64,000 nt of DNA from Rhodamnia argentea (taxonomy: Eukaryota; Streptophyta; Magnoliopsida; Myrtales; Myrtaceae), in assembly GCF_020921035.1 (NCBI RefSeq), contig NC_063155.1:10401001-10465000 (forward strand), read 5' to 3'. The notes under the pieces are model-generated. The model was given only the letters and a program-made list of their open reading frames with translations. It was not told the origin of the DNA and ran no database searches. Each line of letters begins with the position of its first letter. Within the stretch, counting starts at the first letter, position 1. Shown here in pieces: positions 1-64,000 of the stretch. The translations under genes and the position numbers were made by a program.

Positions 1-1489
1 AGAGAGAGAGAGAGAGAAAGAAAAAAGAAAAAAAAAAAAATCTCTAAAAAAAAAAGAAATAAATCAAATAAATAAAAAAAAAAAAAATCCTTTAAAAAAT
101 TTTTTTTTTACTTCTCTTCTATTTGTAGTCTGCATAGAGAAAAGAAACAATCTTTTACATTAATTCATCCGGATTTCTGATCCTCAATTTATCAAATCAC
201 CCAAATCATTTGCGGGTCTCATCTTTTTCACGAAGATTCCTGTTTTGAATTTGAATATGCATCCTCCACGTTGTCTTTTGAGCCACAACCGCACAACCCT
301 GTCCCATTCTCCAAACTCAATACCACTGACTCGAGCTGTCCAGAGCGCTGATTGTTAAGACATCAGAAGAGATCATTCCGGATGATGAATGACGAACGGC
401 ACCAGTTATCGAACGTGGGATTTAGTTGGCACCAACATTAGAAAGAGATCATTTATAGGAAAATGACGACGACCCCCTGAATCTCCAACTTCTTGAAGCC
501 AAACCTACTTCAAATCGATTAAGGCCCTGCACTCGCGCCAACCGTGGAGGTCAACCCACTCATGCGACTACAGCAAAGTGCAAGGGCCCCCTGAAGGAGC
601 CTGTGTCCCGACCCCGAGAACTCATAGACACAGACTTCCCTTGGGAAATCGAACAAAACATACCTAAAAAAGTGAACCAGATATGGTGTACTTTTCAAAC
701 TGATATTACGAGGACACAGAATTGAAAGCATCGGAAGAACACTCAGCCCATCAATCTTCCACTTGCAGAACATCTGTAGGGAGAGAATAGGAGTTGGTAA
801 ATCATCACCAGAACATCTCGTCTAAGGTTTAACACGTTCAGCTGTCATGGACGAAGATACTTCGTACACCAAAATAAAGACATCCATTCTCAATGAGCAA
901 ACTAATCACCCTTGGGAGACATCCATTCTCAATGAGCAAACTAATTACACTTGGAGTTCCGTCCCAATTTCCACCATGGGCAATGGAAGTACCCTTGACT
1001 GCAAAGCACTGATGGGAAGCAATGCGAGCAGTGACTCGACTTTCAAAACGGAACAAAAGAAGCCGCGGTACACTCGCGCCACACATGAAACATCTAAAAA
1101 CAAGCAAACCCAACTACAATTGCAACTAACAAGGCATTCATCTTGGTACGAAATCTTCACTTCAACATTACTGTACCAGAAATGTAACAACTGGATTTAC
1201 CAAGAACAAATTAAACATGGACAAGAGAAACTATTACAAGATCTTCGCAATCAAAGTGGGAACACCATCACTAAACTGCAACTTATTTGTTCTACTCACC
1301 AAACTAGTGATGATAGCTAAATCAACCTTCACATGCTCTGATATTACCTAAGTACAAACAAATTTCTGCCATTACAACTACAATAACTAATATCTTCCCG
1401 TGCATTAGCACAAGTAAAAACTAAAACGGGAAGGAAGTGCCACAACTCTCATGATAAGGCCGCAACAACGCAAAAGACCATTCGGGACA
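1..1489. other. Intergenic / 3' flank of ALS, no convincing gene
   Basis: The window opens with an AG dinucleotide run (1-18) and A-rich sequence. A 157-codon open frame on the plus strand (847-1320) has no recognisable domain and low-complexity composition, so I do not call it. It contains a short direct repeat: a unit of about 39 bp starting near 882 recurs near 920. The last 100-150 bases before 1490 are presumably the ALS 3' UTR. Confidence 0.5.
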
Positions 1490-3709
1490 TCAATACGCTG
1501 ATCGTCCATCACCCTCGACTATCACATCTTTAAAAGCCCCACCACTAGGAATCATAGGCAAGACGTGCTCTTGATGGGGAACAATAACGTCTAGCAAGTA
1601 CGGCCCAGGAGTTTCCAGCATTTTCTGAATTGCGGCTCTAACATCTGCTTTCTTGGTCACACGAGCAGCAGGTATTCCACAAGCTTCAGCAAACTTCAAC
1701 ATGTCTGGGAATATCTCAGACTCTCTTGATGGATCACCTAGGTATGTGTGCGCCCTATTGGCCTTGTAGAACCGATCCTCCCATTGGACAACCATGCCTA
1801 GGTGCTGATTGTTCAACAGAAGAATTTTGACCGGAAGGTTTTCCACTCTGATAGTAGCCAACTCCTGGACATTCATGATAAAGCTTCCATCTCCATCAAT
1901 GTCCACAACTATGGCATCAGGCTTTGCAACAGCAGCTCCAATAGCAGCCGGCAATCCAAAACCCATGGCCCCTAATCCTCCGGATGTCAACCATTGTCGA
2001 GGCCTCCTATACTTGTAAAACTGCGCAGCCCACATCTGATGCTGCCCGACACCTGTACTTATGATTGCGTTTCCATGAGACAACTCATCAAGAACCTGAA
2101 TCGCGTACTGAGGAGGTATGGCATCCCCAAAGGTCTTAAAACTTAATGGGTACTTCTGTTTCTGCTCATCAAGCTCCACCCTCCAAGCGGAAAAGTCAAG
2201 TTTAAGCTTTGATGCTTTCCCTTCTAACAACCTGTTCATCCCTTGCAAGGCCAATTTCACATCCCCACAGACGGAAACATGAGGTTGCTTATTCTTTCCA
2301 ATCTCAGCCGAGTCAATATCAATATGAACGATCTTAGCTCGGCTAGCAAAAGCTTCCAGCTTGCCCGTCACACGATCATCAAAGCGAACTCCAAAGGCGA
2401 GCAACAGATCACTTTTGTCCACTGCATAATTTGCAGATACAGTCCCATGCATCCCAAGCATATGAAGCGACAAATCATCTGTGCAGGGGAACGACCCTAG
2501 ACCCATCAAAGTACTCGCCACAGGGATCCCGGTAAGTTCTACAAACCTAATCAACTCCTCACTCGAATTCAAACACCCACCACCGACATACAAGACTGGC
2601 TTCTTTGATTCAGCTATCAGCCTCACAATCTGTTCCAAGTGCGCCTCCTGAGGCGGCTTAGGCAACCTCGACGTGTATCCCGGCAACCTCACGGGCAGGT
2701 CCCATTTTGGAACCACGAGCTGCTGTTGTATATCCTTAGGCACATCAATGAGAACTGGACCTGGCCTCCCTGAAGTCGCTAGATAGAATGCCTCGCTGAC
2801 TACCCTCGGTATATCTTCCACGTCAAGAACCAGATAATTGTGCTTCGTTATAGACCGGGTGACCTCCACAATGGGGGTCTCTTGAAACGCATCCGTACCA
2901 ATCATTCTTCGGGGCACCTAAAAACCGAAGATATTGTTCTCTCGTCAAAACGGTGGGAAATGAAGGAACTGAAGAGCCGTAGTTTCAAAGCTTACACCCT
3001 ATAGGTCCAGATCTCAAAGACACGAGCTAATGGACTAAATAGGGATAGCTTGTGAGCAATCAAATAAAACAGTAACAGCAGCAAACAAAGCATGGGTGGG
3101 GTCATCGATGGAACCTGGCCCGTGATGGCGACAATGGGGATGCTGTCGAGCATGGCGTCGGCAAGGCCACTAACGAGGTTGGTGGCTCCGGGGCCGGAGG
3201 TGGCGATGCAGACGCCCGGGAGGCCGGAGGCGCGGGCATAGCCCTCGGCGGCGAAAATGCCACCCTGCTCGTGGCGGGGGAGGACGTTCTTGATGATGCG
3301 GGAACGGGTGAGGGCCTGGTGGATCTCCATGGAGGCGCCGCCGGGGTAAGCGAAGACGTTGGTGACGCCCTGGCGCTCCAGGGCCTCCACGAGGACATCG
3401 GAGCCTTTGCGGGGCTCGTCGGGGGCAAATCGGGAAGCGAAGGTCTCGGGGAAGGGTGGAGAGGTGATGGGAGAGGCGGAGGTGGGGGTGGAGGTGGAGG
3501 TGGCGGTGGCGATGGCTTTGGGGGCTTGGTTGGGGAGGGAATTGGAGATGTGGAGAGGAGAGGGGGGAGGACCTGGTGGGTTTGGCGGGGAAAGATAGGA
3601 GCTTGGGGAGGAGGGAGTAAGATTTGGAGGAGACGAAGACGGAGGAGGAGGAAGGAGGAGGAGGGGGGTTGGCATAGATGGCGGAGAAGCTGCTAGCGGC
3701 GGCCGCCAT
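1490..3709 (-). CDS. Acetolactate synthase (acetohydroxyacid synthase) catalytic subunit, chloroplast; two exons
   Basis: ThDP-dependent enzyme joining two pyruvates, or pyruvate and 2-oxobutyrate, in plastid branched-chain amino-acid synthesis. Exon 2 (2917-1490) holds the binding core, including GDGSF, the [13 protein letters not shown] segment, and the IPSGG C-terminal region ending GDGRSAY. Exon 1 ends at 3115 (...AITGQ) and exon 2 resumes VPRRMIG, the invariant family sequence, so a 197-bp GT..AG intron (3114-2918, phase 0) must be removed. Plant ALS genes are normally intronless. The core frame opens at ATG 3675, giving 662 aa with a Pro/Ser-rich leader. However, ATG 3709 has a near-ideal plant start context (AACAATGGC) and a typical leader ([14 protein letters not shown]) but lies in another frame, so a one-base frame change in the transit peptide is likely. 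Residues at the usual herbicide-contact sites look wild type. Family identity is certain; start and functionality are less so. Confidence 0.9.
2918..3114 (-). other. Predicted intron inside ALS (197 bp)
   Basis: The 5' splice site reads CAG|GTTCCA and the 3' site TATCTTCGGTTTTTAG|GTGCC. Removing it restores GQVPRRMIG exactly in frame. The donor is weak beyond the GT, whereas the acceptor has a good pyrimidine-rich tract. Without splicing, the frame runs about 40 codons into the intron and stops, giving a truncated 227-aa product. Confidence 0.75.
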
Positions 3710-3715
3710 TGTTCT

Positions 3716-3915
3716 TGCGGAGGAGGTATTCCGGAGGAGCGAGAGGGAGAGGGAGAGGGAGAGCAAGAGGAGGCGGCGAATGGTCACCATTCAGTCCCCC
3801 CTTTAAATTTTGTGTCCCTGTGTGTGTTGTCACTATCATCGAAATTACGGAATCGCCCCTAGTTTTGTTTGGTAACTGCTAATCGTAATCTCTCCCCCCT
3901 CTCTCTCTCTGACTA
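3716..3915. promoter_or_regulatory. ALS 5' leader and proximal upstream with CT/GA microsatellites
   Basis: On the ALS sense strand the leader is CT-rich (rc of 3742-3772), followed upstream by a second CT run at about 3894-3912. CT-rich leaders are common just upstream of plant housekeeping genes. A TTTAAA at about 3803-3808 is a weak TATA-like candidate; no transcription start can be fixed from sequence alone. Confidence 0.35.
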
Positions 3916-6900
3916 GAAAAAGGTATGGTTTCCTCGAAATTCCTCTTATAACTAGATTTATCGCCATCTTTGGTCAGGCCTAAGCGTCTCTCCTATCAGT
4001 ATCTACGAACAATCGACTTGTTACATAAACAGCTCCAAGAACCGAAACTTTTTAACACGCGATCTTGATGCGCTTGAATGAAGAAAACTGCAGAGCATTC
4101 CAAAAGAGAACCGGCGTGTGCATGTATGCATGCATGCATCGCGAAATAGCAGCAAGGAGGCAGGGGTTGTGAGTTCTCCATTAATTGATTAAAAATAGCA
4201 AGAAGCCAGTGTCGTCTTTCTTGCTTGAGTTAGACAGGAGATGATGTACGGGGAAATCTTTGCATTCCCCCCTCGTCGTCTTATCCCTGTCCAACGGGGT
4301 CCAGTCCAATCCCCCCCTCCCTCCCTTCCTCATTTTGGTATGTGTTCTATCATTCGACTCGTGGGGCTAACCCAGATTAGAATTCACCAACCCGATAGCA
4401 GCATCCCCAATCTAACCCCGCACCCTCCAATTAAAAGTTTCAATTTTTAACGTTTAGGTGGGTGCCGGATAGGACGATCGCTGCGCCTCAGGCCCCCTCG
4501 AGTTCATTTGTTATTTGACGCAATAAATGCAAAGTTCCGTGTGGAATCGCGCATCTCTTTGCAATGCCGCCGACACCCTCACCAAAGTCCAAAAATGGGA
4601 TTTTGACTGTCGAAAAAGTAGCGGGGATCTCAGAACTAGTCCCCGACGGAAGCAAACTTCAAGCTTCTTACAACAAGATCAAGATTGGACAGAGAGCTCA
4701 GATGGCTTTCTCAACATTACTGGACCGGAGCCGGGATGCGTGCACTCACTCCATCCGTGTCGGTCAAATTCGAATATGCTGTGCGAGTCCCCAGTCGAAT
4801 TGGTAAGTTGAAACCAGCCCTCTCCCACACCATCATGGAGATAAAAGCGTACCCATCTTAAAAAGTACTCAGGCCATTTGAAAGGAATGTAGGCAGCAAC
4901 GAAAAACACTCTGTTTTCCCTCAACATGTAGGGGACAATAGTTCCCAGAACTTCAAACCGTCACGCTGTCCATTGCTAACATGCTACTGCTCCAAAAAGA
5001 AACCAAAAAATTGCTCCCAACTTATACTTCCGCAGATATCCCCCCATATTTCTTTCTCACGAGCTCAGCCTGCAGTCAATCAATTGTAGTTTTTCCAATC
5101 AAAAGACAGAAGAAAGACAATTCCGATGCCGGTCACCTAACCACCCACGCTTTCAGTGTGATAAAACAACATGAGTCTTTTGCCAAAGGAAACACAGTAA
5201 TAAAGCATCTCCTCCTATATGATATAGGGATGTTCCTATCATCACCTTTTCTTAGGTAACCACCAAGAATTAACAGAACTACTAGTGACTATAAATAAAG
5301 TACTGAACGGGTACAGTAAAGCATCATCCCATTTATAAGCAAAGAAAGCTGTTCGTTTCAATTGCCAGTTCTCTTGAAAGAAAACTTATATTTTCAATCT
5401 TAAAGAATCTCAAGCTTGAAATCAAAATAACTGTCAATAATGGTCTCTAAGAAAACCACATTATCAGTCAATTCTTTTGGGGAGCCTATTGAACCAACGT
5501 TGCATCCATGCACCAGAAAACTTCTCAATGGCTACGGAAATTCGAAACATGATCTACCTTATATGTTTAAACTCATATAAGGACATTCTGTTGTCATAAA
5601 CTAGATAGTCTAGGTCCTACTACAACTCACATGCAATCACTAAAATATAAAAGAAGCAAATAAATTCGCAAAAACAATGAAATAATATACATGTCATGGA
5701 TGTCAATGAACATCTGATGCAGGGCAAAAGAATAAAAGATAAAAAAGACATAGCTTTTTGTCCTTCAACGCATCACAAGAAGTTAGCCAAACTCAAGGCA
5801 CAAAACTAAAACAAGACTTCTAAGCAATGATGCAACAATGTTCCTTTTGATCAATTGAGTATGCTGAAAATGATTTCAAATTATTCTTTTCTAAAAATGA
5901 CTACCATTTGCAAGGGATATGAGAAAACTCCCAATTACTTTGCCAAGATGGTAAGTTCTGAGATGCACAACAAAGAAAGATAAACTGCGTTACTACCTAT
6001 TCTTTATGGTGTGTGTATGATACTGGCACATTGAACAATATTGTCTGTCACTAATTCAAGGGGTACAGGTAAACGCCAGATTCACAACTAATTGCATAGC
6101 TTTTAATGCCTATCGCACAGAAAAGAACTGAATTCATTTTGCTTTCAACATGCCAAAAAAAAGAAAAGCAAAAGAAAAGAGATAATACATTTGCAATAAC
6201 TGAATAAAACCATCTCCCTTCTCAGAGCATGCCACTACAATGTGGACATTTCTGAAGATGTGTTGAATAGTAGGTTGATAAATTTACTTGTAATTGATCT
6301 TACTAGGAGAAGTAAAGCTTTCAAGAATTCACATTGAAATCAATTATAACTACATACATGCGGAACCCACATGAAACCTCAGCAGGAAAACTTAGGTTGA
6401 TATCTAGTAGGGACTCTGTCATGGATTCAGTGAAGAAAACTACCAATAACCTGGAAAAGGATAAGCATCAATAACTCCGACATTCCATAAGGCTAAATCT
6501 TTTCCAGTATCATGAGAAAAGGTACATAAAGGGCCATCATGCTTTCTATAGGGCAAAGGTAACATTTTTGTGAAAACCTAGGACTATGAATAGCATGTCT
6601 GATGTATTACGACACATCAAAAGTGAGAACTTCACCAAAAATTCTGCCACGATGAGAAGCATGTGATTGGTAACTTCATGGATCGATGAAGGTCAGTAGT
6701 TTCAAGGAGGTTAAGAACAACAGAAGAACGGTAATAAGTTTGCTTTAGAATAAGAACCCCAATTACCACATGGTTTTGCAAAGGTGAAAAAAGATAGCTG
6801 AAAGGGGCTCTCGAAACCGAATCAATCTATGCACAATCTGCCACTGAATCCTTATGATAGACTCCCAATAACGAATGCATATCCAATCGATCAGGGCCTT

Positions 6901-7242
6901 TTTGTATCTCCCATCACAAAGGCTCGCTCCCAATCAGTAATAGTCGTGCCACATTGAACAATATGAAGATTATACAAGTCACAGGATAAACTTCTATAGC
7001 AATTTCAAGCGACGAATCCGTCCCCCTAAAGAACTATACGGAGCTTTTACAAAGAGACTCCGCGGTAGCCAAAGGAAGCACCTTTCTTAAATAAATGATA
7101 AAAAAAAAGGCACAAGATCTCCCTTCGAAATTGAGAATCTAGACAGAAGGCAACCAGATGATAAAGAGCCATGGTTGGACAATGGGAGATCTACCAAAGC
7201 AAGAAAACAAAGAAAAACGACATTGCGCGTGGGTAATACCTC
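3916..7242. other. Intergenic region, nothing recognised
   Basis: About 3.3 kb of AT-rich sequence between the ALS promoter and the SEC61G stop. Short open frames (for example 4241-4450, 4527-4811, 4679-4927 and 4981-5259) show no domain, no splice-bounded structure and no family I know. An ATGC-rich stretch (GCATGTATGCATGCATGCAT) sits at 4118-4140. The right end should contain the SEC61G 3' UTR; a TAG|GAGGTATTACCC near 7235 could also be a donor for a 3' UTR intron. Confidence 0.4.
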
Positions 7243-7558
7243 CTAACCGGACCCGACGATGATGTTATTGATGGGGATGAAGATGAGCTTCACAAAAAAC
7301 CCAACAAAACCCATGACCACAAATCCAATGGCCGTACGAAACGCGACCTTGGTGAACTCTGCAAGGAAAGACGGAACCCATCAATCAAGAAAATCAAAAG
7401 ATGACAGCCAATGCATTGCATGCAAAACTTGACGAGGCGATGTGGTGGGGTCTGGGGAGGTAACCTTTGCGGTCTGGCTTGTGGCAACGCTTGACGAGGC
7501 GAACGCTGTCCTTGGCGAACTCTCTGAGAGGATCGACGACTGAATCTACGGCATCCAT
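7243..7558 (-). CDS. Protein translocase SEC61 subunit gamma; two exons
   Basis: Small tail-anchored subunit of the ER SEC61 translocon that clamps the alpha subunit. Exon 1 is 7558-7465 ([20 protein letters not shown]...), the intron is 7464-7359 (GTTACC...TTGCAG), and exon 2 is 7358-7243. It ends [12 protein letters not shown] then TAG. The spliced product is 69 aa, the standard plant length, with a basic amphipathic N-terminal helix, the [11 protein letters not shown] segment and one C-terminal membrane helix ([19 protein letters not shown]). The intron splits the Glu codon of KEF. The ATG at 7558 is the first in frame. A GA-rich purine run on the plus strand (7571-7604) lies in the 5' UTR. 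Confidence 0.96.
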
Positions 7559-10500
7559 TCTTCCGTTCCCAGCGAGAGAGAGGGAGAGAGGGAGAGAGAG
7601 AAAAATGGAAGGAGACGCGTTCGATGGACTTCAAGTTGGACTCTGGAACGATGCCGCGTGGGATGTGGTCAACTGCTCAATACTTATATACACTGACTCC
7701 CACCCACATGGGTCGGGTGGATTTTTTCGGGTCCGGGGTGAGACCCGATCCATGATGGATCCACGTCCAGGCAAGAGCTCATGGTACCCATTAGAGGCCA
7801 AAAATGCTCTAAAGTTACGATTAGCGAATAGTTAAATGTGATGGTCCGAATCAAACATCTAATGGCACAAAGTGGCTTATGAGCAACACACAACCATCAC
7901 TGCAAGTCCTCATCTGGAGTTCTCAGGCCTAAAAGCTTGGCCCACGTAAAACGGGTAGGTCAATGGTGTCGATACTTTTCGATCCTAAGATAACACAAGC
8001 ATGAGAATGATCATCAAATAGAAATGCCATTGCTCATCTTGAATAGCCTCTTGGGGATTTTAGTGGGGATTATCCCATTTTCAATATTCCACTTGAAACG
8101 GTATAGTTCTGACAAAGCGATTCATAAGTAGTATTCACTCTCAAATGACCACATTCGATCGTTCTGAGTACTCTTTAGTAGCGACTCACGTGAAACCGGT
8201 TAAATAGAGAAATGGACGTCCTCCGGCAACATCTGTAGCATACCCACGATGAAATGTACCCTAAGTCATGTCATCTTCTGAAACCCATAGATCTCTCTTT
8301 CTCAAGTAAAACATGCACAGTGTCTCTATACACCTGTCAAATACCAAATTTGCATGAGAGAGTTATCCATATTTTGTCCTTCGGGGGATACAGGGTAGTC
8401 TTGGACCAAATGAACTTCATTTCACTTCTTCAATCAAAACTCCAAACGAGCCGAGATAAAAAGTTCTTCACATACCACGAAAACCAAAACTCAACAAGGA
8501 TCAAAATCGTAGCTTCAGTGCGAGCTGTTCGATTTCATGTGCTCCTATCAAGTATTCTGCATATACTACTGCATGAGGTTGAAATGTCATCTGTCAAACA
8601 AATGCAGGGACCACAACTACAACAGATCACTTCACTATCTTCCCATCGAAAGCTACAGCAGCAACAATCAAAACCCAGTTTTTGATACTTGGGTAGTAAC
8701 TCCAAGCAAGAGTTAGCCCAAAGGCAAAGAGTGCGTAAGTGCAAGTTTTTAGTGAATCTGTTCCTGGTCAAGGCTGGTAAACGACCGAAGCTTAAGTAGA
8801 GAAGTGCAGAACAATTAGGCATGTCATAGCATCAATATTGTCACTGCACTGAGTCAGTCATCCACATATTTCGTTATCAGAGTCACACGCTTAAGTCCAC
8901 TAGTCATGAGCATCAGTACACAGTTCAATAAGTAATCCTAAGAGATATCAGCAAAGCTCGTCCATCTTACAGTGAGCTGCGGAGCATATTAACATCTTCC
9001 GGTAGGTTTTGTCAACTGCACCACAAACATGAAAGAAGTCAATTACCTCACAACTTTGATTGCATCAAGAGAACGTACCTGCTACAGCATATAGTCAAAG
9101 CACACTTGGTAAAAGTTTTTGGGTGCAAAGAATCTGGATGTCCATTAACAGAGAAAGAACCCAGCCTAAAACTTCAAAAGTTCTCATAGTGCACAATATT
9201 ATACTTCCCGCTGTTAATATTATTGTGTGGCAAACTCTTGTTCTGCATGCATGGGTTGGGGCCAGATGGCCCGGGAGCGTCGGCAAATACGAAGCAGAAT
9301 TAAGCTAATCAGCTCATGCTTTTTCTTTTTAATAGGGTTCTCTATTGGTGAGTCATCTACTGGATTATGACTCCAAAGAGTCCTGACTAAGACAAAAAAT
9401 CCGACAAATATTTCCCCATCATGGATCCTAATAAAAAATGAATGCTCTACAATATGTTATGCTTCCTCCTTCCTACCTAGAAACAAATGTTCTCTCAAAG
9501 AAGATATAAGCTGCAATTAATCCTATGGATTCTACAAGCCTTTCCATAGGATGAATGCAGAAAAACCACCGCATGAAAGAACAATTATAAGTGAGCATAG
9601 TGTGGACATCATCATACAATTATTTCTGAAATTAGGGATAAGACTGGGACGGTCCGTCTCATAAGAAACCAGGCTGACCCCAACTGAGTTTTTTGTTACC
9701 TCACCCAACCAGCCTAAACCCGAATAGTCGTACACCTAAGCAGAACCTAAAAAACTAGAGATATAGATTAACACATTATTATGCATATCAGAGCAAAGTG
9801 AAAACCTGTATAGTTCAATCCAGTTTTTCTTATTTCCTATTGAAATTGGGCTGAACCTATCTGAAGCCAATATACGTGCATCAAACCTAGATGATCTTTG
9901 ATTCGACCAAACTCCACCTAAATTTTGGTTCAGTCGGCTTGATTTAGGCTTTGGTTTTCCTCAAATTTTCTTGGAGTTCACCTAGAGGTGTCATCTAGAG
10001 ATTGGAGTATTGTACGACTAAGATAAGAAATGATATATTAGCATACAAGTGATCTATATCTATATGATAGACAGGTAAGGGACTGGAAAAGCTGAAATCA
10101 TACCTTAGGACCACATGAGAGGTGGATGTTTTTTTAAAAGTAATGGCACCCAAGTGATCGATCGAAAAATATGGTACTCAAATGAATGTTTTTTAGATGT
10201 CATGGCACTCAAGTGAGCGCTGTACGAAAGTTATGACTTTTGTAGTGTCCTTGACCCCACATCAGACATGGTGTATGGTGGTGTTAGATACATTGGTGCA
10301 CACAAACCGGTCCATTTCAATAGGTTTCATTCATTTTTTTGGTTCTCTTGGATTTGTGGATGACCCCTACGGGTAACACCCAGGGATTGGAAATTATGTC
10401 CAACTTGAGGCACATAATACAATGGCACAAGAGCTATATTTTTTGGAGATGAGTAATGTGGGTAGATCGTAGGAAAGACTTGAAAGATTTGTTGGGTCTT

Positions 10501-12460
10501 GAGTCGACCAAATAAGGAAAGACTTACAATGTATCAAATATAACAACAAAGGAAACTTTTGAAGATGCTAGTTCAACAAAAAGGAAGCACGTGGAGAGAA
10601 TAGGAAAGGACAATGTGTACACTCAGCCTCCGCATAATATTTGTCCAGTTGACCACACAAAACCAAGTAAAATGTTCCCACTTTTTCAGCTTTAAGTTTG
10701 CACAGTAAAGAGAATAAAAGCACAAGCTACAAGTCTCCACCGAAAAGCCTCCACGCGTTGGACATCACAATGTCATCAGTAAATGTAACTAAAGAGGAGG
10801 CAGACTATCTGCCCAAAACTGATGCTAACTTTCTTTTAGTGATTAATCTTAGAAAACTTTCCACGATTTTATGTTTTGCATTACAAGGCAAGGATGATGA
10901 CTAAAACATATGGACTAGAAAGACTTGAACAAAAAGCCACCACGTGCTCTGCAATGAAAATATCATTACAAGATAGATTGTCCATGCTGAAAAGATAAAT
11001 TCAGAAGCCTCTACTACTAAGTACAGACTGAAAAGCAAGTATTCATTGGGCAATACACCAGTGTGAAAAGTAGCAAGTGAGAATCCAAACAACTAGGAGA
11101 CTCCACAACCAGCGATGTTGCAAAAAGTCGAGAAGTTCCTTCTTTGCCCCTTGAAAATCACTAACTAGATTATGAATCAAAGACAAGCAGTGAAAGCAAT
11201 AGACATCACACCACCCGATATTCTCTCTGCTCTCTAGTCCCTAGAGAGATGTCTACTTTTCTCCGTTACTAGTTGCATTTATCCCATATGCCATTTTCTT
11301 GCATCACACTACAAAATATCCTGCAAGAGATACCATGCCACTGCAAGCTCATTGTAGTCAAGGACTCAAGGGAGCTGAGAGTCTTGACAGGCACACTAAA
11401 AGGTTGCAAAGCTGTAGTCCACTACAATAGCCAACGACATTGATCTTAAAATAAGCCATAAACTCCAAAAGTGCCTATTACAGAAACTGCAGAAACCTTT
11501 TCTTAACCTCCAATATTGGACACAGTCAACGGACATACATGACAGAACTGAATAAATAATCCAAAACGCCTAAAAGTTCCCACAAAGAAACCCAGCTTGG
11601 TGCCTGTAACACCTAAAAACTCCCACACAGTAACCCAGCTTGGCGCCTGTGCCAATAATAGAATACATTTTCCGTTTACACTAAATCAGGAATGAATCTG
11701 CCCCATAAACATTAAAAGCCATCTTCTACTTTTATTCCAATTGTGTCGTTTTCCTTCGTGCTGACGACAACTTATTCTGAAACACCTTCAAGATAATCTG
11801 CTTTCTAAGAATCTTTAACAATCTCCTCATAGAGCAGACAACAATTACGAGGTCAGATTGGAGGGAAGACAAAGATCAACATAGTTATGTCTACCAAACA
11901 GAAAACTTCGAAAAGATTTCTTGTCACTTTCCTTGGTTCAGTTATATGTACTCACAATAGCAAACGAAAGGTAATTAGGTCATTCTAGCAACCATTATGC
12001 ATCTACCGGGTCAGCAAGGCTTTTCTACAAAGTTGATGTACCAAAGGCTAGAGCTTAACCAAATCTAGTCTGACAAGAATTCACACGCGAGTCCAACAAT
12101 TTATGCACATCATACTGTCGGGCTCTTGCAATTTAGCAGACTAAAATGACAAGAATGCCTTCCCAAAGTAAGCTAAACAAATTGCGAGCAAAACTTCTGG
12201 CAAACTGCCAAATTCTTTCTGCGGAAACAGTCCAAGTTCAGTTCTGAAAAAATATGTAAAGCTACCGTACTTAATCAGCATCCACAAAGAGGAAACATTC
12301 CCTCACAATGCATTCTTGCAGTGAAAAACACACCAGAAGATATAGTCTGTAAATCCGGTAGACAAAACAGAAAAACAAAAACCTATTGGCAGCATACACC
12401 GTTGTGGTCAGTTTCAAAATGACATAAAAAACTATAGTCCAATTGCGAGGGTGAGCAACA
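7559..12460. other. Long intergenic region between SEC61G and NF-YC, with one repeat
   Basis: Roughly 4.9 kb with no gene I can support. The open frame 8254-8685 and several 60-80 codon frames have no domain or splice logic. A possible terminal exon on the minus strand near 8950-9025 was tested and discarded because every frame is closed or unconvincing. A degenerate short-unit repeat lies at 10,138-10,260 and is listed separately. Bases 12,250-12,460 are presumably the NF-YC 3' UTR. Confidence 0.4.
10138..10260. repeat. Imperfect tandem repeat with GGCACTCAAGTGA-like units
   Basis: At least three diverged copies of a unit of about 35-55 bp with the core ATGGCAC(C/T)CAAGTGA occur in a row (10,144, about 10,172 and about 10,198). 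This looks like a remnant of a dispersed plant repeat. No terminal repeats or coding capacity were seen. Confidence 0.45.
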
Positions 12461-13081
12461 TTACCCTTGTCCATCAGGATTGCCCTGGCCATAGGAGCCA
12501 TCATCAGCGGCCGCATTCTGCCACACGCTCTGCCACGCCTGAGAAGGCGGAGGTGGAGGCTGCTGCATATAAACCGCTCCCGGCGCGGTCGGCTGGCCCA
12601 TGGGGGGGTAGTAGTAGGGCACGCCACTGGCAGGGGGGCCCACCAAGGGGGCACCGAGGGCACCGCCCATGGCTTCCTCCTTGATCTCGTCGCGAGGCAC
12701 GATATCGACTAGGAAATCGAAGATATCGGTCCTGGTGATGGCGGCAGCAATGTCGTTCTTCTGGAGGGTCCGGCGCTTGTTCTCCTCGGCGTGGAGCCAG
12801 GAACGGATGGTGAGCTCGAGGATGAAGAGCTCGCAGGCCTTGGCGAAGAGGATGGGGGCCTCGGCGGAGATCATGCGGACGTCCTCGTCAGCCTTCATGA
12901 TCTTCTTGATGCGGGCCAGAGGGAGCAGGTGGTTCTTGAAGTCGTTCACCTGCTCGATCTCTTGACGCTGGTACGACCAGAACAACTGGAGCTGCTGCTG
13001 CTGCTGCTGCATCAGGTGGTTGAGCGGCGGCCCCGGCTGGGGCAGGTACGGCGGCTGCTGGGGTTGCTGGTTCGGGTCCAT
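12461..13081 (-). CDS. Nuclear transcription factor Y subunit C (NF-YC1/NF-YC4 type)
   Basis: Histone-fold subunit that pairs with NF-YB and then NF-YA to bind CCAAT boxes; plant members act in flowering, light and ABA responses. A single 206-aa exon. A Pro/Gln-rich N-terminus with a six-Gln run (residues 25-30) precedes the histone-fold domain at about 52-125 ([18 protein letters not shown], then [13 protein letters not shown], then [20 protein letters not shown]). The C-terminal tail is Pro/Gln/Gly-rich with [10 protein letters not shown] and SQAWQSVWQ, ending GQGNPDGQG, which matches the NF-YC1/4 subgroup as I remember it. The gene is complete, with no internal stop. On the sense strand a TTTGCAG|GTAATC at about 13,246 upstream of the ATG may be a 5' UTR donor; the matching acceptor is not clear. 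Confidence 0.95.
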
Positions 13082-14130
13082 CCGATGATAAAGTCCTCGA
13101 CTTTTCCGCTAATCTCTTGATGGGTCCGAGGAAAGACTCGCAATGGTGGCTCCTTGACCGGAGAATGTGCGAGTTCAGGGAGAGGGAAGACGAGGGAAGG
13201 GTCGAAAATGGATGGATCGGAATTGGCGGGCGCAGATAGGATTACCTGCAAACGCAGCGGCGCATGGCTTTTTCGTTCTGGGTCTCGGCCAAGTTTTGAT
13301 TTTTATACAACCAGTTCAAAACAAGGAGACAAGAATCGATTCTGCTATTCACACTTCACACAACAACAAAAAAAAAAAGCGATAAAAGCATGATCATGGC
13401 GTTACGCGAAATGTGAATAAAGCCATGTTTTTTTTGGGTATATTTGTTCTATAGTCTTAGAGCACAATTTCCATTCTCTCCGTACGGCCAGCTTTTCCTT
13501 GTGCTTTTCATATGGTTCATTCATCAAGTGATGTGCTCTTCAAGCCATGTTAGGATCAACCATTCATCCATTAGTCCATTTTACTTTTCTAAATCTCACC
13601 TCTCAACTTTGCCAGTTGCCAGGCCCAAAAAAAAAAAAAAAAAGACTTTTGCCAGTTGATTGATCTTAAAGCATGAAATTACACAAATATCTTTCCAAAG
13701 TGCTCTTATCATTTCAGCTACACAAACATTATCCAAATATTCTATAACGTTTCAAACTAAATTAATGTTTTGAATTCGTTTTGAAATTCGAAACTTGAAA
13801 TGAGATTTTATCAGTCGTACGTTTTAATTTTAGTAGAACTCCAAAATCATTATCTCTCAAGCTAAAACATGAAATATGGGGCATCGATTTCTATGGCTAA
13901 CAACTCCAAAGCTTCATGAAATTGTGATTAGAGTCTCAACAAAAACACTGAATTTTCGTCGGCCATGACGTACTTGCCAATGCGTACATTGAGTGCACAA
14001 GGCAAGGACTCAATCCTTAGAGGGCTAAGAAAAGAACAAATACTTATGAAAGTAATGAAATCCACCATTTAATCACTTGACAATGTAATCCAATCATGCT
14101 TATAATGAATATCTTATACATCTGATAGAA
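13082..14130. other. NF-YC upstream region and start of duplicated J-protein 3' flank
   Basis: Bases 13,082-13,400 are the NF-YC leader and promoter. An A-run sits at 13,624-13,642. From about 13,870 the sequence resembles 21,590-21,780, which lies downstream of another J-protein copy, so the left limit of the tandem duplication is near 13.87 kb. No gene is seen. Confidence 0.5.
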
Positions 14131-14499
14131 AAATGAGGGGAATAGGACACATTCGCCAGAAAAGCCACTACTGAGCTAAACCTAGTGAAGAAAATCAGAT
14201 TGTCTGCAAAGTTACCTATAATGCTGAGATTAGTCCTTTGAAGATCTCTGACCTTGACCTAAATTAAGAAGCTTTATCCATCCTTAATTACCAACCGAAT
14301 CCACAGATTTATTACTAACTACGGATATCAGATGGCCGTACGAACAACTGCTGGAAAGAAGACTTACTTGGTCCGAATGGTGCTTAGTGCTTTCCTTCTT
14401 CTCCTTCTCCATCTCCTCAATTCAATAACTACATGTCGATCTATCCAATCTAACCGGCTGCAACGGTCCAAAAGCATTGCAACAGGATGACTAAATTCA
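14131..14499 (-). repeat. Duplicated 3' flank of the J-protein gene, copy 1
   Basis: The stretch is homologous to 21,820-22,080 and 31,500-31,960, which lie immediately downstream of the other two J-protein copies. Shared landmarks are AGCTAA(A/T)CCTAGT, a CAAAGTT...CT(A)TAA block and ACCAACCGAAT.C..CAGAT, each at similar spacing. Because flanking non-coding DNA is shared, the copies arose by DNA duplication rather than retroposition. Confidence 0.7.
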
Positions 14500-16478
14500 T
14501 CACTGCTTTCCAAGCCTGCTTCTGTACAACAGCTACGCTTTCATCCCCTTCATCACGACATTTGCCTCGTTGTCCATCTTGGCATCCATTTCTTTTCCAT
14601 CAATTCTTGTGCCAATTTCTACTAGTTCTTTTTCCTTCGGCTTCCAGTATCAGCAAACAAGTAATCCTTGATTGTATCAACAGTGCTCTCCATATTTCTC
14701 TCCTTCCTGAACTTGTGTTACCGCTTGAAGAAGCTCCAAAGGTGTATGGATGCGGGATCAAGCTCCCAGCAGAGCATTCGCACCATCTTGACCTGTAAGC
14801 AAGTGGGCTGGGACCTGACGAGAGAACCGAAGCGGTTCTTCTCTTGATCGCATATAATTTACTTGGGTCCGAATGCTTTTGAAACACAGTCTTCAAGCCA
14901 CACACTTTGATGAGTGGAGCAACGGCTACACCATTGTCCTCGCTGCATTCAATCACTTCAACCATACCGTTCCAATTAGAGGACCAGTTCCCATACAGAG
15001 CCCAAACATCTCCCTTCTAGGGATAAATCAGAATTACAGCCCTTGCGCCTTTGGTCGACTCATCATGTGAGAGAAAGCATTGAGGGAGTCATAGACAACA
15101 GATTTCCCGATCCGTAGATATCCACGGGTCTTGGCAAAGCCAGATCCAACCCAACGCATGGGGCCGAGTTCTTGGTTTCTTTTGGAACTAAGCCAACTGA
15201 TGCACACATGGAATGCTTTCAACGATGTGACATCTTGGACCAGAGCATAGTAAAGGGCATCCCATCATCATCGTAAGCAGCTCAGACTTCATTATCAGCA
15301 AATGAAACCTCTGTCCGATTGTTGTCAAATTCGTGAAAATCTAGTACCGCAACGAGCCTTTGCTTGGGGACAAAGTTCTCTGCTTCAGATTCAACATTAG
15401 ACATGACATGGCATTCAGCATGGGGACAAACCTCGGTCCGATTGTTGTCAAAATCATGAAAATCTGGTTCTGCAACAAGCATTTGCTTGGGGACAAGGTT
15501 CTCTGCTTCAGATTCAACATTAGACATGGCATGCGAAGTACTTTTTTATTGGAACTCTATCTTTACCTTCCATAGGCTTCCTATGTGGAACCGCAGCCGT
15601 CTTTTCTCACTACTCAACTCATTAAGCTTCTTAAAAATTTCCTTCTTTGCTGTACGAATCAACATCTTTCGTCTTTCTGCCGGACAGATCCCTCAGATTG
15701 TTAAACTGATTAATGATGCCAAAATTAACCTTTCTCCTATCCTCTAGTCAGCCCTTTGAGATCCAGGATTTCCTGCGCTAACTCCTCTACTATGTGCAAA
15801 TGCCGCTTGGCCAGCATCCTTTCTGAATCTCTTATTCATGACTCCATCAACGCACCTTTTTTTTAGTCCCTACAGTTTCTAGGGTATTGACATAAGAAGA
15901 CATGCCCGCCGAATCACTACGAGCTTTCTTAAACATATGAATCATCTCCTAGCGCTCCTCTCTGACTGCAGCTGCTGCCCATTATAGGCACAAACATGCC
16001 TGAGAGAGGAGAATTTGATGCATGTGCGGGGGCACTATTATCGCTCGCAAATTTGGTTAATGTGCCATATGAAGAGTGAGCTTTTGCGACAACTGAATAC
16101 CAGAGAAGCTTACGAACCTGCATTGGTGGCACAAGTCTGCCCACCGACTGAGTGTTCACATTGTACACATTGCTTCTCATTCTATCAGGATATTGTTGTG
16201 CTCCAGAGAAAGCAATCGAATTAGATGAACTATTGCCATCTATTGGTGGAGGTCGAATCTCAATTAAAAAAAAAAAAAAAGGTTTACGACAGCTAGGGTT
16301 GTGGCGAGGAATTGCTTGTTTACGTAGCAGATTTTTTTTTTTTTCCGTCAGAACGTAGCAGATTAAGTATTCAAACTTTATTTAGCAAGTACTACACCGT
16401 GTCCAAAATGATGTCTTGATAGGAAGAGGAGGGGCCGCAGCACAATTGACATCAGCTAAAACTCTCTGGATCACTAAG
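14500..16478 (-). pseudogene. Broken DnaJ/DUF3444 protein gene, copy 1
   Basis: Derived from the gene whose intact copy is at 31,964-34,417. Fragments in several frames match that protein from its zinc-binding region (WTQC near 16,400) through the DUF3444 domain (GSGFAKTRGYLRIGKSVV around 15,110) to the C-terminal tail near 14,510. The J domain and N-terminus are absent: similarity stops at about 16,478, where unrelated repetitive DNA begins. Multiple frame changes break the body, and a 123-bp internal tandem duplication is present (about 15,290-15,535). It cannot encode a co-chaperone; clearly a pseudogene. Confidence 0.88.
15290..15535 (-). repeat. 123-bp tandem duplication inside J-protein pseudogene 1
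   Basis: Two adjacent copies of a 41-codon unit, each beginning MSNVESEAEN and running through DFH(D/E)FDNNRTEV, are joined in frame. TGCTTGGGGACAA recurs at 15,361 and 15,484, giving the 123-bp period. The two other J-protein copies in the window carry the unit once. Confidence 0.85.
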
Positions 16479-17139
16479 GTGACGTCCCAGAACGTCACGG
16501 CAACACGCCCTTTCTAATTTTAGCTTTTTTATTTTTATTAATAGCATGCGGAAGCACAACATAATTATCACAATATCCCTTACAAGAAATCGCATGAATT
16601 TAATTAATATACATATGCTTCTTTATATTTGCACCACTAGTTAGCGTGTTTATACAATATTCAGACAAATACAACATATCACAAAAGTTATGGGAAGAAG
16701 GTCGGGCAAACTAGCACCACTCCATCCATACTAAACCAAAAGTGAACCTAAACATTAACCGAGCCACCAGCCAACTCAAGGGTTGATGGCCTTCGACATC
16801 ATCTCGTTCCCTCCATCGTCATGTCCGAGGGAACCATCCTACGCCCTTGAAAAAAAGAGTGAGCTGAAGCCAGATAAATGAAATTTCAAAGTCTTAAGGT
16901 AGGAAATTATCTTCCCACTCAACCTGGTGCAGACAAACAACGTCAGTTTAAGCGATACAAAATAACCATGCAGGCAAATACATACACAACTAATCTGTCT
17001 TTACTATCATGATATGCCTATGAAAACCTTTAACAACATTGAATATTATCATTCACTCAAATGCAAGCGGATAGCTTAACATATTATTTTGTATGATTAT
17101 CATCACTTGGTCATATATGAATATGTGCATTTACACATG

Positions 17140-17345
17140 TATAGACATGCACTACATTGGTTATTGGCATATCCTTTCATCCTGACTCCCGGGACATCCC
17201 AACTTCAGGGCATCCCGATACATGGGACATCTCCACTCCGAAACATCTCGAAACACTCCTCAAGGCATCTTGATAAACAAAACATCTTAACTCTGGGCCA
17301 TCCCGACACACGGGGCATCTCGACTCTCAATGTAAGGATCCGGCC
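17140..17345. repeat. Minisatellite-like GGCATC.CGAC repeat, tract 1
   Basis: About a dozen imperfect 15-20 bp units with the cores GGCATCCCGA and GGGCATCTCGACTC, interspersed with ACATGGGAC. The tract is preceded by ATAGACATGCAC..ATT, a lead-in shared with the second tract at 18.5 kb. It probably belongs to the inserted element. Confidence 0.65.
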
Positions 17346-17971
17346 CCTTGATCCTCCTGCTCTAATACAAACTTGCAAGGGACCGTCCTTAATTCCTGCT
17401 CTTCTCAAGGGCCTAACTCATCTGCCAGGTTCAACATGCAGACCTGTTCCCCCAATCGTCCAAGAACACCCTCAATCCGACTACAACTCAGCTCAAATCA
17501 CCTCATCTCATTCAAACCAGCAGTGATATGTAAATTAGCAGTAAGGGTTAGTAAACTACTTGTATGAAGAAACAGGAGCTAAATCGCCGAAGAAACGAAC
17601 ACGAACCATCCATTCCTCCTCCTTGGCTGCGCGGGTCACTACGAGCAAGAGGGAGAGGGCGAGCAACGGGATGAGCAGAGGGCTGAGCATGAGGTCTTGA
17701 AGTCTCGACAAGCCGCCTTCGACGAGCTGATGGCGCCATGGGTGTTGGGCAAGGGCGAGAAAGAGATGGGCAGTCGGGTGGTGTATCACCGAGAGAGAGA
17801 AGAGGAGAGTAGGGAGCGAGTCTTCTTGTGGGATCTCAAGAAAATGAGAGGAGAAAGAAAGAGGGTGCCCTTAAATAGAGGGCCAAGGCGGTGGGGGTCT
17901 AGGGCGGTGTGGTTCTATTGCAAACCAACTCTCGTGCAAATTACTCGTTTGAATCTTAAGCCGGTTTTTGA

Positions 17972-18340
17972 TGTTGGGGCATGGTTCATAGTCCCTTATG
18001 ACAGGAAAGAACGTGTGTCCCGCTTCGGATCTCAAGGGGCGAGAAAGTGGGGGAGGGTCCTAAAGGGCCAAAGCCCTCTGGACACCAAAGGGCCTTTACG
18101 ATTTAAATATGTAATTTGTCATTAGTAGTTTAAGCTTGGATTTATGAATAGTTACTGCTATATATACTCTTTTTCGTTTGTAATTGAGTAATGTAACGAG
18201 AGGTGTGAGTGCAAATTATAGTGAAATCGTCTGTTGGATGTAGCCATAATTTAAGGGTGAATTGAGATACAATCTCGTGTCTCGATTTCTCTCTCTCTCG
18301 CTATATTTTATTTCGTTGTGATTGTGCGCCAATCCTAACA
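17972..18340. mobile_element. Solo LTR, probably Ty1/Copia type (fossil)
   Basis: A 369-bp segment beginning TGTTGG and ending CCTAACA (short inverted ends, TG..CA) is flanked by a perfect 5-bp target-site duplication, TTTGA (17,967-17,971 and 18,341-18,345). A TATATATA box lies about two-thirds in. The 3' part (GGATGTAGCC..., CTCGTGTCTCGATTTCTCTCTC) has the look of Copia LTR ends. No internal coding region is attached, consistent with a solo LTR left by recombination. The intact target-site duplication suggests moderate age. Confidence 0.75.
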
Positions 18341-18470
18341 TTTGATAAATAACGGTCCAAACATCGCATGCCAAACCACAGCATTTAATTCAATTACTCT
18401 TCCACGTCAACTTATTAACCCCCAAATCACCCCTTTGCTCGTTAATCTAATTAGGTAGAAATTAGCCCAT

Positions 18471-18770
18471 CACACTCAAGGCATCCCGAAACACTCCTCG
18501 AGGCATCTCGACATGCATATAGACATGCACCATATTCATTATTAGCATATCGTTTCATCCCGACTCCCGGAGCATCCGGACTCCAGGGCATCCTAACACA
18601 TGGGGCACTCCACTCCAAGGCATCCTGAAGCACTCCACGAGCATCTCGACAAATGAGGCATATCAACTCCGGGTCATCCTGGCACATGGGGCATCTAGAC
18701 TCTCGAGACATCCTGAAACATTCCTTGAGGTATCCCGAGACATGGGGCATCCCAACTCGGAGGCATCATC
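18471..18770. repeat. Minisatellite-like GGCATC.CGAC repeat, tract 2
   Basis: The same unit type and lead-in as tract 1 (ATAGACATGCACCATATT then CATCCCGACTCCCGG), with about 15 imperfect units of 15-20 bp. Its presence on both sides of the solo LTR suggests one repetitive element split or duplicated around later insertions. Confidence 0.65.
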
Positions 18771-19430
18771 GCCACTAATATCGACCAAGGAACTTACTTT
18801 TCATAATAATTTTCACATTTAGTCTCATAACAACCATGCATATGATACATAATAATAAGATGGTAACCCTTGCATCCACATCGAAATCAACATTCATTTC
18901 AAGAATCGACATCCAATCACAATATCTTGCCATCCAAACATTACGGAAATACAGTCGTTATGTCTTTTTCATGCATCACTTTTATAAGTATAACAACACA
19001 CTTCTCTTCATTTCTCATACAAGCAACGATACACTCTAATAGAATCGGTAACGTGATCATTGATAATTAAAATAATTGATAATGTGAACATTGACAACAT
19101 GATCATCGACAACTCAAATAATAGACAACTCGATTAATTGACAATACTTAACTAATAAAATAATAATTGAGTCAAATTACAAAAGTATCAATTTCAACTT
19201 TAGTTTCACCCTTACCATTTTCTTTTATGCTATTGAATCGCATGGATATGAATTAATGACAAACTCGGCATGTAAAGAATCATCGGTTCAAGTCAAACGA
19301 ACACTTTATATCAACACACAATCATCGAAACTTTCGCGCACTTAACATCAAAATACAAAACAAAATTAACAACCATCAAATAACTAAGTCAATAGCACTA
19401 AGTAGATCAACCTAATTTAGTCCTGAATTT

Positions 19431-20492
19431 TGACCGCTCTTGGACTTTGGAGGCAACACAAGATTATTTCTCTCTTTGTGTGTCAATTCTGGGATTACTT
19501 TGATTCGCCAACCAGCTGTAATGTCCGATAGAAAACTGTTAGCTCTGAGACTCTCAAGTGTGTTGTTTGTACAGAGTCTTCAGAAAGGCAAAGAAAATTT
19601 ATGATGAATGGATACGAATCACTAACATGCCTTTTCACTTTATTTAAGTATATTTGTTTTAGAATTAATCCGAAGCTCTTTTGTTCACAGGTTAAGACCC
19701 TACCTTTGGTTATCTGTTAACTATGGTTAATATTGTCAAATTGGGCAGATTAGTTGGTACAGATTTTTTTGGCAGGCAGCCTTTAACGTCTTGCTAAAGA
19801 CAGGAAAGACCTCTTTAATGATCTTTTCCGTATTGTTTACCCTATATTTTCATAGTCAAGAAGGTCCAATTACAAAAGATTAGAGTTAGGTTTTTCTGCA
19901 AGGGTTCAACCATCTTTTGGTCGACCAAATATAAATGACACAAGATATTATTTGCATGTATGGCATACTAAATATTACTGACAGCGCAATTTTCAATTTT
20001 CCTATCTTATCCTGTAACTTTTTTTTTTTTTTTTGTTTCTAGTGAAAAAAGTAAAAAAAGGTAAACTCGGTAAGTTTCTTCAGCCCCTGGATTGAGATTG
20101 CATTAGCAATTTCGGGATTTTCGTGAAATGGGAAGTTCATTAAATGCAGAGCTATTGCTTTCCCATCTTTATGAGAACCTCTCTTTGATACACCTGCTTT
20201 TTTAAAGCCAAACTATGGATTGGTTTTGCAAATACAATGTGGTTTATCATCACATGGATCTACACTTACATACAAACCCATGGAAAAATGCACATCCATC
20301 CATCGCAAAAAGATTTGCTTTTGGACTCAAAACTATGGATTGGTTTTGCAAATACAATGTGGTTCACTTGTTTTTCTTAATTTATTTATTCTTTTACTTA
20401 CTTAGAAATTTTTCTTAGGCTTGACTAGTAACCCTTTTCATTCACTAATCTTTTTGGAGATTACCAATCTAAATTAGTGTGACTCATCACCA
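19431..20492. repeat. Duplicated 5'-flank segment of the J-protein module, copy 1
   Basis: The stretch is homologous to about 26,900-27,660, and in part to 25,180-25,600. Shared landmarks are TGTC..A(T/A)TTGG..AGATTA.TTGGTACAGA, CTCTTTAATGATCTT.TCCGT, TTTACCCTA and CAAGAAGGTCCAAT. Near its right end a 34-bp segment (AACTATGGATTGGTTTTGCA...) occurs twice, at 20,211 and 20,331. No gene is present. Confidence 0.7.
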
Positions 20493-20500
20493 ACTCTTAG

Positions 20501-21306
20501 AAGGGGTGAGCATGGTTCAGATTGATCCGTTTCCCTCAAGAACCGTGGACCGGATCAGTGGTACCGATTCTAAATTTTAGGAATTGTGGATCAAACCGGA
20601 CAAGACCATCGGTCTAGTCCCATTCCTGGACGGTCCACTGAAACTTGTAAAATGAAAACAAACATAAGAAACCAGAGTTTGACAGGGCAGTGTGAACTGT
20701 CAAAAGGACACCACGTACACCAAGGTGTTTGTGGGAGGACTGGCTTGGGAGACTCAGAAGGGCAAAGCTATAATTATAGAGATCTGGTTTCGGGGACAAT
20801 AAGAATTGCTGCAGCGTAAACGTACAAGAAATTTCAGGAATTTAAACACTGAAAGCACTCTAGGAGTTGCATCTTTTAAACGCCAACATGGCCACAATCG
20901 CAGGCAAGCAATATACAAGGGAATTTCAATCTCATGTATGAGCTACTGCAGTTTATGTTACAAAAATTACAAAAGCAAACAGACTAAACAGTCATGAACT
21001 CAGCAGGATTGAATCTTTCGAGTAAACCGAAGGAGTATTCAGGTCCTCCAGGAAAATTTACTTAATTTAAGCTTTTAAATCAACACAAGCATCTTCGGCC
21101 CCAAAAGAGTTAAGAAAGGAACCGTGATATGAAGAATAGATCAAAACAAAGGAGAAAAATCTGTCGGTCCAGTTCCCCCTTAGGGAAACGGACCGCCCGG
21201 ACACTAATTACACCTTGAGGAACCGGGGACCGGATCGGTGACCTCAAGAACCGGACCAAACCCGTTTGCCCGATTCGGTTCGTGCAGTCCATCTTGCTTA
21301 CCCCTA
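20501..21306. mobile_element. Non-autonomous hAT-type DNA transposon, 806 bp, with 8-bp TSD
   Basis: The left end AAGGGGTGAGCA and the right end TGCTTACCCCTA (reverse complement TAGGGGTAAGCA) match at 10 of 12 positions. The flanks carry a perfect 8-bp duplication, ACTCTTAG (20,493-20,500 and 21,307-21,314), the hallmark of hAT elements, and the TIR sequence suits that superfamily. Subterminal regions are rich in repeated CCGGATC / GATCCGG and CTCAAGAACCG motifs on both strands, typical transposase-binding architecture. There is no transposase frame, so it depends on an autonomous relative. It lies between the duplicated flank and the second J-protein copy. Confidence 0.88.
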
Positions 21307-21579
21307 ACTCTTAGCCAATCAAATGACCACATACCAACTAGGTTACCAACACCCATTGGGATTTATTGCCGATTTGTTTTTTAAATTGCTTACTTTTCTT
21401 ATTTGCATTTCTTAACATCACCAAACAACAAATCACTAGTTGGGGATAAGTTTCATCTTCCGGCAATCAGAGGCGAGTCTCAGCCAATTTACTTTTTGGG
21501 GTGCACAAGGAAAAGAGTTTTATATGCGGACCCACACTGCACTTTTATTCGTGCTGCTAGTCATATAGAGGCTACTCCG

Positions 21580-22079
21580 CATAAAAAATGAAATACAAGC
21601 CGTATCAATTTCTATCGCCAAGAGCTCCAAAACTTCATAAAATTATGAGTAGTCTTAGCAGAAACACTGAACTTTCATCAGCCATCCCATACATACCAAT
21701 GCAAACATTAAAAGCACAAGCCAATGACACGATTTCTAGAGGGCTAAGAAAAGAACGAACATTCATCCTCATAATGGAGATCTCATACATTATATACATA
21801 TATGTATATATAAAAGTTTCAGCCAGATCATACAGATTTTGCCGACTTTGTAATCCATGTATTGCTGAGACAGCTTTAATGAGGAGAATCAGGCATCTTT
21901 GCCTGAAAAGAAACTGTTGAGCTAATCCTAGTAAGCAAAATCAGTTTTCCCCAAAGTTGACTAAAATGTTGAGATTACTCTTCTGGACAGAATCTGTATC
22001 CACCCATTATTACCTGCCGAATCTGCAGATTAACTACTAACAATGGATATCGAGTGGCTATTTTAACAACCGCAGAAAA
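21580..22079 (-). repeat. Duplicated 3' flank of the J-protein gene, copy 2
   Basis: Matches 13,870-14,499 and, in its later part, 31,500-31,960. Landmarks include CTTCATAAAATT.TGA..AG, GAGGGCTAAGAAAAGAAC, CAGATCATACAGATTT and GAGCTAATCCTAGTA. A TATATA-rich tract lies at 21,791-21,812. Confidence 0.7.
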
Positions 22080-23880
22080 TCAGCAGACAAGTGCTCCAGC
22101 AGGTCTGTCCATATCTCCTCCCTGACCTTGTGTCGACACTTGAAGCTCTAAAGGAGTGGATGCAGGATCAAGCTCCCAGCATCCAATAGGAGCATTTGCA
22201 CCTTCTTCACCTGTAATCAACTGAGCAGGGACCTGATGAGAGAACCGGAACAATTCCTCTCTTGGAATTGTCCATAATTTACATGGATCTGGATGCTTTC
22301 CAAACAGAGTCTTCAAGCCACAAACTTTGATCAGTGGAGCAACAGTTACACCATGTTCCTTGCTAGAGTCTTCAATCACTTCGACCATATCGTAGCTGTG
22401 CTTTACATCATTCGGAGTGGACTCGTTCCAATCAGAAGACCAGTTTCTATACAGAGCCCAAACATCTCCCTTCAAGGGATAAATCTGAATTAAGCCCCTC
22501 GAGCTTTTCTTCCACCTCATCACGTGCGAGAAAGCATTAAGGGAGCCATAGACGATAGAGTCACCAATCCATAGATCCCCACAGGTCTTGGCAAATCCAG
22601 ATCCAACCCACCACATAGGGCCAAGTTTTTGGTTGCCTTTGGAACTAAGCCAACTTATGCTCACCTTGAATGGTCTCAATGTTATGACATTGTGGATCAG
22701 AGCATAGTAACGGGGCATCCTATCATCACCATCGTAAGTAGCCCAGACTTTATTATCTGCAAATGAAACCTCTGTCCGATCATTCTCGAAATCATGAAAT
22801 TCTGGGTCTGCAACAATCGTTTGCTTGACGACGAAGTTCTCCGATTCAGATTCAACATTAGAAATGGCACAGGAAGTCTTTTTGATATAAACTCTGCCTA
22901 TACGATCCACAGGCTTCCTATGCTTAACTGCAGCAGTCTTGGTACCATTTGCAGGAGCTTTCTGCTCTTCATGGTACTTCTGCTTCACCTTTCCTTGTGA
23001 AGAATTTAGTCCATCTGTAGGTTCTTTCTCACTACTACACACACCAAGCTTCTCAAAAATTTCCTTCTTTGCTTATGCATCAACATCTTTCGTGTTTCTG
23101 CCAGAGACAAATTCCTCAGACTGTTGAACTGACTAATCACGCTAAAATTGACCCTTCTCCCATCCTCCGGTCGGCCCTTTAGGGATCCAGAGGTCGTACC
23201 AGTGCTAAGTCTTCTGCAATTTGCAAATGACACTTGGCTAGCATCCTCTGTGACTTTCTTGTTCATGCCACCTTTGCCAACCCGACTTTTTTTAATCCCT
23301 TCAGTTTCTAGGGATTTGACATCAGCTGGCATGCCCACTGAACCACTACGAGCTTTCTTAGACTTCTGAATAATCTGTGAGCACTTCTCTCTGACTGCAG
23401 CTGCCTCCTCCTCACAGCCCCTCCTCCGATGCCGAACTACAGGCTCAAGCACACCTGAGGGAGGATAATGTGATGCAGGTGCGGGGGCAGCTTTATCACC
23501 TGCAAATTTGGTTAATGTGTCATATGAAGAAGTGACCTTTTCCGGCAAATGAATACCAGAGGAGCTTGTTGAACCTTATTGTTGGGAGAAATCTGCCTTC
23601 CAACTTTATCAGGATATGGTTGTGCTTCAGAGAAAGCCTTTGAATTAGATGTACTATTGCCATCTATTAGTGGAGGTGGAATCTCAATTGCAACATAGGG
23701 TTTACGGCAGCTGGGACTCCGGCAACGAAGTCGCTTGCTTAAGTAACATATTAAGTATTCGAACTTCATTTGGCAAGCACTACACTGTGTCCAAAATGAC
23801 GTCTTGATAGGACAAGAAGGAGCTGGAGCACAATTCGCACTCTCACGATCCGTAGTGTTGAAATTCTTATTGCATTCCAT
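22080..23880 (-). pseudogene. Broken J-less DnaJ/DUF3444 gene, copy 2
   Basis: Retains the same start (MECNK at 23,880) as the intact copy, but then jumps directly to the region just before the zinc-binding segment (NTTDRESANCAPA...FWTQC). The J domain and following linker, about 190 codons, are missing. The junction falls where the intact gene has TGCAACA at both places (codons 3-5 and about 197-199), suggesting a microhomology deletion. Downstream, the frame changes twice (near 23.53 and 23.03 kb). The DUF3444 part from 23,042 to 22,080 is a continuous 320-codon frame, ending prematurely relative to the intact tail. Whether any transcript is made is unknown; as a co-chaperone it is dead. 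Confidence 0.85.
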
Positions 23881-25500
23881 ATCTCAGTGGTGTGAATGAT
23901 GCCTGTAGTAGATATCGCCAAATCTTCTTTCCTTATGTAATACCTCCTCTGTACAGTCAAAATGGCTCAACTGTCAAAACAAACAATTGATAGAAATTCT
24001 AGATAAACATTTGTAATTGTTCCAACATGCTAGATTATGCTCCTTTAAGGCATTTCTATACATTTAAGTCTCCCAAAAATACAACCGAATGGTGTGCAAA
24101 TGACCAAACATGATACGATCAAGTGATGTCAGTCCACGTATTAGACAACAAACATCTATAAAAAGCATGACTGTCAAGATTAAGCACGGCTGCCGTTATT
24201 AACAAATTATAGTTCCATCTGCAGATGCCTAAATAGATGAGAAAATGATGTAGATCCATGTGTACAAGCGACAAATTCCACCGTTCAATGAATTATGAGT
24301 CCATCTGCATACATCCACATGAAAGGTGAAATGATACACATCCATGTATGCAAGCAACAAACTTCCACAATAAGCATAATGGTCAGGAAAAAAACATGAT
24401 CCGCCGCTTCCAATGGATTATGAACCTATCCGCGCAATCTATATAAACGAGCAACAAACTTCCATAATAAGCATGATTATTGAGACAAAACACAATCCAT
24501 AATCAAACGGTAGCAGTTCCATTTCATCAACACACGTCCACATTAAAAAGCAGCGAACTTGCAAAAATGTTCAGTAGTTGGGACAAAACACAACTAACCA
24601 TTTATAAAATTTTACAATTCCATCAACATTACTTCCCATCCTAAAAGGACGCAACAAAATGCATGCAACGATGGTCAAGTTGACTGGTTTCACGCCATGA
24701 AAGTCAATCGAACACGATGGATCAAATCGCCACGAGTCTCCTCATGAACTGTGATTGGCTACAAGGGCATCAAGGGACTCTTCGTTGATGGGTAGGAATT
24801 CCACGAGTCACGTCATGAACTATGATCCCCTACAAGGGCATCAAGGAACTTTTCTTTGATGGGTAGGGATTCAGATTTAGCAGAATTATGTCTCCAAACC
24901 AAGACCATGACAAAATAAGAAGATTGACTCACAAAGAAACTGCTATTTGGATGATAGTAGAAAATTCATAAGCATGCCCCGAAAATCCTAATGCATTCAA
25001 GTCCTCATGGCAGATAACGCCAAAACAATCCAGAAATTTAGCACAGAAACTACAGGCAAATTAGAAAAATTCCCATCATTGATTCAACTGACACCCAAAA
25101 ATTTTCTCTTCTTAGAGTGCAATTTAAAAGAGAAGAGGTTTACGATTGAAGACTCCTCGTTCAAAGCTAGAGTTTTACCTTCTCTTGGACTTGGGAGACA
25201 TCCCCAGATTTTTTTGTTCTTTTTCTCTATGAATTCTGGGCTAGTCTGAATGGAAGAGTCAAACTAAATTGGTCATGTTATGAACCCCTTTACAACCCTT
25301 AAAACCTGCATTCCTGATTTCGATTCTCTTGTCTCTCTCGATCTTTGCTTGTATTCCTCGGCTGTTACCCTTCGTCAAGAGACTGAAAGGAAAATTAATT
25401 GGTATGGATTTTTTTAGAGCCACCATTTAATGGGTAAAAGCCAAAGGCCCTATTTAATGATACTTTCCCAAATGTTTACCCTTCTTATCTTTATATCTAG
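23881..25500. repeat. Duplicated 5'-flank segment, copy 2
   Basis: Directly repeated at about 25,500-27,220. Matching landmarks are CGCC(A/G)AATCTTCTTTCCTTAT (23,917 and about 25,504), AGCATGATTATTGAGA.AAAACACAATCCATA (about 24,469 and 26,277), GACAAAATAAGAAGAT and CATGGCAGAT.ACGCCA. Inside it, a 70-bp unit is tandemly repeated (about 24,731-24,870; CCACGAGTC...GATGGGTAGG twice). No gene is seen; the open frame 25,007-25,249 is not supported. Confidence 0.7.
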
Positions 25501-27690
25501 ATACCGCCGAATCTTCTTTCCTTATCTATACCTCCTTTGTACAGTCAAAATAACTTAATGTCAAAACAATATAATTGGCCAAAAATTTAGATAAACAACC
25601 CAGTCAAGAGGCTAAATCCGCGTTAAACCAACAGAAAACCGGTAGAAATATACCCCAGTAGAACCCCAAATTTATGCCAAACTACAGGTCTAACAACACG
25701 AGAATGACTCCAACCATATGTAATTATTCCAACATGCCAGATTATGCTCCCTTAACGCACTTATATACACAGAGTAACACATAAGTTGCTTTTGACCAAA
25801 AAAAAAAAAAACGTAAGTTGCTAAACAAAATACAACCAGATGATGTCCAAATGACCAAATGTGATCTGATCAAGCGATGTAAAACCACATGTACAACAAC
25901 AAACTTCTCTAAAAAGCAAAACGGTCAGTATAAAGCATGGCCACAATCATTAATGAATGATGGTTACATCTACATACATCTGCATAGATGAGAAATGATG
26001 TAGATCCACTAATACGAGCAACGAACTTCCACAAGAATAGCGGTAAGGATAAAGCACAATCCACCTTTTTTTTATTCCATCTGCTAAACCCACATAACCG
26101 ATCAAATGATATACATCCACCTATAAAGCAACAAACTTCCACAAATATGGATTCATGATCTGCCCTTTTTAATGAACTAAGATTCCATCAGCATACATCC
26201 ACATAGATGATCAAATAAAAATGATTATCATTCTATCAGCAAAATTCATATGAACGAGCATCGAACTTCCGTAATAAGCATGATTATTGAGATAAAACAC
26301 AATCCATAGTCACACAGTTTGCAAGTTCCATATCATCTACACGCATCCCCTGTAAAAGAGCAACAAACCTGCAAAATTATTCATAACAGTTGGGCTAAAA
26401 CAAAATCAACCATAAAAAAGGTTTACAATTTCCATCAACATTACTTCCCATCATAAAAGTTATGCAACAGAAGCTTGCAACAAGGATCAAATTGACAGGT
26501 TTTTCGCCAAGAAAGCAAATTGAACACAATGGATCACATCGCCACAAGTCAACTCATGAATTATGATTGCCTATGAGTAGGAAATCATATGTAGCAGAAT
26601 TACATCACCTAACCAAGACCTTGACAAAATAAGAAGATAGACTCACAAACAAGCTGTAATGAGATGATAGTTGAAAAGCCATAAGCATGGCCCGGAAATC
26701 CTAAAGCATTCTTGTAGTCATGGCAGATCACGCCACGATGATCAAAAAAATTAGTAGAGAAACTACAGGCAGATTATTTTTCACATGAATTCAAAACGAT
26801 GTTACAGCACGAATCAGGATTCAAAATTCTCCCAATTATTTAGAATTCTATAAACTATATAAAAATATTAATTAATTTAGATAAATATATCTGCAACTAG
26901 TCCGTTCTGCCGGTTACAATGTCCCCCGGAAAATGGTTGTCACTGAAACTCTTAATTCAAAACCAAAGAGTGTGTTGCTTGTATTGTAGATCTGGAATGA
27001 CAAAAAAGAAATGTATGATGAAGGGATACATAGCACTAACATGTTTTTTCACTGCGTTAAATTATTTTTCTTTTACAATCAACAGGATAAATACCCTACT
27101 ACTTTTATATGCAACCATGATTAGGGTTGTCAAATTAGGTAGATTAATTGGTACAGAACTTTTTTCAGAGTCAGCATTTAAAGTCTTGGCTAAAAAAGCG
27201 AATAACCCTCTTTAATGATCTTCTCCGTTTTGTTTACCCTACTTGTTTTCCTATTCAAGAAGGTCCAATCACATCATATGAGTGTCTTATGTTTTTTTTG
27301 CAAGGGTCCAACCATTTTTTGGTCAACCGAGTGACAAATATGAATGACATGAGATACTATTTGCATGTATGGCAAGATAAGTACTAAAGATGGTGCAATT
27401 TTCCTATTTTAGCCAATAACTTGTTTCTCGAGGGGAAAAAAAAAAGGTAAAGTGAGTCAGTTGCTTTGGCCCTTGGATTGAGATTTGCTTTAGTTAAGAC
27501 AGTCAAAATTGGGATTTGGGTGAAATGGGAAGTTCAATAAATTCAATGTTCTTACTTTTCTCATCTTTATAAAAATCTCTCTTTCATACACCTATTCATC
27601 TAAGTCGGACTGGGGTGTGATTTCGCAAACAGAATGCAGTTTATAATCACATGGATCTATACTTATACACACATGGTGGGAGGATAAGAG
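25501..27690. repeat. Duplicated 5'-flank segment, copy 3
   Basis: The tandem partner of the preceding block. It continues rightward into sequence homologous to 19,431-20,330 (TGTCAAATTAGGTAGATTAA, CAAGAAGGTCCAATCAC, TCACATGGATCTATACTTA). It contains 70-100 codon open frames without domain content. Divergence between copies by eye is considerable, so the duplication is old. Confidence 0.65.
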
Positions 27691-27701
27691 CTTCACGGAA
27701 A

Positions 27702-28218
27702 AATTACCAAAAAAAGTCCTAAGAGGTATGAATGCCAATTCAATCGTAAATCTTTTAATTTAGTCATTTAGTTTTGAACTTTTTTACAATTTGTCAATTT
27801 AGTTATTTCCGGCCAATTTTGACCGGTGATTGCTGACGTGGACGTCGGCCGTCCTACGTGGCACATCCAACACTAAGTGTAGCAATTTTTTTTTAACTTT
27901 TTTTAATTTTTTATGTATTTTCTTTTTCTTTTTCTTTTTCTTTTTCCTCTCTTCCGGTCTTCAGACCTTTGTGGTGGCCGACGACCAGCCACAGGTGGGG
28001 ACCGGTGAGGGTCAACCTTGCCAACTTCAGGAAAGGTTTGGCGAGGCTTGACCTCATTGGACCTAGCGAGGGGGAGCCCCACCCAAGGCTGGCGAGATCG
28101 CCCCTCACCGACTCTCGCCTGTGGTCGATAGTCATGTCATGCAGAACGATTGGTGTCCATATTAGTCCTCCCCAAATTGACCACAATGACTAAATTGCCA
28201 ATTTATTAATTACCAAAA
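27702..28218. repeat. Dispersed plant repeat bounded by ATTACCAAAAA
   Basis: The unit begins AATTACCAAAAAAAGTCCTAA, contains TGCCAATTCAATC, GGCCAATTTTGACCGG and GACGTGGACGTCGGCCGTCC, and has a GC-rich centre (27,950-28,100). It ends near GACTAAATTGCC. ATTACCAAAAA occurs at both edges and might be a target-site duplication, but no clear terminal inverted repeat was found. A second partial start (AATTACCAAAAAGTCCTAAA) occurs at about 28,579. It looks like a non-autonomous dispersed element of uncertain class. Confidence 0.5.
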
Positions 28219-28859
28219 ATGCTGGTAATTCTATAAAAGGTTAGTAATTTACCAATATTATCCAACATATGTTGCCCATCATTATATCGATCAATAGTTT
28301 TTCAACATTTACTCTCCGTTATTGAAACTTATTGGCACGAAAAAAATGTATGATACTATAGAACTCTGCTGCCTGATAACTGGCTGATTGCTCATATGCA
28401 ACCTAGGGTTATCTCACAGTTTTGAGTCCCAAAAGCAAATATTTTCGCAATGGATGGAGGTGCATTTTTCTCGTTATAACACATGCAAAACATAAGCAAG
28501 AGACTTAGTCTTGTATATCACCATATTGTACACTTGTCCTGGAATGGTTCTAAGTGGCTACCTAGTATAAAACTCAAGAAAATTACCAAAAAGTCCTAAA
28601 GTTGTTGGATGGATTCCAATTTAGTCTTCAATAATCTGGCGATTGAAAACCAAGTGCTATAAAAGAATACCACATGTAGCCTCTTAGCTCTATCAAATAC
28701 AAAGTGAAAGGAAATACTTTGATGTGATATTTGATCATATTATTTTTTTAAATTTAGCTGAGCTCAAAAAAATTGAGTTTTCACTTCCAAAGAATGACAG
28801 CAATACAACATATCAATATCATCAGCAAAAATATTCCTCTATCAAATGATGCTTTTAAC

Positions 28860-30760
28860 TTTACTTATTGATCTCATAAGATTCTATATGATAAAGTACG
28901 TGACAGAAATCTCAGCCCCAAATGAGCCAAAAGCCTCAACGCACTGAGGTTATAAAATGTATTTATAACAGTATGTTTTGTTGCCGAGCACCACAAGCCT
29001 TCTGCCCATCAATGTATAACGGGAACTCTTCACAAACATGAGTGAGATTAGACAAAAGTTGAAGAAACTAAACAGCAAAACTGCCTATGATATCGGGCAT
29101 AGATGTTCTCAGTCCATTATACAACTCAGTTCAAGACCATAAGCTGATGTGAAGTCTTAACAACATGCCAAAGGTGAGAGAGGACACAAGTTACCAGAGC
29201 AGGTCAGTCATCATTCTGAACAGATGCAAAGCCTAGACCTTGAAGTCTTCCAATTAAGAGTGGCTTGCTCATCTGCATAGAAATTCCATATACCCATGGC
29301 AATGACACCAGAGAATATTAGAGAACCAGAAGCACTTGCTAAACTTAGGAAATCACGGAAAGCATCGAAACTATTGAAGCCTTATATCTCTGACACATAT
29401 TCTGGCACTATTGCCCAGTGGGCACCATATACAGTTCCTATTAAAACAGATAGAATGCAAATCTTACCGCGCAAACCAATAACATAGTAAAAGAGTCCAA
29501 TTTCCATAACAACCAGGACTACAGCCATAGCCACTGGCCTAAGGAGGGAGAATTCTGGTAAATGGAACAAAAACAGGTAACTAGAGTTCAGGGTATGAAG
29601 AGCACAATGGGAAACTAGCTTTAGTGATTGATAAAACAGAGATTTCGAAAGCACCTTATGGTTGTCTCAGCTAAGTAGTGCCCCCTGACTGGACCCAGGA
29701 AGATCCAGATGTTTATCATAGAAACAAAATACTAGTCATTAAACACCAATGATTCATAAATGTTACCAAGATTGTCAATCACACCAGAACCAGAGATATA
29801 AGCCAAAAATCAGCCTTTATGAGTGCCTGTTGTAAGGTGAAATACTCTCCTCTGCATTAGCCCTTCTTCCGTATTCCTCTCGAGACTGCTTGTGCAGCTT
29901 CCAGGACATGTTTTGCCTGCATTGAGACTCATTTTTGCCTCTGTGATGCCAGCAGCCGGTCCACTTCCCAGGTATCTCATGTTTGACCTAACTATGAACA
30001 ACCTCATTTCCTTCTTGCTCAGATTTACCTGATTTTTCTCATCTTGGCCTAAGAGAAGTGCTGCTAAAGGAATTGGCTCAGAGAATAAAACCAGCTAAGC
30101 AGAATCTTAATGATTAAGAATCACCAGAAATAATGTGATCACACTTCGACTAATTTCAACTACATCCTCCACCAGCAAAATTCCCAATATATATGCTGCC
30201 AGGAGGCGGCAAATGCTATAGGTGAATGAAAAGCATGAACCATTGGGTCTATAAACCATCAGGTCTAACTTGTTATGACTATGACCCTCCACAGGTATAA
30301 TGATGAACATCATGGCAATGAGCAGAATAGGGCCCAACAGCAACAGTAAAAATTAGGGATGCTTCGCCGGGAGTGTCGATCATCAAACATATCTGAGACA
30401 GCAAATCCCTTCAGCATCCCCACAAGAGGATCTCTATCTTTGGATGGTTCCGCACGAATAATACAAGAGCTGCTGGATCGAAGTAGACCTCAACATCTAT
30501 CAACAAACACATAGGCAGATCTGCAAAACAATACTTGGTTTTTGACCGTTCGCACTTTTGTTATCTAGTTTTCATGAAAATAAGACAATAAGCCTTCCAA
30601 TAGTGAAGAAACAACATGCCCTTCTAAATGGAAGCAACGATTTCCTTCTACAGCAAGAATCGGTAAATAAGTTGCACCCGCACCTGATAGTATGAACAGT
30701 TGTTCATTGCAAAACATCCACAGAAAAGCACGGCCTAGGATCTCACAGTTAAACATTTCA
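28860..30760 (-). pseudogene. Broken nodulin-like MFS transporter gene, lacking exon 1
   Basis: Homologous, including introns and 3' flank, to the intact transporter at 36,120-39,604. Exon-3-like sequence at about 29,290-29,570 encodes LRPVAMAVVLVVMEIGLFYY and AHWAIVPEYVSEI. Exon-2-like sequence at about 29,690-30,530 encodes LLAAYILGILLVEDVVEISR and the basic linker. The 3' UTR region (28,860-28,990) and part of intron 1 (30,540-30,730, GAAGAAACAACA...) also match. Exon 1 was not found, and the coding parts are frame-disrupted and shortened. It sits just left of the intact J-protein, as expected if a J-protein/transporter pair duplicated in tandem. Confidence 0.85.
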
Positions 30761-31299
30761 TAAAACAGCTAAAGCGAAAAGATATGCGCTTTAAGACAGA
30801 TAAGCAGGCTAAGTTTTTAATGAACATGCTAGGCATGTTAACTCACAGCACACTGAAATCAAGTAAGAAAATGGTAAATTAAGGGGCGACACGCATCAAT
30901 GTACTGTAGAATCAAAAACCTGGACAAGACAAAAGGGTCCCGCAGTGCCATGATGCTTGCCAAAAGAGTTCAAGAATGAACCAGCTTGAAGAATTGATGC
31001 AGGAGATCAATTACAAAAAATTGACTTACATCGCGGATGTTGATTTTAGCTAATGGAAACAGCACAAGCTAAAACGTGGAAACAAGGTTAGCCAATAAAT
31101 GTTGAATGACCCTCTTCATTGATTGTGCATTTTAACTATGGCAGAACGTAGAAGTTTAATGTAATGCCAACACGATAATATTATAACGACTAACCATTAA
31201 CTTTTAGAGTAGAAAGCCATCTCTTTCAACACACCAGAAGTACCTTTTATTAGTGCATAAAGTCAGCAATTTCCATGAATTAGTTCGGTAGTCTGTCCT

Positions 31300-31445
31300 T
31301 GAGAATTTAGATTGGCAACAACATAACAAGCGGAACCAGAGATGGTGGAAACAATAGATTAATGAACGGTGCGAAATAAGGCCTGACCGATCAGCAAGAT
31401 CCAAAATATATAAGCTGCCACGAGGAGGTAGGGAAAAGGTCATAT
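31300..31445 (-). pseudogene. Second, small MFS transporter remnant
   Basis: The stretch TCAGCAAGATCCAAAATATA through TAAGCTGCCACGAGGAGGTA (about 31,390-31,432) matches the exon 2 segment encoding AAYILGILLVEDL at about 37,297-37,340 of the intact transporter, in the same orientation. Only this short piece is recognisable. It lies between the larger transporter pseudogene and the J-protein 3' flank. Confidence 0.55.
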
Positions 31446-31963
31446 ATAAAATGAATATCTGTACATTGGAATCTTAGTTCAGCAACATGAATACAAAAAA
31501 AGTTAAAAGTGAATGGTTAAGCCAGATTATACAGATTTGGCCACCTTTGTTATCCCTGTTCCCCTAAGAAAGCATTAATGAGGGAAATCGGATATCTTCA
31601 TCAGAAAAGCTACTAATGAGCTAATCCTAGTAAAGAAATCAAACTATCCTCAAAGTTACTATAAAGCCGAAAATTTATCTTCTGAAGATTTCTGACCTTG
31701 AACAAAATCTTGAGTTTTCATCAACCCATAGTTACCAGCCGAATTTGCAGAATAACTGCTAACTACCGATATCAAATGGCTACCCAAAAAATGCTGAATA
31801 AGATAGTAGAAACAGTACACTCCTCAGCGGATTAGTTCAGATTGTTGTGGTTTCAGTGCTTCCCCTTCTCCTCCTCCACCTCCTCGACTCCAAAACTACA
31901 CTGACCTATGCAATCTAACCAGGTGAAATGGTCCAAAAGCATGCAAAAAGATGACTAAATGCA

Positions 31964-34417
31964 TCATGACTGCTTCCCTTTTAGTTTGCGCTTGTACACT
32001 AGCATCACTTCTTCCTTGGCTTTCATCCCCTTCACCGTAACACTGGCCGTACCGTCCACTTTGGCTTCCAACCCTCTGCCAGTAGTTGTTACCACCTGAA
32101 GAAGTTCCAGAGGTGTGGATGCAGGATCAAGCTCCCAGCATCCTTTAGGAGCATTTGCACCTTCTTCACCTGTAAGCAAGTGAGCAGGGACCTGATGAGA
32201 GAACCGAAACATTTCCTCCCTTGGAACCGTCCATAATTTCCCAGGATCTGGATGCTTCTGAAACACAGTCTTGAAGCCACAAACTTTGATGAGTGGAGCA
32301 ACAGTAACACCAAGCTCATCGCTGTAATCTTCGATCACTTCAACCATATCATAGCTGTGTATTATCTCATCTGGAGTTAACTCATTCCAATCAGAAGACC
32401 AGTTCCTATATAGAGCCCAAACATCTCCCTTCAAGGGATAAATGTGAATTAAGCCCCTTGCGCCTTTTGTCCACTTCATCCTATGCGAGAAAGCATTAAG
32501 GGAGTTATCAACAACAGATTTCCCTATTCGCAGATACCCACAGGTCTTGGCGAAGCCAGATCCAACCCAACACGTAGGGCCAAGTTCTTGGTTAGTTTTG
32601 GAACTAAGCCAACTTATGCGCATCTTGAATGGTTTCAATGACATGACAGTGTGGATCAGAGCGTAGTAACGGGGCATCCCATCATCATCATCATAAGCAG
32701 CCCAGACTTGATTATCAGCAAATGAATCCTCTGTCCGATCCTTGTCAAAATTATAAAAATCAGGGTCTGTAACGACCATTTGCATAGGGACAAAGTTCTC
32801 TGCTTCAGATTTGATATTGGAAATAGAATGGGAAGTCTTTTCCATCTGAACTCTGTCCTTACCATCCACGGGCTCACTATGCTTAACAGGAGCGGTCTTA
32901 GCACCACTCGCGGGAGCCTTCTGCACTTTCCCATACTTCAGCTTGACCTCCCCTTGCAAAGAATTTCGTCCATTTGAAGGTTCTTTCTCAACTCTCCATT
33001 CATCAAGCTTCTTACGAATATCTGTTTTGGCTTTATGTATCAGCATATTTCGCAATTCTAGGAGAGAAACATCCCTCAAGCCGTTATACCGATTAATTAA
33101 ACTGAAATTAACCCTCCCCCGATCCAGCGATCCCTTTTGAAGTCCAGGCGTAGTTCCTGTTACGACTCCTCTACTATTTGCAAATGCTACCTGACCTGCA
33201 CCCTCTGAGACTTTCTTATTTATGCCGCCTTCATCAACTTTCCTTTTCTCAATCCGATCAGTTTCTAGGGAATTGGCATCAGCCGACATGCTCACTGAAT
33301 CACTTCGAGCCTTCTTAGACATTTGAATCCTCTCACCGTACTCCTCTTGGACAGCAGCTGCCACTCCGCGGCCTCTCTTCCGGTGCCGAAATAGAGGCTC
33401 AAACACACCTGAAGCTTGAGGAGCATATGATGCAGGTGCCGGGGCACTATTATCACTTGCGAATTTGGGTAATGTGCCATAGGATGAAGCAAACTGCGGC
33501 GGCAAGTGAATACCAGAGAAGCTGGTTGAACGTGCATTTGGGGCAGGAGATGCATGCCCATGATTTCTCATTCGACAAGGATACTGTTGTGCTTCAAAGA
33601 AAGCCTGCGAATCAGATGACCTATGTCCATCTACTGGTGGAGGTGGAATCTCGTTGGCCACAAAGGGTTTACGGCAGCCGGGGCTGGGGCAGAGAATCTG
33701 CTGATTTAGGTAGCGAATCAGGTATTCATACTTCATTCGGCAACCACCGCACTGTGTCCAAAATGATGTCCGAGGAGAGGCTGAAGCATAATTAGCGTCA
33801 GCAGCACTCTTCCAGTCCCTAGTGTTGCAATCCCGGTGGGGATAAGACGAATTGCGAACCACATAAGCAGCACTGCCCCTCCAACTCCCACCATTCGTAT
33901 TCTGATAAGGAGAAGTCGAAGCACTCCTCCAATCGCCCGCATTGTCGTTCTGATGCGTACCTGGAAAACTGTGAAATCCATTCTGATGGCCCGGCGTCGG
34001 GAATTTCCCATTGCGGACCCTCGAGTTGCGCTTCAGGTCATACGCGTATCTCTTCGCTCTATCGGACAGCAAGCTCCAGGCCTCGGAGAGAATCTTGAAA
34101 GCGCCATCGGCGCCCACCGCTTTGTTCTTGTCGGGATGAAGAAGAAGCGCGAGCTTCCTATAACTCCTCCGGATCGCGTCGTCATCGGCGGAAGGATCGA
34201 CGCCGAGGATTCCGTACCAATCCGCCTCCCCGTTGATCTTCTTCTGGGCCGACACGTAGACGTCGAGAGTCGCCACGAGCTGAGAAAGGCCGTCGAGGCC
34301 GGCGTACAGACTCCTGGCCTTGACGGCGAACTTGTGGGCGCCATGGACGTCCGACTCCATCAACTTCTTCTCGGCGATCTCCTTCGCCCGGAGAGCCTCC
34401 TCCTTGTTGCATTCCAT
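31964..34417 (-). CDS. DnaJ domain protein with C-terminal DUF3444 (intact copy)
   Basis: Intronless 817-aa protein. The J domain (about 66-131) starts DWYGILGVDPSADDDAIR and keeps the HPD tripeptide (94-96) needed to stimulate Hsp70 ATPase. An N-terminal helical region (MECNKEEALRAKEIAEKKL) is typical of plant members. A Gly/Ser/Asn-rich linker leads to a putative zinc site with Cys 223, 226, 243 and 248 (FWTQCGGCRMKYEYL...CPSPGC). After a basic, low-complexity middle comes DUF3444 (about 545-760), with VWAAYDDDDGMPRYYALI, WVGSGFAKTCG and GDVWALYRNWSSDW. The likely role is a nuclear or cytosolic Hsp70 co-chaperone; the client is unknown. It is the only one of three local copies with an open frame, and the transporter partner follows 1.7 kb upstream of its ATG. 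Confidence 0.95.
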   Translation of the reverse strand: MECNKEEALRAKEIAEKKLMESDVHGAHKFAVKARSLYAGLDGLSQLVATLDVYVSAQKKINGEADWYGILGVDPSADDDAIRRSYRKLALLLHPDKNKAVGADGAFKILSEAWSLLSDRAKRYAYDLKRNSRVRNGKFPTPGHQNGFHSFPGTHQNDNAGDWRSASTSPYQNTNGGSWRGSAAYVVRNSSYPHRDCNTRDWKSAADANYASASPRTSFWTQCGGCRMKYEYLIRYLNQQILCPSPGCRKPFVANEIPPPPVDGHRSSDSQAFFEAQQYPCRMRNHGHASPAPNARSTSFSGIHLPPQFASSYGTLPKFASDNSAPAPASYAPQASGVFEPLFRHRKRGRGVAAAVQEEYGERIQMSKKARSDSVSMSADANSLETDRIEKRKVDEGGINKKVSEGAGQVAFANSRGVVTGTTPGLQKGSLDRGRVNFSLINRYNGLRDVSLLELRNMLIHKAKTDIRKKLDEWRVEKEPSNGRNSLQGEVKLKYGKVQKAPASGAKTAPVKHSEPVDGKDRVQMEKTSHSISNIKSEAENFVPMQMVVTDPDFYNFDKDRTEDSFADNQVWAAYDDDDGMPRYYALIHTVMSLKPFKMRISWLSSKTNQELGPTCWVGSGFAKTCGYLRIGKSVVDNSLNAFSHRMKWTKGARGLIHIYPLKGDVWALYRNWSSDWNELTPDEIIHSYDMVEVIEDYSDELGVTVAPLIKVCGFKTVFQKHPDPGKLWTVPREEMFRFSHQVPAHLLTGEEGANAPKGCWELDPASTPLELLQVVTTTGRGLEAKVDGTASVTVKGMKAKEEVMLVYKRKLKGKQS

Positions 34418-36119
34418 CTCTCATCTCAGCGGGGGAGGTGCCCTAAGACATTAGCAGATTCTTCTTCCTCTTTATGCGACCCTTAAATATTATTAAAATA
34501 AAATAAAATAAACCAATTTATTAGCTAAAAGCAGACTCTTAATAATAGAAATATAAGAATAAGTTTCAACATAGTGCCAGATCCATTTCTTGCAACATAC
34601 AATCCTTAAAATACTCAAAACATCATTCATTTCACTTCCCAGGCATTGGTGTGTTCTCAAAGATCACATACGCGAATGTCTGTTGTTTCATCCTTATAAG
34701 ATCATCTCACCCGTTATCTTGATTTACCGAGCAGGTCATGACCCATCTTCCCCTCGATGTTCGGCCTTAAATGCACGGTACATGTTTTGTCCAATTACCA
34801 CTTACTGTCGTCCTAACAGGCGAGCCAGCGATTGATGCGATCAATCGCCCCCGGAGTTGCCAGCAAGAAAATGCCGGACACGACTAGGACAGAACAGCTC
34901 GGTTGCAGATGAGCAACTCCCTGAGCAGGACATAAAAGATGGATGGTGGTGCCTCTTCATAATCATCCTGGAACCTACATAAGCGAACGCTACAACTAAT
35001 GTCCACCAGAATCTGTCGTTCAGGCAGGTTACCACATCAGTTGTTGCTAATAATTATGCACAGACAGCAGATAGCATTGTCGATTGAGTACTAATTGGGT
35101 CAAGTAATTTAGTGTAGAATGTGTGTGTTTTGCCGGTATAATCCGACCGCTCTTCTCGTTAATAACTCGAACATAATAACATGGGTTGACTCCTTTTTAT
35201 CAGTTTGGCAACAGAGGAGACATGTGAAGTCCTGAAGCATGAAAGGATCGGATTTTTTTAGTGAGTTATAGTCTTCGGATGCTGTCATCAGTGCAACTTC
35301 CAGCCGGACAACAGCTGATCAGGAGTTAGATGTTATAGATGATTTTGCTAGCAATTTGAGCACTTGAACTGTCATCTGAAGCTTTTGACAATACAAAAGA
35401 TCCAAAATCTGACTTCCAATGGATAATGCAAGTACCGTTAATTGAAGCATAAGCTTCAGGCGACGCAACAGGCCGTCCACCCATGTTCCGTCCTAAGATA
35501 TTTGCGGAAACGCTTGTCCTGTAAATCTCTCAAAAGTAAATTGTAGGTTGAAGCAGCAACTTTGTTTGATGGGAAGCAAGCAGTTATGAGATCAATCACA
35601 GCACCAAAAAATCGAGACCTGGCGCATTCAGTGAAACATTTGAAGTTCCTGCAGACTCATCTGCCTCTAACATCTACTGTTTAGATAAAAGCAACCACGA
35701 AACCGAGAAAAGAAACAAAAGCTATGAAAAGGCACGGATCAGAAATTAAAGGAGAATTTAACAAGGTATCTATTTTCCAAGAAGATTCAGAGGAGTCTCC
35801 TGTTGCAGATAAAAGGGCAGAAAATAATGCTTCAACTTACGTTCTAGTCCATGAACTAATTAGCGATTCTTATTGATCTCAAAAGAATATTTTATTACAA
35901 TCCAAACCAAGCAAATCTCAGCCCAATGTGAGCCGAAAGCCTCAGAAGTTCAAAGAGCTGAAAAAAAAATGTACTTGGAACAGCAAGGTCTGTGGCAGAA
36001 CCATGAATCGTAACGATGCATACGCACTTGAACTGACAACTCCAGCTTTCTTCTATCCATCAACGAAGAACATGAACCCTCCACAAAAATAAGTGAGAGT
36101 GGCCAAGAAATGGACAAAC
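34418..36119. other. Intergenic region between J-protein and transporter
   Basis: Contains the J-protein 5' region (an AT-rich AAATAAAATAAAATAAA tract at about 34,492-34,510) and, at the right, the transporter 3' UTR (about 35,870-36,119; homologous to 28,860-28,990). Open frames at 34,590-34,835 and 34,841-35,035 have no recognisable content. Confidence 0.5.
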
Positions 36120-39100
36120 TCAACTGCGAGAAGTTCCATAAAGTTGGGCATAGACGCTTTTCGTCCGATAAACAACAATTGAGCTCAAGGCCATTGCAAC
36201 AATGCAAAGTCCTGACAAGATGCCAAACGTGAGAGAGTAACATATGTTTCCGGAGCAGGTAAGTGAGTCATCATCCTGAAGAGAAATCGGAGGCATAGAT
36301 CCCAGAGCCAGCTTCCTAAGAGCAGCTTGTTTTTCTGCATAGTAGTCATATATACCGCTGGCAATGACCCCAGAGAAAATTAGCGAACCAGCAGGACTTG
36401 CTAAAGTAAAAAAATTATACAAAGCCCCGAAACTCTTCAAACCGAATAGCTCTGATGCAGAAGCTGGCACTATTGCCCACTGGGCACCATATCCAAGTCC
36501 TATTAGCACAGTTAAAACGTAAATCTCACCAGGAAAACCCATAGCATAGTAAAAGAGTCCAATTGCCATAACAACCTGGAATATAGCCATAGCCACTGGT
36601 CGTGGGAGGGAGAATTTTCTGGTACATGGAACAAAACGGGTAAGTAGTGTTCGGGACAATAATGAGAACGGTAATAGGAAAACTAGCTTGAGTAACAGAT
36701 AAAAACAAAGATTTTAAAAGCACCTTACGACGATCTCAGACAAGTAGCCCCCACCGACTCGACCAAGGAAGTTCCAGATGCTTATCATAGAAACAAATAT
36801 ACTTGAGTCATTATACCCAAGTGATTCACAAATCTGACCAAGGTTATCAATAACAGTCACACCAGAACCAGAGGCCAGTACAAGTGACAAGAAGATAAGC
36901 CAAAAATCAGCCTTAATGAGTGCCTGTAGTAAGGTGAAATCCTCTCCTCTGCGTGGGCCTTTCTTCCGTTTTACCCGCACAGCTCCTTCCGCAGCTGCCT
37001 GGAAAAGTTTTGCCTGCAATTGAGCAATTCGTTTTTGCCTTTCTGATGCTGGCAGCTGGTCTACTTCCTCAGGTTTCTCTTCGTCAACCTCACTTAGAAT
37101 GACCTCACTTCCATCTTGCTCAGATTTACTGGTTTCTGGTTTCTCTTGCCCCGCAAGAAGGCTCTCCTCTGATGAAGGAATTGGCTCAGAGAAGAAAACC
37201 AACAGAACAGGTATGGTAACGGGTAGGAGCACCACAATGATAAGAATCACCACAAATAAGGTGATCACAGTTTGACTGATATCAACTAGATCCTCGACCA
37301 GCAAGATCCCCAATATATAAGCTGCCAGGAGGAGGCAGATGCCGTAGATGAATGAAAAGCTTAAACTATCAGAAGGTCTAATCTGTTTATGACCTCCCAT
37401 GGGCCTAACTATGAACATCAGGGCAATGACAACTATTGATGGCCCAACCGCAATCATAAAAATTAGTGATGCTTCACTGGAGGCGTTAATCATCAAATAT
37501 ATCTGAGACAAAATCGCACCACTCAACCCAGCAAATCCCTTGAGTATCCCCACAACAGGACCTCTACTTTTGGGGAAGTTCTGAACACATGAAACGAGAG
37601 CTGCTGTATTGAAGTAGGTCTCGCCATTTGTTCCCACAAATACACAGATGCAGAGCTGCAAAATAAGACTTGGTCAATGACATTTAAAAGCCATATGAAC
37701 ATAACTTTAACGATCTTGAGTTACCCAGTACGTAGGTGATGTTTTCACTAATTGTCCATTTTATATGAGAATAAGACAGTCAACCTGACAAGAGCGAAGA
37801 AACAACAGTGTCTTCCAAATGGAATCACAGATGTCCTCCTTTTACTGCGAGAACACATAAATAGTTGAGTCCCACGATAATGCACGCTCGACCAGCAGTA
37901 CGAAAATTTGTGTCTTGCAAAAACATCCACAGAGAATATAGAAGACAGAAAGAACTCACAAACAATTGTTCCTAGAAAAAACTAAAACTAAAAAGATTTG
38001 CAATTTAGGGAAGAGACGTGGGTTAAGTTTCTGAACTAATATTGTTGGTGATGATAGGAATCTTCACTCGCAACATACTAAAATAGAGTTAGGAAATTGG
38101 TTAAGGGGGATGGGGCGCATACTTGTACTTCAGGATCAGAAGCCCAGACAAAAGAAAAAAAGGTCCTTCACTGCTATGATGCATGGAGATATATCAATCC
38201 AGACACTAGAACTAGCACAATGCAGCTGCAAATTTCAGTGAGCCACTTAAGCAGCTAGCCATCGTTAGCTTCTCATGGTACCAACAATTACCAGGACTAG
38301 AACAAATAAATCCTTTCTTCCTTGATGTAGTCCTAATGGTAGGACATTATACACAAAATGCATCTATTTTCAATGACCGTATTCGGCAGTCCTTTAAGTT
38401 AAATTTATTGAGCCATCAGTACAGAGACAGAATCTACCGACACGCCATGAACAACAACACATCATAGGAAACATCTACCATTTACTTAGAGAAGACGTCT
38501 CTTACAGTCGCGGCATGCCTAAAATACCTCTTATAAGTAGGAAAAGTAGAGCTTTTTTCCAAGGATTAGTCCAGTAACCAACTCTCAGGAACGGAGACAA
38601 ATATTGCCGGGACAAGTTGAAATATGGATGGTGGAAGGAGTAAGTAATCCATGGTGCAAAGATAGCCTCAACCAATAAGCCAAGGGAATTGGGCTTCAAA
38701 CTGTCCAAAAATATGAACTTCAGCATTGAGACTCGATAGCGATCAGGCTTCCAGATTTGCATCGCTAGTCTGCTATATAGCTTTCTAGATGATTTGTCCT
38801 AGGAAACTTGTTGGAGCATCAAAACAGTGCGGAAAGCACGAAGATCTTCCTTAAAGGATGCTGACCGGCCATGAGACAATCAACAGGGCGTCATTGCGGT
38901 CAACATGTCATTGAGGCAAGGCATCTCAATGCTGGATCTGAACTAAGCACAGTTCTAATGTCCCGAAAAGGACTGCCTTGTAGGATCACACTCTCAGCAG
39001 AGCACTCAACTACATAATCCTGGAATTCATCATAGTTTTAGCAGCCAAAAAATCAATTTTTTTAACGAAACAGCAAGTTACACCTTGAGGTCAGCAAGGA

Positions 39101-39604
39101 ATTTAAGCTTAACAGTATCCGGGATATGTGGCCATTTAAGAGAAGGAAAACCCAGCAACTACAGGGGATTAGATCACAAGGAATAGGAATCACAGCAAGC
39201 GAGAAATCAAAGCGATGAGCCAACACCACAAAGATGAGTGAGAAGAAGATGAAAGGGGAGAGACTGACCACCCAGAGAGGCAAAGAAGGCAAGACACCGA
39301 TGACAATGAGCCAGAGCAAGCCATACCCAAGAAAGTTTTGAACCACCCCAATGGCCAATATCGCCCAAATCGGCAACACCTCACACAAACCTCCAGCCAC
39401 GAACCCAATCGCATCCCCCAAGTCCTTGGCCACCCCGAGAATGGCCACCTCTCGCTGGGTATACCCCATGGCGCTCTTGATCACGGGGGAGATGCTGCCG
39501 AACAAGTAGCCCACCCCGGCACAGGACTGGATCCACATGGCGCACACGAACACCAGCCATCTGTTGCTGTAAAATTCGTTCAACTTCTCGTAAACCCGCA
39601 TCAT
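36120..39604 (-). CDS. Nodulin-like MFS transporter (NUCLEAR FUSION DEFECTIVE 4-like), intact; three exons
   Basis: Multi-pass membrane protein of the plant Nodulin-like/MFS family (NFD4 group); substrate unknown. Exon 1 39,604-39,269 (MMRVYEKLNEFYSNRWLVFV, then SAMGYTQREVAILGVAKDLG), exon 2 37,655-36,724 (VGTNGETYFNTAALVSCVQN, NFPKSRGPVVGILKGFAGLS) and exon 3 36,618-36,120 (SLPRPVAMAIFQVVMAIGLF, ending YGTSRS). Introns are 39,268-37,656 (GTCAGT...TTGCAG) and 36,723-36,619 (GTGCTT...ACCAG). The joins are phase-consistent and give 588 aa, the usual length. A hydrophilic central loop (about 37,000-37,200) is rich in Glu/Lys/Ser and separates the two membrane halves. Two ATGs are adjacent (39,604 and 39,601). 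The copy at 28.9-30.8 kb is its decayed duplicate. Confidence 0.95.
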
Positions 39605-41744
39605 GGTTCGCCGTCAGGGAGATCGAGATAAAGTGGAGATGAGCATGAGCATGAGCATACACCAATGAGATGACGATGAAGCGACGATGAGGAAGAGAGG
39701 ACAGGAGTGAGGTCAGAAAGTCAAGGATCCGTCACTTCCATGAGGGGACGTTCTTGACCCCCGGACGGCGATCTGTTTACCTCCTCCTCTTCGCTGTCGT
39801 AACTTAAGACGCAGAAAGATGGGACGGGGATTGAAGAGGGGAGAGGAGGAGAGATCTTTCTGAGAGGGTCGCGTGCCACTAATCGATGTCAGGACAGACA
39901 TGCACAAATGGCGGCTCCACGACATTACATCATTTGTCCACCCCAAGAACGGCAGCAAACCGTGATCCGAGCCTGCTCGTCTCTTCAGTCCAAGAGAATC
40001 CCACCCACCGCGTGCTACGTTTGACGATGATTGACATGACAATAATTGGCACGACCCCTTCACTCTCCCCAACCGAACCGTTTCTCCCCGGGGGGGGCCC
40101 AAAAAAAAAAAAACAAAAAATCATAGCTGCGCATCGTGCGCGTGGCCCCATCACATTAAACTCGCACGATCTAACGAGACCTATCAAAATAGGTGTCATG
40201 AATTATTTCTTAATTGACGGGCTAAGTTATTAATGAGTCACGAATAAATCCAAACATATAATGAATGTTAGATTGATCGAAAATGAATCACAATTGAATT
40301 TACAATCCATCTTTATAATTCTTTCTTAATTTTCTCTCGCTACCACTCGATCTTGCGTGTTCGCTTCGTACTCTCACATCAATTTGGATACGATTTTTCT
40401 TAAATTACTTTTGAACATAAAGGTATTTTTAGAAATATGGATTTGGTCGGTATGTATCATTACATTCGTATTTCAAAAAATAAATTTATTTAGATTGAAT
40501 CATTTATGATTCGATTTTTTTTATTCGATTCAAACTCAATATAATCTACCGGTTTGACAGGGCTAGACATATACGATTTGTCTAGTATGATTTGGAAATT
40601 TCATCTTTTGACTTAATTTGATTGCGGGCTCTCCGGGGAAATGAGGAATCAGATCAGACCGTAATGACCAAGAACTTATACGTATTCACGCACGTGGCTT
40701 TTTTTTATTTTTGGGGAGGAGGGGTTCGGACATTCACACACGTTAGCTGAGCCGTTCGTGTCGTCTTGTCACTTGTCGGCCACGTGGGCTGCCTTGCCTT
40801 TTGTCGGAGCGAAAATGTCTGACCTTTCGCCAACCCATTCGTAAGAAAATTTAACGCAGCTTCCGATTTTGACACCCCCGTCCTCTTCTACTTTTACTTT
40901 AATCTCGTATATTTTAAATCATGTGCAGCATGCCGATTCATACGTGGATTTTCACATTTAACACCTCTTCTACTTCCAAATTGCAGCTCTTGTGTCTAAC
41001 TTGACCTTCGAATCGTAGCTTAATTCAAGAAATGATTTTCCAAAAAATCATAAATCTATTACATAGTGGCTTATTCGGTTCTACAATCTCGAATTTGGCT
41101 AATTTAATACGAAACATTTGAAGGTTTTTTTTTTTTCAATATAATTACTTCGGTCAATTTTGCATAGTATTCACTAAGTGAGCAGCTTTTGCATTTTTTT
41201 TTTTTAAGATTTTGATTTCTTTCCTTTTTTTCACTTTTCCTTAGTTCCTATTGCCCTCCACGATCGCCCGATTGATGGAAATAGGGAACAAAAAAAAAGG
41301 AAAAATCTTGAGAAGTTTTGAAAAATCACAAAAATATCCACGCTAACGATTTCTAACCAAAATTAGCCGAAATGACTATATTGAAAAATCGTCACCAGAT
41401 TGAAGAATAAAATTTTTCAAATTTGAAAGTTTAGAACCGAATTGGCCGTCGTATAATGGGCTTAGTACTTTTTGAACAATTTTCTCTTAAATTGATTATT
41501 ATTAAAATAATGCCACTTATAAGTGAACTACGATGGTCGTTTGCTCGTACATGGATGTTGCACAAATATTCACACATTACTCTTTTTCCAAGAATTAATA
41601 TAGGATTCTTGTACATGCAATGTCAACTACTGAAATCATGTTATTAGATTGATTATCGGAAGTAGCAATAAAAAAAACGGGTTCATTTCATATTAATTGT
41701 TACTTATCAATTATAATTCCGGTCAAAAACTTTGATTAATCAAA
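39605..41744. other. Transporter upstream region and AT-rich intergenic DNA
   Basis: The sequence to about 40,200 is GC-moderate leader and promoter, with an interrupted G8/A12 homopolymer junction at 40,090-40,112. From 40,200 to 41,740 it is AT-rich with poly-T tracts (41,127-41,136, 41,197-41,206). No gene or RNA is recognised. Confidence 0.4.
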
Positions 41745-42074
41745 TTAACTAATTAATCTATCAAACTCTTTAAATCTCCTTCTATGATGTTGATGACCAA
41801 GCAGCAGCAGCAGCAGCAGTTGTCTTGGATCATCTTCTAAGCAAGGGGCAATCGCCTCCGTTTTGTGCATGTAGAGTGGATCCGTCCAACCAGCCCGGAT
41901 CGATCCTAACAGTTCGTCCCTCACCGGCACATACCAAGTACGGAATCTCTCCTTCTTAACGAACGGGCATCGCAACCCAAAAAGCTCTACACGCTCCGGA
42001 GGAGGTGGAGCCCAAACTGTGTCTTCGACGCGGTAGCACTGCCAGGCCTTGCTATTCCCATTCTTTGATGGCAT
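41745..42074 (-). other. Unrecognised 109-codon ORF
   Basis: ATG at 42,074. The product is MPSKNGNSKAWQCYRVEDTV followed by a Trp/Arg-rich stretch (ELFGLRCPFVKKERFRTWYV), then a six-codon CAG/CTG repeat read as leucines (41,801-41,819) and a basic tail. The first 80 residues look protein-like (balanced composition, several Trp and Cys), but I know no family with this sequence. It may be an exon or exon relic. It lies head-to-head with the open frame starting at 42,124. Confidence 0.25.
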
Positions 42075-42090
42075 CAGAATTACTCCTTAA

Positions 42091-42366
42091 AGAGTTGGTT
42101 CACCTCTCCAGAGACCGTTCAATATGCAGGCACTAGATTCTCTGTGGGCGCATTCGTTCCTGACCTTGAACATACTCGAACATGTCGCTGCTGCAAAGGG
42201 GGTTGAGTTCAACCCCGCTGACATGATCCCCGAGCATATCGAAGGTTCAGTTGAGGAATACGGTGACCATGTCTTCTATGTGAATCTTCTCCATAAAGCT
42301 TCTGTGCTACGGGGCATTGGAAGAACAGGTGGAAGGGTGAGCCTACCATCTTTCATTCATCCATAA
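42091..42366 (+). other. Unrecognised exon-like ORF
   Basis: The frame is open from 42,091 to 42,366 (ATG 42,124). It encodes MQALDSLWAHSFLTLNILEH and later EFNPADMIPEHIEGSVEEYG with DHVFYVNLLHKASVLRGIGR. It begins after a possible acceptor (CTCTCCAG|AGACC, about 42,114) and reaches a good donor (GGAAGG|GTGAGC, about 42,336). The composition is protein-like, but no family is recognised and no partner exon was found. It could be a relic of a lost gene. Confidence 0.25.
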
Positions 42367-43500
42367 TTCCAACATTGAATATGTCAGTTAATCACAGTGC
42401 ATTGGGAGTCAATGATATGATGAAAACAATCGTTTTTGCTACCGCCAGGAGCAGTCTGATACCCCCTTCCATTGGCACAGACACAAGAAGCGCGCTCTCA
42501 CTCTCTCAACCGCCAATTCCATCACTCAAGGATGAATGCATCTGCACAAATGCTACAGTCACAGCTATGGATGCCTAACTAATTCAAAATAAGCAGCAAT
42601 ATCATCATAAACACGCACGCCGAAGCAAGAAAGTCCAGCCGGGGTGGAGGGGGAAGCAAACATTGGCCTTGTTTGCATATGGTTTCGGCACAACGTTAAA
42701 TTTTACAGACAGCGAAGGAATAAGCCTGATTTTACTGAAAAGGTGCGGCAAAGACGGTCTCCAACTCGAAATTTAACAAAGACCCTTTAAACGTCTACTC
42801 TGTCCCTCCCTCTAGAATGTTGGAAAGCCCTCTCTTAGATACGTCTCTTCCCTCCACAACGAAGAAATCAACATACCATGGAATCACTTGCAACGAGTGG
42901 CAACTGTGAAGATTCACATCACGAGGATGCTAAGAGACGCGAACATGGAGTAGCAAGTTTATCCATGCTGCCACACTTCATCGAGTTTAGCAAATGGTAC
43001 CATCTCAGCTAAGTGCATTCATTCACAAACGGAAGTAATTATGAACCACCTGAACCAAAACTTTAGCCTCGTCTCATCATCAATAAAAAGCAACAAAAAT
43101 TGCAGGATGAAATTCTGCAAACACGGCACTTCTTGTTCTAAACGAGACGGCCATGACCCGGCTGTTATACTGGACAATCATCCCTAATTACAAACGAGTG
43201 CTCTATGCTTATTAAATATAGCATTTTAGTTGAGTAAAGGTTCTCTGGACAATGTAAGGAGTAAAAGCTAATTTGGTGGTATGCAAGACGCAAGATGCAA
43301 TGTGGGCAGTAAGCAAAGCAGAGAAGGTGACTTTTCCTTTACGTTCTGCTCTGCCTTGGAAGCGTAAACACAACAAATTAAAGACGAACGAGGATATGCA
43401 GAGAGAGGCTTTAGTTGACATGATATTGATCCCACACACACACACACACAGTGTGGGACATAAAAAGAATGGTTTGAACTAACAATCTCTTGGGAATCTC
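42367..43500. other. Intergenic region with a CA microsatellite
   Basis: A (CA)9 run lies at 43,433-43,450. The right end is the 3' flank of the DUF1499 gene. No coding structure is recognised; the open frames at 42,375-42,578 and 43,212-43,482 are not supported. Confidence 0.4.
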
Positions 43501-44520
43501 CTAATCCATGGAATCAAAACTGGGGGCATACCATCCCAACTCGTCCGCAATTTTCTTCAATCTTTCTTCTTGCCCCTTTGAATCCCCCAAAGCGGTAGTG
43601 AAGGGGTAGACATAGGTTACTTTAGCGGCCATACACCTGTAAGCAACCACATCTCCTTTTACCAGGAACTCCAGCACGTCCCGGCCAAATCCTCCATCGA
43701 CCTCAGCTTGCAAATATTGGCCTGTGTTGAGGAGATGAATGAAAATCAGAGATGAGATGAGAGGGCACTGAATTCTGTGGCAAGTGGTGGCATGTTTACT
43801 AGTGATATGTTAGAACGGGGCAGATGAATTGAGGCAGAGTAGGAGTACCATAAGGGGTATCTTCAATGACCAGAAACTTGGGATTTCTCTGAGTTTGAAG
43901 GATGGCTTGCTTTAATTTCTGCAAGGAAACAGTTTTGTTAGGATAAAGCTGAAAATGCAACTATAGCAAGTGGAGCGAAAGCGAAGGTAGAGGGTAAGAA
44001 AGAGAAACCAGGAGGGGGTCGCCGGAGGAAGAGTCGGGGATCCTCCAGGGGAAGGCAAAAGAGGAGGACTTGGGGTTGGAAGATATGCAACCGGGATTGA
44101 CGGAGGGGCAGGGCCTGATTTTCCTGCGCGAGAAACATACAAGAAAACAACAGACCCACATTGAGAAAACAGAGGAAGGGAGAGAAGAGGAAGGCACGAC
44201 GCACTGGCAAACACTCACCCATCATCTTGGAGACCCAAAGGGAGGTCCTTGGACTGAGAGAAAGGGGTAGTGGGGAGGGAAGGTGAAGGTGAAGGAAAGG
44301 GAGAGTTGAGGGAAGGGATGGCCAGGGAAGGTGTGGGTGAGTTGAAGGCGAAAGTCAGGGACAGAGCTAATGGCACCAGCCCGGCAATGTGAAGGCGATT
44401 CGTCTGGGGTTTTGCCTTTGATTCGGCGGAGGAGGAGGAGGAGGCGGAGGAGGGAGGGACGGGGCCGAGAATGATGGGAGGAGTCCCACTCCAGCAGCCG
44501 CAGCACCGCCACCCAATCAT
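43501..44520 (-). CDS. DUF1499 domain protein, predicted plastid/thylakoid; four exons
   Basis: Exons 44,520-44,219, 44,123-44,009, 43,918-43,849 and 43,721-43,501 join with consistent phase to 235 aa. The first about 80 residues are Ser/Pro-rich with a hydrophobic stretch (HIAGLVPLALSLTFAF) followed by SLAIPS, which looks like a bipartite plastid/lumen targeting sequence. The mature part carries the DUF1499 hallmarks: GKIRPCPSVNPGCISSNP, AFPWRIP, KLKQAILQTQRNPKFLVIED, YLQAEVDGGFGRDVLEFLVK and VAYRCMAAKVTYVYPFTTAL. All donors are GT (GTGAGT, GTTTCT, GTACTC) and all acceptors AG. The function of the family is not established. Its upstream side faces the transposon cluster and MED30. Confidence 0.88.
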
Positions 44521-45201
44521 CTCACGTGGATTGTGGTGCTGCGGATCCCGCTCATCTCTCCTGGTTTTTTTCGTAACCTGCGCAATGGACCTTTAGCAAA
44601 GAAAATATGTCAGCAGTAGATTTTGTAAGTTCAAAAAGATAAATGGTCAGCAATATTGTCCACCATGGAATTCCTGGTGAAGCCTAATTAGCATTTTGAA
44701 ATCGAAAAAAAAAAACACAGAAAATTTTAATTTTTCTCTGACGATGTCAAAAATTCTCAATTTATCCTCATGTGACACACTTGCCCTCCGTTGATAAACA
44801 TGACTTTAAGTGAAAATAAATCACTTAAAAAAATGTTTGCTCCTTGATCAGATTTATTTGTAATAATAATTTTGAAAAATATCATCTTCAAAATGATAGT
44901 GCCTACGAAAATAGATAAACGAAAAGATAATTTCATGATCTCCAAAAGTTTTTAGATATAAATTGTTATCGACATTGAAAAGAAATCTTTTGTCTACTAA
45001 TTATTTTAAATGATATTAATGCCCGTTTTTTTTTTAAAGTATTTCTTAAATTATTCCTTCTTGAGCAAATTTTTTTCATGTCAACCATTCAAATTTTTAA
45101 CTGAGGAGGAAAAGGCCTACATCTAACTTAGGTAAATCATTTTGACCACCCCAACCCCTCATCCCCCCAAACAAAAAAAAAAAAAAACACACCTCAGCTT
45201 A
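44521..45201. promoter_or_regulatory. Upstream region of the DUF1499 gene
   Basis: AT-rich sequence left of the transposon pair. With the two insertions removed, the DUF1499 and MED30 start codons would lie only about 0.85 kb apart, head to head, so this was probably a shared bidirectional intergenic space. No core promoter motif can be assigned with confidence. Confidence 0.35.
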
Positions 45202-45209
45202 GTGATACC

Positions 45210-46146
45210 CTAAGTAGCACCGATGCTGATACGGGACACGCGACACGACGCGACACGACACGACACGACACGTCGACACGTCATTTTTAAAAAATAGAAA
45301 TTTTCGACACGTTGGGGACACGTTGTATATATTAAATATATCTTTATATATGCATGATATATTATTATTTTTATAATTTTTTTATAAAATCAAAAATTTA
45401 CAAAAATAGTTTTTAAAATAAAAAGAAAGCTTATACCATGAATATTCTCGTAATTTGATCTCAACTAGCCTAAAAAATAAATAAATAATAAAATAAAAAA
45501 AATAAATTCTGTAATACGTTGTCTGCACGCTTTCCCTCCTCTCTCATGTCCCCTCCCCTCCTCTTTTTACTTTTTAAAAAATCTCTGACACCTCTCTCTC
45601 TCCTCCTCTTTTCTCTCTCTTCTCTGTCTCCCCCTCTTCTCTCTCTTTACTTTTTGAAAACATCACCGAAAACAGCTCACAGTTTTCATCTCTCTCCTCT
45701 CTGCGAGAAAAAATTTCACACCCCTTCCTCTCTGTCACGCCTCTGTCTCGCTAAACCAACCACGACGTCGACTGCTATGCTTTTTGCTGCTCGTCTCTCC
45801 TCCGGCGCTCTCTCGCTCTGTCCTCCGGCTCGTTCGCTTTCTCTGCTCCGGCGCACAAGAAGGCCGCTCTCTGCTCGGGCGCTCGCCGCGCGTCGCCGGC
45901 TCCCTCCCTCTCATGATCGAGACGCTCTTCCTCCCCCTCCCCCACCGTTCTCTGCCCTTCGCATCTGCTTTTCCCTGCCCTCTCTCCTCACCGACTCGCG
46001 TGTCGCTGGTGTTGACGACGTGTCGGATCGCCGACACGCGTTGACCGCGTGTCGGACGCGTGTCGGAGCGTGTCAGACGCGTGTCCGTATCCGACACGTG
46101 TCCGACACCGACACGCCGGGGGGTTCGGCGTGTCGGTGCTACATAG
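45210..46146. mobile_element. Non-autonomous hAT-like DNA transposon, 937 bp, with 8-bp TSD
   Basis: The left end CTAAGTAGCACCGA and the reverse complement of the right end CTATGTAGCACCGA agree at 13 of 14 positions. The flanks carry a perfect 8-bp duplication, GTGATACC (45,202-45,209 and 46,147-46,154). Subterminal regions are packed with the motif CGACACG / CGTGTCG on both sides (45,235-45,275; 46,015-46,125), giving extended imperfect inverted repeats. The centre (45,520-45,960) is pyrimidine-rich and contains a long open frame of low complexity, not a transposase. The 8-bp duplication favours the hAT superfamily. Confidence 0.87.
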
Positions 46147-46174
46147 GTGATACCATCACCAAAAGGATTCGAGC

Positions 46175-47294
46175 GAGAAAATATTAGGTGCTCCTAGAGT
46201 GCCACGTCATCTCTAAGACACCTCATTCAATGAACGACACGTGTTCAGCAGGGCCCACATTTCCGATTTTTTTAAAATCTGTTTTTCTCCCACATTTTTC
46301 TTTCCGTAAACACCCCCACGGTCCACACACTCTCTCTCTCTCCAAGTATCTGCAAAAAGAAGAAGACGATGAAGATTACGAGGAAAATGAATGCGAAGCA
46401 TAAGCAAAACCAGAAGCATTTCCAACGATGGCGACGGCCCACTCTCTCCCTCTTCAAGTGACAGGATCCCTCACCTTCATCTTTTTTTTTATATTTTCGT
46501 GCCCGAATCTGTGGCCAGCGGCGAGGGAGTGGGCGGCGAGGGAGCCGGTGGCAAGGGAGCCGCGGGCTGAGCCACTGAGATGGCGGGAGGCAAGGCCGAG
46601 TACTTGAACAGAGATTAGAAGAGAGAGATCAGGGGCGGCGAGAAGAGATTTTGCAAAAACTTGGAGAGAGAAAGTGGGCCGTGAGCTGCAAACGGGCGCG
46701 AGGACCCCCGCCTCGGCCTCTCCGCCCCGCGTCCTCGCCGCCCGCGATCTCGGCCGCTCAGCTCGCGGCTCTCTCGTCGCCCGCCGCAGACGGGTGCAAG
46801 GTCGCTTCAGCCGCGATGAGCGGCGATCTCGAACGCGAAGCTCGCCCTCAACCACATCTTGACCCCCGCCACCGCCTCCACCTCGGCCTCGCAGCCGCCG
46901 TGTCCTCGCCGCCCGCGATTTCGGCGGCTCAGCCCGCGGCTCCCTTGCGGCCGGCTGTTGGTTGAAGATGTGAAGATGAAGGTGAGGGGACTGATTAGTG
47001 TGAAGGAGGCTTCGCTCCCGGAGGGTGTCCTGGGTGGCCCGCCGTAGGCGGTGGTTGCCCCCCTCTTCGGTCGACGGCGGCGCCTATGATTTCACCGCCC
47101 AGATATGCCGTCCTACGTTTTGCAGAAACTTGGAGAGAGAGGGGGTGGCTGTGGGGGTGTTTACGGAAAGAAAAATGTGAGAGAAAAACAGATTTTAAAA
47201 AATCTGAAATGTGGGCTTCGCTGGACACGTGTCGATCATTAAATGGGGTGTCTTAGAGATGACGTGGCACTCCAGGAGCACCCAATATTTTCTC
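46175..47294. mobile_element. Non-autonomous Mutator-like element (MULE), 1,120 bp, with 9-bp TSD
   Basis: Long terminal inverted repeats span about 46,175-46,357 and 47,118-47,294. Both start GAGAAAATATT.GGTGCTCCT and share GTGCCACGTCATCTCTAAGA and CCCACATTT(C). The flanks carry a perfect 9-bp duplication, GATTCGAGC (46,166-46,174 and 47,295-47,303), the size expected for Mutator. The interior is strikingly GC-rich (46,500-47,090) and has two direct copies of a CTCGCCGCCCGCGAT.TCGGC block (about 46,734 and 46,903), plus an inverted partial copy near 46,550. A further TIR-end-like piece lies at about 46,652-46,672. Such a GC-rich interior is typical of Pack-MULEs carrying captured host DNA, though the donor gene was not identified. 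No transposase is seen. Confidence 0.88.
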
Positions 47295-47434
47295 GATTCG
47301 AGCTGCTTCTGGGGGTAAGCCGTCTGCTGCCGTACTTCTTGCTTCCTTACCTTTACTCGAGTCGCTAACGACGGCGGCCGGTTCCGTTGGGTGACTGACT
47401 GCTGCTTCAGCCGGTGGCGGAACGCCTCTCCGAC

Positions 47435-49249
47435 ATGGAGGAGAGAACCGGGAACCCGATGACCACCCCAAAGTCCACGCAGGAGCTGGCCGTGGAAGGG
47501 CAGAAGCATCTCGAGGACACCATCGAGTCTGCCTTCCACATCCTCTCCTCCATGAACGACGAGCTCTGCAACCCATCCCTCTGGTCTGCCCCCTCCTCCG
47601 CCTCCGGCGGCTCTCTCCTCCTCAACGGCGACTCCTCCTCCGACTCTTCTCACCACCTGGACTTCGCCGGCTCTGGCGGTGGCGCCCTCGACGAGGCTCG
47701 CCTCCGCTACAAGAACTCCGTCGCTTCCCTCCGTGCCGTTCTCGCCGCCATTCCCACCTCTCGCAAGGTTTTTCCTCTGCTCCTTTCCCTTTCCCTTTAC
47801 CCCTCTTTACGGATCTTCTAGGGACTAGTTTCCGGTGACATTGTTTGGATCACGGACTTTTCCACAGCATTAGGGTTTTCGAATATGGCCGACGTGTCCA
47901 TATGGAGAGGCATCGGTCTACCAGGAGAGAGACAAAAAAAAAAAAAAAACAACGAATATGTATGACTTGTGTGTTAACTGAATTTGATGACTGAATCTGT
48001 GGGACGCTATCAGATAGTAACTTGAGGATCTAGATTTTGAGGAATGACCGCTTCAATTTCGCACTCTCATGTGTTAGGATCATAGCATTACGCCTTTGAC
48101 CTCTGGATTGACGTCACTGGACTAAGCTAAGCATACTAGGTAAGACTGACCAGTTTATTTGCAAATGATCTCCTTTGCATTTCCAATACCAACTTAATTT
48201 CATCTGTGCTTTCTGCTGCTGTCGCATTTTTACGTCGAAAAGTGATAAATTGATTGATGGGTGTAAAAGATGGTTGCTGATTCTAGGTTAGATTGGGGGT
48301 GCTTCATTCCTATCACAATCTTAGCTTTAGATAATGATGTCTGGTGGACTCTGGAAGGATCAGCAGATTGCTGTAGTCTGTGTTGAAGCAGCATATGAGT
48401 ACTGTTCATTTTGTATATAGGGAAAATCATCGGAAATACACATGTAAAGAAGATGTTCACATTTTCAGTTGGTAGATATCCTAAAGTGTAAAATCAGGAA
48501 CCTATCTAAGAAGTTCAATCCTTTAAGAATTGTCATATTAACTTCAGAGAAGCTTGATTATATTGTATGTACCTGAGGAATGCAAGAGCAGGTCTTTTTG
48601 CCTTGCATATCCCTGGAAGAGGAGAGGAGAGAAGAGGGGATTGTGGTTTGTTTGTTTGGGGTGGGGTGGTTAAGATTTCTGCTGTATCGTTCAGCCGGCC
48701 AAAGCATGTTGTTTTGTTTGACTCACCAATGTCTTCTGCTTGCAGGCTAAATCATTTGATCCTGGTGCTTCTATGAGCAGTTCAATACCACTTGTGGACC
48801 AAGTCGAAATGGAGAGTTTAGAAGAACAAGCCTCAAATCTAAGAAAGGTATCGGGGAATTTACTTCGTTTTCATTTTCTATTAGTTCGAGATCATCCAAT
48901 AGTCACTCTATGATAGCTAGGTTTTGGAGGTTATTTTCTGTGAATCTTTCTAAGTTGCAGCTAGGGTATTGTTCCTTCCTTGACAGGTCATACTGTCAAA
49001 TTTCCCTCTCTCTTTTCTCACACTCTAATGAAAAAAAAAAAAAATGCAATAGGGGCATTTTGGTCTTGTACGAGTCTATGCATCGTCAATTTCAGAAATC
49101 TCCAGCTCTTGCCCCAGTATTTCTAACTAGCCCTTGTTTCCATGATGCAGGCGCTGGTTGAGAAGAACAAGCACCTGAAGCTTCTCATAGATCAGCTACG
49201 AGAACTTATCGCCGATGTATCTACTTGGCAAAGTCCATGTTCTGTTTGA
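47435..49249 (+). CDS. Mediator of RNA polymerase II transcription subunit 30; three exons
   Basis: Head-module subunit of the Mediator complex, linking transcription factors to RNA polymerase II in the nucleus. Exons 47,435-47,767, 48,746-48,847 and 49,151-49,249 are all in phase 0 and give 177 aa, close to the plant family's usual length. The N-terminal part is [20 protein letters not shown]; a Ser/Gly-rich insert ([20 protein letters not shown]) follows. The C-terminal helices are [14 protein letters not shown] and [20 protein letters not shown], forming a coiled coil. The ATG at 47,435 is the first ATG in frame. The MULE ends 131 bp before the 9-bp duplication's right edge meets this leader, so the native promoter has been displaced or split. 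Confidence 0.93.
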
Positions 49250-49831
49250 TGCCGACTGACCCCTGGTCGGCCTTGAGAGGAGTAAATGACCACCTCAATA
49301 AGGTTCAATGGAAAAGCGTCCTGTGGAAGATGTTTGCCCTTTTAGATCATGTTCTCCTAGTGCGATAGTTTCTTCCCATCCGTAGGTTCAACCATTCTTT
49401 GTTTTACCATGTACAGCCTTTGCGGCTTTCATGTTAGATGGTAGTAGTTGTGGGGATGCCGACTTTCGATAGTCTTGATATTTTATCCAAAGAGGATTCG
49501 TCTTTGCCAACAGAGACGCATTCAGATTTTGTTTCTTCTTTTGGCTGATCTAAGAAACTAAGATTCTGTTGCCTTTTATATAATACGACGACTTTTATCA
49601 TTTGAAACATCATACGTGGATTTCTAAAACATTGACAGAATGTAAAGTTCAAGTTTTGTAACTGGTCTAAGGTGCCTGTTCAGTCGTTTGATCCATTGAT
49701 TGCAGTAGCTGGCAAAGCAGTTGCCCTGCTCATCTGATACTTTGTTCCACATTTCTTTTTAGTTTTGTCGGAATTCACAGTTCTACACATGGATATTGAC
49801 CGCAACCAACAGAGAGAACGTAACAAATTAG
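49250..49831. other. Intergenic region between converging MED30 and NPC genes
   Basis: Both genes end here (MED30 on plus, phospholipase C on minus). The sequence is T-rich and consistent with two 3' UTRs. No feature is recognised. Confidence 0.5.
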
Positions 49832-51815
49832 TCAATCTCGAGTTGAAGATCTCGTAGTGAGTGACGAGCGCATGTCGACAATAGCAGATCCATCGGCACC
49901 CATTCTGATAGCCTCTTTGCTTGCCCTAATGAACCTGGAAACAGCACCTTTCACATAATCATGAGCTTCCTTCACACTCATGTTCTTGCTCGTCTCATCG
50001 CGGAAACTGGTTAGGAAATGGTCCCCATTGAGAACAGCAGCTAACTGGACAATCTCGCTCTGGAACTCGGATAATTTACCATTTTCGTTGGCTTCTGAGC
50101 TCCTCAGTGGCGTAACACCGGGTAATGTCTCTGCCATATATATAAAGAAGCAGGCGAATTTGATTTATTTTTCTTGGTCGAGAAAACATTTTGTGATGTC
50201 CTTACTTCTTAGTTGGTTAGGCTTCCTCTGCTAAGTTGAAACAGATGCTCCAATGGAGCAATGCTTACGGTGATGAATGAGTTACCGGATTGTAGGACTA
50301 GCTAATGGTTGGTTTCAAAGTAAGATGAGTACCTGGGCAATCGGCTCTGGGAGATTGTAACTCCCCGACGATATGCTCGAATGTCCCGGCCCATGCATCT
50401 CGGTGAGTCAAGAAGTTGGAGTTGAGGTTGAACATTTTCCTTATGGTTGCAGGAATGGACGAGTGCTCATACTCTGAACTCGGAGCTGGTCCTGTCGGGG
50501 AACTTATCACTGCAAAACAAAGGCAGAACTGGGATCAGATAAACCTCTGTCTACACAAATCAATAGAACTTCACCTCACAGCCAGCTGCGACGGCTTTCT
50601 TGATTGAATAGCAGAAACAGTTCATCTCCAGTCAATCTCATCAGGATCATGTGATGCTAGAAGTATTATCAATTCTCAACTCCCCGTCACTTTCTGCTGG
50701 TACAGGATCACACAAGAGAAAGAGAACTTACGTGTTCCTTTCTTAATCCAAGGAGAGACCATAATTGTCGGCACACGAACCCCAAGTCGATCAAACTTGA
50801 AGAAAAAGGGGGCAGGGCCAGTATTACCATCCGGGTTAGGAACATCAATATATGGAGTTCTGACATGGTCATAGAACCCACCATGCTCGTCATATGTGAT
50901 GATCAAAAGGGTCTCATTCCATTGAGGACTTGCCCTCAATGTTTCATAAACCTCCTTCACGAGCTTCTGGCCATTAGCAACATCATGTGATGGATGATCA
51001 TCGTTAGCCGGCAGACCCATGAGATCAAAGTATCTCGGCTCAATCACTGTCAACCTGGGCAGTTTCCCATTTCTGGCGTCTCTCTTGAACTTAAAATCAT
51101 ACAGGTGAAACTTGGAGATGTACTTCAATTTCCGCAAATTCCTGTAGAACAGAGTGCTGGGTATGTTCTGGAAGTAGATGCCAAAGTCCAGACCATTCTC
51201 GTAAAGAGAATCAAAGATGGTCTTTTGCGGGTACCCAACAGTTAATTGCCTCACAATATGACTGGTCGATCCATGAGAAGTGGCAGAGTACACAAAGAGC
51301 CTATTGGGTTGCGTTGGTCCTGGAATCGAAGAGAACCACCTATCGAAGACTGCAAATTCCTTGACGAGAGCGGCATATATTGGGATTGATTCCGGGCTGA
51401 ATCCTCTCATGACAATCTCAGAGAGGTTTTCTGACATGGACAACGCCTGCTGCACGAAACCAGACATGGAAGGAATGTCGTCAGAGCCGAACACTTGTTG
51501 AGCCACATCCTCAAAGGAATGCCCCGGATCAAGATCCACGAATTCAGCATCATCAGTGAAGCAAATTGTCTCGGGCTTTGAGTTGTTGGTGGAGACGGCA
51601 TTGCACTCATCCCCCGTGACCCCATTTATCATGGGGTCGATGGTTTTCTTCATCCATCCGAGCATGTGGTCGAAAGACCGGTTCTCCAGCACCAAAACCA
51701 CAATGGTCTTGATGGGTTGCTGCTGCTGAGGGGCTGAGGAGACATGGGAGAGAAAGAGAAAGAGCAGGAAGAGGAAGGAAAATGGAGATGGCATTCTAGT
51801 TGGCTTTCCTTTCAT
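49832..51815 (-). CDS. Non-specific phospholipase C (NPC2/NPC6-like); three exons
   Basis: Hydrolyses phospholipids and galactolipids to diacylglycerol in lipid remodelling, phosphate starvation and signalling. Exons 51,815-50,732, 50,509-50,333 and 50,130-49,832 join with consistent phase (donors GTAAGT and GTACTC, acceptors TTGCAG and TGGCAG) to 519 aa. A signal peptide (about 1-28, [17 protein letters not shown]) suggests entry into the secretory pathway. Phosphoesterase-family motifs are intact: [11 protein letters not shown] (44-54), the GPTQPNRLF region, NDDHPSHDV and [12 protein letters not shown], then [10 protein letters not shown]. Exon 2 carries [15 protein letters not shown] and [14 protein letters not shown]. 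The exact paralog within the family is uncertain. Confidence 0.95.
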
Positions 51816-53260
51816 CTGCAGTAAGGGGGAGGGAGGTTTGGGAAGATGGGTTTGTGGAGCATTTTAAGAGGACTTGCTTGGGTCGGGTTTCTTGGAAAAA
51901 ATGCTAACTGGGAATCATGAACTTGTAGCGTCGGTTGGCTGATTCCTCGTGGCGAATCCTCAGAGAAGGGTAGGGTCAATAGGGAGAGCACAGTGGCAGT
52001 GGCACTGTAGTGCGGTATGAACCCCAGACAGATTTAGAACCATCCGTTTTGGTAAGCCATATAAAGGAGATTTAGACAAGAGTATTAAAGGGGAGGTCCG
52101 CTTCAATCCAATCCAATCCCCTTTAGTGTTAAGCCGAGTGGAAGGCTGGGAGGGTCCAACTGTCAATGCCCACATCCTCAGAAAAATCGTTCAATGGACG
52201 AGAGGCAAGTCCACATGAGCAGATCGGAGCACAGGCGAGGATATGAAAGATTTTGGAAGGAAGAAGCAGCCTCATTCTCCACTGGGTTGGGATTTATACT
52301 ATCTTCTCATCAGTTCCGAGAGAGAGACAAAAAAACTTGGTGCTGGCAAGCAATGGGAAATCATCCTGTCAAATGCGGCTGGAAGCATGTGAACCCAGAA
52401 GACGACAAAGGGTGGCCAGATCTTGATGGCAACCCAAGCTTTTGCTTCCAGATCCTTCCCCCCTCGCTCTTTCCCCTCGGTGGTTGTACGAATGGTTCTG
52501 GTAAGTTGGACTTGGGGTCAGCTGTGTCACAGGATCGCTCGCTCGGTTTTTTTCGAATGACGTAACTGTTCAGAGGCAAATTTTCATTTCTCAAAAGCAA
52601 AACTAAGATAGAACGAACGTTAAATAATGCCGAAAGCAGTTAATGATGGTCGGGAAGGGGACAGCGAGCCCCTTGAATTGATGGCCACATCCGCATGGGC
52701 CTGCCCACAATGGGGACGGTGGCCGATGGCTTTGTGTTCGCCATTCTCACTGACGGTCTCAGCTTCCCTGCGCCGCCGTTAAAAGAGGTAGAACACTGCA
52801 AATTAAGCCGATTCAACCGAGATTACTTTGTAAGCAACAGATTCTTGTGGGTGTCGAATGTTTTCTTGGATTGAATGCTCCCCTGCAAGTTGCCACTCCA
52901 CGTCAAAAACCTCTTCGTCGCCAAGGATGATGAATTGAATGTACAAGATACGTGTGGAGTTAGTGGGAGTATGGATGGTGGGAATTCAAGGGTGGGCCGA
53001 TCAGGGGAATGGCTGGTTCGAGAGCGTAATGATGAAGCGGGCCAAGCCCAAGAAATGGGGGAGACAATTTGCTTTTTCTATGCACTCCCTTGGACGGACA
53101 GAGCAGGTGCTTCGAGTCTGACAACGTATTCCGCTCCCGAGAAGGTTCCTTACATCCCCAAAAGGCCCAGTGTCCCTGTCACAGTCGATTCAAAATTCAA
53201 GAAACGGATCCCAGCGTTCGCGTCGCAGTCAGTTCAAATCCAAGAAAACTCGGAAGAAGA
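51816..53260. other. Intergenic region between divergent NPC and DUF3339 genes
   Basis: Upstream regions of both genes. Open frames at 52,194-52,565, 52,875-53,288 and 53,069-53,470 are either in the wrong frame or without a recognisable family. No transposon ends were recognised. The DUF3339 leader presumably begins within 53,000-53,260. Confidence 0.4.
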
Positions 53261-53470
53261 ATGGCGGACTGGGGACCGGTGGCGATAGCGGTGGTGCTGT
53301 TCGTGCTGTTGAGCCCGGGCTTGCTGTTCCAGATCCCAGGGAGGCGCCGAGTCGTGGAGTTCGGCAACATGGAGACGAGCGGGGCCTCCATTCTCGTCCA
53401 CTCCATCATCTACTTTGGCCTCATTACCATCTTCCTCATCGCCATTGGCGTCCACATCTACACCGGCTAA
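53261..53470 (+). CDS. DUF3339 small membrane protein
   Basis: A 69-aa single-exon protein starting MADWGPVAIAVVLFVLLSPG and ending IFLIAIGVHIYTG. It has two hydrophobic helices (about 6-25 and 44-66) around a short basic/polar loop (PGRRRVVEFGNMETSG). This matches the plant DUF3339 family, abundant small proteins of unknown function that are usually just under 70 aa. The ATG follows GAAGAA. Upstream frames overlapping it in other phases are shadows. It converges with the F-box gene to its right. Confidence 0.93.
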   Translation: MADWGPVAIAVVLFVLLSPGLLFQIPGRRRVVEFGNMETSGASILVHSIIYFGLITIFLIAIGVHIYTG

Positions 53471-54064
53471 AAGCTTTCTTCCCCAGTGATCCTCTGTACA
53501 GTGGAGTCGGGTTTCTGCTTGTACTCTCTCCTCTGACTCTGCTCTCAGTGTGTGCTCTTGCGCCGCTTTCTAAGCAATTTTATGTTTTGGTGTTGTATCG
53601 GGGTTAGATGTCTGGGTTCTGCTGATTGCGAATTGCAAAGGATTTCCAGTAATTTCCATACATAGTAGGGATAAAGATGGAGTCGGAAATGCCATTGCCA
53701 CTTTAATAGCAGGGGCTCTGCAAGTCAAATGGAGCATGAAAATGTTGGCTTTACCTGTCTCTAGTGGAAACAGGTTTAGGCTGTGACCTGTTCTTACCAC
53801 CAGAAGACAAGATCCATGGTGGTGACCCTGTTACGTGTAAGAGAAGGTTCTCTACCTGCTTGCTAAAATCATTGATGGTGTCGTAAAAAAAGTCTCTCCA
53901 ATCATTGGGCTATAGCAAGAAACAATAGTGCCCAAATAAAAGAAGACACATTTTATTAACTGTTGGTCAACACCTGTGCCATCACACTCATACAATTTCA
54001 TAATGCACCAAACCCAAGTGGAGCACAAAATCCATGATTGCTGCGTATTAACCCTGGCCATGCT
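53471..54064. other. Intergenic region between converging genes
   Basis: 3' UTRs of DUF3339 (plus) and the F-box/FIST gene (minus). Nothing else is recognised. Confidence 0.5.
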
Positions 54065-57000
54065 CTAGCCTCTAAGGGTAGTCCCTGCAGGTGCAGGTGC
54101 AGGCGCATGCCACATTACAAGATAAACGGTGCTATATACATGGCAACAACCTCGGGTAGAGCTCTCTCGTCGGCTACCTTGCTCCTCCGAACTCATTGAG
54201 CAACAGCCGATCTCCCCACCACAAAACATTCCTGCCAATGGAGCGCCAGGAAAGTTCTCCACGAATGGCGAGCAATCAACATTGGGGCGACCAAAGAATG
54301 ATGCTCCGCGTCCGCAACAAGCAAACATGAAGCCTCCAAGAACTTCAGCTTTATCTGCATTACCGGCGGCAGCCCTTGCCTGATAAGAGCTCTTGAAATT
54401 GCACCCTAGGTTCAAACTTCTTAGACTTGCACTGACTTTGTTACCCGAGGCAAGCGCAGTAGCAGGATCCGTGTAGTAAAACTGAAAGTAATCGCCAGTT
54501 TTAATGCTGGTCCCATCAAGATATAGGTATTCTTCATCCCCTCTGTCAGAAACCCCAAAAGCATCTCATGCTCAGGAAACAAAACAGGCAACTAGAACGG
54601 ATTTAGAAAAGTCCTTTGTCAGAAAAATGCAGTCAGACAGACATCGTCAAGAGATCATATATGGCACTCTGTCACTGTAAATCCATATGGGTTACAATCT
54701 AGGTGACTATAAATTATCAACTGTTATCAGGTCATTGATGAAAGAAAATATCAATCACTCATAATGCGGTAAAAAGATTGAATGAGACCTTTGTTGTTTC
54801 CAATCAGGAACCAGTTTTACATTTTAATAGAGCCAACATCCAAACAATTATGCAATGGAGCTGCATGATAGCGATCTCAAAAGAAATGCCAAAGAAGTGA
54901 CACCCAGGTGCTCCCTTTCGATTTCCAGATTCTCACAGGACAACATAAACCACTGGTACATAGATTGAGATAGGGGAGAAAAAGAAGAACCAAGGCTCAC
55001 CTGAGCAACGCATGAAATGACAAGGAGGTAATCAGCTTCGTCTTCTCTGCCCCAGTGGTATGTTTTCTTCTTTTGCTAACTCTAATATAAAGTTCAGGGT
55101 ACTCGATACGATCGTCCATCTAGGAAAGTGTAAATGAGAGGCAATGATAAACATTTAGTAAGTTGGGCAGCATCCCTGCAAGTATAATTCCACTGCCTAG
55201 TCACTCAAACTCTGCACATACAGTGAGGTGAATTCCTATACGAAAATAGTATTGATAATTTACGGGAAATTTCAGGTAACATAACTTTGGGCTCAACTAT
55301 AAATTAAGCAAAATCTTAATTTTCTACCTGATTAAGGATTTGATGAGCATTTCATATGGTCATCCTTCGTTGAAGTGATATAGAACAAAAGTCAAAGATC
55401 GGGCAAGTGTATTTTTTTTACCTTCATTCAACTTCTATTTTATTCATTGATTATTTTCCATCTATAGTTTATGTAATAATTTTTGGTCAGTAAACACCCT
55501 GACATAGTGGCAAATAAGGGCAAACACAAGTATATATTACACTGAATTCTGAATTCACAACACGAGCAGAACTCACAAATACATGGTGGAAGGCACAACA
55601 ACAAAACGATTCTCAATTTTTCCCACCATCACAATGATCTCCCTAAAATGTAGACTTCGCTATCTTTACCTTTCTATGCTCCGGGATGTCCATGCAACCA
55701 AAAAGCTAGGCCAGTTCAGGAATTTGTCAACATTACACGGCGCCCTTTGGTGACGCACTTGAAAGAAGAATAACCCCCATCTACATAATGCTAAATTCGC
55801 AACATGAGCAGAACTCACAAGCACACACTAGATCGTTCAAAAAGCCAAGGAAGTCCTTTAAAGTAATGGATTAATCAAAGAGGCCAATTCATGTTCTATT
55901 GATATCTGGAAACCCTGTAGTTTAAACTGAGAAACTAAAAACCAAAGGTTCTTAAAGAGATGAACCATATCACCTGAATCCAAAGAATCTCAGAAACAAG
56001 GAAATAAAATATAAAATCACAATCAAGGTTCAGGGCACATGGCAGTTCCTTTTTACCTAGATTACAATCCATTTTACACCCAGTAAAATATTAATCATTA
56101 TATGGAGAAAATGCAGAAGAAAACTCACATTACCGTTTAGGATTTTGAAGATATGAAACAACCACAACCTTTCATGTACAGTCATACCTCGTCATAGATT
56201 TGATTGAGAATGCTTTCCCCATCAAGAACTTCTTCTCGTCCTTCTCTTCTAGCAGTTAGCCAGGTATGATTGTCACGTGTCCTAACAGAAACGGCCTTGT
56301 ACCTTGGACCTATCTTTGAAACTCCGTCTGATAGTGCCATATGAAATCTGATTTCACCAATACCTGCTCATTCAAACAAGGCATCAAAAAGGATCCAAAC
56401 ATTACGAAGACAAGGCAACAAAAAGTAAGTCGATGCCCAATATGACCGTGCAACAAGCTGTCAATGAAAGAAAGATTAGTGCACCAGAAGACCATGGACA
56501 TTCTGCATAACTTGACTTTGAGAAGAAAGGATTCACATGGTAAGCAAGAGAATTAGGAAGATCAAGCATATGAACCACACAAATCATAATGTTAGAAGGA
56601 AAGTGCAAGTAGCAGAAAGAGATGGCTAACGTGTGAAACACTCCACACAGGAAGTACGGTTGCAAGACCTTACTCAAAGGGATTGATAAGGTTTGACATG
56701 CAGAAGAAGTAAATCACATAAGATTATCAGACAATTTTGAGGTACCAGAAAAGGCGGGGGGGGGAGGTGCAGGGGGGTGCAGGGGGCGCGGCGCGGCGTG
56801 GGGGGAAGGGGAACAAAGGTTTCATCGGAAATTAGTGAAAGCGTATAGAGGAGCATGAGAAAAGTTCTTGCCTAAGTTTTCTTTCCCGCACATTATAGTT
56901 CCCTTGTGTGGATTAAACACAAACAGTCCAAGGAACTACGACAAGTTCCAGATTTTACACAAAAGAATACCACTTAGAATGATGCATTCAGCTCCTCCCG

Positions 57001-59929
57001 CATTGCTTGGGAGGGAATGATACTGCAAAACCCATATATAATCTCACAATCATTCTTTCCCTTAACTTAACACAGCATAGTGAGGATACCCACAGCAGAT
57101 AATTACTTATGCAACCAAAGCAAATGTCTACCGAAAAAACAACTATCTTGGAGGTTATATCCTTCTCTGGCAACCATAGAGATATACACAGAAGGAATGA
57201 CTACCAGGAGTGCAGGGGGGTGCAGGGGGCGCGGCGCGGCGTGGGGGGAAGGGGAACAAAGGTTTCATCGGAAATTAGTGAAAGCGTATAGAGGAGCATG
57301 AGAAAAGTTCTTGCCTAAGTTTTCTTTCCCGCACATTATAGTTCCCTTGTGTGGATTAAACACAAACAGTCCAAGGAACTACGACAAGTTCCAGATTTTA
57401 CACAAAAGAATACCACTTAGAATGATGCATTCAGCTCCTCCCGCATTGCTTGGGAGGGAATGATACTGCAAAACCCATATATAATCTCACAATCATTCTT
57501 TCCCTTAACTTAACACAGCATAGTGAGGATACCCACAGCAGATAATTACTTATGCAACCAAAGCAAATGTCTACCGAAAAAACAACTATCTTGGAGGTTA
57601 TATCCTTCTCTGGCAACCATAGAGATATACACAGAAGGAATGACTACCAGGAGTGCTATTCCTTTCTTTGGCAAATATAAGGGCAACTGCATCAGTGCAA
57701 CATTCCTGGCTCCCATGAACATTTCCCCAATCATTCACACTTCTGTACAGAAATTCGCCTCTCTCATCGCCCACAATTGCGGTTTCCACAGGCATTGCAC
57801 TATCTGCAATGCACAATCTTTTAAAACATCTGAAGACGAGAAGTCCAATCAAACATCATGAGCAGAAGAGCCAAAGTAGCAACTAATTGCCATGATAACA
57901 TGCATTTTACGTGCACCAATGAACCTTCATTTCCTACTAACCGTACAAAAAGAAAAGGCAGGTGGAGCATGATGAACAGCAACAACAGTTGAGAGTAAAT
58001 ATACAACTGCCTCATCAAGAAGAGGTAGCATACGGCATACACTCATTGAAAGCATAGCGAATGAAATTGCAGACTGCTGAATGAATATGCTATATTTACC
58101 ATCCTGTAAAAGAACTGGCAAAAAGATTATAACTTTTAGAATTGCAGATAACCGTCGTTCGAGTTGTTTAAAGTTCTCTAAACAGAAGACTGACAGATAA
58201 GACTGTCACCCGAGAGTTGGACAAAGGGAAAACCCTCTCTTTTAGGCTCAAACTCACTTCCTTCATCATTGCCTCCCAGCATTAAAAACTTTACTTCTGT
58301 CCTACCGTAAGAAAGGATTTGAACAAGAGTAAAAAGGACTTCTCCTTCATTATCTATGCAGCAAAAGAAGATAAGTCGGTAAGGTTGTTAGCTTAGGGTT
58401 CCCCAACAACGCTTCTCCTTCTCAAAATAGATCGAGATAAAGGCGCGTGGTATCATGAATCTAGATGACCATCTCCTTCTCTAGAGATTTTCAAATGCAC
58501 AGTGAAAATGCAATTATGGCCTGATTGAGCATAAGAAAACCATCTCTTGTATACAAGTTGAGTTCATTTTTTTTTTCACGCAGTAATGACAAGAAAGAAG
58601 AAAGCAGTGGAGAGATTCCTTTGCAGAAAAGATGAGGAAGAACAAACTTACCTAGTTTCTCTACAACACATTTGATATCAGCACTTCCATCCTAAAACCA
58701 GTAAAACGCAGTCAAGCTGTCTGAGAGAAACAGCAGTTTTGCTGAATAAATGTGCAAAGCGAGGGAATAAATGAAGTTGCAAACATACTCCAAACAAGAT
58801 CAGTCCAACTGGTGATGCGCAACCAGAGATAGAAGTCGAATATTCTCTAATGTCCATGATGAACTTGTCAACCATTGCCGGTCCCTGACATCGGCAAAAA
58901 CTTTCCTATGTCATTTCGCATATGAAATTCTAGATTATCAAAAAAGAGGCTGAAGCACTATGAATTACGAGCCCCAGAAGTCACAACAGTTTTTTCAATT
59001 TCACCAGTTGCGCTGCTATGTGAATCTGTGTACACAAAGGGTCACATTGGGTGACAATCCCCATATACCAGACAAATTGTGGAGTTGTGCTTCAAGTCCA
59101 ATTCTTTTTACCTCCGCAAGCCGCACAAGTGGGATGCAATCAACTTTGAGTCCAGGTACAAATCCCACGGTCAGGACAATGCCATGCTTTCTGTTGATTT
59201 CAGTTACATTATCCTCACTATCATCTTCCCATTCAACCTGCAGTTCCGCAGTTTTCAGAAAGAGAACAAAAAGGGCGGGCGCAAAAGAAAAAGAAGAACA
59301 TAGTCTTCGATCCGAAAAGGAAAAGGAGTTGAAGATGATTCAAGTAACCTCTTTGACTTCATTGGTAGTGACATCTATTCCAATGACTCCAGCATCGCGA
59401 GATACAATTACAGGAGTCTGAGCTCCCAACTTGCGACCAATCTGGATCATCAACAAATGGATGAAGCCAAAAAAGTGAAACGCTAAGCTCTATTCGGGAT
59501 TGATGAGCACGCAATCATACATACATATTGAAGAGCACCCGCCAAGCTAAAACCTTGGCCCGCGTGGACGATGGCAAAATGCGGGAAAATAGGCTCAGAC
59601 AGAACCTTATCGACAACTTCTTGCAAGGCAATCTGGTAAAAGAAGAAGGAAAAGGCCGTAAAAGAGCGACCTTTAACATCAGAAAACAGTCGAAGAAGAA
59701 GAAGTCGAGTAGATATTGATGACGAGATGAGATGTACATGAGCAGAAGGATTGAGGGAGAGAGCAGAGGCGAGTTTGGGGCGAGAGAGGACTTGGGAGCA
59801 GACTCTCCGCCAAGATTTGCAGACACACGCCGCCGCCGCGAAGGAAACCGCCGGCAGCCTCCCCACTATGTTGGCCATGAGGTCTTCGCTCATCGACGCC
59901 ATGCCACTTCGGTCTCTCCCACTCCCCAT
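54065..59929 (-). CDS. F-box protein with FIST domain (Arabidopsis At5g63520-like); ten exons
   Basis: A probable SCF ubiquitin-ligase substrate adaptor carrying a FIST small-molecule sensory domain. Exons: 59,929-59,738; 59,632-59,525; 59,441-59,349; 59,237-59,112; 58,884-58,789; 58,691-58,652; 57,803-57,648; 56,363-56,188; 55,119-55,001; 54,542-54,065. All borders are GT..AG and all phases agree, giving 527 aa. The F-box lies at about 14-52 (SEDLMANIVGRLPAVSFAAA, CVCKSW). FIST-like blocks include FPHFAIVHAGQGFSLAGALQ, LGAQTPVIVSRDAGVIGIDV, GDERGEFLYRSVNDWG and the C-terminal MFACCGRGASFFGRPNVDCS, FPGAPLAGMFCGGEIG. The overall plan matches the Arabidopsis protein as I recall it. Ligand and substrate are unknown. 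Intron 7 carries a 443-bp tandem duplication that copies the donor after exon 7. Confidence 0.93.
56767..57652. repeat. 443-bp tandem duplication in the F-box/FIST gene
   Basis: Copy 1 (about 56,767-57,209) and copy 2 (about 57,210-57,652) appear identical by eye over their whole length. Each begins GTGCAGGGGGGTGCAGGGGG and ends ACTACCAGGAGTGC. Copy 2's right end overlaps the last few bases of exon 7 and its GT donor, so copy 1 holds a second, decoy donor (about 57,204). The breakpoints share the short word GTGCAGGGGG. The perfect identity implies a very recent event or an assembly error. Confidence 0.9.
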
Positions 59930-60430
59930 CGTCTCCCTTCTTCCTATCCCCCTTCGCCACTCTATTTCTTGTCAACCATATGGGTTATGGTGGCAGCTTT
60001 CATCTATCAAGCTGAAAAATAACTTAGTCAAAAATCTTCGCAATCGCAATATGCAATAAGTATGTAAATATATTGTTGCAAGAGTTTTTTTTTTCTAGGT
60101 GTCGCTGTTAAATTTGCTTTGAACTGTTCGTCCTCTTCTTTTTCACTCAAGGGGTTTACTAACATAGGGAACACTAGTATCTGAAAAGCCTTTCCAAAAG
60201 GATTGATTGATATTTGAGAAAATGAATTGTATACATTACATAGGATAGACGTCCGTTATATAGAAAAGACTCCTTTATAGAATTAAACACACCATAAAAT
60301 GCCATAATGAGAATCAAATTAAAACGGAAAGCAAATAAATAAAAATGCTTCAGATATCCCGCAAATCAAGGAAACGCGTGATTTTGGGGACGAAAAGATT
60401 GGAGCTCCATAAATGGTGTGATACTGCTTC
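59930..60430. promoter_or_regulatory. Upstream of the F-box gene, running into the retroelement's 3' side
   Basis: Bases 59,930-60,060 are the presumed leader and promoter. AT-rich sequence from about 60,070 to 60,400 may be the 3' LTR of the adjacent Gypsy fossil, but I could not define both ends or a target duplication. Confidence 0.35.
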
Positions 60431-63400
60431 AAGGGTCTATTTATGGCGTTGGAACAGCCTTGATTTTTGATAATCGCGTTTTTCCAAGAACTTATGCGCT
60501 ATCTGTTCTACATCGGTCTCCTCCTCTTTAGAAGAACTCGTCCTCGAGTTATGATCGGGATATAAAGGAATATCGTGGAAGTGATATTCAAACAAATCAG
60601 CCACATTAAATGTCGGGAGATTGAAAGGTGAACTCGGTAGGTTAACGGCGTAAGCATTATCATTGATCTTGCGAAGGATGCGACATAGACCCACCTTTCG
60701 TTGCTTCAACTTATTATAAGTGCCGATAAGAAAACGCTCCTTGCTTAAATAGATCTTGTTTCATCGCCTTCTTCAAAAACCTTGGAATGGCGCCATTTGT
60801 TAGCATCATCCTTGTACCTTGAGTTAAAAGCAGCAAGTTGGCATGTAACATCAGCTTGAACGTCCAGAATTTTGGTTGCCATATTTTCTCTTGCCACACT
60901 ATAATCAGAAATCTTAGGCAGAGGAATCAAGTCAAGAGTATGCTAAGGTACACGACCGTAAACAATCTCAAATGGAGACTTGCCGGTAGAGTGGTTGACC
61001 ATGTTATTGAAAGCAAATTCTACCGGCGCAAGATATCGGTCCCATTACTTTGGCGTATCGTTACAGAGACAACGGATGATGTCTACCATAGTTCAATTGA
61101 CCACTTCGGTTTGTCCATCAATCTGAGGGTGGAAGGAGCTACTGTACCGCAAATGCGTGCCAAACAGGTTCCATAGGGTCCTTCGGAAATGGCCGAGGCA
61201 CTTGGTATCCCGATCAGAAGTAATTGTCTTTGGCACACCATATAGACGAACCACTTTGCAGAAGAAAAGACTAGCAACATGAGAAGCATCGAAGGTCTTC
61301 TTACGTGGAATAAAATGGGCCATCTTTGTGAATCTATGTTGAGTCCAAACTCATGCTGGTCTAGATAAGATCGCCAATGTTTAATAGCTCAAACCATAGT
61401 AAAGAATTCTTGTTCGTAAGTAGACCATTGACATCGAACTTCATTCAGTTTTTCACTAAAATAAGCAATTGGTTTGCCCTTTTGGGAGAGTACTGCGCCA
61501 ATTCCTACTCCGGAAGAGTCACAATCTAGTTTGAATACCTTGTCAAAGTTTGGCAAGATAAGAACTAGAGCAAGAGATAATTTCTCCTTGATTAGGGCAA
61601 AGCTTGCCTCCGCCGCATCACCCCGAGTTGAATTGTCCTTTTTTAAGCACTATGCAATAGTTGCTAAGATGGTATTGAAATTGCGGATGAACCGGTGGTA
61701 AAATGTTATTAGGCCGTGAAGCTTTGCACTTCCCCAATAATCTTGGGTGTTGGCCACTCTCGAATGGCAACAACCTTTGCCTCATCAACTCGAAGGCCAT
61801 CTGCACCAATGACATACCCTAGAAAGAGTAGTTGGTTGGTCATAAAGCTGCATTTGGGCAAGTTGATGTACAATTAATTAGCCTCTAGGACCTGCAAAAC
61901 ATCCCGTAGGTGGTCCACATGTTGTTGTTCATCCGGGCTATGATAAGGATGCCGTCGAAGTACACCACCACAAACTTTCCCAAGAAAGGCTTGAGGACTT
62001 GCGTCATCAAGCGCATAAAAGTGCTAGGAGCGTTGGTAAGCTCAAAGGGCATGACCAACCATTCGTAGAGCCCTTCAATTGTTTTGAACGTCGTCTTCCA
62101 TTCATCTCCCACTCTTATGCGGACTCGATGGTAGTCACTCCGCAAATCAATCTTTGAAAAGACCTTAGATCCTAACAACTTGTCAAGCATATCATCCAAA
62201 CGAGGAGTAGGAAATTGATACCTCATAGTAATTTTGTTAATTGCTCAACTGTCTATACACATTCGCATGCTCCCATCTTTCTTCGATGTAAGAAGGGCAG
62301 AAACGGCACGAGAGCTCATGCTCTCTTATATAAAACCTTTCCGAAGAAGTTCTTCCATCTTCTCTTGTAATATTAGGTTTTCCTTCGGGATCATATGATA
62401 ATGAGGTAGGTTTAGAAGACTAGCATCGGAAAGAAAATCAATTTAGTGTTGAATGTCTCGTATCGGTGGCAATCCATCTAGTAAGTCCTCGGGAATAATG
62501 TCGGAGAAGGCCTTCAGCAACGATTGGAGGGCTTCTAGAATTGTGATGGCTTCCTGCTTGGATCCACTGTCTACAATCAGGTACATGCCATTCCTTTTGC
62601 GAACATTGAGGAGAATGCTAGTTTCGTTCTTCTTTTAAATAGTTCGTGAAACTCGAGCAACTTCATTTAATGGCTGAAGAGTGATTTTAGTCTTCTCCCA
62701 CACAAAGGAGTAAATATTCTCACGCGCTTGGTGAGTAACATCAACATCATATTGCCACGGTCGTCCCAACAAGACGTGGCACACATCCATCTCAACAACA
62801 TCACAAATTATTGTATCATTATATGATTTTTCCATAGAAATAGGCAAACAACAAATCTGAGTTATCTTAAGTTCCGGCCCCTTACGGATCCAACCAATCA
62901 TATAAGGTGAGGGATGAGCTTCTGTCCTCGGTTGAAGGTGGTTGACAAGTGCTTTGGATACAATGTTCTCATAGCTGCCACTATCAATAATGACATTGCA
63001 GACCTTCCCATTGATAGTGCAATGGGTGCGGAAGAAGTTATTTTGCTAAGAGTCATCCTTTTGTAGGGTTAATAGCAGCCGTTTGACCACGCAGTTAACA
63101 TATTTTCCTTCTTAATCGGCCACTTCTTCTTCATCCTCCCAATCATTCTCATAAAGTTCACCTTCATGCCCGACCGGGTTCACCTCCTTCTGCCATGGAC
63201 AATCACTTGAGCGGCATCCGGGTTCCTTGCATTTAAAGCATTTCCTTGGATAGGACTTCACGTAGGGATTCCGAGCCACATCACGAGCTTTTGAGGTAAG
63301 AGGCTCGGGAGGCTTAGGCGGCCCAAAAGTATTCCCCGAATTTCAATTCATAGTGTTGGATTGTCAATTCGAGGACTCAGCAACATCCCGTGGTTTTCCT
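60431..63400 (-). mobile_element. Ty3/Gypsy LTR retrotransposon (decayed fossil)
   Basis: Minus-strand remains in the Gypsy order, right to left: a gag CCHC zinc knuckle (about 63,200-63,250, CFKCKEPGCRSSDC), aspartic protease region (about 62,640-63,010, with IDSGSYENIVS and HVLLGRPWQYDVDV), reverse transcriptase (about 61,890-62,230, [24 protein letters not shown]), RNase H region (about 61,400-61,700), integrase (about 60,930-61,323, [32 protein letters not shown]) and a C-terminal tail (about 60,440-60,700, LRKINDNAYAVNLP). The internal order identifies Gypsy rather than Copia. The element is broken in many places and shortened on the gag side, and clear paired LTRs were not found, so it is old. 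Confidence 0.9.
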
Positions 63401-63509
63401 CGTTCGAATGTCCCTCAAGGAATATGATTGCTCGTTTGATTTGAGAAGTTGGTTCGTTTCGATTATAACTCCACTTTTCCGGCCATCTCTTATACATCTT
63501 CTACAAAAT

Positions 63510-64000
63510 ATAGATGTCACGCCCCGAACCATACGAGCACGCCAACTTCCCACCCGACCACACTTGAATACAAATTTCCAAGAACCAGTAGCCAACAAAT
63601 ACGAACTAAGCATGAATGAAAAGCACATGCGGAAGCGAATACAAAACTCCATACATAAAACTAAACATACGATATTTCGGGATAGGAAGAGAAAACTTAT
63701 ATATAATCACATGTCATTTACAACATCCGGACCCAAGGCTTTGAAGGCCATATGTATAAGCCTAAGACCACCCATAACAAAAAGGATCAAGTGATCGAAG
63801 CTTAACTTCTTTACTAGGAGGATTCTCCCAAAAAGTCAAGGGGCAACTATCCTATGCCCCATCCCTACTGTCATCGGATGACGTCCTTGACTCCTCCTCA
63901 TCGATTTCGGAAGGCAGCTCTAGGTCGACCTTAGCATCAAAAGGTTCCACTATCTCAACATCTTGGTCGGACTCCATAAGCTCTAGCTCGGACTTCGAAT
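63510..64000 (-). other. Second repetitive piece running off the right edge
   Basis: The boundary-like sequence TGTCACGCCCCGAACC (about 63,515) followed by CATGCGGAAGC (about 63,627) suggests another element abutting the Gypsy fossil; a similar arrangement begins the insert at 16.48 kb. On the minus strand, 64,000 to about 63,857 reads as an acidic C-terminus (SELELMESDQDVEIVEPFDA...SRTSSDDSRDGA) that is open to the window edge. No family is assigned. Confidence 0.35.

Follow-up and report, generated by a model that had tools for sequence, protein, structure and literature searches.

Acetolactate synthase (ALS) is the enzyme target of many weedkillers, and its gene is widely treated as intronless and frequently chosen for PCR, sequencing and base editing near codon 197. 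In the 64,000-nucleotide stretch of the Rhodamnia argentea genome analyzed here (the window, C6:10401001-10465000), an ALS gene is divided by a 197-bp interval, which raises the question of whether this copy has been broken or whether the gene itself is split. Taken together, the sequence evidence points, with a probability of about 0.94, to a genuine U2-type spliceosomal intron at window positions 2918-3114 (minus strand), which would be removed constitutively from a functional plastid-type ALS gene. According to this reading, the intron would already have stood at Q195/V196 before an old, probably whole-genome, duplication that produced the copies on contigs C6 and C7, and would have been carried into a later, now decayed, DNA-level duplicate on C10.

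The interval extends on the minus strand from window position 3114 down to 2918, lies in phase 0 and splits ITGQ from VPRRMIG in ALS. A sequence-only reading of the window had described two open frames joined exactly by a 197-bp GT..AG interval, and its coordinates proved exact. Read along the minus strand, ATCACGGGCCAG is followed by GTTCCA...GGTTTTTAG and then by GTGCCCCGAAGA; the flanks of the GTTCCA...TTTTTAG interval are GCCATCACGGGCCAG before it and GTGCCCCGAAGAATGATTGG after it. The gene is composed of the following parts (window positions):

3115..3675, minus strand: ALS exon 1, 187 codons that begin with the in-frame ATG at 3675 and end in VAITGQ, with the TPP_enzyme_N domain (PF02776)
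2918..3114, minus strand: predicted ALS intron, 197 bp, GT..AG, phase 0, with donor CAG/GTTCCA at 3114 and acceptor TTTTTAG/GTG ending at 2918
2944..2948, minus strand: candidate branch site TTGAC, located 31 nt upstream of the acceptor end of the intron, a simple yTnAy match and as such weak evidence
2960-2964, minus strand: other branch-site candidate TTCAT, a yTnAy match
1490..2917, minus strand: ALS exon 2, an open frame of 475 codons plus stop, 940 bits against the plant ALS chain 6u9h

Both sides of the interval encode recognizable parts of the enzyme. The upstream frame matches TPP_enzyme_N (PF02776) with an E-value of 5e-34 over profile positions 2-99 of 119, and the downstream frame matches TPP_enzyme_M (PF00205, E 2.5e-48) and TPP_enzyme_C (PF02775, E 1.8e-52). 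Once the C6 exons are joined, all three TPP-enzyme domains (N, M and C) are present, and the resulting protein of 662 aa scores 698.4 bits against TIGR00118 (biosynthetic-type ALS large subunit), above the cut-off of 538.35. Exon 2 of C6 is identical at 405 of 475 positions to chain 6u9h, which we take to be the Arabidopsis ALS enzyme. All seven residues compared (P197, A205, D376, R377, W574, S653 and G654) are identical among C6, C7 and the Arabidopsis chain; the comparison covers the exon 2 positions of this list of conserved residues (Arabidopsis numbering), to which residue 122, in exon 1, also belongs. The junction stands directly before V196 and hence one codon ahead of P197, in the Arabidopsis numbering, which is consistent with the residues compared here. 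The join had earlier been placed two codons from this conserved Pro; its closeness is borne out, and the distance has to be corrected to one codon.

The interval has the GT..AG ends and the open, correctly phased flanking exons of a U2-type spliceosomal intron, and the exon boundary CAG/GTG is a protosplice-type site. An unspliced C6 product would gain 40 extra codons after GQ before reaching a stop, in agreement with the truncation anticipated from the sequence, and, as 197 is not divisible by 3, retention also loses the frame. The T content is 38% in the C6 intron and 40% in the C7 intron, with in-frame stops in both, and yTnAy matches occur at -31 and -47 in the former and at -50 in the latter, the motif being short and common.

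The assembly searched for further copies comprises 346,658,060 bases in 74 contigs; the telomere repeat TTTAGGG is abundant in it, and RuBisCO large-chain frames occur on contigs C43, C23 and C61, the C23 and C61 copies being split between frames, with a stop. The plastid rbcL matched rubisco chains in the PDB that single out no clade. The exon-2 protein gave six matches in the genome, namely full-length C6 and C7, three fragments on C10 and, on C2, a distant relative (28%), and the exon-1 protein gave nine, namely C6, C7, C10 and six others at 30-32%. C7 carries an intact paralogue in which 270 bp (GTATCT...TTTGTAG) lie between the exons, at the same codon boundary as in C6, and both intact copies read CAG/GT..AG/GTG. 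The C10 copy, whose matches fall between 19865468 and 19867057 (region C10:19863501-19869500), is decayed: it carries stops and frame changes and is 3'-truncated, and its 151-bp interval, again at the codon boundary used in C6, has altered junctions (CAC/GTTACA, with CAC replacing CAG, and an acceptor junction one base shorter). At the DNA level, one long match links it to window positions 1745-3650 and five short ones lie elsewhere, and no long similarity between C10 and the window was detected outside the ALS gene. Since the C10 copy retains the intron, it is a DNA-level duplicate; an origin as a retrocopy or processed pseudogene was ruled out on this ground.

An interval is therefore found at one and the same codon boundary in all three ALS loci detected. 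Interruption of this boundary in C7 and C10 as well excludes chance, and related copies split at the same spot indicate a gene that is split rather than broken. When intron interiors were compared, the observed score was reached by 0 of 200 shuffles for C6-C10 (related), 11 of 200 for C6-C7 (weak) and 77 of 200 for C7-C10 (not detectable), the weak or undetectable likeness involving C7 being expected given long divergence; across the three loci, a shared position is thus combined with a diverged interior, as in a U2-type intron. Searching the 346.7-Mb assembly with a degenerate pattern that encodes GQVPRRMIG across an uninterrupted junction gave 0 matches, and a control pattern from the exon-2 boundary matched C6 and C7 only in the whole genome; considering that the junction pattern permits no amino-acid change, a diverged uninterrupted copy is excluded by the protein searches only. 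The second, uninterrupted ALS locus that the sequence-only reading had allowed for was accordingly found neither by the junction pattern nor by the protein searches of the genome.

The relationship between the two intact copies extends beyond the ALS gene. When 94 kb surrounding the C6 locus were compared with 70 kb surrounding the C7 locus, four gene blocks proved collinear, with order and orientation preserved:

Block 1: ALS, in the C6-C7 comparison
Block 2: window 7.2-7.6 kb, in the C6-C7 comparison
Block 3: window 12.5-13.1 kb, a histone-fold (CBF/NF-Y type) gene
Block 4: window 49.7-51.9 kb, including a phosphoesterase-family gene

Four weaker C6-C7 DNA matches (72-81% over 72-323 bases) lie off the collinear line. 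This collinearity would fit a whole-genome or large segmental duplication, and the event that produced C6 and C7 was probably a duplication of the whole genome. Between the two copies, exon 2 shows dS 1.33 and dN 0.072 (ratio 0.054), the last 125 codons of exon 1 (window 3115-3489) show dS 0.47 and dN 0.087, and the ratio over all 600 codons compared is 0.073; these are Nei-Gojobori estimates without composition-bias correction, and dS is near saturation and therefore means "old" rather than a date. Composition bias or gene conversion could explain why dS is lower in exon 1 than in exon 2. In six other syntenic C6-C7 frames, chosen from tblastn hits and compared over 34 to 334 codons, dS ranges from 0.57 to 2.04. 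Of the 475 positions of exon 2, 14 differ from the Arabidopsis chain in C6 only, 35 in C7 only and 56 in both, and the smaller number of private changes in C6 implies that the window copy is not undergoing decay in exon 2. Judged from these substitution patterns, selection on both intact copies is purifying. The collinearity of C6 and C7, combined with an exon 2 dS of about 1.3 and a dN of 0.07, indicates that the intron predates the old duplication and that both copies are constrained. The course of events would then be that the intron occupied the CAG/GTG boundary (Q195/V196) before this duplication gave rise to the C6 and C7 copies, and that a later DNA-level duplicate on C10 inherited it and subsequently decayed; splicing would restore the GQVPRRMIG motif, and retention would truncate the enzyme.

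Several other explanations deserve consideration, beginning with those that concern the origin of the interval. The 197 bp might be a recent insertion, such as a MITE, that inactivated C6 while an uninterrupted ALS copy elsewhere does the work, as the sequence-only reading had entertained; the weak donor and the frame broken without removal would agree with this. However, an intact C7 copy interrupted at the same place contradicts it, the position is common to the three ALS loci found, no uninterrupted junction was found in the genome, and purifying selection, together with fewer private changes in exon 2 of C6 than of C7, argues against inactivation, leaving this explanation extremely improbable. 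Nor does the interval resemble a mobile element: searched against the genome, the C6 intron matched itself alone and the C7 intron likewise gave a single match, and no direct or inverted repeats were found around the C6 and C7 introns (271 and 351 bases; seed 7, length 10). With no terminal repeats and no second genomic copy, a MITE or transposon insertion was rejected, within the limit that the genome search by intron also missed the diverged C10 intron, so that old relatives could escape it. In addition, comparison of the C6 intron with window 4001-64000 gave a score of 29, inside the range of 30 shuffles (24 to 32), and no Rfam match (non-coding RNA) was obtained at the gathering score over 2700-3900. 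Also quite unlikely is an origin of the intron in which a piece of coding sequence with AGGT in it was duplicated in tandem, a route that would account for a GTTCCA donor resembling GTGCCC. AGGT does stand at both ends in C6, and GTTCC is close to GTGCC, but the C7 donor is GTATCT, and when each intron was compared with its own CDS on both strands, the score was reached by 51 of 200 mononucleotide shuffles in the case of C6 and by 30 of 200 in that of C7, although an old event could have decayed past detection. The likeness of the donor to the GQVP coding sequence, previously offered as a trace of the intron's origin, does not occur in C7 and is best attributed to chance. The intron may represent a gain in this lineage or a loss elsewhere.

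Other explanations accept the intron and concern how well the window copy functions. Two features upstream of the enzyme domains are relevant here:

3562..3567, minus strand: run of six C in the transit-peptide region, one base more than in C7 and C10 in the alignment
3707..3709, minus strand: upstream ATG of a MAAAASS-type transit-peptide frame, out of frame with the enzyme here

The start corresponding to the ATG at 3709 is in frame in C7 (MAAAAVTT...) and in the C10 pseudogene (a MAAAS start, with enzyme exon 1). In C6, the extra base in the C-run puts the ATG at 3709 out of frame, which makes the C6 start uncertain; the assembly may have miscounted the run, translation may begin at another ATG, or the copy may be a young null allele. 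The last of these, in which the intron is real and C6 is a young loss-of-function allele whose upstream start was thrown out of frame by one base in the transit region, draws on the lack of the extra base in C7 and C10 and on the MAAAS start of C10, in frame with exon 1. It is nevertheless unlikely, considering that translation from ATG 3675, which is in frame, would yield a protein of 662 aa whose leader is P/S-rich, that coding constraint is strong, and that a miscount in a homopolymer of six bases is a plausible assembly error. The donor of the C6 intron, GTTCCA, is weak: on general splice-site frequencies it scores 0.03 bits, whereas the C7 donor reaches 4.07 and the consensus 7.77, and the one other GT above the listing threshold in the 600 bases around the C6 intron, situated in exon 2, exceeds it with 0.85. 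Retention of this intron could in principle serve as a regulatory switch that tunes C6 ALS output relative to C7, in keeping with a donor far from the consensus where C7 has GTATCT and with the truncated protein that retention yields. Such a role is very unlikely, however, in view of the general frequencies behind the donor scores and of the fact that weak donors occur in constitutive introns too. Constitutive splicing would be the simplest reading, with partial retention or inefficient splicing through the weak C6 donor a possibility, and we infer that splicing of the C6 intron occurs and is efficient. The points that count against an old, constitutively spliced intron in a functional gene are the weak C6 donor, the extra base in the transit region, a dS near saturation and the weak C6-C7 likeness of the intron interiors.

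Base composition also changes within the gene. GC3 drops at the intron from 0.86 to 0.48 in C6 and from 0.76 to 0.42 in C7, and the best change point falls at codon 127 (C6) and 126 (C7), compared with an intron at codon 125; 0 of 1000 shuffles were as strong, the shuffles being scanned at every third position and the real data at every position. However, an uninterrupted DnaJ-DUF3444 frame used as a control (window 31967-34420, minus strand, 817-818 codons) has a step of its own at codon 143, where GC3 goes from 0.80 down to 0.42, with 0 of 500 shuffles as strong. Among the five control frames, this one and the histone-fold gene gave 0 of 500, and the other three gave 7, 30 and 93 of 500. Considering that a nearby uninterrupted frame shows a similar fall, the step in ALS does not point specifically to an intron, and its use as independent proof of an old intron was dropped. 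A GC-rich 5' coding end without an intron thus occurs in the window. The DnaJ-DUF3444 frame is one of two DUF3444-domain frames there (22083-23072 and 31967-34420, both minus strand), which share an orientation and are separated by about 9 kb.

The structure described here has practical consequences, because primers or guides drawn from the coding sequence over Q195-P197 would, in this lineage, span the intron. Since the intron is old and its site is defined, its presence or absence in relatives would make a clean gain-or-loss case, and the same relatives would test whether a new intron alters downstream base composition. A more far-reaching proposal is that a lineage of flowering plants gained an intron in an otherwise intronless ALS before an old genome duplication, at a CAG/GT protosplice site that precedes the herbicide-contact proline by one codon, that all functional ALS transcripts there need splicing, and that the output of the window copy, compared with that of C7, is set by its weak donor; in its entirety, this proposal is speculative and probably incorrect. 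The intron is of an ordinary kind and may well be present in gene models already public for the species; the gene structure is the unusual part. Beyond this genome, no plant ALS appeared among GTDB genomes in the best 80 of 593 candidates, those 80 being bacterial or archaeal by title, or in viral contigs, where 4 loci matched at 44-47%, or in plasmids, where exon 2 searched as DNA gave 17 records, all bacterial.

In the open-licence literature, judged mostly by title, no report was found of an intron at Q195/V196 in an angiosperm catalytic ALS. The literature consulted calls the ALS genes of rice (LOC_Os02g30630), Echinochloa, and Alopecurus and Poaceae, as well as Brassica AHAS2 and the wheat ALS catalytic subunits (ALS1), intronless, which upholds the earlier statement that plant ALS genes generally lack introns. 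In A. palmeri, three of the four "ApALS" genes have 5-7 introns according to PMC12526137; these genes may not be catalytic subunits. A title (Funke et al. 1999) in the reference list of PMC3729371 refers to recent insertion of introns in ALS of Chlamydomonas reinhardtii and Volvox carteri, and intron-associated composition steps in plant genes are treated in Ressayre et al. 2015 (PMC4684703). The C6 and C7 copies resemble the genes of the latter study in the sharp GC3 fall at the intron, but, unlike those intron-associated steps, a fall of similar size also occurs in a long uninterrupted frame of the window. Judged by that title, the Chlamydomonas reinhardtii and Volvox carteri genes share with the present ones the condition of a green-lineage nuclear ALS with introns. 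The window gene is like the ALS/AHAS genes of rice, Brassica, Echinochloa, Alopecurus and wheat in its N, M and C TPP domains, in the GQVPRRMIG motif once the exons are joined and in its exon 2 identity to the Arabidopsis chain (405/475); unlike these genes, which the literature consulted calls intronless, the copies in this genome have one interval, at Q195/V196.
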